A DNA stretch of 35,403 nucleotides from a virus. The translations under genes and the position numbers were made by a program. The notes under the pieces are model-generated. The model saw nothing but the letters and a program-made list of their open reading frames with translations, was not told where the DNA came from and searched no databases. This document shows, piece by piece, positions 1 through 35,403 of the stretch. The stretch is taken from IMG/VR virus record IMGVR_UViG_3300037485_000518, positions 1 to 35,403 of that record. The stretch is one strand, 5' to 3'. Within the stretch, counting starts at the first letter, position 1. Every line of letters begins with the position of its first letter.

Positions 1-16
1 GGTTGCGCGGTGGTGG

Positions 17-41
17 CAGGGCATGACTGCGCACGGCCCTG
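17..41. other. Small inverted repeat near window edge
   Basis: CAGGGC (17-22) and GCCCTG (36-41) form a 6-bp inverted repeat with a 13-nt loop. It lies in non-coding sequence at the left edge. I see no gene in 1-193, apart from this, a stronger hairpin at 97-118 and a palindrome at 159-173. It could be part of a terminator array for minus-strand transcription. Confidence 0.3.
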
Positions 42-96
42 TCGAGCGCGCCCCGAGGTTGCGTCCCCACGAGAGGGAGCAGGCGCGCTTGAAAGA

Positions 97-118
97 GCCG
101 CCCCATTGAAGGGGCGGC
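97..118 (-). terminator. Hairpin downstream of the 194-1012 gene, likely terminator
   Basis: GCCGCCCC (97-104) pairs with GGGGCGGC (111-118) around a 6-nt loop, an 8-bp all-GC stem. Read on the minus strand it lies about 75 nt beyond the stop codon of the 194-1012 gene and is followed by TCTTTC, a weak T-rich tail. A rho-independent or rho-assisted terminator is the simplest reading; the poor T tract limits confidence. Confidence 0.5.
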
Positions 119-158
119 AGTAGCGGCGGGACGGGTGGCCTGTCGGCCTTGGGGAGGA

Positions 159-173
159 TTACCCGCCGGGTAA
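159..173. promoter_or_regulatory. YTACCYNNNRGGTAR palindrome, intergenic copy
   Basis: TTACCCGCCGGGTAA is a perfect palindrome with 6-bp arms around GCC. It lies in the non-coding stretch between the minus-strand hairpin at 97-118 and the stop codon at 194. Confidence 0.75.
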
Positions 174-193
174 GGGAGGGAGGGAGGCTGCCG

Positions 194-1012
194 TTAGGCA
201 GCGACCCCCAGCAGGGCAGCGAGTTGGTCGCGGGACAGGCCGAGCGCGGCGATCTTCTGCGCGGCCTGAGCCTGAGCCTTGACCATCTTCTCCGCAGCCT
301 TCTTCGCCTCACGGTCATACTCATTGGGGTCGCCACCTGCGGCGGTGATGGCACCGCGCACGTTCTCGATGGCGGCTTCGAGCGCGATCTGCGCATCAGC
401 GTTGCCGGTCTGCGCCTCGTGGCGCTTGCGGCACGAGGACAGCAGGTCGCCGAGCTTTTCCATTTCATCCTTGTTGGGCTCGGGCTTGAGGCACAGCTCG
501 CTCAGCTCAGCGTCCGTGAGACGCTTTTTGGCGGCTATGGTCTTACGCGCCGAGGTAACGAGGCATTCCCAAACCTTGCGCACCTTCACCTTGTCGCCGG
601 ACGCGGCGACCTTGGCGCGCACCGTCAAGATGTGGTCGAAGTAAGTCACGGCGTCACCGATGGTTGTCATGTTCCCCATCGCGATGAGTTGGCGCAGCTC
701 GGACGTGTGCGCGGTGACGGACCCCTTCGTGTGTTGCTGGACCTTCGACGCCGACGAGATGTACTCCTCATAGATGACGGTCGCGTCATCCTTGTTCGCA
801 CTGCGCGAGCCCTTTTCCGTGTCGATGACACCGGCGTCAGCCATCTCCACCGCCGCGCGTGCCATGTCAATGAGAGCGTCCGCGCCCTTGCCTTCGAGCG
901 CGCCGAATTTGCGGACTTCTTTGATGAACTGATTGAAGAGCTTGTCGCGTCCGTTGTCGCCGGCGACGGGAGCGGAGACGGGAGCGGAGGCAGCAACGTT
1001 GATCGTGGTCAT
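194..1012 (-). CDS. Helical phage protein of unknown function (272 aa)
   Basis: I do not recognise a family. The protein is mostly charged and helical by eye, with an Ala/Pro/Val-rich N-terminus (residues 5-20), a Lys/Asp/Glu-rich middle and an Ala/Lys/Gln-rich helix ending in a hydrophobic LAALLGVAA tail. There is no signal peptide or membrane segment. The ATG at 1012 is preceded by GAAAGG (complement of 1021-1026) at 8-nt spacing, a good Shine-Dalgarno, which fixes the start. That ribosome-binding site lies inside a YTACCYNNNRGGTAR palindrome (1018-1032), with a second, N6-spaced palindrome at 1066-1081. This suggests control by whatever binds the palindrome, possibly the product itself. 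It is the only long gene on this side of the putative control region and points away from the structural block. A DNA-binding or early role is inference only. Confidence 0.8.
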   Translation of the reverse strand: MTTINVAASAPVSAPVAGDNGRDKLFNQFIKEVRKFGALEGKGADALIDMARAAVEMADAGVIDTEKGSRSANKDDATVIYEEYISSASKVQQHTKGSVTAHTSELRQLIAMGNMTTIGDAVTYFDHILTVRAKVAASGDKVKVRKVWECLVTSARKTIAAKKRLTDAELSELCLKPEPNKDEMEKLGDLLSSCRKRHEAQTGNADAQIALEAAIENVRGAITAAGGDPNEYDREAKKAAEKMVKAQAQAAQKIAALGLSRDQLAALLGVAA

Positions 1013-1017
1013 AGTGG

Positions 1018-1032
1018 TTACCTTTCAGGTAG
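1018..1032. promoter_or_regulatory. YTACCYNNNRGGTAR palindrome over the RBS of the 194-1012 gene
   Basis: TTACCTTTCAGGTAG has arms TACCT/AGGTA around TTC. The GAAAGG ribosome-binding site of the minus-strand gene starting at 1012 is contained within it, so a bound protein would block initiation or the transcript just upstream. Confidence 0.75.
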
Positions 1033-1064
1033 TGTGGTGGCGGGTTGAAGTTAACGGCAAGCCG

Positions 1065-1082
1065 ATTACCTAGCAAGGTAAT
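1065..1082. promoter_or_regulatory. N6-spaced palindrome ATTACCT-AGCA-AGGTAAT
   Basis: This is a perfect 7-bp-arm palindrome whose TACC and GGTA halves are six bases apart instead of five. Its centre is about 49 bp from the copy at 1018-1032, upstream of the 194-1012 gene. Confidence 0.7.
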
Positions 1083-1108
1083 ACAGGCAAATACCTAACC
1101 AATAAGGC

Positions 1109-1136
1109 GGTGATACTGAGCGATTAGAATATTCAA
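1109..1136 (+). repeat. Iteron-like direct repeat, copy A
   Basis: This 28-bp unit begins GGTGATA and ends ATTAGAATATTCAA. It matches 1180-1207 at 24 of 28 positions, 71 bp start to start. It contains the self-complementary core GAATATTC. Confidence 0.75.
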
Positions 1137-1179
1137 GCGGGGTCACAGGGTATTGTGATAGGTTTGAATGTGGTAACCC

Positions 1180-1207
1180 GGTGATAACTAGCAATTAGAA
1201 TATTCAA
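1180..1207 (+). repeat. Iteron-like direct repeat, copy B
   Basis: This is the second copy of the 28-bp unit. It differs from 1109-1136 only at the three bases after GGTGATA and at one base before ATTAGAATATTCAA. Confidence 0.75.
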
Positions 1208-1325
1208 AGACGATTTTTTGGAGAGATAAAAAGTAGAAGCGGCTCGAACGGTTTATAGGATTACCGCGCCGATAAAATTACCGCCGCGTGCGCCGAAAAA
1301 ACCCCGGCCTCCTCAAAAACACTTA

Positions 1326-1338
1326 TGAATATTCTATT
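1326..1338 (-). repeat. Inverted third copy of the iteron core
   Basis: TGAATATTCTATT is the reverse complement of AATAGAATATTCA, which matches the core of the two direct repeats. It directly abuts the A/T tract at about 1337-1362. Confidence 0.6.
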
Positions 1339-1375
1339 TGATAGTTATATATAATATATTTTCTCTCTCTCTCTC
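1337..1375. other. A/T tract followed by a (TC)7 run
   Basis: From 1337 to 1362 nearly every base is A or T, including TATAAT at 1350-1355. Seven TC dinucleotides follow (1362-1375). No -35 element lies at a normal distance from the TATAAT, so I read this as an unwinding-prone tract rather than a promoter, with low certainty. Confidence 0.45.
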
Positions 1376-1405
1376 GCTGGCGATACTAAGATACGTGCGC
1401 CAGCG
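1375..1405. other. Inverted repeat CGCTGGCG / CGCCAGCG
   Basis: Perfect 8-bp arms (1375-1382, 1398-1405) flank a 15-nt AT-rich spacer. It immediately follows the TC run. It could be an operator, or a hairpin in an origin transcript. Confidence 0.5.
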
Positions 1406-1589
1406 TTAATTCACCGTAGCGAGCATTAACTTGCTGCAATCGCGCAAACCTAGCGCAATTCAGCAAAATACAGGAAAATAAGTATCTCACTTAAAATTAT
1501 CCTTGCGTGGCGACTAACTAACGCGCGGAGCTGCGACAAACCTATCGCAACCCCGCGCAATACCGGATTAGGAATGCAGTATTTGCAGG

Positions 1590-1889
1590 TTACCGCGCCT
1601 TTTTAATCAGGCGCGGCGCATCCGTAACCCACGCGGCCAACATAGCCGGCGTGGCGATAGGCCGCTCGATAAGACGAGACGGCGCATTAAGGCGAACTCG
1701 ACGCGCCTCGTATTGCGACCACGATTGCAGCTTACCGGGCCGGTCATCGCCAAACGTGGCGATTTGAGGCGCGCGGCAGTCTGCAACCTTACCCGACAGG
1801 TAAGCCGCTTTGCTAAATTCGCAGTGAGCGCGCTCGCGGCGCTGGACACGTGACCGCTCGACCTTAGCAGCCATTGAACGATTAGCCAT
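1590..1889 (-). CDS. Small basic protein of unknown function (99 aa)
   Basis: The product is Arg/Lys/Ala-rich, with a strongly basic N-terminus (residues 1-25, several Arg and Lys) and a basic C-terminus ending in LIKKAR. I recognise no domain; the charge would suit nucleic-acid binding, but that is inference. The ATG at 1889 was chosen over longer in-frame starts because GGAGG (complement of 1895-1899) sits five bases upstream, the strongest ribosome-binding site in this region. A dispersed palindrome lies inside the gene (1789-1803), encoding Y-L-S-G-K, and a near-copy lies at 1732-1746. The last codons form a 7-bp inverted repeat (1593-1599 with 1610-1616). The stop TAA is part of a GGTAACC word. 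It is isolated between two non-coding stretches. Confidence 0.7.
   Translation of the reverse strand: MANRSMAAKVERSRVQRRERAHCEFSKAAYLSGKVADCRAPQIATFGDDRPGKLQSWSQYEARRVRLNAPSRLIERPIATPAMLAAWVTDAPRLIKKAR
1789..1803. repeat. YTACCYNNNRGGTAR palindrome inside the 1590-1889 gene
   Basis: TTACCCGACAGGTAA has exact TTACC/GGTAA arms and is read on the minus strand as TAC CTG TCG GGT AAG. Confidence 0.75.
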
Positions 1890-1926
1890 GGGAACCTCCG
1901 ATGGTTTGAGGGGCAAATAGACAAAC

Positions 1927-1950
1927 GCCGCGCCGGTTTCCCGGCGCGGC
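1927..1950. other. Strong 10-bp GC hairpin
   Basis: GCCGCGCCGG (1927-1936) pairs perfectly with CCGGCGCGGC (1941-1950) around TTTC. On the minus strand it is followed by GTTTGTCTATTTG and lies just upstream of the 1590-1889 gene. It may isolate that gene from upstream transcription, or start a structured plus-strand RNA. Confidence 0.6.
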
Positions 1951-2066
1951 TATGATCCAATGGCCACATCGCACGTGGCCGAATACTTCTATTTCGAGCG
2001 GACCAATTGTCGTGTCCGTTGCTAGCCCTTGCGCCAAACCTATGCGGCGCACTTACCCCCTTCGGA

Positions 2067-2081
2067 TTACCTACCGGGTAA
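2067..2081. promoter_or_regulatory. YTACCYNNNRGGTAR palindrome, intergenic copy
   Basis: TTACCTACCGGGTAA has exact TTACC/GGTAA arms. It lies within the hairpin-rich non-coding stretch. Confidence 0.75.
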
Positions 2082-2199
2082 GCGCGTTAATGGCGCTCGC
2101 TCGTCTAACTGCCACGCCCCTTAGCACTTGCCTTGCCGCATTTGCGCGGCCCGACCGTTACCTAGCGACGCTCATCCCCACGCAGTGACCGCGTGCATA

Positions 2200-2231
2200 C
2201 GGGGGACGAGGGTTAGCTCGCCCGGTTTTTT
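2200..2231 (+). terminator. Rho-independent terminator with T6 tail
   Basis: CGGG (2200-2203) plus CGAG (2207-2210) pair with CTCG (2217-2220) plus CCCG (2221-2224). There is a 3-nt bulge, a 6-nt loop, and T6 at 2226-2231. No plausible protein gene ends just upstream, so the terminated transcript may be a non-coding RNA. CCCGGT at 2221-2226 can alternatively pair with ACCGGG at 2245-2250. Confidence 0.6.
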
Positions 2232-2306
2232 GATAAGTCACCGCACCGGGAGCGGCCGCCCTTCACGCAGGGCACGCTATTCAACTGTCAAAGAGCGGGT
2301 GGGCTA

Positions 2307-2376
2307 GTCGACGAGGCTTTCGACCTCGGCTTGACCTAGTTACGGAAGGTTATGGGCTACCCCACCGGGTAATGGA
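2307..2376. other. tRNA-like structured segment, not a recognisable tRNA
   Basis: A central hairpin, CGAGG-CTTTCGA-CCTCG, has a 5-bp stem and a 7-nt loop. It is enclosed by partly paired CTAG segments and by GGTGGG near 2307 against CCCACC near 2361-2366. The loop resembles an anticodon loop, but there is no room for a D-arm and no TTCGA T-loop. I annotate it only as a structured candidate. Confidence 0.3.
2357..2372. promoter_or_regulatory. N6-spaced palindrome, intergenic copy
   Basis: CTACCCCACCGGGTAA has arms TACCC/GGGTA around CACC. It lies about 100 bp upstream of the -10 element of the wHTH gene promoter. Confidence 0.65.
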
Positions 2377-2453
2377 CAGGCCCCCCACCCCCGGCAGGCG
2401 GCGTTTAGGTAGTTGAAAAATATCCCTGACCTAAAAAACCATCTCCCCAATAC

Positions 2454-2502
2454 AGCGCAATACTTCATGATATAATACAATAACGCGAAACAACGTTGCG
2501 CT
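2454..2502 (+). promoter_or_regulatory. Extended -10 promoter flanked by an inverted repeat
   Basis: TATAAT at 2471-2476 is preceded by TGA (2468-2470), a perfect extended -10 (TGnTATAAT). No good -35 is present at normal spacing, as is usual for extended -10 promoters. AGCGCAA (2454-2460) and TTGCGCT (2496-2502) form a 7-bp inverted repeat that brackets the element and the expected start near 2483, as an operator would. Transcription would read through the wHTH gene at 2628. Confidence 0.6.
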
Positions 2503-2627
2503 TACAAAATTTAACGGATAACGACTTACGACGATCAGTGCCTAACAGGCATCATGCGTCAGTGCGCCGTACCACTAGACACGGCACGGCTCATGCTTAT
2601 ATTCACAGATAAGAACAGGAAAAGCCT

Positions 2628-2834
2628 ATGGACTTGATAAGCGCCAAAGACCTCGCGGCCCGGCTCGACGTGTCGCCCGTGACCCTTCAATATTGGCGCA
2701 GGCACGACAAAGGCCCGGCCTACGTCCGCGTCGGAAAGTCGATCTTCTACCGCCCGCAGGACGTGGAGGAGTGGATCGTCTCACAGGTGGTGAAGCCGGG
2801 GACGACCCCAACAAACCCCGAGAGCCCAGCATGA
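2628..2834 (+). CDS. Small winged-helix DNA-binding protein, AlpA/excisionase-like (HTH_17)
   Basis: Residues 3-50 follow the MerR-type small wHTH pattern of AlpA and phage excisionases. LISAKDLAARLDVSPVTLQYW supplies the helix-turn-helix, and GPAYVRVGKSIFYRPQDVEEWI supplies the wing and following helix. Such 60-75-residue proteins bind DNA as transcription regulators or as directionality factors for integrases; no integrase is seen here. The ATG at 2628 has AGGAAA upstream. The C-terminal tail is Pro/Thr-rich. The gene lies about 145 nt downstream of an extended -10 promoter and overlaps the next gene by ATGA, so the two are coupled. It is one candidate for recognising the dispersed palindromes, which is inference from its DNA-binding fold only. 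Confidence 0.85.
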   Translation: MDLISAKDLAARLDVSPVTLQYWRRHDKGPAYVRVGKSIFYRPQDVEEWIVSQVVKPGTTPTNPESPA

Positions 2835-2920
2835 AGCCCGACCCCCTCCTGAAGCTGTTCAATGAACCGTGGATCGTGCCCGTCGTCACGATCCTCCTGC
2901 TCATCTGGTTCTACGGTTGA
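2831..2920 (+). CDS. 29-residue single-pass membrane peptide
   Basis: The peptide has a short charged N-terminus (MKPDPLLKLF) and one hydrophobic segment, about residues 14-28 (WIVPVVTILLLIWFYG). It overlaps the wHTH gene by ATGA, which implies coupled translation. It has no clear ribosome-binding site of its own. The codon use fits its neighbours. The function is unknown; small phage membrane peptides can be toxins, superinfection-exclusion factors or holin-like, and nothing here separates these. It is short enough that chance cannot be dismissed, but the coupling and the clean transmembrane pattern favour a real gene. Confidence 0.6.
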   Translation: MKPDPLLKLFNEPWIVPVVTILLLIWFYG

Positions 2921-2923
2921 GCG

Positions 2924-2951
2924 CGCGAAGGCTACCCCGCGAAGGCTACCC
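2924..2951. repeat. 14-bp perfect tandem repeat between convergent genes
   Basis: CGCGAAGGCTACCC occurs at 2924-2937 and again at 2938-2951. It fills almost all of the 31-bp gap between the membrane-peptide stop and the TerL stop. Each unit ends in a CTACCC half-site resembling one arm of the dispersed palindrome. Confidence 0.8.
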
Positions 2952-4391
2952 TTAGGTCCACGCTGCCGCGCTGAAGCGTGGGGCGTCACGCCGTGGCTTG
3001 CGCTGCAGCCGGGACGCAATCATGTCGACCATGCCGCCGTGCGCGGCCAGCGCGGCGTACTGCAGCGCGTCCACGGGGTGCGAGTATTCGTTCTTGTCGG
3101 GGAGGGGCTTGCGCTGGCCGGACTTGGTCTTGCCGTACCTGTACCCCCCGCTCAGCGCCCGGTGGAGTTTGGGGCACCGCGCCTTGTCGATCAGGAAGCA
3201 CGGGTCCGGCCCGTGCGACATGCCCATGAAAGCCTCGATGGCCCTGACACGCGGGTCGATGTCGTTTGTCGGCGCGGGGAAGGCGACGAAGCCCATGCGC
3301 TTCAGCACGTCGAATGTCGTCTCTTCATAGACGCTCGACTTGGCGATGCCTGAGGGGTCGCCCACCACGGCTGCCGGACGCCCCAGATACCGCTCGTCGG
3401 CGAGGCGCGGCTTGAGCGCCCTCAGCAGGTGGAGTTCGAGCCCGATGTCTTCCGCCTCCACCTCCTCCAGAACGAGGAACCTGCCCCGGTGGTCGAGCTG
3501 GCAGATGACGCTCCACGGGTCGCGGCCGAAGTCCTGACCGATGATGAGGGGCTTGCCGGGGATGGGCATGAGCCCCTCCACCGCGTGCCAGCTCGGGTGG
3601 TAGCTCTCGCGGAACACCGCCGAGCCGGACGGGTCGTCACCGAACTTGGCGTGCACGTAGCGGCGCACCCAGTCGGGGTTCGTGTTGCGCGCGAGGCGCT
3701 CGTAGTATTTACGCCCCTGCGCCCGGCGCTCGTCGCTGTCGACGGGCAGCTTGATCGTCTCGGCGGTCTGGTTGAGCCACTCCAGATTTTCGGCGTCGTC
3801 TTCGAGCCCGCCGGGCTGGATGAATATCTGTGCGTCGGGCGGGGGCTCGGTCATGAACTTCCACCACTCCGCGCCCTCGGGTGGCATGTTGGTGTCGGCG
3901 ATGATGCCGCCCCACGTGGCGACCCCCTTGTTACCCGAGGGGTAGCGTGGGATACGGCCCGAGATCGCGGCGACGAGGTCCACGTTCATCTCGATGCTCT
4001 CCGACATCCACGCGCCCGTGAGCTGCATGGACAGCAGCCGGCGCTGGTCCTCGGGGTCTTCGAGGGGGATCATGATCCACTCGGAGCGGATGTCGCCCAC
4101 GTTGAAGTAGATGGTCTTGTCGGACACCTTCCACTCCGCGACCGCGCCGAACCACTGCAGGATGTCCTTCAGCACCGTGTCGAGGAGCTGCTTCAGCGTC
4201 TGGCGCACGATGGCGAAGCGGGTGTAGCGCAGCCCGTCCTGCGCTGGCGCCTGCTCGCTGGCGCGTCGGAACATCTCGAAGATGCAGCCCGTCGTCTTGG
4301 ACGAGCCCACCGGGCCGGCGATCAGGCGGAAGAACGCGGCGCTCGACATGAAGCGCGCGACGGTGGGGGGAGCGTCGTAGGTGAGCTTCAT
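2952..4391 (-). CDS. terL: Large terminase subunit (TerL)
   Basis: This is the ATPase-nuclease motor that cuts concatemeric DNA and drives it into the procapsid through the portal. Residues 26-33 (GPVGSSKT) form a deviant Walker A, and GAWMSESIEM (about 126-135) takes the Walker B/catalytic-Glu place seen in related terminases. The RNase H-like nuclease shows Asp287 in IGQDFG, Asp345 in VVGDPSG and Asp441 in SHPVDALQY. The length of 479 residues is normal. The ATG shares its A with the stop of the upstream 73-aa gene (TGATG), so translation is coupled. The gene is on the minus strand, opposite to all head genes, and converges on the membrane-peptide gene. A dispersed palindrome lies inside it (3931-3945). 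Confidence 0.96.
   Translation of the reverse strand: MKLTYDAPPTVARFMSSAAFFRLIAGPVGSSKTTGCIFEMFRRASEQAPAQDGLRYTRFAIVRQTLKQLLDTVLKDILQWFGAVAEWKVSDKTIYFNVGDIRSEWIMIPLEDPEDQRRLLSMQLTGAWMSESIEMNVDLVAAISGRIPRYPSGNKGVATWGGIIADTNMPPEGAEWWKFMTEPPPDAQIFIQPGGLEDDAENLEWLNQTAETIKLPVDSDERRAQGRKYYERLARNTNPDWVRRYVHAKFGDDPSGSAVFRESYHPSWHAVEGLMPIPGKPLIIGQDFGRDPWSVICQLDHRGRFLVLEEVEAEDIGLELHLLRALKPRLADERYLGRPAAVVGDPSGIAKSSVYEETTFDVLKRMGFVAFPAPTNDIDPRVRAIEAFMGMSHGPDPCFLIDKARCPKLHRALSGGYRYGKTKSGQRKPLPDKNEYSHPVDALQYAALAAHGGMVDMIASRLQRKPRRDAPRFSAAAWT
3931..3945. repeat. YTACCYNNNRGGTAR palindrome inside terL
   Basis: TTACCCGAGGGGTAG is read on the minus strand as TAC CCC TCG GGT AAC, encoding Y-P-S-G-N (TerL residues 150-154). 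Confidence 0.75.
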
Positions 4392-4612
4392 CAGTGCACC
4401 ATGTCCAGCGTGCGCACGAGCGCCATCTCCAGCGTGATCCAGCCGCCCTCGTCGTCGCCTGCCACCAGCATGAAGGCGCGCTTGTGGTCCTCCACGTCCT
4501 CACCGTCGTGGCCGAAGTAGTTGGTGACCGGGATCACCGTGTCGTCGGCCTGCACGAGGTGGCGCGAGTGGGGGTTGAACGCGACGATGATGCCCTTGCG
4601 TCGTCTGCTCAC
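4391..4612 (-). CDS. 73-aa protein between the terminase genes, unknown function
   Basis: The start is GTG in a GTGA overlap with the stop of the upstream TerS-like gene, and the stop shares one base with the TerL ATG. All three genes should therefore be translated as a coupled unit. The product begins basic (SRRRKGIIVAFN) and continues with an acidic middle (GHDGEDVEDH) and a compact mixed region ending in ALVRTLDMVH. There is no membrane segment or recognised domain. Its position suggests a packaging accessory role, which is inference from neighbours only. It is shorter than the frame that contains it because upstream codons overlap the TerS-like gene. Confidence 0.75.
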   Translation of the reverse strand: MSRRRKGIIVAFNPHSRHLVQADDTVIPVTNYFGHDGEDVEDHKRAFMLVAGDDEGGWITLEMALVRTLDMVH

Positions 4613-5124
4613 AGTGCCTCTCCCTCGATCACTGTCTGCTTCTCGATCTTGAGCTGGCCACCGTTGGCCGCGCCCAGATTGATGGTGACCGAGAAGTGGC
4701 TCGCCTCGCCCGCCGTGCCCCCGCGAGCGCCGATGCCGGCGAGGTCTTTCAGCCATTTCAGGCCGTCGATCTGGTAGCCGAGGTGCCCCTTGGGGTCGAC
4801 GAGGCGCGCGTAAAGTTCGGGCAGCACCTGCTCGATCATCGCCGCCGCCTTCACCTTCACGCGCTCGGGAGTGGCGGTCGCGGAGTGCCACTCCTCGATT
4901 GCGGACGCGAGGAGCTGCTGGAACCGCGGCATCACACGTATTGTTTCCCACTCATAGTCGTTAATTGAGTGGGCATTCAGTATAACTGGCAGTGATTGAA
5001 GCTCACACGCGATCTCACGCGCAAGGCGCAAGAGCTTGCTGTCGTCATACGGCGCGAGGGGAAGACCAAGCGTGTCCATACGCGGTTCCATGATTGGAGC
5101 ACTATTGTCAGGCGGGGGTAACAT
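4609..5124 (-). CDS. Probable small terminase subunit (TerS-like)
   Basis: The core fits proteins that precede TerL in many phages of this layout: helices around LLRLAREIACEL, then DYEWETI and FQQLLASAIEEWHSA, a VKVKAAAMIEQVLPELYARL helix, and a late FSVTINLGAANG strand region. TerS recognises packaging sites and feeds DNA to TerL; I infer this role from position and pattern, not from a strong motif. The start is uncertain. I use ATG at 5124; alternatives are TTG at 5163 and ATG at 5091 or 5079, the last having a partial GGAA upstream. A downstream start would leave the candidate plus-strand promoter (5105-5132) outside the gene. The coding DNA contains an 8-bp inverted repeat (4947-4973). 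Confidence 0.65.
   Translation of the reverse strand: MLPPPDNSAPIMEPRMDTLGLPLAPYDDSKLLRLAREIACELQSLPVILNAHSINDYEWETIRVMPRFQQLLASAIEEWHSATATPERVKVKAAAMIEQVLPELYARLVDPKGHLGYQIDGLKWLKDLAGIGARGGTAGEASHFSVTINLGAANGGQLKIEKQTVIEGEAL
4947..4973. other. 8-bp inverted repeat inside the TerS-like gene
   Basis: CCCACTCA (4947-4954) and TGAGTGGG (4966-4973) are perfect arms around an 11-nt AT-rich spacer. The surrounding codons are less GC-rich than the rest of the gene. It could be a binding site (TerS genes often contain pac/cos recognition DNA) or chance. Confidence 0.4.
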
Positions 5125-5132
5125 ACTGTAAT
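5105..5132 (+). promoter_or_regulatory. Sigma70-like promoter candidate for the late operon
   Basis: TTGTCA (5105-5110) and TGTAAT (5127-5132) each match the consensus at five of six bases and are 16 bp apart. Transcription would begin near 5140, about 50 nt before the portal ATG. It sits in the divergent gap between packaging and head genes. Confidence 0.5.
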
Positions 5133-5189
5133 TGGGAGATTGAGGTCGAGCCCCACGAGGCAAACTTCCTGCGAGAGCGGTGATCGAGC

Positions 5190-7337
5190 ATGGACCAAAT
5201 CGGGCGCGGCTTGCTGCGTGTCATCCCGCCGGCCAACTTGGAGGCCATGCTGCAGCGTGACGCCGAGGCGGGCGCAGCCGCAGAGGACGCGGCGCGTCAG
5301 TCGGAGGAACAGGTTCAGGCGCAGCTCTCGGGCTACATCGACAACCAGTTCGAGATGATGAAGCGCCACCGCAACGGGCCGAAGTCGGGGTGGAGTGATC
5401 GCCTGCTGGCGGCGCTGCGCACCTTCAACGGGGAGTACGACCCCACCCGGCTCGCGGAGATCAGGAAGTTCGGCGGGTCCGATGTCTATGCCCGCGTCGT
5501 GGCAATGAAGTGCCGGGGGGCGTCCGCGCTCCTGCGCGACGTGTACCTGTCCCCGCAGAAGCCTTGGGGGCTCGACCCGCCGGCCGACCCCGACGTGCCC
5601 ACCGAGATCCTCGCCAAGATCACCCAACTCGTCGAGGTCGAGACACGCGCGCTGGTGGCGTCCGGCGTGCAGGTCGACTTGAACATGCTGCGCGACCGCA
5701 CGATGCAGCTCATCCTCGCCGCCCGCGATGCCGCCAAGCGCAAGGCCGGGCAGCAGGCGGCGGTGTCCGAGCAGAAGATCGACGAGATCCTGACCGAGGG
5801 CGGCTTCTACAAGGCGCTCGCCGAGTTCATCACCGACCTGCCGCTGTTCCCGTTCGCGTGCATCAAGGGGCCGGTGGTGCGCATCGTGCCGCGCGTGGAG
5901 TGGGTCAACGGCAAGCCCGTGGTCCAGCAGAAGCCGCGCCTCATGTGGATGCGCGTCAGCCCCTTCGACATCTGGTGGACGCCGGGCGTCAACGACATCG
6001 AGGACGGGGCCGTCATCGAGCGCACGCGCGTCACGCGCGCCGACCTGAACGACCTGCTCGACCTGCCGGGCTACAACACGCAAGCCGTGCGCGCCGTCCT
6101 GACCGACTACGGGCGCGGCGGCATCGTCGACGACTGGGACAGCACCGACAGCGAACGCGCGGACATGGAGAGCCGCGAGAACCCGCACCTGAACCAGTCC
6201 GGCCTCATCACGTGCTTGGAGTTCCACGGCAACGTGCAGGGCTCCATGCTGCTCGAAGCGGGCATGGACGAAACCGTCATCACCGACCCGGTGCGCGACT
6301 ACTTCGTGCAGGCGTGGAAGATCGGGCGCTACGTCATCAAGGTGCAGATGTCGCCGAGCCCGCGCCGCCGGCACCCCTACTACATCACGAGCTTCGAGAA
6401 GGTGCCGGGCACCCCCGTGGGCAACGGGCTTCCCGACATCCTCAGCGACATCCAAGACGTGGCCAACGCCACGCTGCGTGCGCTGGTCAACAACATGTCC
6501 ATCGCGTCCGGCCCGCAGGTCTGGATCAACGAGGACCGGGCCGCTGACGGCGAGAACACGGAAGAGCTGTATCCGTGGAAGCGGTGGCACATGAAGGACA
6601 GCCCCATGGGAGGCGGCAGCTCGTCGCAGCCCCCGGTGGGCTTCTTCCAGCCGAACTCGAACGCGCAGGAGCTGCTGGGCGTCTACCAGCAGTTCATGAA
6701 CATGGCCGACGACCTCTCGGCCATCCCCAAATACCTGCAGGGTAATGGCACGGGCGGCGGCGCGGGGCGCACGGCGTCCGGCCTCGCCATGCTGATGAAC
6801 AACGCCTCCAAGATCCTGCAGACGGTCGCCGCCAACATCGACCGCGACGTGGTGGAGCCGGCGCTCCAGCAGCTCGTCGACCTCGTCATGCTGACCGACG
6901 AGACGGGGCTCTTGACCGGGCAGGAGCGCGTCGTGGTGAAGGGCGTGAACGTGGCAGTCCAGAAGGAGACGCAGCGGTCGCGCCAGTTGGAGTTCCTGCA
7001 GATCACGGCCAACCCCATCGACATGCAGATCATTGGGCCGAAGGGCCGCGCCGAGGTGCTGCGCGCCGTGGCCGAAACCATCGGCATGGACGGGTCCAAC
7101 GTGGTGCCCGACGCCGAGACGCTCGAAAAGATGATGCAGGCCATGAACGCGGCTCCCCCTCCCGGCCCCGAGGGAGCAGCGCCGGGCGGTGACCCCATGG
7201 GTCAAGCCGCCGCGCAGGCGCAGGGCGGGCAGCAGTCGCCGCCGGGCACGGGCGACATGGGTCCGCGCACCAACCTCCAGCAGCAGCGGCCCCAGCAGAG
7301 TTCGGGCGTGCCGCGCGTCTCGGGTGGGGTCCAGTGA
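5190..7337 (+). CDS. Portal protein
   Basis: The portal is the dodecameric ring at one capsid vertex through which DNA is packaged and ejected, and the docking point for terminase and tail. At 715 residues it has the size of podovirus portals. It follows the terminase unit and precedes scaffold and coat. The sequence has an N-terminal Glu/Gln-rich helix (about 20-60) and a stem and crown with conserved-looking blocks such as FDIWWTPGVNDIEDG (about 255-270). Near residue 510 is YLQGNGTGGGAGRTASGLAMLMNNASK, typical of this family. The tail (about 650-715) is Pro/Gly/Gln-rich and low complexity. The ATG is at 5190 with only a weak upstream GAGAG. A dispersed palindrome codes for Y-L-Q-G-N at 6731-6745. 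Confidence 0.92.
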   Translation: MDQIGRGLLRVIPPANLEAMLQRDAEAGAAAEDAARQSEEQVQAQLSGYIDNQFEMMKRHRNGPKSGWSDRLLAALRTFNGEYDPTRLAEIRKFGGSDVYARVVAMKCRGASALLRDVYLSPQKPWGLDPPADPDVPTEILAKITQLVEVETRALVASGVQVDLNMLRDRTMQLILAARDAAKRKAGQQAAVSEQKIDEILTEGGFYKALAEFITDLPLFPFACIKGPVVRIVPRVEWVNGKPVVQQKPRLMWMRVSPFDIWWTPGVNDIEDGAVIERTRVTRADLNDLLDLPGYNTQAVRAVLTDYGRGGIVDDWDSTDSERADMESRENPHLNQSGLITCLEFHGNVQGSMLLEAGMDETVITDPVRDYFVQAWKIGRYVIKVQMSPSPRRRHPYYITSFEKVPGTPVGNGLPDILSDIQDVANATLRALVNNMSIASGPQVWINEDRAADGENTEELYPWKRWHMKDSPMGGGSSSQPPVGFFQPNSNAQELLGVYQQFMNMADDLSAIPKYLQGNGTGGGAGRTASGLAMLMNNASKILQTVAANIDRDVVEPALQQLVDLVMLTDETGLLTGQERVVVKGVNVAVQKETQRSRQLEFLQITANPIDMQIIGPKGRAEVLRAVAETIGMDGSNVVPDAETLEKMMQAMNAAPPPGPEGAAPGGDPMGQAAAQAQGGQQSPPGTGDMGPRTNLQQQRPQQSSGVPRVSGGVQ
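6731..6745. repeat. YTACCYNNNRGGTAR-type palindrome inside the portal gene
   Basis: ATACCTGCAGGGTAA has exact TACC/GGTA arms and is read TAC CTG CAG GGT AAT. Confidence 0.7.
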
Positions 7338-7422
7338 CCCACCTGCCAAGTTTCCAAGGCGAGATCACGTTGCTCATCGCCATGGGAGTACCCGCCGTCG
7401 CAACACGGCTACAGGGAGACTG

Positions 7423-7656
7423 ATGATGAAAGGCGGTGGCATGAAGAAAGCCTCCCCGAAGTCGAAGGTGTTTTCGACGGGTGCGGGCGGCTTTGCCAAG
7501 GGCGGATCGGGGAAGATGGTCGGCAAGACCGGCGCGAACCCCGAGAAGCCCTTCGTCAGCGGCAACATGAACGGGGCGCTGTCCCGCTCGATGGCTGCCG
7601 GTGGCAAGGGCAAGATGGCGGGCAAGCAGTCCGTCGTCCCTGCCAAGAAGAAGTGA
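7423..7656 (+). CDS. Small Gly/Lys-rich head-region protein (77 aa)
   Basis: The product is strongly basic and rich in Gly, Lys, Ser and Ala, with repeated short GGKGKMAGK-like segments, no aromatic core and a KKK end. Such disordered basic proteins sit between portal and scaffold genes in many phages of this layout; the role is not known, and DNA or scaffold contact is a guess. The first of two adjacent ATGs (7423, 7426) is taken as start because AGGGAG lies 5 nt upstream. The next gene follows after 8 nt. Confidence 0.75.
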   Translation: MMKGGGMKKASPKSKVFSTGAGGFAKGGSGKMVGKTGANPEKPFVSGNMNGALSRSMAAGGKGKMAGKQSVVPAKKK

Positions 7657-7664
7657 GGTGAACC

Positions 7665-8042
7665 ATGGGCACCCGTCCAGTTCCCCTCCGCGTTGACGAC
7701 AACGACGTTGGCCTCATCGCCGAGGCCATCGGCTCCGTCGCCAATGCAATCACGGCTCGCGCCGGTGGCGGTCAGGCTCTGGCCACTCCGCTCACGGCGA
7801 CCATCAACCGCGTCACGACAGTGGCGACCGCCGCCGACAGCGTGCTGCTCCCCGCAGCCCGTGCCGGCGCGTTCGTGACCGTCATCAACGCGGCTGCGGC
7901 CAACGCGATGAACGTCTTCCCGCAGACCGGGCAGGTCATCAACGCGCTTGCCGCGAACACCGCGCTCTCGGTGGTCGCCAACAGGACCGTGACGTTCTTC
8001 TGTGCCGTCGACGGCACGTGGAACTCGCTTGTCACGGCCTGA
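7665..8042 (+). CDS. Head-decoration-like protein (125 aa), function not established
   Basis: After a short N-terminal helix (DVGLIAEAIGSVANAITAR, about 15-33), the protein is beta-rich. It carries a pattern seen in many phage head or fibre proteins: a polar strand, SVLLPAARAGAFVTVINAAAANAMNVFP, an INAL turn, then FFCAVDGTWNSL at the end. This suggests a small all-beta structural domain, for example a capsid decoration or fibre-tip unit. GAGGTG at 7655-7660 provides a ribosome-binding site. It lies between the basic 77-aa gene and the 81-aa gene in the head block. I cannot name the family with certainty. Confidence 0.75.
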   Translation: MGTRPVPLRVDDNDVGLIAEAIGSVANAITARAGGGQALATPLTATINRVTTVATAADSVLLPAARAGAFVTVINAAAANAMNVFPQTGQVINALAANTALSVVANRTVTFFCAVDGTWNSLVTA

Positions 8043-8045
8043 TCC

Positions 8046-8291
8046 GTGATCGACGACAAACTGACCCTCGCCGCCGCACGGGTGGCGAGGGCTGCCCCTC
8101 AGTTCTGGGATGAACTGCTCAGGGCACTCGACGGCCAAACCCAGCTCCACATCAACGCCTGTATCTCGTCGCCCGTCGACACAGTCCTCGTGTGCCAAGG
8201 CCGCGCCCAAGCACTGGGTGCGCTCCTCGCGCTACTCAAGGACTGTAAGTCCAACGCCGATAAGATCGAAGAAAGGGCAAAGAAGAAATGA
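8046..8291 (+). CDS. Small conserved-looking head-block protein (81 aa)
   Basis: The start is GTG at 8046, 3 nt after the preceding stop; the stop overlaps the scaffold ATG by 4 nt (ATGA). The product appears helical: KLTLAAARVARAAPQFWDELLRAL, then a central patch with two Cys (residues about 39 and 50), then ALGALLALLKDC and a charged KIEERAKKK tail. There is no membrane segment. Translational coupling to scaffold places it in head assembly, perhaps as a portal or scaffold accessory. The specific role is unknown. Confidence 0.75.
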   Translation: MIDDKLTLAAARVARAAPQFWDELLRALDGQTQLHINACISSPVDTVLVCQGRAQALGALLALLKDCKSNADKIEERAKKK

Positions 8292-9331
8292 GCGACAACA
8301 ATACTATGATGCCCGGTGGCATCGACCCGAACGTCAAGGTTCCCGCCGCCGTCTTGGCGGCTGCTTCGTATTCGGACATGCTCCACAAGAGCGCCTACCA
8401 GACCGTGGTCGAGGGTGACGCCCCCGCTGAAGGGCAGACCGACCCCGCGCAGCTCACGCTGCAGCCCGACCCGGCAGCTACCCCGCAGGTAACCGACCCC
8501 GCGCCTACCCCACAGGTAACCGACCCGGCACCCGAGCCCGACGACAACGACCAGTCGTGGAGGCAGCGTTACCAGACGACGCACGGCCGGCTGGAGAAGG
8601 CCAACCAGAACATCCGCCAGCTCAGCGAGCAGGTGTCGAACATGCAGGCCACGCTGGCCGCGCTCAACTCGACGCCGGCCCAGCAGCCGCCCGAGCTGCA
8701 GGCGCGCAGCCTGCTGACCCAGCAGGAGATCGACGAGTACGGCCCCGAGTTCTTGGAGGTCGTCGGCAAGAAGGCGTCCGAGATCGCGCAGCGCGAGCTG
8801 GGTGGCTACAAGTCCGAGATCGAGAACCTCAAGCGCCAGCTCGCCGGGGTCAACAATACTGTGACCGCCCAGACCCGCGAGAAGATGGTCGCATCGCTGA
8901 GCGAGCGCATACCCAACTGGGAAGAGCTGAACACCAATCGCGACTTCCTGAATTGGCTGGCCTTGCCAGACCCGTTCTCTGGTGTTATTCGTCACGACAT
9001 GTTGACGGCCGCGTGGGAGCGGAACGAAACGCCCCGCGTCTTGGCCTTCTTCAACGGCTTCCTCTCTGAAGAGGCTGCCGTGGCCCCGCAGGCTCAGACG
9101 GCTACCGCGCCCTCACAGGGCAAAGTCCCGCTCGAAACCTTTGCGGCTCCCGGCAGAGCAAAGACTGCGGCTGCCTCTCCCGGCCCCGCTGAGAAGCCTG
9201 TCATCACGCGCGACTTCATCACGAAGTTCTATGCGGATGCCACCGCGAACAAGTATCGCGGTCGAGAGGCTGAGTATCAGCGCATCGAAAAGCAGATCGC
9301 AGAGGCCGTGAAGGAAGGGCGCATCAGGTAA
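8288..9331 (+). CDS. Capsid scaffolding protein
   Basis: Scaffold guides coat assembly into a procapsid and leaves before or during packaging. The 347-residue product lies directly before the coat gene. It has an acidic, Pro-rich disordered N-terminus (about 40-95), then a long coiled-coil segment (about 95-200) beginning WRQRYQTTHGRLEKANQNIRQLSEQVSNM. A helical middle with PNWEELN and FLNWLALPDPF follows, then an Ala/Pro linker and a charged helical C-terminus (ITRDFITKFY to EAVKEGRIR) of the kind that binds coat. Two copies of T-P-Q-V-T-D-P-A-P in the N-terminal part contain two dispersed palindromes 27 bp apart. The ATG overlaps the previous stop. Confidence 0.88.
   Translation: MSDNNTMMPGGIDPNVKVPAAVLAAASYSDMLHKSAYQTVVEGDAPAEGQTDPAQLTLQPDPAATPQVTDPAPTPQVTDPAPEPDDNDQSWRQRYQTTHGRLEKANQNIRQLSEQVSNMQATLAALNSTPAQQPPELQARSLLTQQEIDEYGPEFLEVVGKKASEIAQRELGGYKSEIENLKRQLAGVNNTVTAQTREKMVASLSERIPNWEELNTNRDFLNWLALPDPFSGVIRHDMLTAAWERNETPRVLAFFNGFLSEEAAVAPQAQTATAPSQGKVPLETFAAPGRAKTAAASPGPAEKPVITRDFITKFYADATANKYRGREAEYQRIEKQIAEAVKEGRIR
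8478..8492. repeat. YTACCYNNNRGGTAR palindrome, first of a tandem pair in the scaffold gene
   Basis: CTACCCCGCAGGTAA is read GCT ACC CCG CAG GTA ACC. Confidence 0.75.
8505..8519. repeat. YTACCYNNNRGGTAR palindrome, second of a tandem pair in the scaffold gene
   Basis: CTACCCCACAGGTAA is read CCT ACC CCA CAG GTA ACC and lies 27 bp from the first copy. Confidence 0.75.
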
Positions 9332-9357
9332 CAACCTCCTCCTGATGGGAGCCTCCA

Positions 9358-10353
9358 ATGCCTTTTGGCGTCGCAACTGGCGTAACTACGCCTCCTGTAT
9401 TCCCGACTGGCAGCACGGGTAACACCCTTGCTACCAACGGGTTCATCCCCGAAATCTGGTCGGGCAAGCTGATCGAGAAGTTCTACGCGAGCACCGTGCT
9501 CTCGGCAATCAGCAACACCGACTACGAAGGCGAGATCAAAAATCAGGGCGACAAGGTGCGTATCCGCACCAAGCCCACGATCACGATCCGCGACTACCTC
9601 GCTGACGGCGCACTGACGCTTGAGCGCCCGGTCGGCAATCAGGTCACGCTGGACATCGACAAGGGCAAGTACTTCAACACGATCCTCGACGACGTGATGG
9701 AGGTCCAGTCCGACCTGAACAATCTGTCGATGTGGGCCGATGACGCCGCTCAGCAGATGAAGATCACCATCGACACGCAGGTGCTGGGCTCGACCGGCAT
9801 CCTCGGTCAGGCCAACGTCAAGAACCGTGGCGCGACGGCGGGGCAGATCACCTCGTCCATCAACCTCGGTGTGTCCTCGACGGGTCCGCTGACCGTCGTG
9901 GCGCGTTCCCCGACCGTGGGGCAGGTCGAGATCCTCGACGTGCTTCTGCGTCTCGGGCAGGCGCTCGACGAGCAGAACATCCCCGAGCAGGGCCGTTGGG
10001 TCGTCATGCCCGTCTGGGCCGCGACGTACCTGAAGTTCTCCGAGCTGCGTCAGGCGTACCTGACGGGCGACAGTGTCTCGGTGCTCCGCAACGGGCGTCT
10101 GGGCATGATCGACCGCTTCACGCTCTACGTGTCCAACCTGCTTCCGCGCGGCGCTGCTGGCGGTCTGGCTGGCTCCGAGGACGTGATCTACGCCGGTCAC
10201 GCGCACGGCCTGACGTTCGCCTCGCAGGTGAGCAAGGTCGAAACGCTGCGCTCCGAGAGCACCTTCGGCACCATCCTCCGTGGCCTGCAGGTCTACGGCT
10301 ACAAGGTGCTCGACGGTACGGCCATCGCTCAGGCCGTCGTGGTCAAGGGCTGA
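9358..10353 (+). CDS. Major capsid protein
   Basis: This is the most abundant head protein, an HK97-fold coat by position and pattern. Residues 30-60 (FIPEIWSGKLIEKFYASTVLSAIS) form the N-arm that opens many podovirus coats. KVRIRTKPTITIRDY leads into the strands, and a long helix region LDDVMEVQSDLNNLSMWADDAAQQMK (about 108-135) suits the spine helix. The end (GLQVYGYKVLDGTAIAQAVVVKG) is the familiar C-terminal strand. The length of 331 residues is normal. GGGAG at 9347-9351 is a strong ribosome-binding site six bases before ATG. Directly downstream, a 10-bp hairpin (10360-10383) may limit read-through or protect the message. Confidence 0.93.
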   Translation: MPFGVATGVTTPPVFPTGSTGNTLATNGFIPEIWSGKLIEKFYASTVLSAISNTDYEGEIKNQGDKVRIRTKPTITIRDYLADGALTLERPVGNQVTLDIDKGKYFNTILDDVMEVQSDLNNLSMWADDAAQQMKITIDTQVLGSTGILGQANVKNRGATAGQITSSINLGVSSTGPLTVVARSPTVGQVEILDVLLRLGQALDEQNIPEQGRWVVMPVWAATYLKFSELRQAYLTGDSVSVLRNGRLGMIDRFTLYVSNLLPRGAAGGLAGSEDVIYAGHAHGLTFASQVSKVETLRSESTFGTILRGLQVYGYKVLDGTAIAQAVVVKG

Positions 10354-10359
10354 AGCTGA

Positions 10360-10383
10360 TGAGGGGGGCTCACGCCCCCCTCA
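10360..10383 (+). terminator. Perfect 10-bp hairpin after the coat gene
   Basis: TGAGGGGGGC (10360-10369) and GCCCCCCTCA (10374-10383) enclose TCAC. There is no T tract. It is more likely an attenuator or mRNA-stability element that favours coat expression over downstream genes than a complete terminator. Confidence 0.6.
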
Positions 10384-10399
10384 CTCACCGGGGGCTCGG

Positions 10400-10750
10400 A
10401 TGGCACTCGACACCGTCGCAGACTACCTCACCACCGCGCGCACGCTGCTGCAGGACACCTTCGCGGGGTCTTACCGCTACAGCGATGCGGAGCTGGTCAC
10501 GGGCCTCAATCTGGGCCTGCAGGAGGTCTTCCGCCTTCGACCCGACATGTACATCGGCACCGTGCCGAGCCCGAATTACAGCGCAGCGTCGACCGGCACC
10601 ACGGTGGTGCTCGATGTCCGCTACCGCACTGCGCTCCTCTACTACGTCTGCGGCCACGCCCAGATGCGAGACGAGGAGCAGACCGAAGACGCCCGCACGG
10701 CGGGCTTCATGAACAAGTTCGTCGCCTTGATGACCATCGCTCAGTCGTGA
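10400..10750 (+). CDS. Head-tail connector/adaptor protein (116 aa)
   Basis: The start of the product (ALDTVADYLTTARTLLQDTFAGSYRYSDAELVTGLNLGLQEV) has the helical head-completion-adaptor pattern that follows coat in many phages. RYRTALLYYVCGHAQMRDEEQTEDARTAGFMNKFVALM then forms a second helical half. These adaptors bind beneath the portal and join it to the tail nozzle. The ATG at 10400 follows GGGGGCTCGG. The upstream in-frame region overlaps the coat gene and is not used. The next gene starts 7 nt after the stop. Confidence 0.75.
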   Translation: MALDTVADYLTTARTLLQDTFAGSYRYSDAELVTGLNLGLQEVFRLRPDMYIGTVPSPNYSAASTGTTVVLDVRYRTALLYYVCGHAQMRDEEQTEDARTAGFMNKFVALMTIAQS

Positions 10751-10757
10751 GGACCAG

Positions 10758-11360
10758 ATGCCGAATAGCGACATCACCCGCCTCATGAACAACGCCCGGC
10801 TCCACCTGCCGGGCGCGATGGATGCGGCGATCCAGCTCGAACTCTACAACATCATCGGCGACTTCTGCGCCCGCACGGACGTGTGGCAGGAAGAGATCAA
10901 CATCACGACAGTCGTGGGCACCACCAGCTACGACGTTTACCCCACGGGTATCACTGAGCTGCACCGCCTGCTGTTCGTCGTCGACAGCAATGACCTGTTG
11001 CGTGATGCCGCCATGCCGATGCCCGGCACCGTGGTGCTCGCGCGCGAGCCCGAGAAGGTCGAGGTGCTGACGGCGACGTTCAGCCTCAACGTGACCGACC
11101 CGGTCGACCGGGACGGCTACGTGCAGTTCCCGCAGTGGATCGCGGGGCGCTACATGGACACGCTGCTGGCCGGCGTGGTCGGGCGCATGATGGCGCAGCC
11201 GGCCAAGCCCTACACCAACCTCCCCCTCGCGTCTGCCCAGCTCCGTGCCTACGAGGCCGGCAAGAACGCTGCGCGCGTGGAGGTCAGGAAACAGAACACG
11301 CGCGGCACGCAGACGTGGCGCTTCCCACAGCAATTCGCCACGAGCCGTAGGGGGTACTGA
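10758..11360 (+). CDS. Second connector / tail-adaptor protein (200 aa)
   Basis: The fold pattern is an N-terminal helical hairpin (about 1-45, including AIQLELYNIIGDFCARTDVWQEEI), a beta region with TTVVGTTSYDVYPTGITEL, and a later helix. A WIAGRYMDTLLAGVVGRMMAQPAKPYTNLPLASAQLRAYEAG-type segment (about 130-175) is common in tail-tubular or adaptor proteins of short-tailed phages. It is placed between the adaptor and the first fibre gene, and its stop overlaps the next ATG by one base (TGATG). The role at the portal-tail junction is inferred. A dispersed palindrome lies at 10937-10951. Confidence 0.72.
   Translation: MPNSDITRLMNNARLHLPGAMDAAIQLELYNIIGDFCARTDVWQEEINITTVVGTTSYDVYPTGITELHRLLFVVDSNDLLRDAAMPMPGTVVLAREPEKVEVLTATFSLNVTDPVDRDGYVQFPQWIAGRYMDTLLAGVVGRMMAQPAKPYTNLPLASAQLRAYEAGKNAARVEVRKQNTRGTQTWRFPQQFATSRRGY
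10937..10951. repeat. YTACCYNNNRGGTAR-type palindrome in the 10758-11360 gene
   Basis: TTACCCCACGGGTAT is read TAC CCC ACG GGT ATC. Confidence 0.7.
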
Positions 11361-12064
11361 TGGCCATATCGCTCAGGCACGCTTTCAACAGCGCGAAGGC
11401 TGACGGCACCGACAGCACGCTTGTCCAGCCGTCGAACTGGAACGCCGAGCACGCACTGACGCTGGCTGGCCAGCGCCTGCTTGGGCGCGGCACGGCGGGC
11501 AACGGCGCGGCCGAGGAGATCGTCGTATCGGCGCGCTTTGCACTGACGGCGGGCAACCTCGACATCGCAGCCAACTCCATCGGTGGAGCCCAGTTCCTGC
11601 GAGCTGCTGCCGGGCAGGTGTGGACGGCCAACGGCGCAGGCGCGGACCCCGGCTGGGCGGCGGCGGGCGGCACCACGTTTGCCACGGCGGCGCAGTACCG
11701 CAACAACACCGCCGGCTCGCTTGCGCTCTCGCCCGAGCAGGTCTGGACGGCGTCTGCCGAGGTCGCCCCCACGTTTGGCGCAACGGTCACGCTGGACCTG
11801 AACTCGGGCTTCAACTTTGCTTTCACGGCGACGAGCAACTTCACGCTGGCGAACCCGACGAACGCAAAGGTGGGCCAGTCGGGCTACATCCGCATCCAGC
11901 AGGACGCCACCGGCTCGCGCACGATCACGTTCGGGACAGCGTGGGACTTCCCGCTCAACATGAGCAAGGCCCTGTCGACGGCGGCAAACTCGGTCGACGT
12001 TCTGTTCTACACGGTGCGCTCTTCGACCGAGATCTTCTGCTCGCTCAATAAGGGCATGGCCTGA
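11360..12064 (+). CDS. Tail fibre-like protein (234 aa)
   Basis: The N-terminus (SLRHAFNSAKADGTDSTLVQPSNWNAEHAL) is the anchor-like motif found at the start of many phage fibre proteins. It is followed by low-complexity Ala/Gly/Thr beta-repeat sequence (RLLGRGTAGNGAAEEI, QYRNNTAGSLALSPEQVW) and a C-terminal beta domain of the type SGFNFAFTATSNFTLANPTN...GYIRIQQD...RTITFGTAWDF. This all-beta shaft plus tip suits receptor contact. It overlaps by one base with genes on both sides, just before the glycine-rich adhesin. Whether it is a shaft or a short tip subunit cannot be seen. Confidence 0.75.
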   Translation: MAISLRHAFNSAKADGTDSTLVQPSNWNAEHALTLAGQRLLGRGTAGNGAAEEIVVSARFALTAGNLDIAANSIGGAQFLRAAAGQVWTANGAGADPGWAAAGGTTFATAAQYRNNTAGSLALSPEQVWTASAEVAPTFGATVTLDLNSGFNFAFTATSNFTLANPTNAKVGQSGYIRIQQDATGSRTITFGTAWDFPLNMSKALSTAANSVDVLFYTVRSSTEIFCSLNKGMA

Positions 12065-12843
12065 TGAGCAGCCTGCGGCTCCGTAAGTCCGGCCTGATCT
12101 GCAGCCCGGCGGTCCTGCGCCGCCTGTGGCTGCCCGAGGCCATGCTGCCCGGCCTTAGCCGGCCACTTCCGGCTGCACTGCTCGCCGTGCCGGGCAGCAC
12201 GGACTACACGACGCCCGGCTCCTACAGCTTCACCGTCCCAATCTACAACAGCCTCACCGTGCAGGTCTGGGGCGCGGGCGGGGGCGGTGGCGCAAACGGT
12301 AACAGCACGGGCGGCAACTCAGGCGGCAGCTCGAATTTCGGGAGCGTCACTGGCGGCGCGGGCAGTGGCGGCGCGGGTGCGGCGGGCATTGGTGACACCA
12401 CGGGCGGTGCTGGTGGCGCGGCCGGGTCGGGGTCGGGTGGCACGACAAACTCGACGGGCGGCGCTGGGTCTAGCGGCCTCAACGACAGCGTTGTCTCGAC
12501 CACTCAGGTGAGTGCCGGCGCGGGCGGCGTTGGCGCGTCTGGCGGCGCAGGCGGCACGACCCCCGGCTACTTCGCGAGCGGCAACGGCAACGGTGGAGCG
12601 GGCGGCTTCCCCGGCGGCGGCGGCGGTGGCGCTGACGGCGTGAACACGGGCGGTGGCTTTACGAAGGGCGCGGGCGGCGGCGGCGGCGGCGGCGGTGGCT
12701 ACGCGAGCACGACTTACTCGCCGGGGGCGCTGACAGTTGGCAGCTCGGTGAGCGTGAACGTCGGCACGGGCGGCGCTGGCGGGACCAGCTTCGCAACAGG
12801 TGGTTCAGGCGGCAATGGCCGCGTCTTGGTTTCTTGGAGCTGA
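12064..12843 (+). CDS. Glycine-rich fibre-tip adhesin candidate
   Basis: After about 40 residues of leader-like sequence, TPGSYSFTVPIYNSLTVQVWGAGGGGG opens a low-complexity domain (about 75-245). It is dominated by GGNGG, GGAGG, GGTGG and GGGGGGG runs, and ends in GGSGGNGRVLVSWS. This organisation is like glycine-rich fibre-tip adhesins and GGN-rich phage tail proteins, in which polyglycine-II helices pack into a stack and the loops bind receptor. The exact family is unproven. A (GGC)7 run codes for Gly at 12673-12693 and could change length in frame. It overlaps the preceding fibre gene by one base and is followed by a 146-aa protein that could help assemble it. Confidence 0.72.
   Translation: MSSLRLRKSGLICSPAVLRRLWLPEAMLPGLSRPLPAALLAVPGSTDYTTPGSYSFTVPIYNSLTVQVWGAGGGGGANGNSTGGNSGGSSNFGSVTGGAGSGGAGAAGIGDTTGGAGGAAGSGSGGTTNSTGGAGSSGLNDSVVSTTQVSAGAGGVGASGGAGGTTPGYFASGNGNGGAGGFPGGGGGGADGVNTGGGFTKGAGGGGGGGGGYASTTYSPGALTVGSSVSVNVGTGGAGGTSFATGGSGGNGRVLVSWS
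12673..12693 (+). repeat. (GGC)7 microsatellite in the adhesin gene
   Basis: Seven perfect GGC units are in frame with Gly codons, followed by GGT GGC. Gain or loss of a unit would change adhesin length by one Gly without a frameshift. Confidence 0.8.
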
Positions 12844-12845
12844 CG

Positions 12846-13286
12846 ATGGCAACGACCTTCACCCGTAACGGCCAGCCGATTACGACTGACTTCCTCTTCG
12901 GGGAAGGCGCGGGCGCTGTGCAAGTGCCCTTTGAGAACCTGCTCGTCTGGAACGACGCCGAGCTGGCTACCTACGGGGTAACGAAGGTCGTCACCGTGGA
13001 CGTGCCGGCGGTCATCTCTGATCGACAGTTCTTTCAGCAGCTCGCTGTTGCACAGATCATTACTGAAGCCGAAGCTCTGGCGGCGGTCAGGACCGGTGCG
13101 ATCCCCTCGCTGCTGGCGGCGTTCATCGCAACCCTACCGCAGGCCGACCGCTTCGCTGCCGAGATGGTCCTGTCGGGCGCGACGGACTTCTTGCGCGTCC
13201 ACCCACTGACCGACGCCATCGGTGCATCGCAGGGCATGACCCCTGCACAGGTCGATGCCTTCTTCATCGCGGCAGCCCAGATATGA
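12846..13286 (+). CDS. 146-aa protein after the adhesin, possible chaperone-like
   Basis: The N-terminal half is mixed alpha/beta (TTFTRNGQPITTDFLFGEG, VQVPFENLLVWNDAELATYGVTKV). The C-terminal half is helical and Ala-rich (RQFFQQLAVAQIITEAEALAAVRTGAIPSLLAAFIATLPQADRFAAEM, then AQVDAFFIAAAQI). The early region resembles the DUF4376/tail-fibre-assembly style of protein seen after phage fibres, but I cannot assign it. The ATG is at 12846, 2 nt after the adhesin stop. The stop overlaps the endolysin ATG (ATGA). A dispersed palindrome lies at 12967-12981. Confidence 0.72.
   Translation: MATTFTRNGQPITTDFLFGEGAGAVQVPFENLLVWNDAELATYGVTKVVTVDVPAVISDRQFFQQLAVAQIITEAEALAAVRTGAIPSLLAAFIATLPQADRFAAEMVLSGATDFLRVHPLTDAIGASQGMTPAQVDAFFIAAAQI
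12967..12981. repeat. YTACCYNNNRGGTAR palindrome in the 12846-13286 gene
   Basis: CTACCTACGGGGTAA is read GCT ACC TAC GGG GTA ACG. Confidence 0.75.
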
Positions 13287-13786
13287 CCCAGTGGCCGCTG
13301 GAGCGCGACTGCAACGGCTTCTACGGCAACCCGGCGAGCACCAACGTCGGCAAGCCGAGCCAGATCTGGATGCGTGACAACCTCGTCGGCATCATCCCCC
13401 CGTTCCGCATGACCTACCACAGCAGGCCGGTGCGGGCGCTCCAGATGCACAAGAAGTGCGCCGAGAGCCTCGCGCGTGTCTTGTCAAATATATGGGAAGC
13501 ATCGGGGAAGAAGCAGCAAGTAGTTGACCAATGGGGCGCAAGCATCTATGGCGGCGGCTTCAACTTTCGCCTGAAAAGAGGTGGTAAAAGCCTCTCGATG
13601 CACTCGTGGGGATGTGCTATTGACTTGGACCCAGCGCGCAACGCCATGGGAGACATCACGCCGAACTTCGCAAATGTGCCTGCCGTCGTTGATGCCTTCG
13701 AGAAAGAAGGCTGGGTCTGGGGCGGGCGCTGGGACGACAAGTTCTGTGACGGGATGCACTTCCAAGCAGCGAGGATCAGGAGCTAA
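13283..13786 (+). CDS. Endolysin, M15 family zinc peptidase (L,D/D-Ala peptide cleavage)
   Basis: The 167-residue protein carries the metal site of M15 peptidases that cut the peptide part of murein. SxHxxGxAxD is seen as Ser105-Met-His107-Ser-Trp-Gly110-Cys-Ala112-Ile-Asp114, and the second half as Asp156-Gly-Met-His159-Phe. His107, Asp114 and His159 should bind zinc. The DxxH form and size resemble M15C-type phage endolysins such as the T5 enzyme. It has no signal peptide, so it needs a holin to reach the wall, and a holin candidate follows after 2 nt. The ATG overlaps the stop of the preceding gene. The codons around 13480-13620 are less GC-rich than the rest. Confidence 0.9.
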   Translation: MTQWPLERDCNGFYGNPASTNVGKPSQIWMRDNLVGIIPPFRMTYHSRPVRALQMHKKCAESLARVLSNIWEASGKKQQVVDQWGASIYGGGFNFRLKRGGKSLSMHSWGCAIDLDPARNAMGDITPNFANVPAVVDAFEKEGWVWGGRWDDKFCDGMHFQAARIRS

Positions 13787-13788
13787 AG

Positions 13789-13977
13789 ATGAAGTACATT
13801 AACACCGCAACGATTGCTGGCGCTCTTGCCTTCTGCGGTACGCTCGCCACTGCCTTCGGCCAGCCGGCTCTGAGCGAAGTCTTCACCAACCCGCAGTTCG
13901 TCCAGAGCGTCATCGGAATGGTCAGTGCGCTTAGCGCCATTGTGGCGGCGCTTTCTGCGCCTCCGCGAGCGAAGTGA
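13789..13977 (+). CDS. Probable holin, two membrane segments (62 aa)
   Basis: The product has a short Lys-containing start, a first hydrophobic segment around residues 6-22 (TATIAGALAFCGTLATAFG), a polar link and a second around 38-57 (VQSVIGMVSALSAIVAAL). A PPRAK cytoplasmic-like tail follows. Two membrane segments in about 60 residues suit a class II-like holin that forms inner-membrane holes to release the endolysin. AGGAG (13778-13782) lies six bases before ATG. It sits between endolysin and spanin genes, and its stop overlaps the Rz GTG. Holin identity is from context and topology, as families are diverse. Confidence 0.75.
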   Translation: MKYINTATIAGALAFCGTLATAFGQPALSEVFTNPQFVQSVIGMVSALSAIVAALSAPPRAK

Positions 13978-14213
13978 ACGACAAGATCAACTGGCTGAAG
14001 GTTGGCCTCGTCCTCGTTCAGGGCTTGGCCAACCTCATTATCTGGGCGCGCGAGCGCGAGCTCATCGACCAAGGGGCTCAGGAGGCACTGGCAAATGCGC
14101 TGCGCAAGCAAGCGGAAGACCTCGACAAGGCGCGTGAAGCTGATCGCCTCGTTGATGCTGCCCGTGATGCTGGCCGGCTGCGCGAGCTGGGTGACAACTG
14201 GACCCGCGACTGA
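13974..14213 (+). CDS. i-spanin candidate (Rz-like)
   Basis: GTG at 13974 overlaps the holin stop (GTGA). The product is 79 aa: a weak N-terminal membrane segment (WLKVGLVLVQGLANLIIWA, about residues 6-24) followed by a long charged helix (RERELIDQGAQEALANALRKQAEDLDKAREADRLVDAARD). This is the usual inner-membrane spanin layout. In lysis, i-spanin pairs with an outer-membrane lipoprotein partner. That partner is encoded in another frame starting inside this gene (14134). It is short for an i-spanin, but the embedded partner makes the call firm. Confidence 0.82.
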   Translation: MNDKINWLKVGLVLVQGLANLIIWARERELIDQGAQEALANALRKQAEDLDKAREADRLVDAARDAGRLRELGDNWTRD

Positions 14214-14358
14214 CGGGGGTACGTTCTGCCAGATCGCTGAGCCGATCTGCCTGAGCAGGCAAGACAAGCTGAGCGAGGGCTCGCTCTACCGGATCGTGAA
14301 GCACAACGAGCGCGGACGGGCGCTTCAGTGCTGGGACTACTGCCAGAAGGATCAGTGA
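14134..14358 (+). CDS. o-spanin lipoprotein candidate (Rz1-like), overlapping Rz
   Basis: GTG at 14134, in the +1 frame relative to Rz, opens KLIASLMLPVMLAGC, a lipoprotein signal with lipobox L-A-G-C (Cys16). The mature 59-residue part contains CASWVTTGPATDGGTFCQIAEPICLSRQDKLSEGSLYRIVKHNERG and a CWDYC end, so four further cysteines are present. Rz1 proteins are outer-membrane lipoproteins that join Rz to fuse the membranes at lysis. The gene starts 80 nt before the Rz stop and runs 145 nt beyond it, the overlapped spanin arrangement. The longer upstream frame is shadow of Rz. Non-Pro-rich mature sequence is unusual but known. Confidence 0.82.
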   Translation: MKLIASLMLPVMLAGCASWVTTGPATDGGTFCQIAEPICLSRQDKLSEGSLYRIVKHNERGRALQCWDYCQKDQ

Positions 14359-14359
14359 A

Positions 14360-14776
14360 ATGGCTGTCAACTACGCAACTGCGACGAAGAACAACCGCCT
14401 GCGCATGGCGTTCCTTGCCGGCGCGGTAACCCCGGCAGCCGGTGAAAGCGTCGACAGCGGCGCGGGCAACGGCACGCTGGTCATTGGCACCTCCGCGCTC
14501 TCGGGCGCGACCGGCGTCCTCGTTACGATCACCCTGCAGAAGCCCAGCTTCTCGATCACGGGTGGTGTGGCCACGCTGCTCGGCGTCCCGCTTTCGGGCA
14601 CTGCCTCGGCGACCGGCACGGCGGCGCTGGCCAACCTGCGCGACAGCGCCGGCAACGCCGTCGTCACGGGCCTGACGGTTGGCACGGCGGCAACCGACAT
14701 CATCGTGGCGACGACCTCGATCACGTCGGGCCAGACGGTCACGGTCACCTCGGGCACGGTCACGCACGCGGCCTAA
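14360..14776 (+). CDS. Virion or fibre-associated beta-rich protein (138 aa)
   Basis: The start pattern AVNYATATKNNRLRM is typical of small phage proteins in fibre blocks. The rest is a Gly/Ala/Ser/Thr-rich all-beta domain with repeating strands (GTLVIGTSALSGATGVLVTITL, FSITGGVATLLGVPL, GLTVGTAATDIIVATTSITSGQTVTVTSG). There are no cysteines and no charged clusters. It suggests a small beta-sandwich decoration or fibre unit. It starts 1 nt after the Rz1 stop. Its stop is the first base group of a dispersed palindrome (14776-14790). The exact function is unknown. Confidence 0.75.
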   Translation: MAVNYATATKNNRLRMAFLAGAVTPAAGESVDSGAGNGTLVIGTSALSGATGVLVTITLQKPSFSITGGVATLLGVPLSGTASATGTAALANLRDSAGNAVVTGLTVGTAATDIIVATTSITSGQTVTVTSGTVTHAA

Positions 14777-14790
14777 TACCTGCGGGGTAA
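14776..14790. promoter_or_regulatory. YTACCYNNNRGGTAR-type palindrome between two structural genes
   Basis: ATACCTGCGGGGTAA begins at the last base of the preceding stop. It contains GCGGGG, the only plausible ribosome-binding element for the gene starting at 14797. Confidence 0.7.
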
Positions 14791-14796
14791 CGCACC

Positions 14797-15246
14797 ATGG
14801 CTGACAACGTCACACTCCCCGGCACTGGCGCGGTCGTCGCATCCGACGACATCGGCGGCTTTCAGCACCAGCGCATCAAGGTCACGTTGGGCGCGGACGG
14901 CGTCAACGACGGCGACGTGTCGGCATCGAACCCGATGCCGGTCATGCCTTACGGCGAACTGGTCGAGGCCATCGAAGCGATGCGGTTTGCGATTATGTCG
15001 CTCACCAAGACCATCGGCTACGCCCTGCCAAACGCGCAGGGCTTCCCGATCATGGAGGCCCGGCAGGCGACCGCCGGAAACCTGAACGTCACGCTGGCGG
15101 CGACGACGCTTTCGTCTGGCACGCTGACCACGCTGACCACGCTGACGAACCAGAGCCAGATGGGCGGTTTCGCCACGCAAGACCAAATCCCCGCGCTTAT
15201 GCATCTCCAGGCGGATAACCTTCGCCGCAACATTTCGGTGACCTGA
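14797..15246 (+). CDS. Phage structural-block protein with decoration-like start (149 aa)
   Basis: The N-terminal half (ADNVTLPGTGAVVASDDIGGFQHQRIKVTLGADG) is a motif recurring in phage proteins near fibres and heads. The middle carries a helix EAIEAMRFAIMSLTKTI, and the C-terminal half is a Thr/Leu repeat (LAATTLSSGTLTTLTTLTNQSQMGG). A short DNA repeat, CACGCTGAC, underlies that Thr/Leu part. There is no transmembrane segment. The only ribosome-binding element is in the palindrome just upstream. It overlaps the next gene by one base. The role is unassigned beyond virion block membership. Confidence 0.74.
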   Translation: MADNVTLPGTGAVVASDDIGGFQHQRIKVTLGADGVNDGDVSASNPMPVMPYGELVEAIEAMRFAIMSLTKTIGYALPNAQGFPIMEARQATAGNLNVTLAATTLSSGTLTTLTTLTNQSQMGGFATQDQIPALMHLQADNLRRNISVT

Positions 15247-16679
15247 TGCCGACGACGAATGGAAATCGCAAGGTTCTCGATTTGAAGCGTTGGGAGTTCT
15301 GCGCTCCCGCGCCAGCAGCGTCGGCGGCGGGATCGCTTATCGCGTCCTCGCGGCACTTTCGGCAGCAGCAGCTTTACCTTCTCAGTTCCACTGTTGCCTA
15401 CATCTACAACCCGGCCGAGGACGGCTGGTTGCAGATCGCCAGCCCGGCGCTTGCTGGCACGTTTGGCGCGGGCGCGTCCGCAACGGCCGGCGGGTGGTCC
15501 ACCGGCTCGACGGTCGGCGCGGCCTCGCTCACGGCGACGGCTGGCACGACTTCGACCATCACGACGAACCAGACACTCGCGCGCGACCTGCGCGGCTACA
15601 AGATCTACATCCTCGCGGGGCCGAACGCGGGCGCGGTGCTCGACATCGTGTCGAACACGGTCGGAGCGAACGCGGTCGTCACCGTCGCCGCGCAGGCGTC
15701 CGCCTTCTCGGCCTCGACGGTCTACCGCCTGCTGACGCCGCGCTGGTATGTCGTCGGGGCGGGCACGCTCGCGGCGGGCAGCTTCAAAGTCTACGACTAC
15801 GCGACCAACTCATGGACGACGCTCTCGAACACGGGCCTGCCTGCGACTCTCGGAACGGACGGCAAACTGATTGCCACGCCGAGCATCGTGGACGGCGCGT
15901 TCCGTCAGTTTGCGACCGGCACGGCGACGAGCGCGACCGGCACGACCATCGTCCAGACCGGCAAGACGTGGACGGCCTCGCAGTGGATCAATTCGCAGGT
16001 CAGGATCACGGGCGGCACGGGCGCGGGCCAGATCAGGACGATCACGGCCAACACCGCAGACACGCTCACCGTGGCGACGTGGACGACGACGCCGGACGCC
16101 ACCTCGACCTACGCCATCGAGGGCAACGACAATTTCCTCTACTACCTCGGAAACAACGCGGTCACGCTCTACCGCTACGACATCACGGCCAATACGTGGT
16201 CCACGCTGACGCCCGGCGCGGCTCGCGCGGGGGCTCCCGGCGCGGGCATGTCGGGCCACTGGGTCCATAGCGCAGAGGCCGCAGATTGGAACTCTGAGAG
16301 CGCGATCATCAACGGTCGCAGGATCTACTCGTTTCGTGGCGCGGCGGGCGGCGTTCTCGACTACTACGACATCGCGGCCAATACGTGGGTCAGCGGTGTC
16401 ACCTACGCGCCTAACACCGAGACGTTCACGACCGGCACGAAGTACAGCCTGCACAACGGCATCCTCTACATCCAGAAGGACGCGACGGGCCGGTGGTTCG
16501 CCTATGATATCGTGCGCTCCGAGATGTTCCCGTGGTCCACGATGCTGTATCCGCAGGGCGCAGCAGTTCTTGGAGACACGGCGTTTGACGTGCTCTACAA
16601 GGACGGATCGACGGAAATATATTATGTCTACATACTCCTAAACACGTCCACCGTCCTCCTGCGCCAGATGGTGATCTGA
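15246..16679 (+). CDS. Kelch-like beta-propeller virion protein (477 aa)
   Basis: Short motifs of the form YDxxxNxW occur at YDYATNSWTTL (about residues 182-192), YDITANTWSTL (about 312-322) and YDIAANTWVSG (about 376-386), with a further YNPAEDGWLQI near 55. They mark blades of a Kelch-like propeller. Two similar inserts, GTxTSATGTTIVQTGKTW...GTGAGQIRTITANTADTLTV and STGSTVGAASLT...NAGAVLDIVSNTVG, look like an internally duplicated beta domain between blades. Propellers of this type in phage fibre blocks may contact surface glycans, which is inference. It is overlapped by one base at both ends (TGATG), so it is tightly coupled. Confidence 0.75.
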   Translation: MPTTNGNRKVLDLKRWEFCAPAPAASAAGSLIASSRHFRQQQLYLLSSTVAYIYNPAEDGWLQIASPALAGTFGAGASATAGGWSTGSTVGAASLTATAGTTSTITTNQTLARDLRGYKIYILAGPNAGAVLDIVSNTVGANAVVTVAAQASAFSASTVYRLLTPRWYVVGAGTLAAGSFKVYDYATNSWTTLSNTGLPATLGTDGKLIATPSIVDGAFRQFATGTATSATGTTIVQTGKTWTASQWINSQVRITGGTGAGQIRTITANTADTLTVATWTTTPDATSTYAIEGNDNFLYYLGNNAVTLYRYDITANTWSTLTPGAARAGAPGAGMSGHWVHSAEAADWNSESAIINGRRIYSFRGAAGGVLDYYDIAANTWVSGVTYAPNTETFTTGTKYSLHNGILYIQKDATGRWFAYDIVRSEMFPWSTMLYPQGAAVLGDTAFDVLYKDGSTEIYYVYILLNTSTVLLRQMVI

Positions 16680-16843
16680 TGACCATCGCGACGATCATCG
16701 AGATGCTGGAGCGCCGGGTCGCGCACCTGAGCCAACTCAAGACCAGCGCCGAGGTTCTCGGCGACATCGCGCGCGTGACTACGCTGGAGACGGAGCTGTC
16801 GGAGACGGAGGCCACGCTCGCCACCCTGCGCGCACTGGGGTAA
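16679..16843 (+). CDS. 54-aa helical/coiled-coil protein
   Basis: The ATG shares its A with the Kelch-like gene stop (TGATG). The product is one amphipathic helix with heptad-like Leu/Ile spacing (IIEMLERRVAHLSQLKTSAEVLGDIARVTTLETELSETEATLATLRALG). It resembles small coiled-coil proteins that trimerise near fibre genes. There is no membrane segment. The stop TAA is in GGGGTAACCGATG, and that ATG starts the next gene. The function is unknown; trimerisation or scaffolding of a fibre is a guess. Confidence 0.7.
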   Translation: MTIATIIEMLERRVAHLSQLKTSAEVLGDIARVTTLETELSETEATLATLRALG

Positions 16844-16846
16844 CCG

Positions 16847-19297
16847 ATGCTTCTTACTCTTCTCGGCCCCCAGCCGAGCGGGGCTATTGCTACGAAGCTC
16901 GACACGGAGACCGAGCAGCCGGCCAACAACGGTCTCACGTTCAGCAACGGGGATTTGACCGCCACGAGGGCTGTGAGCGGCGGGCAGAGCAGGGCGTGGA
17001 CGCTCGACAAGGTCGACAAAAACTACCTTGAAGCGACCCTCGACGCCACGGCTGGCGGCTGGCAGGGCGCGATTGGCCTGATCCTGTCGAACAAGGCGTT
17101 CACAAGCTGGGGTGGCGACACCGATAGCTTCGGCGTCATGGCTGACGGTGCCATGTGGCTGGAGGGCGTGTCACAGGGCGACCTCGGCGGCGACATCGGC
17201 GTCGGCGGCGTGCTCTGCATGGCCGTGGATCGGCCCAACAACCTCCTCTGGGTGCGCCACAACAACGGCAACTGGAACGGCAGCGGCACTGCCAACCCGG
17301 CTACCGGAACGGGGGGCATCAGCATCAGCGGCCTGCCCGCTGGCAACCTGTTCATCGGCGTCTATCTGGACGCGCCCATTGGCGCGGCGATGACCATTCG
17401 CCCCACGGCGGCAGAGTGGACCATCGGCGCGCCGGCCGGCTTCACGGCTATCGCTGGCACCACCTACCCCGCCTTCCCCACTGCCGGGGCGGTCGCCTAC
17501 GACGAGGTGCCGTATTCGGATACATGGACCACCGGCGGCATGGCGTGGCTGGCGGGGCAGAATGACCCCTACGGGGGCTCCCGCGCTGTCCGGTACTATT
17601 CCACGTCTGGCACTACCGGCCAGATGGGTAATCATTCCATCATATGGAACGTCTCCCACACATATACGACCGGAGAACCCTACACTGCGGAAATCGAAGC
17701 GAAGGCGGATGGCGCGCAATACATCCGCGTCTGTCACTATGACGGTGTCAACGACTGGGGCGTTATTTTCGACCTCGTCAACGGGACTGTTGGATCGCTG
17801 CGGGCGGGCGGCGGCACTGAGACGAATGCCTCGATCACGTCGCTGGGCAGCGGCTGGTATCGCTGCCGGTTCGATTTTCTGGGCGACACGACGTGGCAGA
17901 ATTACCAGCTAGCGCCGACGAACACCAACAGCACGGACTTTGACGCCAGCACGACGCTGGCCCCCGGCGACGGCATCCTCCTGTTCCGGTTCCAGACCTA
18001 TCCGGCCGTTGCCACCATCAGCGCCACGCTGAGCGCGACAGAAGCCGGCGACACGGCTGCGTTCAGTGCCAGTGCCGGCAGTGTCCTGAATGCGTCTCTC
18101 GCGGCCACAGAAGCTGGCGACACGGCGGCGTTTGCCGCCAGCATCAGCACGGGCGCTACCCTTGGGGTAACTGAGGCGGGCGACACAGCCGCCTTCACGT
18201 TCCGCCACAATATCTCGCTTGCTGCGACTGAAGCCGGCGACACGGCTGCGTTCAGTGCCAGTGCCGGCAGTGTCCTGAATGCGTCTCTCGCGGCCACAGA
18301 AGCTGGCGACACGGCTGCGTTTGCCGCCAGCGCCAGCACGAACGCTACCCTTGGGGTAACTGAGGCGGGCGACACGGCGGCAGTCAGCACCACCATTGGC
18401 ACGAACGCCTTGCTGGCTGCGACGGAAGCTGGTGACACGGCGGCGTTCGTCTTTCGTCATGACATCACGCTGGGTGCGACGGAAGCCGGTGACACGGCAG
18501 CGTTGAGCATCACGGCGCGCACGAACGCTACCCTCGGGGTAACGGAGAGCGGCGACACCGCCGCCTTCGTCGTCGACATCGTCCAGAACTACGGCTTCGA
18601 CGCAGGCGGCTTCTTCGATGGGGGCTTCAACACCCCGCCGGGCGCACGCCTCACCGCCACTGAAGCTGGCGACACGGCGGCTTTCACCTTCAGCCTCAAT
18701 GGCTCCATGGCCGCGACCGAGGCTGGCGACACCGCCGCTCTCGTCGTGGGCAACGACACGCGGCTGCTGGCGACGGAAGCGGGCGACACGGCGGCGCTGG
18801 CTACCACCAGTTCGGGCAATGCGCTGCTTGCGGTTGAAGGCTCCGACACGGCGGCGTTCTCTGCGAGCGCCCGCACCAATGCTGCGCTCGCTTCAAGTGA
18901 AGCGGGTGACACTGCCGCGATCCTTGCGAACAACGCACTTGCCATTGCTTATGCTGTAACAGAGGCTGGTGACACCGCAGCATTCGCGGTAACAGTGCGC
19001 ACTAACGTATCGTTTGCTGTTAGTGAAGCACAAGATCAAGCGGCGCTTGTCGTCTTGCCGCAGGTGCTTGGAACCTTGGCTTCGACAGAGGCGCAAGATC
19101 TAGCGTCGATTGGGTATTCGGTTTATACGTCGATCAGCTACGACGACGCAGAAGTTCTGTACGCTGACCCTGAGCAGCAACCGTTCCCGGTAGAAGCTGA
19201 GGGTGGCTACCTTGTCGTCCCGGTCGAGGTCAGGGTCATGATGAGCGATGGGTATCCCGCACCGTTCGACAGCGAGCCTCGGAGGCGACCGCAATGA
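16847..19297 (+). CDS. Repeat-rich virion fibre/tail protein with TEAGDTAA repeats (816 aa)
   Basis: Residues 1-385 form a beta-rich globular part with two lectin-like or concanavalin-like stretches (SVFGVMADGAMWLEG-like, then YTAEIEAKADGAQYIRVCHYDG...GWYRCRFDF). From about 395 to 760 there are 17 units with core ATEAGDTAAF or variants, spaced roughly 20-21 residues. An insertion near 585 holds Phe/Gly-rich GFDAGGFFDGGFNTP. The last two units degenerate to AQDQAAL and AQDLASI. The unit spacing suits a stacked beta-solenoid shaft; this is inference. At DNA level a 189-bp block is duplicated (18041-18229, 18230-18418). Three dispersed palindromes lie in the repeats. The end overlaps the next gene by 4 nt. 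Confidence 0.78.
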   Translation: MLLTLLGPQPSGAIATKLDTETEQPANNGLTFSNGDLTATRAVSGGQSRAWTLDKVDKNYLEATLDATAGGWQGAIGLILSNKAFTSWGGDTDSFGVMADGAMWLEGVSQGDLGGDIGVGGVLCMAVDRPNNLLWVRHNNGNWNGSGTANPATGTGGISISGLPAGNLFIGVYLDAPIGAAMTIRPTAAEWTIGAPAGFTAIAGTTYPAFPTAGAVAYDEVPYSDTWTTGGMAWLAGQNDPYGGSRAVRYYSTSGTTGQMGNHSIIWNVSHTYTTGEPYTAEIEAKADGAQYIRVCHYDGVNDWGVIFDLVNGTVGSLRAGGGTETNASITSLGSGWYRCRFDFLGDTTWQNYQLAPTNTNSTDFDASTTLAPGDGILLFRFQTYPAVATISATLSATEAGDTAAFSASAGSVLNASLAATEAGDTAAFAASISTGATLGVTEAGDTAAFTFRHNISLAATEAGDTAAFSASAGSVLNASLAATEAGDTAAFAASASTNATLGVTEAGDTAAVSTTIGTNALLAATEAGDTAAFVFRHDITLGATEAGDTAALSITARTNATLGVTESGDTAAFVVDIVQNYGFDAGGFFDGGFNTPPGARLTATEAGDTAAFTFSLNGSMAATEAGDTAALVVGNDTRLLATEAGDTAALATTSSGNALLAVEGSDTAAFSASARTNAALASSEAGDTAAILANNALAIAYAVTEAGDTAAFAVTVRTNVSFAVSEAQDQAALVVLPQVLGTLASTEAQDLASIGYSVYTSISYDDAEVLYADPEQQPFPVEAEGGYLVVPVEVRVMMSDGYPAPFDSEPRRRPQ
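18156..18170. repeat. YTACCYNNNRGGTAR palindrome in repeat-rich gene, copy 1
   Basis: CTACCCTTGGGGTAA is read GCT ACC CTT GGG GTA ACT. Its arms are identical to the copy 189 bp downstream. Confidence 0.75.
18345..18359. repeat. YTACCYNNNRGGTAR palindrome in repeat-rich gene, copy 2
   Basis: CTACCCTTGGGGTAA is carried by the second 189-bp unit, so it may be a passenger of the duplication. Confidence 0.7.
18528..18542. repeat. YTACCYNNNRGGTAR palindrome in repeat-rich gene, copy 3
   Basis: CTACCCTCGGGGTAA lies outside the 189-bp duplication. Its spacer differs by one base while its arms are kept. Confidence 0.75.
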
Positions 19298-19593
19298 AAC
19301 TCGGCCGCTTCGTCAAGACGACGCTTGAGCGCAAGCGTTACGTCATCGACTACAACAACTGGCTGGACACAGGCGAGCTTATCTCGTCCCGCGCGTTCAC
19401 TGTTACTCCCACATCACCGTCTTCGTCATTGTTTATCAACGGTGACGCCAACAACGTAGACAATCGGTCCATGTATTTCTTCGTGAACGAAGGTGTGACC
19501 GGGGTCGATTATACGTTGACAGTTCGCATCACTACGTCGGGTGGGCAGGTAAAAGAAGACACGATTGTCTTCGCAGTTCGGGGTGGAGACTGA
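19294..19593 (+). CDS. 99-aa beta-rich virion-block protein
   Basis: ATGA overlap with the repeat-rich gene gives coupled translation. The product has a basic start (KLGRFVKTTLERKRYVIDYNNWLDTGE). It is followed by a beta-sandwich-like run (SSRAFTVTPTSPSSSLFINGDA, SMYFFVNEGVTGVDYTLTVRITTSGGQVKEDTIVFAVRGGD), which is the immunoglobulin-like or BACON-like strand pattern seen in small phage tail proteins. DNA here is somewhat less GC-rich than its neighbours. Function unknown; probably a partner of the preceding fibre. Confidence 0.72.
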   Translation: MKLGRFVKTTLERKRYVIDYNNWLDTGELISSRAFTVTPTSPSSSLFINGDANNVDNRSMYFFVNEGVTGVDYTLTVRITTSGGQVKEDTIVFAVRGGD

Positions 19594-19594
19594 C

Positions 19595-19912
19595 ATGGCT
19601 GATGACGCTGGTACCGTTAGGGCACAGCAGGAAGACCACTGGACCCTCGACAAGCGCATCCCCCTCGCGCTCATCGCCACGATGATGCTCCAGTTCGCCA
19701 CGGTCGTGTGGTTCGTGCGCGGCCTCGACAGCCGGCTGGAGCAGCTTGAGGCGTTCAAGGTCCGCACCGAAACCATCGACAAGAACCGCGACCAGCAGAT
19801 CCAGACCGTGGAGCTGAAGCTCGCGCGCATCGAGGAGCGCCAGAACTCGATGATCGACCTCATCAAGGAACTGAAAGTCTCAATCGACAAGCTGATTGAT
19901 CGGAGGGGCTGA
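19595..19912 (+). CDS. Membrane-anchored coiled-coil protein (105 aa)
   Basis: Start ATG at 19595, one nt after the preceding stop; the upstream in-frame extension lies in the previous gene and is not used. The product has a polar N-terminus, a single membrane segment (IPLALIATMMLQFATVVWFV, about residues 22-41), then a charged helix with heptads (LDSRLEQLEAFKVRTETIDKNRDQQIQTVELKLARIEERQNSM). This topology is shared by XhlA-type haemolysins, some i-spanins and a second class of phage membrane proteins. With a holin-spanin cassette already present upstream, a second lysis or ejection-channel role is uncertain. The stop overlaps the next ATG by one base. Confidence 0.76.
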   Translation: MADDAGTVRAQQEDHWTLDKRIPLALIATMMLQFATVVWFVRGLDSRLEQLEAFKVRTETIDKNRDQQIQTVELKLARIEERQNSMIDLIKELKVSIDKLIDRRG

Positions 19913-20166
19913 TGGCCAAGACACCCGCATGGCAGCGCGCTGAGGGCAAAGACCCCAAGGGCGGGCTCAACGCCAAGGGCCGCGCCGCCTACAACAAGGC
20001 CAATCCCGGCAAGCCCGGCCTCAAGGCCCCGCAGCCGGAAGGCGGGCCGCGCCGCGACAGCTTCTGCGCCCGCATGTCGGGCATGAAGAAGAAGCTCACG
20101 TCGAAGAAGACGGCCAACGACCCCAACTCGCGCATCAACAAGTCGCTGCGCGCTTGGAACTGCTGA
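19912..20166 (+). CDS. DUF6321-like conserved phage protein (84 aa)
   Basis: Nearly the whole protein matches a pattern I recall from many phages: AKTPAWQRAEGKDPKGGLN, AKGRAAYNKANPGKPGLKAP, then RRDSFCARMSGMKKKLTSKK and DPNSRINKSLRAWNC. It is basic and Cys-containing at positions about 52 and 84. It is often found between tail and ejection genes, but its role is not established. The ATG shares an A with the preceding stop (TGATG). The strong conservation of this unit despite its size suggests a core virion or DNA-binding function, which is inference. Confidence 0.82.
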   Translation: MAKTPAWQRAEGKDPKGGLNAKGRAAYNKANPGKPGLKAPQPEGGPRRDSFCARMSGMKKKLTSKKTANDPNSRINKSLRAWNC

Positions 20167-20176
20167 GGAGCACGCA

Positions 20177-20449
20177 ATGGCACGCAGGAAGTCCAACCCT
20201 ACGGTTGTGGAACAGGAGGCCGAGGCAATGGCAGACGAGTTCGTCGATCTGACCGAGGATGAGCTGGCAGCCCAGATCGAGGGCTACGCCGACATTCCGG
20301 CGAGCGTGAGGGCCGAGATGGCGCTGGGTCGCCGGGCCTCGTGGGAGCAGCAGCGCCGCATCGAGGCCGCTGACGCGCCGGCCGAGCCGGATGGTGAGCC
20401 CTTGGCCGACATGCCCGAGGACGGCACCGACGCCCCCGTTCAGGAGTAA
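20177..20449 (+). CDS. Small acidic protein (90 aa)
   Basis: The product opens basic (ARRKSNPTVV), then is Glu/Asp/Ala-rich (EQEAEAMADEFVDLTEDELAAQIEGYAD), with a helix VRAEMALGRRASWEQQRRIEAAD and an acidic Pro-rich end. No domain is recognised. GAGGAG at 20165-20170 supports the ATG at 20177. It lies between the DUF6321-like and hydrolase genes, 6 nt before the latter. A chaperone or regulator of the virion hydrolase is a possible role from position only. Confidence 0.7.
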   Translation: MARRKSNPTVVEQEAEAMADEFVDLTEDELAAQIEGYADIPASVRAEMALGRRASWEQQRRIEAADAPAEPDGEPLADMPEDGTDAPVQE

Positions 20450-20455
20450 GCGCCC

Positions 20456-21496
20456 ATGCGCGAGTACCCGAAGAAGCAGAACCAGCACCACGCCGGGACC
20501 ACGTTCTGGGACCGGGGCGGCGCGCGTGACGCCCGAAGCGGGTACGGCAAGTCTGCGCCATCGACGCCCGCCCACGTGGCGACGACGGCGCACACCTCGC
20601 GCGATTACTCCAAGGGTAACGTCAAGACGCCCGACTACCTCAAGCCGGGCTTCAAGCACGAGATGGTCCGGCACTTCGAGTATGGCGGCATGGCCGAGCG
20701 CGGCTATGAGAGCGCCGCGAACACCGACCCGACCGCCGGCATGTCCGAGAGCATGGTGGCCGACATGGTCGGCGGCGCGACCAACAGCTACGGCGGCGGT
20801 GACTATGGCCCTGCACAAGGCGGCGGGGGCTACGGCGCCAGCGATGGCACTGTCGGCGATGCTATGGCAGGGGGAGTGGGCGCAGTCGACACTGCAGCCA
20901 GCCAGCCAGAAAGCGCGGCCAGTTACGGCGAGGGTGTTGATGTGAGTGCACCCGCGCAGCCCGAGGAACAAGCGGTGCAGAGCCCGACGTTCCGCGAGAG
21001 CGAAATCCAAGCCGACCGGATGGGGCAGGCGTACTCGATGGCGCACGCCATGCTGGGCGAAGCGCGCAACCAAGGCCCGGCCGGCATGGCTGCCGTGGGC
21101 AACGTGCTCGCCAACCGCGCCGACTACCGGGACAACAGGCCGGGCCGCGAGGGCTACCTGAACCTCGGCACGACCGTGCAGGACCAGCTCACCAAGGCGC
21201 AGTTCAGCTACATCGGCGACCAGAACAAGAAGGTCGCGGACAAGGCCATGAACACGCCGCTGGGCGATCAGGCATACGAGATCGCCAAGGGCATCATGAA
21301 CAAGACGTTGCCCGACAACACCAACGGCGCGCTGAGCTACCGGGCAAAGGGCGGCTTCGACCGCTCCTACAACACGCTCAAGGACCAGTACGGCGTGCAG
21401 AAGGTGGGGGACCACTATTTCACCGAGTTCGCCGGCAAGCGGCAGGGCGTGGAGATGGGCGAGTTCCCCGACGACTTCGAACAGAAGGTGAAGTGA
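20456..21496 (+). CDS. SleB-like (Hydrolase_2) cell-wall hydrolase, virion-associated
   Basis: Residues 1-170 are low complexity and disordered, rich in Gly, Ala, Tyr and Pro. From about 180 the C-terminal part fits SleB-type hydrolases: MAHAMLGEARNQGPAGMAAVGNVLANRAD with Glu202 in the catalytic-Glu position. A polar FSYIGDQNKKV segment, a LSYRAKGG loop and HYFTEF near the end follow. Such enzymes cleave murein glycan bonds. Its location in the tail/ejection block rather than the lysis cassette suggests it acts during entry. The N-terminal half may link it to the virion. The stop at 21496 is 4 nt before the nozzle gene. Confidence 0.76.
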   Translation: MREYPKKQNQHHAGTTFWDRGGARDARSGYGKSAPSTPAHVATTAHTSRDYSKGNVKTPDYLKPGFKHEMVRHFEYGGMAERGYESAANTDPTAGMSESMVADMVGGATNSYGGGDYGPAQGGGGYGASDGTVGDAMAGGVGAVDTAASQPESAASYGEGVDVSAPAQPEEQAVQSPTFRESEIQADRMGQAYSMAHAMLGEARNQGPAGMAAVGNVLANRADYRDNRPGREGYLNLGTTVQDQLTKAQFSYIGDQNKKVADKAMNTPLGDQAYEIAKGIMNKTLPDNTNGALSYRAKGGFDRSYNTLKDQYGVQKVGDHYFTEFAGKRQGVEMGEFPDDFEQKVK

Positions 21497-21500
21497 GGCC

Positions 21501-23273
21501 ATGGTCGCTGCCAAGCTCCAAGCCTTTGGCGGCATGATCCCGGCGCAGGACGACACGCTCCTGCCCGAGATGCACGCATCCTACGCCGAGAACGTCTGGC
21601 TGCGCTCTGGCACGCTGGACGCCTTCCGCCAGCCGACCGTCGTCTTCACGGCGGGCTCGACCGCGATCACGCGCGCGTACCGCATTCCCAAGGGCAACAA
21701 GTCCAAGGAATACATCTCCGACAGCTACTGGCTCCAGTTCCAGAACGCGGACACCTGGGTCGTCGAAAGCCCCATCGCCAACGACACCTTCGGCCGGCGC
21801 TACTGGGCTCCCGACGCATTGGGGCCGCGCTACACCACGCTGGCTCGTGTCATCGCCGCCCAGACCCCTTACGTGCTGGGTATCCCCGCGCCGTCCACCG
21901 CGCCGGGCCTGTCCGTTGCCGGCGGCTCGGGCACGACGATCTCGCGCGCCTACGTCTACACGTGGGTCAGCAGCATGGGCGAGGAGGGGCCACCCAGCCC
22001 CCCGGTGGTCGTCAACGGCTTCGTCAACGGGACGTGGAACGTCACGATGACCGCGCCCACCTCGGGCGACACGACGAACCGGGCGCTCGACAAGGCGCGC
22101 ATCTACCGCACCATCACCTCGTCGGCCGGCGTGGCGACCTACTTCTTCGTCGCCGAGCTGCCCATCGCCACGACGGCCTACGCCGACACGCTGAGCGACA
22201 CGGCGGTGAGCGCCGCCAACCAACTCCAGTCGACTGGATGGACCGCGCCGCCCACCGACCTGCAGGGCATCGTCGCCATGCCCAACGGCATCCTCGCCGG
22301 GTGGCGCGCCAACGAGCTGTGGTTCTGTGAGCCATATCGGCCCCATGCGTGGCCCGTGGCCTACACCAACTCGGTCGATGCCCGCATCGTGGGGCTCGGC
22401 GTCATCGGTCAGTCGGTCGTCGTGTGCACCGAGACGGGTGCCTATCTGGCCACCGGCACGAACCCGGCCAACATCGCGCTCTCGAAGGTGGCGGGCGCTG
22501 AGCCCTGCCTGTCTCAGGGCTCGATCCTGTCGACCCCGCAGGGCGTCTACTACGCCTCCCAGAACGGCATGATGCTGGTGTCGCCCGGCGGCACGGGCAA
22601 CGTGCTGCGCAGCCTGTTCCAGTCGGACGTGTGGCAGTCCCTGTTCAACGTGCCCGGCCTGAAAGTGGCGCGTCTGGGCAACGCGCTCTTCTCGTTTGGC
22701 TCCGTGGCGACCGGCTGCTTCGATCCCGGCGCGTTCGATCCCGGCCGCTTCGAGCAGGTCGACTTCAGCGGCTCACGCGACGGCTTCTACATCGACACCG
22801 AGGACATGCGGGTCGCGCTGACGCTGCTCTACTCGGCCACGCCGACCAACAGCACATGGAACGACCCGTGGTCGGGCGAAGTGCTGTGCATGCGCAACGG
22901 GCAGGTGCTCCACTACGACACGGGCGAGCTTACCCGGCAGGTATTCAAGTGGCGCTCGAAGAAGTTCCAGCTCACCGAGAAGCGCAACCTCGGCGCGATC
23001 AAGGTCTACTTCACCGTCCCCAGCGGCACGCCTGACCTCATCACGGAGAACACGTCGCAGAGCCAGAGCGCGCTGGGTGCCAACCAGTGGGGTCTTCTGC
23101 GCGTTTACGCTGACGACCGGCTTGTCTACACGCGCGAGCTGCGCCGCAGCGGGGAGCTGTTCCGGTTACCCAGCGGGTATCAGGTCGAGTTCTGGCAGGT
23201 GGAGATCGAGGCCCGCGTCGTGGTGACCAACATCCAGCTCGGCAACACGCCGAAGGAGCTGCAGGGTGTCTGA
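21501..23273 (+). CDS. Tail nozzle / tail-tube-like virion protein (590 aa)
   Basis: The first part (FGGMIPAQDDTLLPEMHASYAENVWLRSGTLDAFRQP) is the signature start of podovirus tail-tube nozzle proteins. It is followed by a beta domain with SRAYVYTWVSSMGEEGPPSPPVVV (about 150-175), a fibronectin-like segment common to this family. A propeller-like half (MPNGILAGWRANELWFCEPYRPHAWP..., YYASQNGMMLVSPGG) comes next, and a C-terminal beta domain ends in QVEIEARVVVTNIQLGNTPKELQ. The nozzle caps the short tail channel under the connector. The stop overlaps the next gene by 8 nt. Dispersed palindromes lie at 22930-22944 and 23166-23180. Confidence 0.84.
   Translation: MVAAKLQAFGGMIPAQDDTLLPEMHASYAENVWLRSGTLDAFRQPTVVFTAGSTAITRAYRIPKGNKSKEYISDSYWLQFQNADTWVVESPIANDTFGRRYWAPDALGPRYTTLARVIAAQTPYVLGIPAPSTAPGLSVAGGSGTTISRAYVYTWVSSMGEEGPPSPPVVVNGFVNGTWNVTMTAPTSGDTTNRALDKARIYRTITSSAGVATYFFVAELPIATTAYADTLSDTAVSAANQLQSTGWTAPPTDLQGIVAMPNGILAGWRANELWFCEPYRPHAWPVAYTNSVDARIVGLGVIGQSVVVCTETGAYLATGTNPANIALSKVAGAEPCLSQGSILSTPQGVYYASQNGMMLVSPGGTGNVLRSLFQSDVWQSLFNVPGLKVARLGNALFSFGSVATGCFDPGAFDPGRFEQVDFSGSRDGFYIDTEDMRVALTLLYSATPTNSTWNDPWSGEVLCMRNGQVLHYDTGELTRQVFKWRSKKFQLTEKRNLGAIKVYFTVPSGTPDLITENTSQSQSALGANQWGLLRVYADDRLVYTRELRRSGELFRLPSGYQVEFWQVEIEARVVVTNIQLGNTPKELQGV
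22930..22944. repeat. YTACCYNNNRGGTAR-type palindrome in the nozzle gene, first
   Basis: TTACCCGGCAGGTAT is read CTT ACC CGG CAG GTA TTC. Confidence 0.7.
23166..23180. repeat. YTACCYNNNRGGTAR-type palindrome in the nozzle gene, second
   Basis: TTACCCAGCGGGTAT is read in the third frame as TTA CCC AGC GGG TAT and uses TTA, a rare leucine codon here. Confidence 0.75.
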
Positions 23274-23514
23274 TCTTTTCCCTGCCATCCCCGAGCCTGC
23301 GGCGACCGTCGAGAGCCTTTACGAAGTCGTGAAGACCATGAAGCAGGTGCTCGACACCGCCACCCGCCAGCGGGGCTTCTATGGCTTCTCGGCGGTCTTC
23401 ATGTCTCCGGTCGCGCCGGCTGCCGCCCGCCAGTATGACCTGTGGGTCGACACCAGCAACCTCAACAAGATGCGCGTCTACGACGGCCGCAACTGGTTGG
23501 CCGTGACCGTATGA
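23266..23514 (+). CDS. 82-aa protein, possible fibre-trimerisation or tail protein
   Basis: GTG at 23266 overlaps the nozzle stop by 8 nt. The product has an amphipathic helix (ATVESLYEVVKTMKQVLDTATRQR) followed by a short beta part in which YDLWVDTSNLNKMRVYDGRNWLAVTV resembles the phage motif for a fibre or receptor domain (DLWxDT...M.VYxGxNWL). This pattern is common in small tail proteins close to the nozzle. The stop overlaps the GNAT-like gene by ATGA. Precise role not known. Confidence 0.76.
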   Translation: MSDLFPAIPEPAATVESLYEVVKTMKQVLDTATRQRGFYGFSAVFMSPVAPAAARQYDLWVDTSNLNKMRVYDGRNWLAVTV

Positions 23515-23975
23515 TCGTCTTCAACAACGCTGGCCTTGGGCGTGTGCTCGCCGAGAACGCGGGCACTTCCTACAACGCTGAGGTGGATACCTGCATCGCC
23601 CGCGTCGAGGACGGCGAGCTGTGGGGCGGGGTGGTCTACCAGAATTTCACGGGTGCGAGTATAGCGGTCCATGTCGCATCGTTTCGTGTTAATTGGATCA
23701 ACAAAGATATGCTTTGGGTGTGTTTTCACTACCCGTTTGTACAATTAGGCGTAAAGAAGATGTTTGGCCAAGTACCTGCGTCAAACTGCAATGCTCTTGA
23801 GTTCGACCTGAAGTTGGGCTTTAAGGAAGAGGCGAGGATCAAGGATGTCTTTCCAGACGGTGATCTGATCGTTGTTTCCATGCGACGAGAAGACTGCCGG
23901 TGGCTGAAAGTTCGTCCGACCGGCCTGACGGAGCCAGTCAATGGGTGGAAAGAGCAAGGCACCGCCGCCTCCTGA
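23511..23975 (+). CDS. GNAT-like protein in the tail block (154 aa)
   Basis: ATG at 23511 overlaps the preceding stop (ATGA). The sequence follows the phage GNAT-fold pattern: GGVVYQNFTGASIAVHVASF, WVCFHYPFVQLGVKKMFGQVPASNCNALEFDLKLGFKEEARIKDVFPDGD and a closing REDCRWLKV. The Asn-X-X-Ala and LGFKEE features are typical of acetyltransferase C-terminal halves that bind acyl-CoA. The substrate is unknown. Similar proteins occur next to tail and ejection genes in other phages, where they may modify virion or host proteins. AT content rises in 23650-23760, unlike neighbours, a possible sign of transfer. It overlaps the next gene by 35 nt. Confidence 0.8.
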   Translation: MIVFNNAGLGRVLAENAGTSYNAEVDTCIARVEDGELWGGVVYQNFTGASIAVHVASFRVNWINKDMLWVCFHYPFVQLGVKKMFGQVPASNCNALEFDLKLGFKEEARIKDVFPDGDLIVVSMRREDCRWLKVRPTGLTEPVNGWKEQGTAAS

Positions 23976-25086
23976 CTATTCTGGGGTGGCCAATGCGTCT
24001 GCAGAGAGCGCGCGCCTTTCGTTCCAGCTTGGGCAAGAGCAGCTCGCGTGGGCCAGAGAGCAGTACAATCTCGACCGCGAGCTGACTGACGGCGTTGTCG
24101 ATCTGGTCTACGATCAGGCGGTCGAGCAGGGCGACAACGCTCGCCAAGACCGGGCGCGATACGAAAGCGTCTACCAGCCGCTCGAAGACGAGCTTGTGCG
24201 CGATGCGAGGGACTTCGCCTCGCCCGAGCGGCGCGAGACGGAGATGGGCCGGGCGCAGGCCAACGTCGCCCAGCAGTTCGAGGGCCAGCGTCAAGCTGCC
24301 CAGCAGGCACTGGAGAGCTTCGGCGTCGACCCCACGAGCACCCGGTATCAGGCGCTCGACATCGGCATGCGTGCCGCGCAGGGAGCCGCGCAGGCGGCAG
24401 CCGGCAATCAGGCCGGGCAGATGGTGGACGCACAGGGCCGCGCGCTGCGCTCCGAGGCCATCAACGTCGGCCGTGGCTATCCCGGCCAGATCGCCACGCA
24501 GTACGGGCAGGCGACTGCCGCCGGCAACTCGGCCGTGTCGAACCAGCTTGCCGCGACGGCGTCCGGTGCCAACACGATGGGCACGCCCCAGCAGTGGCAG
24601 GGCATGGGCAATCAGGCACTGGGCGTGTGGGGCAACACGCTCAACATGGGCTACCAAAACCAGATGGCCCAGTTCAACGCGAACCGCCAGAACAGCTCTG
24701 GCATCGGCTCGGCGCTTGGCTTTGGTGCATCGCTGCTCACGGCTCCGCTCAAGGGCACCATGCTCGGCATGCTGGAGGACGGTGGCCTTATCGACGACGA
24801 GCTGGCGGAAGCCACGCAGAGCCGTGCCGTCGACATCGGCATGAACCGCACGGTCCTGCCCGAGCACTCGCCCTCCGGTGGAGCCAAGACGGACGACGTT
24901 CACGCCATGGTCAACGTCGGCGAGTTCGTCATGCCCAAGCAGGCTGTCGAGTGGTTCGGCGAGAAGTTCTTCCAGAACCTGATCGCGAAGGCCGACAAGG
25001 AGCGTTCCGGCGCTCCCGGCAAGCCGCAGATGAAGATGGCCCCGGTGGAGAGGCCGACGTTTTCCACTGCCGTACCCGTGGGGTAA
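23941..25086 (+). CDS. Internal virion/ejection-type protein (381 aa)
   Basis: The start GGKSKAPPPPDYSGVANASAESARLSFQLGQEQLAWAREQYN is the recurring opening of a small internal virion protein in short-tailed phages. It is rich in Gln, Ala and helices (about 15-250), with LGFGASLLTAPLKGTMLGML as a weakly hydrophobic patch (about 253-272). The end DDVHAMVNVGEFVMPKQAVEWFGEKFFQNL (about 318-350) is a conserved C-terminal motif of the same proteins. It is likely part of the channel or inner-core complex injected with DNA. The stop TAA is part of a palindrome (25072-25086), and the next ATG follows after 3 nt. Its start overlaps the GNAT-like gene by 35 nt. Confidence 0.8.
   Translation: MGGKSKAPPPPDYSGVANASAESARLSFQLGQEQLAWAREQYNLDRELTDGVVDLVYDQAVEQGDNARQDRARYESVYQPLEDELVRDARDFASPERRETEMGRAQANVAQQFEGQRQAAQQALESFGVDPTSTRYQALDIGMRAAQGAAQAAAGNQAGQMVDAQGRALRSEAINVGRGYPGQIATQYGQATAAGNSAVSNQLAATASGANTMGTPQQWQGMGNQALGVWGNTLNMGYQNQMAQFNANRQNSSGIGSALGFGASLLTAPLKGTMLGMLEDGGLIDDELAEATQSRAVDIGMNRTVLPEHSPSGGAKTDDVHAMVNVGEFVMPKQAVEWFGEKFFQNLIAKADKERSGAPGKPQMKMAPVERPTFSTAVPVG
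25072..25086. repeat. YTACCYNNNRGGTAR-type palindrome at a gene junction
   Basis: GTACCCGTGGGGTAA has exact arms and contains the stop TAA of the 381-aa gene. It is read GTA CCC GTG GGG TAA, three nt before the next ATG. Confidence 0.7.
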
Positions 25087-25089
25087 CCG

Positions 25090-28000
25090 ATGAGCTTTGC
25101 GAACGAGATCAAGGATTTCGTGTCGACCTTCACGGCAACGCGCAAGATGCTCGACGAGAGCGCCTATCGCTCGAAGTATGGCGACTACCTGAACCGCTCG
25201 CTCGACATGAAGAGCCGCGAGCTGGACCTGAAGGAAGCGGAGATCAACGGCGCGGATGCGGCGTCGGCTGCTTACGACAGGGCCTTCCCCGGCGGTGAGC
25301 GCGCCGACACGCGCGCCGAAAACACCAGCGGTGATGGAAGCTACGATGTGGCTGCCGCGCGTGACGCCATCACGAGCATTGAAAGCGGCGGCAAGTACGA
25401 CGCGCTCGGCCCGGTGACCCGCAGGGGCGACCGCGCCTATGGCCGCTATCAGGTCATGGGGGCCAACATCCCCGAGTGGACGGAAGCAGCCCTTGGCCGG
25501 CGCTTGACGCCGCAGCAGTTCCTCAATGACCGCGAGGCGCAGGATCGCGTCTTCGACCACCGCTTCGGCAGCTACGTGAAGAAGTATGGCTCCGTCAACG
25601 ACGCCGCCAGCGCGTGGTTCACGGGCCGTCCCATGAACCAGTCGGGCAACCCGCGTGATGTGCTGGGCACCGACAAGAACAGCTATGTCCGCAAGTTTGC
25701 CGGGGCTTACCGCCCGCGCCGCGCCGTCGACACTGCCAGCTTCGAGGAAGGTGGCTATGTGCGCGACGACGAGAGCTACTACGATCCCGACAGCGGGATG
25801 ACCTACCCGACCGATAACCGCTATGAGCTGCCGGACGGCGTGGCCGTGCCCTACGACCCGCCGTCGAGCGGTGACATCGTTCAGGGCGCGGAGGGGCGCA
25901 GCCTTGGCGCACGTGACGCTGAGCTGTTCTCGGAGCGTGACGAAGCCAGTGGCGTGAGCTACCCGCGCTCTGCGCGTTCGGCCGTCGATGCGTCCGACCT
26001 CGACCCGAAGGCCGGCTACGAAGACCCCGAGAGCATGACGGGCCGCGACCGACCGCGTGATCCTCCCGACCCCAACGATCCCGAGGCGATGACCGGCCGT
26101 GACCGCGACTGGTCGCAAGGCACACCGCGCCCCGATGCACCCCGCAAAGCCGTCCCCACCGAAGCGTCCCCGAAAGCCGCGCCCGCCAAAGCCGCGCCGT
26201 CTGCCGGTGGTTCGTCCCGTTCGGGCAACGACATAACGGTTACCCCGCAGGGTAGCCGGCAGGCCGTCGCGCTGCAGCCGGGTGAGACGCTCTACACCGA
26301 CCCGAAGTCTGGCGTGCGCTACGCCATCCCCGACGATGGCCGGCAGATGCGCCGCCTCGACGCGGGTGACAGCCTGTCGTCGGGCCTCGACGCGGGCATC
26401 AAGTTCGTCTCCAAGGCGTTCGGCTTCGACCGTGGCCGCACGCAGGCGGTCGGCGATGACCCCGAGCGCGGTCAGCGCCTCACCAGCTTCCAGCGTGGGG
26501 AAGGCGCGGTGACCGGGGCCGAGTACAAGGAGCTGACCCGCACGTCGGACCCCGAGGGCAAGCTGACCCCGTCCCAGCGCAACGCCAAGGTCATTCAGGA
26601 CGTGAAGGAGCACGGCGACCGCACGGGCCGTCCGCAGGAAGCTGCCCAGCTTATCGGCGGCATCATGATGGCCCAGCGCAAGACCGTCGTCATGGCCGGC
26701 ACCATGGCCGGCGAGCAGCTCCAGAAGGGCGACATGACCGGCGCGCTGAACACGCTGCGCAAGGCGTATGACGCGGTGCCCGATGGCAACACGGTCACCT
26801 TCGAGTACGGCGACGAGGGCTACGTCTACAAGCAGCTCGACGGCAAGGGCCGCATCCTGTCCGAGGGTCCGGTGACGACCGACTTCGTGCGCCAGCAGAT
26901 CGCACTGGCGCGCTCTGGCCGCGCTTATGACGACGCTGTCTACAAGCGCGTGTCCGATGGCCCGCAGGAGGCGGCAGGCGGCACGGCGACAGACGCGACG
27001 GAAGCCGGGGCCGAGGGTGAGGGCACCACGGCAGCTCCCGCTGGAGCCCCGGCACCCGCTGGAGCCCCAGCGTCGGACGACGCTGATGTCGACCCCAACA
27101 AGTTCCCCGAGCCGCGCCCGACGATCCCGCGTGGCGCGATGAGCGGGCTCAACCCCAAGCAGCAGCGCCAGTTCATCCAGCGGTTCAACTCCGAGCAGGT
27201 CTTCCCGTGGCGTGATCGCCAGCGCGAGTGGGTCGCTGCCCAGAGGGCCAAGCGCGCCGACCGGGTCGGTGAGGAGCGCCGGCTCGACAGCCAATCGCGC
27301 GAAGACCGCCGCACGGCTGCGCAGATCGCTGCCAAGAAGGAAGAGGAGGCGGCGCGCATCCGCACCGAGCGCCGCAAAGACCCTGCGCTACGCGCCGAGG
27401 ACGATCTGACTGCTGTCGATCAGCGGCAAGAGGCCGTCGCTGGCACGGGCGTAGCGGGCAACGAGGTCTACCGCAACGAAACCGGGCGTCGTCCCGAGGG
27501 CGCGGCGGTGGAACTGACGCGCCGCGTCGTCCAGCCCGAAATGGATGCGCAGCGCGCCGAGATTGGTTGGGACAGCGCGTCCGAGCCCAAGCGTGGCGAC
27601 TACAGCGAGCGCCGTGAAGCCCTCAACACGGGCCTCGACGCGGCACTCAACATCGGCAAGCCCGACGCCAGCGGCAAGGTCGACAAGACCAAGCTGCCGC
27701 AGATCGACGAGATGGACCGCGAGCGCCTGCTCGACATCGGCGACCGCATCGCGTCCCGCAACGACATGAACCCGCGCACGCTGATGCGCATCGTCCACGA
27801 GATGGGCATGGGCGGCGGGGGCAACATCAAGGTCAACCCGCGCACGGGCGAGGTGCTCGTCGACGGTGGCCGCGAGCGTGTCTACATCGACCGCCAGACG
27901 CTGCAGCAGCTCGCGCTCATGCGGGCCGACAAGGCAAAGGCCAGTGCCGAAGCGGCGGTGCGCGAGCGCGAGGGCAGGGTGCAGCAGGCCGAGGAGCGCA

Positions 28001-28164
28001 GCGCCGACACGCGCCAGCGCGAGTTCCGCCAGCAGGTTCTCGACCCGCTGGACACCATGGTCGCCCGCCCTGAGAGCGCACGTGGCAGCCGCCGCCAGCG
28101 GGCCGTCGACGCATTCAATGAGGACCGTGCCCGGCAGGGCATCGCACCGCTTGGGAGCCGCTGA
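25090..28164 (+). CDS. Ejection protein with lytic transglycosylase domain (1024 aa)
   Basis: Residues about 88-180 hold a lysozyme-like SLT domain: AARDAITSIESGGKYDALGP with Glu98 as likely catalytic acid, then AYGRYQVMGANIPEW and ASAWFTGRPM. Virion SLT proteins such as T7 gp16 open murein during genome ejection. The following long region is disordered and charged, rich in Pro, Asp and Arg (about 215-400). It is followed by helical stretches (KEHGDRTGRPQEAAQLIGGIMMAQRK and later coiled coils near 700-770 and 930-1000). There is no signal peptide. The start is at 25090 after a palindrome stop. An N6-spaced palindrome occurs at 26240-26255, and the stop overlaps the next ATG by one base. Confidence 0.88.
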   Translation: MSFANEIKDFVSTFTATRKMLDESAYRSKYGDYLNRSLDMKSRELDLKEAEINGADAASAAYDRAFPGGERADTRAENTSGDGSYDVAAARDAITSIESGGKYDALGPVTRRGDRAYGRYQVMGANIPEWTEAALGRRLTPQQFLNDREAQDRVFDHRFGSYVKKYGSVNDAASAWFTGRPMNQSGNPRDVLGTDKNSYVRKFAGAYRPRRAVDTASFEEGGYVRDDESYYDPDSGMTYPTDNRYELPDGVAVPYDPPSSGDIVQGAEGRSLGARDAELFSERDEASGVSYPRSARSAVDASDLDPKAGYEDPESMTGRDRPRDPPDPNDPEAMTGRDRDWSQGTPRPDAPRKAVPTEASPKAAPAKAAPSAGGSSRSGNDITVTPQGSRQAVALQPGETLYTDPKSGVRYAIPDDGRQMRRLDAGDSLSSGLDAGIKFVSKAFGFDRGRTQAVGDDPERGQRLTSFQRGEGAVTGAEYKELTRTSDPEGKLTPSQRNAKVIQDVKEHGDRTGRPQEAAQLIGGIMMAQRKTVVMAGTMAGEQLQKGDMTGALNTLRKAYDAVPDGNTVTFEYGDEGYVYKQLDGKGRILSEGPVTTDFVRQQIALARSGRAYDDAVYKRVSDGPQEAAGGTATDATEAGAEGEGTTAAPAGAPAPAGAPASDDADVDPNKFPEPRPTIPRGAMSGLNPKQQRQFIQRFNSEQVFPWRDRQREWVAAQRAKRADRVGEERRLDSQSREDRRTAAQIAAKKEEEAARIRTERRKDPALRAEDDLTAVDQRQEAVAGTGVAGNEVYRNETGRRPEGAAVELTRRVVQPEMDAQRAEIGWDSASEPKRGDYSERREALNTGLDAALNIGKPDASGKVDKTKLPQIDEMDRERLLDIGDRIASRNDMNPRTLMRIVHEMGMGGGGNIKVNPRTGEVLVDGGRERVYIDRQTLQQLALMRADKAKASAEAAVREREGRVQQAEERSADTRQREFRQQVLDPLDTMVARPESARGSRRQRAVDAFNEDRARQGIAPLGSR
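26240..26255. repeat. N6-spaced palindrome in the ejection-protein gene
   Basis: TTACCCCGCAGGGTAG has arms TACCC/GGGTA and six bases between TACC and GGTA. Confidence 0.6.
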
Positions 28165-31100
28165 TGGCCGAAGAGGACAGCTTCCTCTACCCCACGGGTA
28201 ACCGGGCCGTCCGACCTGAGGACGATGCAGTCGACTGGGCTGACTGGGCGAAGGGCATCGCCGCCGGGGCCGTCAACACGGCAGCCGGCGGCGCGGCGCT
28301 GACCGAGTATGTGACGGACGGGAAGTACGGCGGCGAGACGCGCCGCTACCTCGACAAGACCTCCGAAGGCATCATGGACACGACGAGCCCGGCGTTCCGG
28401 CGCTCGGCGAATGCCGCGTTCCTGCCCGGCGAGGGCGAGCGCAGCGTGTGGGACGAGGGCATCGGCCGCTCGATTGCGTCCAAGACGATCATGGCCACGC
28501 CCTCCATCGTGGCGTCCATCGTGCCCGCCGGCCTCGTGGGTGCGGCGCTTCGTGGTGCCAGCGTCGGCATTCGCGCGGGCGCAGCCGGGGCCACAGCGCG
28601 TGGCACTGGCGGTGCACTGAACGCTGGCGACGTGGCCAACGACATCTTCTCGCGCATCGAGGGCCTGTCCGAGGAAGACCTCCAGCGCAGCGATCTCTAT
28701 CGCGGCTACCTGTCCATGGGCATGAGCCCACAGGAGGCGCGCGAGGCGTTCATGCAGGACGCGGCTGACTACCGCCCGCTCGTGGCCGGCGCGATCTCCG
28801 CACTGCTGGGCGGCGTCGAGGGACAGATCGGACGGCGGCTGGGCGGCGAGGCGGCTCGTGGCGTGTTCCGAGGCGCGGCGCGCGGTGCCGGTGCCGAGGC
28901 GCTGCAGGAGAGCGCCGAGAGTGGATCGGGCGAGTTCCTGTCGCAGGACGCTCTGGCCACGCAGGGACTGGCGGATCGCGACTGGCTGCGCGTGCTGTCG
29001 TCGACCATCGAGGGCGGCGTGGTCGGCGGCGTCATGGGTGGCGCTGCCGGTGGTCTGGGCAACATCCGCCGTGAGCCGGCCAAGCCGCGCGCTGCCGGCG
29101 GCGTGGAGATGGTCGAGACGCTGGGCGGTGACGCTGCGCAGACCGTTGCCGCCAAGGAGGCGCTGGGTGCGACCGCTACCCCGCAGGTAAGCGCGCCGGC
29201 CGTGACTGCGCCGGCTCCCGCTGCACCGCCTCCCGCTGCACCGCCGCCCGCACAGGCAGCGCAGGCCAGCACCGAGACGACCGTACCCGAGCCCGCCGAG
29301 ACGCTGCAGTCGCAGATCAAGGACTTGGCCGACGGCCGGCGTCCGGCCGTCCTGCTGCCGAAAGACCTGAAGACCGCCGACCGCCCGCCGCGCCCCAATG
29401 GCGACTTCGCCACTTACGGCATCGAGGGCGTCGGCACGTTCTACTACGACCCGAAGAAGGTCAGCGCCCGCCAGCTTCGCGCCGCCGCGCGTGAGGGTCG
29501 CCTGAACGAAGTTCTGGGCATGGCGTCCACGTCGAAGGTCGACGCGGCGCAGGCCGTTGCCGCCGGGGCTGAGCCGGGCGTCGTGCAGGTGCGCGACGAG
29601 CAGGGCACGCCCAAGGTCGAGGCCGCGACCTCTTCCGCCACCGTGGCGCAGGACGCCAGCCAGATCGCCGCACAGGCCGCGCCGACCGACACGGTGCAGA
29701 TCACCACGCCCGAGGCCGTGATCGCCGAGCGCAAGGCACGCCGCGCCGCCAAGCCGGCTCCTGCGCCCGCCGCTGCCCCGCCCGTGCCTCCGTCTATTGA
29801 GGAAGTCGAGGCAGACCCCTCGAAGAACCCCTACGTCACCGAGCCGGTCTATCAGCCGGAAGAGGGTACGATCCCCGGCGCGAAGCTCCTGACCGAGGGC
29901 GACAACCCGTTCGCCAAGCGTGAGCCGGCTACCTCGCAGGTAGCCGAGCGGCCCAAGCGCGTCCTCGAAAGCGTGACCCCCGATGCCACGGCGATCCAGA
30001 TCGCCACGCGCGAGCAGCAGGAGCTGAACGAGCGCGACATGCGCAACCAGCGCCGCCGTGAGCAGCGCGCGGCTGCCGGCCCCGTTGGCGACACCAACAC
30101 GACCCGCGTCAAGGAGCGCAACGAGAACAGCGAGAAGGCGGCGCAGGCCATCCAGCGTTTCCCGGCCGACGAGGCCGAGACGCAGGTCGCCATGTCGAAG
30201 GGGCAGAAGGCTGCAGATCGCGAGGCCCGTCAGGCTGCGCGCAACAGCATTCAGGCCCGCGCCCGCGCCATGGTGAACACCGCCGTCGAGCTGGGGTATC
30301 AGTTCCCCGAGCGCGTGAAGGCTGCCGTCGCCGCCAAGAACGAGCCGGCCGTGCGCTTCCTGCAGACGGCCCGCGCGCTCGCCAACTCGCCCAACCCGAA
30401 GTCCAAGCTCATCGAGCAGTTCTTGAACGACGAGCGCCTCGCTCGCGGCGGGACCGAGCAGGACTTCACCATGCTTCAGGAGGCAGCTCGCCAGCAAGCT
30501 GCCGAGAGCGGCAAGCTGCCCAACCGTGGCCAGCCGGTGAACGCCAAGAACGAGGAAGTCGACACGGGCGAGGAGAGCGCCGGGGTCGAAGACCTGAAGT
30601 CGCGCCAGCAGACCGAAGACAATCTGCTGACGGCCATCGAGATGAAGCGGCAGGGCCTGTCCGAGGACGACACCGCTGCTGCCGAGGCGATCACCAAGGA
30701 GCCTGAAGAGGCACCCAAGCCGCGCACGTCGCGCTCTCAGCCGGCGACCTTCAAGCGCACGGCTGACGAGTATGCCGAGATCGAGCGCCGCGCCCGGCGC
30801 GTAACGGTGCAGCAGCGGTGGGCCGCTCGCAACGCCGAGCGTAAGGCTCGTGCGGAGGCGAAAGCCAAGAAGGTGGCTGCCGAGGTCCGGCGCGCGGCGG
30901 TTACTCCGCAGGTAGACCCTCAGCAGGAGCGCGAGGCCGCGATTGCCAAGGAGGCATCCGACATCGAGCTGCAGCTCCGGTCGGCTGGCGTCGTGTTTGC
31001 TCCCGAGCGGCTGCGTGCCATGGCTGAGAAGTCGGTCGACCAACGCGCCAAGGACCGCGAGGACAAGGCTACCCGCGAGCGCGAGGCGGCTGAGAGCACA

Positions 31101-34100
31101 CGCAAGGACACGGCACGACAGACCCGCCTGAAGGTACAGGCCGACACCGCTGCCGAGTGGGAGAAGCGGCTGGCCGACGAGGGCCTGCTGGCGATGTCGG
31201 CTGAGGAAGCCGGACTGACCGAGCTGGATGAACACTCTGAAGTGTTCAGTGACCGTGGGCTGCAGATGCCTACGAAGTCGAGGGTATATGGCGCGACTGT
31301 GTTGCGCGAGGCCACAGCCGCTGATGTCCTTGACCGGCTGGACCTGTCAGCATTCACTCTTAACAACGCGCCTGTCCTGCGAGCCGTCGCTGGAAAGCTG
31401 CGCGAGTTTGTCGGTAAGACGAAAGTATACGTAATTAGTGACGCCCATATGAGGCGTATCAACTATAACTGGGCAGGTTTCTACCACCCCACGTTTAACT
31501 ACGTCGTCGTGCGTGAGAGCGAGGTGGTGAAGGGGCCGCGCCGCTGGGCACACGTGGTGCTGCATGAGCTTGTCCATGCAGCCACCATCGACGCACTGAA
31601 GAACGATCCGCAGGTACGTGCCGACGCGGAGCTGATTTTTGAGCACCTGCTCAACATCCACGGCGACAAGCTGGCGCGTGATGTTGGCATCGACCGTGAC
31701 GGTACGGTGCGCCAGCTCTATGGCTTCTCCAACGTCGAGGAAATGCTGGCCGAGGCGCTGAGCAACTCTCAGTTCCAGAGGTGGCTAGGCAATACCCGCC
31801 TGTTGCCCACAACGGCACGCCAGCTTGGCCTGAAGAACCCAACCGCTTCAATCTGGCAAGGCATAGTCCAGATGGTGCGCTTCGCGTTCGGCTTGAAGCC
31901 CGACGTGCACAGCGCACTTGAAGGGATCATGGACGTTGCTGGCCGGGCGTTTGAGGCCAATGGTCGTCCTCGGTCCTTTGGCCACATTTCTAGTGATCTC
32001 GCGGGCATCGACGCCAGTGCGCTGCAGCAGGAGGCTACCCAGCAGGTAAAGGCCAGCACGACCAACCTGCGCGGGCGGCTGCGCCGGGCCGGCGACTACC
32101 TGTCCACCACGATGATGCTCGCGCGCCGCGCCCGTGACCTGTTCACCGGCACGGATGCCCCTGACCGGGTGGCGAACATCAACGAGATGATCCGCACCTA
32201 TAAGGACCGCTACCTCGACAAGCCGGGCGGCGGGACGCAGACGGTCGGACGCCTCGCCGAGCTGCAGCGCAAGTACGGCGCGGAGAGCAAGGAGTGGGGT
32301 CAGTTCGCCGATCTGGCGCACGACCTGACGGTCAACAACGTCAACGTCGGCAACGGGCGCGACAACACGCATCTGGGGCAGGACGACACGGCGGGCTGGC
32401 AGGCCAAGGAGCGGCTGCCCGATCTGGAGCGCCGCTTCGACGAGTTGCCGGAAGACCTGCAGAGGGCGCTCGTCAGCTCGTCGGAGTTCTTCCGCACGAC
32501 GCAAAACGACGAGAGCCGCCAGCTCATCAACAACATCCTCGACGCGGCCGGGCTCAACCAGCCGGGGCTGGCCGACAAGATCATGGACAACGGCCTCACC
32601 GAGGAAGAGGCCGACAAGCTGGGGATCAAGGACACCCCGGTCACCCGCGCCCTGCGCGATGCGCGCTCGCTGCGCTCCATCGGCGGCATGTACTTCCCGC
32701 TGATGCGCCGGGGCAACTTCGTCGTGAACGGGCGCGTCAGCTTCGACACGCCGACTGATGCGCTGCGCGTCGACGACGAGACGGTGCAGTTCGTGTCGCT
32801 GAAGGGCTCAGATGCCAAGGCCCGCAAGAAGGCTCGTAACTTCGTGCGCGGGCACGACCTCACTGCGCTCGACGTGCGCAAGGTGTGGGTCGACAAGAAC
32901 GACCCCTCCGAGATCATCCCGGCCGAGGATGTCGACGCCGTGCCGGCCTACCGCGTGCGGCTGCAGACGCAGCACACCCAGTTCGTCGAGACGGAGGCCG
33001 AGGCGCAGGCGGTGGCCAAGGAGCTGACCGACAGCGGCATCGGTGAGGTCCGCTGGAGCATCCGCCAGAACAGCGACGGCTCGGTGGCCGGCGAACTGAC
33101 GCCGACCCAGATGCGCACGCTGGTCAACTCGCTCCAGCAGCGCAAGGGCTTCAAGGACTTGAGCGATGGTGGCAAGCGACAGCTCGTGCGTGCGCTCGAA
33201 GACGCCACGCTGCGCCTGATGGCGTCCAACCGGCTGCAGACCAAGCGCATCCCGCGCCGCAACGTGGCGGGCTACTCCACGGACGTGCTGACCAATGCGG
33301 CCCAGTACGCCCAGTCGGCTGCCAACTACATGGCTCAGCTCGTTCACGCCCCCAAGCTGAACGCGGCCATGAAGGACATGCGGGACTACATCAAGAAGTA
33401 CGAGGAAGAGAAGGACAACCGGCACAACCGCCGCCGAGAGTTGTATAACGAGCTGGAGCGCCGCGTTTACGACGACAGCGCCGACGCGCCGCCGACGACC
33501 GCCGACAACGCCATCAACCGGCTGCTGCAGGCGTCGAGCCTCGCGCGGCTGGCCGGCGTCTCCTACCACCTCATCAACTCGCTTGAGCCGGGCATGGTGG
33601 CCCTGCCTTACCTCTCGGGTAGGCACAACCCCGCCCGCGTCATGGCGGCGATGACGCGCGCCTACAACCGCATCGGAGCCCGGTCCGCGCTGGGGTCCGG
33701 CCTGCGCGACACGTGGCACGCCCGGCGCGAGGACACCGGCTTCACCAACTACGTCGACCTGTTCAAGCAGTCGATGAGGGGAGACGCGAATGCGGCGCGC
33801 TATGGCGAGCTTCTGGACCGGCTTCACGACATCGGCCTTCTGGATCGCGAAGCAGGTTTCGAGGTCCAGCGTCAGGCTAACCCGGCTGGAAACGCGCTGG
33901 GAAGAGGTCTGGACCGGGCGACCCTCATGTCGCGCCAAGTCGGAGCCGCCATCGAGGCGATCAACCGTTCTGTGGTTGCGCTCACGGCTTACGATCTGGA
34001 GATGACCCGGCCGGGCGCAACGCACGAGAGCGCGATGCGCTACGCCGAAGACGCGGTGCATGACACGGCGGGCAACTACTCCACGTCGAACGCTGCGCCG

Positions 34101-35087
34101 ATCTTCAACTCGCGCCTCGGCCGCGCCACGCTGCAGTTCAAGAAGTTCGCCCAGAAGATGTACTACCTGCTGGGTAGCATCTTCGGCCGCATGCTGCGCG
34201 GCGACCGCGAGGCCATGCGCCAGTTCGCCGGCATCATGGCGACCCACATGGTCATGGCTGGCGCGCTCGCCCTGCCGCTGGAGCCCATCAAGGTGGCGCT
34301 CATGGCGGGCGGCTTCCTCGGCATCGCGCCGTTCAGCTACGACGACCTCGAAGCGTGGGCGCGCAACGCGGCCAGCGGCCTTGGCCCCACGGCGGGCGAG
34401 ATGCTGACGAGGGGCCTGCCCCGCTTCATCAACATCGACATCTCGTCGCGCGTGGGGCTCGACAGCCTGCTGACGTTCGGCGAGCCGCGCTCCAACAAGG
34501 CAGCCGACATCAAGGCGTACCTGTTCGACACGCTGGCCGGTGCTCCGATCGGCCTCGTGTTTCAGGGCTTCGAGGGCGTGCGGGCGCTCGTGTCGGCGCG
34601 CGACGGCGGCGACCTGCTGGCGGCAGCCGAGAAGCTCTCTCCGGTCAAGGCGGTCACCGACGTGGTGCGCGCGGCGCGCGGTTACACCGAGGGTAAGGTG
34701 TCAGCAACGGGACGCCAGACGATGGAGCCGCTCAGCGGCCCCGAGGCGGCGCTGAAGGCCATCGGCCTGCGCACCGGGCGGGAGGCCGAGACGACGGAGC
34801 GCCGGGACCAGTACGAGCGCCAGCGCCGCGCCGTCGACGACGAGCGCAAGAAGATCGTGGCCGACTGGGTGACCGCCAAGCCGGCGGATCGCCAGCGCAT
34901 GTGGGGCCGGGTGGAGAAGTTCAACACCGGCAAGCCGAAGGAGGCCCAGCTCTCCCGGTCGTCGCTCGATCAGGCGGTGAAGCGGCGCGAGCGGGAGCGC
35001 GAGACGGGCCGCGAGGTCGACGGGCTGCGCACGGGTCCGCGCGACAAGTACATCCTCGATCAGCTCCAGTTCTACAACGTGAGGTAA
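28164..35087 (+). CDS. Giant polyvalent internal virion protein with HELVH metallopeptidase motif (2307 aa)
   Basis: The first about 300 residues contain Gly/Ala-rich hydrophobic stretches (SIVASIVPAGLVGAALRGASVG, GVVGGVMGGAAGGLG), likely membrane or channel contacts. Long Pro/Ala/Glu linkers and coiled coils follow. At 1134-1138 HELVH is a zinc-peptidase motif, and NVEEMLAEALSN (1190-1201) supplies the likely third ligand Glu about 55 residues later. This layout is shared by peptidases in phage polyvalent proteins. The C-terminal about 900 residues are helical, with a hydrophobic segment near 2022-2055. Their style (LPRFINIDISSRVGLDS) matches the PLxRFG-type ending of such proteins as I remember them. 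It is probably ejected with DNA and may process host proteins. Six dispersed palindromes lie within it. Confidence 0.86.
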   Translation: MAEEDSFLYPTGNRAVRPEDDAVDWADWAKGIAAGAVNTAAGGAALTEYVTDGKYGGETRRYLDKTSEGIMDTTSPAFRRSANAAFLPGEGERSVWDEGIGRSIASKTIMATPSIVASIVPAGLVGAALRGASVGIRAGAAGATARGTGGALNAGDVANDIFSRIEGLSEEDLQRSDLYRGYLSMGMSPQEAREAFMQDAADYRPLVAGAISALLGGVEGQIGRRLGGEAARGVFRGAARGAGAEALQESAESGSGEFLSQDALATQGLADRDWLRVLSSTIEGGVVGGVMGGAAGGLGNIRREPAKPRAAGGVEMVETLGGDAAQTVAAKEALGATATPQVSAPAVTAPAPAAPPPAAPPPAQAAQASTETTVPEPAETLQSQIKDLADGRRPAVLLPKDLKTADRPPRPNGDFATYGIEGVGTFYYDPKKVSARQLRAAAREGRLNEVLGMASTSKVDAAQAVAAGAEPGVVQVRDEQGTPKVEAATSSATVAQDASQIAAQAAPTDTVQITTPEAVIAERKARRAAKPAPAPAAAPPVPPSIEEVEADPSKNPYVTEPVYQPEEGTIPGAKLLTEGDNPFAKREPATSQVAERPKRVLESVTPDATAIQIATREQQELNERDMRNQRRREQRAAAGPVGDTNTTRVKERNENSEKAAQAIQRFPADEAETQVAMSKGQKAADREARQAARNSIQARARAMVNTAVELGYQFPERVKAAVAAKNEPAVRFLQTARALANSPNPKSKLIEQFLNDERLARGGTEQDFTMLQEAARQQAAESGKLPNRGQPVNAKNEEVDTGEESAGVEDLKSRQQTEDNLLTAIEMKRQGLSEDDTAAAEAITKEPEEAPKPRTSRSQPATFKRTADEYAEIERRARRVTVQQRWAARNAERKARAEAKAKKVAAEVRRAAVTPQVDPQQEREAAIAKEASDIELQLRSAGVVFAPERLRAMAEKSVDQRAKDREDKATREREAAESTRKDTARQTRLKVQADTAAEWEKRLADEGLLAMSAEEAGLTELDEHSEVFSDRGLQMPTKSRVYGATVLREATAADVLDRLDLSAFTLNNAPVLRAVAGKLREFVGKTKVYVISDAHMRRINYNWAGFYHPTFNYVVVRESEVVKGPRRWAHVVLHELVHAATIDALKNDPQVRADAELIFEHLLNIHGDKLARDVGIDRDGTVRQLYGFSNVEEMLAEALSNSQFQRWLGNTRLLPTTARQLGLKNPTASIWQGIVQMVRFAFGLKPDVHSALEGIMDVAGRAFEANGRPRSFGHISSDLAGIDASALQQEATQQVKASTTNLRGRLRRAGDYLSTTMMLARRARDLFTGTDAPDRVANINEMIRTYKDRYLDKPGGGTQTVGRLAELQRKYGAESKEWGQFADLAHDLTVNNVNVGNGRDNTHLGQDDTAGWQAKERLPDLERRFDELPEDLQRALVSSSEFFRTTQNDESRQLINNILDAAGLNQPGLADKIMDNGLTEEEADKLGIKDTPVTRALRDARSLRSIGGMYFPLMRRGNFVVNGRVSFDTPTDALRVDDETVQFVSLKGSDAKARKKARNFVRGHDLTALDVRKVWVDKNDPSEIIPAEDVDAVPAYRVRLQTQHTQFVETEAEAQAVAKELTDSGIGEVRWSIRQNSDGSVAGELTPTQMRTLVNSLQQRKGFKDLSDGGKRQLVRALEDATLRLMASNRLQTKRIPRRNVAGYSTDVLTNAAQYAQSAANYMAQLVHAPKLNAAMKDMRDYIKKYEEEKDNRHNRRRELYNELERRVYDDSADAPPTTADNAINRLLQASSLARLAGVSYHLINSLEPGMVALPYLSGRHNPARVMAAMTRAYNRIGARSALGSGLRDTWHARREDTGFTNYVDLFKQSMRGDANAARYGELLDRLHDIGLLDREAGFEVQRQANPAGNALGRGLDRATLMSRQVGAAIEAINRSVVALTAYDLEMTRPGATHESAMRYAEDAVHDTAGNYSTSNAAPIFNSRLGRATLQFKKFAQKMYYLLGSIFGRMLRGDREAMRQFAGIMATHMVMAGALALPLEPIKVALMAGGFLGIAPFSYDDLEAWARNAASGLGPTAGEMLTRGLPRFINIDISSRVGLDSLLTFGEPRSNKAADIKAYLFDTLAGAPIGLVFQGFEGVRALVSARDGGDLLAAAEKLSPVKAVTDVVRAARGYTEGKVSATGRQTMEPLSGPEAALKAIGLRTGREAETTERRDQYERQRRAVDDERKKIVADWVTAKPADRQRMWGRVEKFNTGKPKEAQLSRSSLDQAVKRRERERETGREVDGLRTGPRDKYILDQLQFYNVR
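28187..28201. repeat. YTACCYNNNRGGTAR palindrome at start of giant gene
   Basis: CTACCCCACGGGTAA is read TAC CCC ACG GGT AAC, residues 9-13 of the giant protein. Confidence 0.75.
29176..29190. repeat. YTACCYNNNRGGTAR palindrome in giant gene
   Basis: CTACCCCGCAGGTAA is identical to the first copy in the scaffold gene. It is read GCT ACC CCG CAG GTA AGC within an Ala/Pro linker. Confidence 0.75.
29929..29943. repeat. YTACCYNNNRGGTAR palindrome in giant gene
   Basis: CTACCTCGCAGGTAG is read GCT ACC TCG CAG GTA GCC. Confidence 0.75.
32035..32049. repeat. YTACCYNNNRGGTAR palindrome in giant gene
   Basis: CTACCCAGCAGGTAA is read GCT ACC CAG CAG GTA AAG. Confidence 0.75.
33608..33622. repeat. 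YTACCYNNNRGGTAR palindrome in giant gene
   Basis: TTACCTCTCGGGTAG is read TAC CTC TCG GGT AGG. Confidence 0.75.
34163..34177. repeat. YTACCYNNNRGGTAR palindrome in giant gene
   Basis: CTACCTGCTGGGTAG is read TAC CTG CTG GGT AGC. Confidence 0.75.
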
Positions 35088-35089
35088 CG

Positions 35090-35362
35090 ATGGCGACCGG
35101 CAAGCGCGACCCCAGCTCGCACCGCACCCCAGCCCAGATCGACAAGATGGTGAAGGGCTACGACGCTCGCCCCGAGAACGTGGCCAAGCGCGTGAAGCGC
35201 AATCAGGCCCGCGCCGAGATGGCGAAGGCGGGGAAGGTGTCCAAGGGCGACGGCAAGGATGTCGACCACATCAAGCCGCTGCGGGCCGGCGGCGGCAACT
35301 CCAAGAGCAACCTTCGGGTCGTCTCGAAGAGCCGCAACCGGGGTTGGCGGGACGGCGTCTGA
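35090..35362 (+). CDS. Small HNH-type protein (90 aa)
   Basis: The product has a basic N-terminus with a helix, QIDKMVKGYDARPENVAKRVKRNQARAEM (residues 16-44). It ends in the HNH-like run DVDHIKPLRAGGGNSKSNLRVVSKSRNRG (57-85), with Asp59-His60, Asn70, Asn74 and Asn83 as candidate catalytic/metal positions. The zinc Cys pairs of larger HNH nucleases are absent. Proteins of this kind (often called HNH endonuclease) are common beside phage ejection or terminase genes. Roles may be in packaging or DNA cleavage, and none is shown here. ATG at 35090 in GGTAACGATG follows the giant gene stop by 2 nt. It closes the late operon before two hairpins. Confidence 0.84.
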   Translation: MATGKRDPSSHRTPAQIDKMVKGYDARPENVAKRVKRNQARAEMAKAGKVSKGDGKDVDHIKPLRAGGGNSKSNLRVVSKSRNRGWRDGV

Positions 35363-35373
35363 GCGTCCCGCCA
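35345..35373 (+). terminator. Hairpin overlapping the HNH stop, likely end of the late operon
   Basis: TGGCGGGACG (35345-35354) and CGTCCCGCCA (35364-35373) form a 10-bp stem with a 9-nt loop that contains the TGA at 35360-35362. There is no T run. It may be a processing or termination signal. Confidence 0.55.
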
Positions 35374-35379
35374 GTGGAA

Positions 35380-35403
35380 CCTCCGAGGCCAATACCTCGG
35401 AGG
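35380..35403. terminator. 9-bp hairpin ending at the window edge
   Basis: CCTCCGAGG (35380-35388) and CCTCGGAGG (35395-35403) pair perfectly around CCAATA. The second arm ends exactly at the last base of the window, so any T tract is out of view. It is probably the main terminator of the late transcript. Confidence 0.55.

Follow-up and report, generated by a model that had tools for sequence, protein, structure and literature searches.

Inverted repeats at the first early gene and dispersed palindromes suggest two layers of putative control in podovirus-like phages of Rhizobiales

The non-coding DNA upstream of the first early gene of this podovirus-like phage holds three copies of an AT-rich element of ~23 bp, two facing left and one facing right, and a second motif, a gapped palindrome, is scattered along the entire record. 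Judged from their sequence, the repeats are probably binding sites for a protein that controls the early genes or starts the copying of the DNA, and the dispersed palindromes look like a genome-wide off switch. For the clade as a whole it is tentatively suggested, as a combined model that we regard as doubtful in its full extent, that palindromic, lineage-drifting stoperators (~1 per kb in most members, within and between genes) are served by a putative repressor, and that early transcription is coupled to the start of replication by an inverted iteron complex, itself evolving fast, at that gene which comes first in the early block. The best-known examples of dispersed, genome-wide repressor sites come from Cluster A mycobacteriophages, and the model, if true, would give a second, independent-looking case, palindromic this time and in phages of nitrogen-fixing bacteria. 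The array at the first early gene is in addition a defined place in which to seek an early promoter or an origin.

The window, by which is meant the entire virus record of 35,403 bases, is without end repeats and is probably a genome fragment. The DNA comes from a phage of podovirus-like type that has relatives in Rhizobium phage RHph_TM3_14A (W01) and in phages of Bradyrhizobium assemblies, the closest named phages being Rhizobium phages RHph_TM27A, 27B, 29 and TM3_14A (~61 kb); HMO-2011-type podoviruses are distant kin, with likeness in portal, terminase and capsid. RHph_TM3_14A has the early gene and the dispersed palindromes in common with the window phage, and the window contains no match to the replication block of that genome and no tRNA gene that could be found. 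A search with a terminase profile led to relatives in two Bradyrhizobium assemblies, and a search for prophages with the portal protein found none. Many conserved phage genes were matched on a Bradyrhizobium phage contig of 60,568 bases; its early gene lies at 36.1 kb, and an integrase domain was located near one end, at 59,997-60,461. The second contig, which was read in part, is 61,049 bases long. The Bradyrhizobium contig of L047 and L048-L051 (G014:C42) resembles a near-complete phage of the clade, with an integrase close to one of its ends and 11-bp TAGCGTTACC-type repeats at both. The clade is a newly recognised group of podovirus-like phages of soil bacteria (Rhizobiales).

Table 1. Features of the window and of related loci. 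Positions refer to the window unless a locus is named.
Feature	Position	Strand	Remarks
Repeat copy c1, leftward	1103-1136	-	TTGAATATTCTAATCGCTCAGTATCACC on minus strand; 82% identity to c2, 71 bp apart
Repeat copy c2, leftward	1174-1207	-	Contributes 1184-1206 as an arm of the inverted pair
Repeat copy c3, rightward	1326-1348	+	Second arm, 119 bp from c2
GC-richer core between inverted arms	1207-1325		80-119 bp across the seven loci with the pair
A/T-only tract	1345-1362		Within the window's most AT-rich 60 bp (1315-1374)
(TC)7 run	1362-1375		In relative L023 a CT run adjoins its arm
8-bp inverted repeat CGCTGGCG/CGCCAGCG	1375-1405		Arms 1375-1382 and 1398-1405
Palindrome TACCTTTCAGGTA	1019-1031		Just upstream of early-gene start codon, over likely ribosome-binding site
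Palindrome TTACCTAGCAAGGTAA	1066-1081		N6 spacing, dispersed type
Set of 23 exact TACC-N5-GGTA, genome-wide	160-34176		First 160-172, last 34164-34176
Conserved first early gene	194-1012	-	Orphan all-helical fold, 272 aa; most relatives with a contig that extends there have a homolog
HTH_17 / excisionase-like gene	2628-2834	+	Far end of slot
Terminase large subunit	2952-4391	-
Portal-like protein	5190-7337
Major capsid protein	9358-10353
Internal virion protein	21501-23273
Tyrosine integrase gene in slot	L010:9214-10263	-
Tyrosine integrase gene in slot	L015:10067-11122	-
Tyrosine integrase gene in slot	L023:9945-11006	-
tRNA-Lys-like 3' half beside HTH_17 gene	L003:5990-6045	-
tRNA-Lys-like 3' half beside HTH_17 gene	L011:10740-10800	-
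Winged-helix protein EVB41_062	L024:8055-8369		Candidate DNA binder; orthologs in several relatives

The repeats sit in a 1.6-kb non-coding slot between the first early gene and the HTH_17 gene (Table 1). In several relatives a slot bordered by homologs of these two genes lies downstream of the terminase gene, and in RHph_TM3_14A the homolog of the early gene is close to the start of the early block. The AlphaFold model of the early gene product is all-helical (mean pLDDT 77.5), and a fold search with it gave no solved-fold match and two viral predicted matches only; a search of viral contigs with the early gene as query found no relative, the homologs described here having come from loci fetched via the terminase. 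One sigma-70-type match, at 2576-2603, was present in the slot, at chance level.

Every element that the original prediction had listed in this stretch was located: two 28-bp direct repeats, an inverted third core, an A/T-only tract, a (TC)7 run and an 8-bp inverted repeat. The direct repeats, at 1109-1136 and 1180-1207 (24 of 28 positions identical, 71 bp apart), extend to 34 bp at 82% identity as copies c1 and c2, and the inverted copy is larger than a core, since the 23-bp arm c3 pairs with 23 bp of c2. Scores of 19 for the direct repeat, against a null maximum of 14, and of 18 for the inverted repeat, against 12.5, were reached in none of 400 dinucleotide shuffles of 1013-1500, and the arm pair is the sole inverted repeat in the whole window that passes the scan's score threshold with arms 40-160 bp apart. 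The core GAATATTC was found at 1127, 1198 and 1327 within the first 3 kb of the window, and no match to TTAGAATATTC with up to two mismatches occurs elsewhere in the window.

Upstream of this gene, inverted AT-rich arms at the spacing given in Table 1 are found not only in the window but also in L005, L015, L016, L018, L021 and L023, with arm-pair scores of 15-21 against null maxima of 10-12.5, and in G000, G005, G006 and G007 the pair is the strongest inverted repeat of such spacing in the whole record. The arm sequences are unlike one another across lineages, for example TTATTCTTTATTCTTTATTTT in L023 and TTATTGTACAAATTGTACAGA in L021, with a motif in common to L005, L015 and L016, and in most loci the arms are made of sub-repeats of 6-9 bp. 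A third copy outside the inverted pair is present in the window and in L005/L041/L042. Comparison of the close pair L040 and L041/L042, the latter two being identical in this region, indicates no change in either arm or in the core of the third copy, and the adjoining bases differ. Given that the arms are kept while their neighbours drift, and that their sequences are specific to lineages, they are read as putative protein-binding sites whose binder would co-evolve with them. No inverted-arm pair was found in L003, L004, L007, L011, L014, L022 or the Bradyrhizobium phage contig, nor upstream of the early gene in RHph_TM3_14A, where a weak candidate lies downstream of the gene. The original prediction was to be judged in part by whether close relatives lack the repeats, and here sequence and architecture part ways: GAATATTC repeats are absent from RHph_TM3_14A and no matching repeat family was found in the relatives, but the architecture was found in six others. 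A pattern that recurs with unrelated repeat sequences is as expected of an origin or a regulator array that evolves fast. Among windows ranked by repeat content the slot comes first in G006 and G007 and is among the higher ones, at 15-18 of 349-603, in the others; in G005 three tandem 21-bp repeats (CACATAGTTTTGCCACAATCG) stand upstream of the early gene (L034:11550-11612).

It is suggested that the array is a control region for the early genes, a reading to which we give slightly less than an even chance. The three AT-rich copies would be sites for a DNA-binding protein, and we infer that protein bound to c2 and c3, on either side of the ~100-bp core, may loop or wrap the DNA next to the AT tract into a complex that would in turn control transcription of the leftward early genes, beginning with 194-1012. 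A second layer would be provided by a separate repressor-like protein whose target, TACCY-N3-RGGTA, occurs at the first early gene and roughly once per kb elsewhere; such a protein, once bound, might shut the early genes and act as a roadblock to elongation in the manner of a stoperator. The array had originally been put forward as a possible origin, with a regulator-binding array as the alternative, and this alternative fits at least as well as the origin.

The origin itself, at which an initiator would bind the iterons and open the AT tract as in lambdoid phages, is possible but clearly falls short of probable. What stands of that proposal is that the iteron-like repeats beside an AT tract are real and that relatives show the pattern again in front of this gene. 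The repeats and an AT-rich region are both present and adjoin one another, the slot is rich in repeats in relatives, and the cores are palindromic (GAATATTC, and TTGTACAA in G006). The AT content over 60 bp peaks at or beside the early gene in five genomes out of six, and in the remaining one the second-highest peak falls there, but AT-richness would be expected anyway of a slot that is non-coding. In the complete genome of RHph_TM3_14A the cumulative GC-skew has its minimum at 17.1 kb, adjoining the slot, whereas G006 has a maximum there and not a minimum, and the strand of the genes switches at the slot; the GC-skew check proposed at the outset thus finds extremes near the slot in two relatives, albeit of opposite sign. 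Furthermore, no known initiator family was found, and the product of the adjacent gene is without a solved-fold match. The likeness to the lambdoid replication origin (PMC7466680) lies in repeated sites that adjoin an AT-rich tract; unlike that origin, the array described here has inverted arms ~100 bp apart, is non-coding and lies upstream of a gene unlike known initiators. Control of the early genes and origin function could both be true.

The palindrome was spotted by eye before an unbiased scan, in which TACC-N5-GGTA ranked first in the window among all gapped palindromes with arms of 4-6 bases, with 23 exact occurrences against 0.07 expected. All 23 conform to TACCY-N3-RGGTA, the N3 centre being preceded by a pyrimidine and followed by a purine, and TTACC-N5-GGTAA with one mismatch allowed occurs 26 times against 0.14 expected, a count reached in none of 100 shuffles. 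Of the six clade genomes, five have a TTAC-type motif as their highest-ranking gapped palindrome and G001 has one among its highest, and the motif takes genome-specific forms (GTTACCT-N6 type in RHph_TM3_14A, TTACC-N6 in G006, TTACCT in G007, TTACTT in G005 and TTACCC in G001), with a spacer of five or six within one genome. No report of the palindrome in these phages was found in the literature searched, whose coverage of them is thin. Counts with per-genome cores are 30 to 81 per record, or ~1 per kb, and a single fixed pattern gives 27-81 sites in the clade against 6-17 in reversed sequence, with the smallest excess in the Bradyrhizobium phage (27 against 8). With the same fixed pattern phiM6, HMO-2011 and CRP-1 have 12-19 sites against 7-17 in reversed sequence, and in an unbiased scan of 50-kb portions of these three the palindrome was not the top motif. 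Three near-identical palindromes of the dispersed type, at 18157, 18346 and 18529 (~185 bp apart), fall inside the gene at 16847-19297, where repeats are denser than anywhere else in the window.

In 14 of 14 loci the 90 bp that precede the first early gene contain a site with no more than one mismatch; the single-locus random rates for these loci range from 0.003 to 0.195, and two of them, L005 and L041, are close relatives; L011 and L014, with uncertain start codons, were left out. In RHph_TM3_14A, the genome for which enrichment at gene boundaries was computed, 43 of 61 sites are inside genes, 21 lie within 25 bp of stop codons (4.5 expected) and 15 within 25 bp of start codons (4.6 expected). 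Sites are spaced more evenly than random in RHph_TM3_14A and G006, not in the other four of the six records. Given that some palindromes overlap ribosome-binding sites, and that the inner pair on the coding strand of G005 is more often T..G than C..A (23 against 7), the TACC palindromes might be RNA hairpins and not DNA operators. This is improbable for two reasons: first, C..A, which is unpaired in RNA, is about as common as T..G in the window (5 against 6) and in RHph_TM3_14A (4 against 3), and an inner pair that is undepleted in this way favours a site on double-stranded DNA. Second, the spacer may be five or six in one genome.

As putative DNA operators, the palindromes invite comparison with the stoperators of Cluster A mycobacteriophages (L5, Bxb1, Trixie; PMC6550527), which they resemble in being genome-wide, in the drift of the motif, in the presence of some sites at an early promoter and in having relatives that are probably temperate. 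Many similar sites across the phage genome are indeed present in the clade; an asymmetric site oriented with transcription is not, as the sites here are palindromic and a strand bias was seen in G005 only. They differ from the published stoperators in being palindromic, usually with N5 or N6, at ~1 per kb in most genomes and largely without strand preference, and the clade consists of podovirus-like phages of Rhizobiales, not of mycobacteriophages. The SPBRE of SPbeta is likewise a dispersed repressor site, of ~15 bp, first found by sequence alone, and its binder MrpR was identified much later than the site (PMC10516654); SPBRE sites are reported in promoter and intergenic regions, whereas most sites of RHph_TM3_14A are inside genes.

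A search for CI-like and HTH_3 repressors gave nothing over the cut-off in six clade genomes, and no repressor was recognised among the genes scanned in the window, itself a fragment. In RHph_TM3_14A, G001, G005 and the Bradyrhizobium phage the DNA polymerase gene is followed by one for a protein of ~100 residues, which has no Pfam match and is modelled as a winged helix similar to the DNA-binding domains of response regulators (SaeR, Foldseek E 0.026, TM ~0.5). On the strength of this model the protein is a candidate binder of the palindromes. In G006 no winged-helix gene was found beside the polymerase. Because each relative carries its own variant of the site, such a system, if real, would permit a direct test of the co-evolution of site and repressor.

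Two further explanations of the array are less likely than an array of protein-binding sites. The inverted arms might form a long RNA stem, as part of a structured leader of ~150 nt or of a small RNA, since they remain complementary despite the sequence differences between lineages and folding z-scores range from -2.75 to -6.73. We consider this quite unlikely: the z-scores add little because the stem formed by the arms dominates the folds, the arms are internally repetitive, a search of Rfam gave no match, and the reading is weakened by the third copy, which lies outside the stem in the window and in L005/L041/L042 and is needless for it. That the element is the attP of a tyrosine integrase, with the arms as arm-type sites, is very improbable and was rejected: an integrase gene does occupy the same slot in L010, L015 and L023 and an excisionase-like gene borders it, but G005 and G006 possess the element and no integrase was found there, the sub-repeat period is 6-9 and not ~11, and attP-like sites stand elsewhere in relatives, namely, in L003 and L011, a tRNA-like 3' half by the HTH_17 gene and well away from the early gene, and an integrase with 11-bp arm-like repeats at the contig ends in the Bradyrhizobium phage.

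In the window itself the genes scanned contained no integrase domain, and the first 2.95 kb no tRNA T-arm-like core; among the other genomes, W01, G001, G005 and G006 gave no integrase either, and the window is a fragment. The tyrosine integrase in the slot of some relatives indicates that the clade probably includes temperate phages, and the window phage, whose close relatives include integrase carriers, is probably temperate as well. The 3' halves in L003 and L011, which we take to resemble tRNA-Lys, are likely attP sites. A strongly repetitive protein with ADLRNADL-type repeats is encoded at L029:14029-14643, the top repeat window of G001, and in L003 the tRNA-like half is flanked by 25-nt direct repeats at 5936-5960 and 6189-6213.
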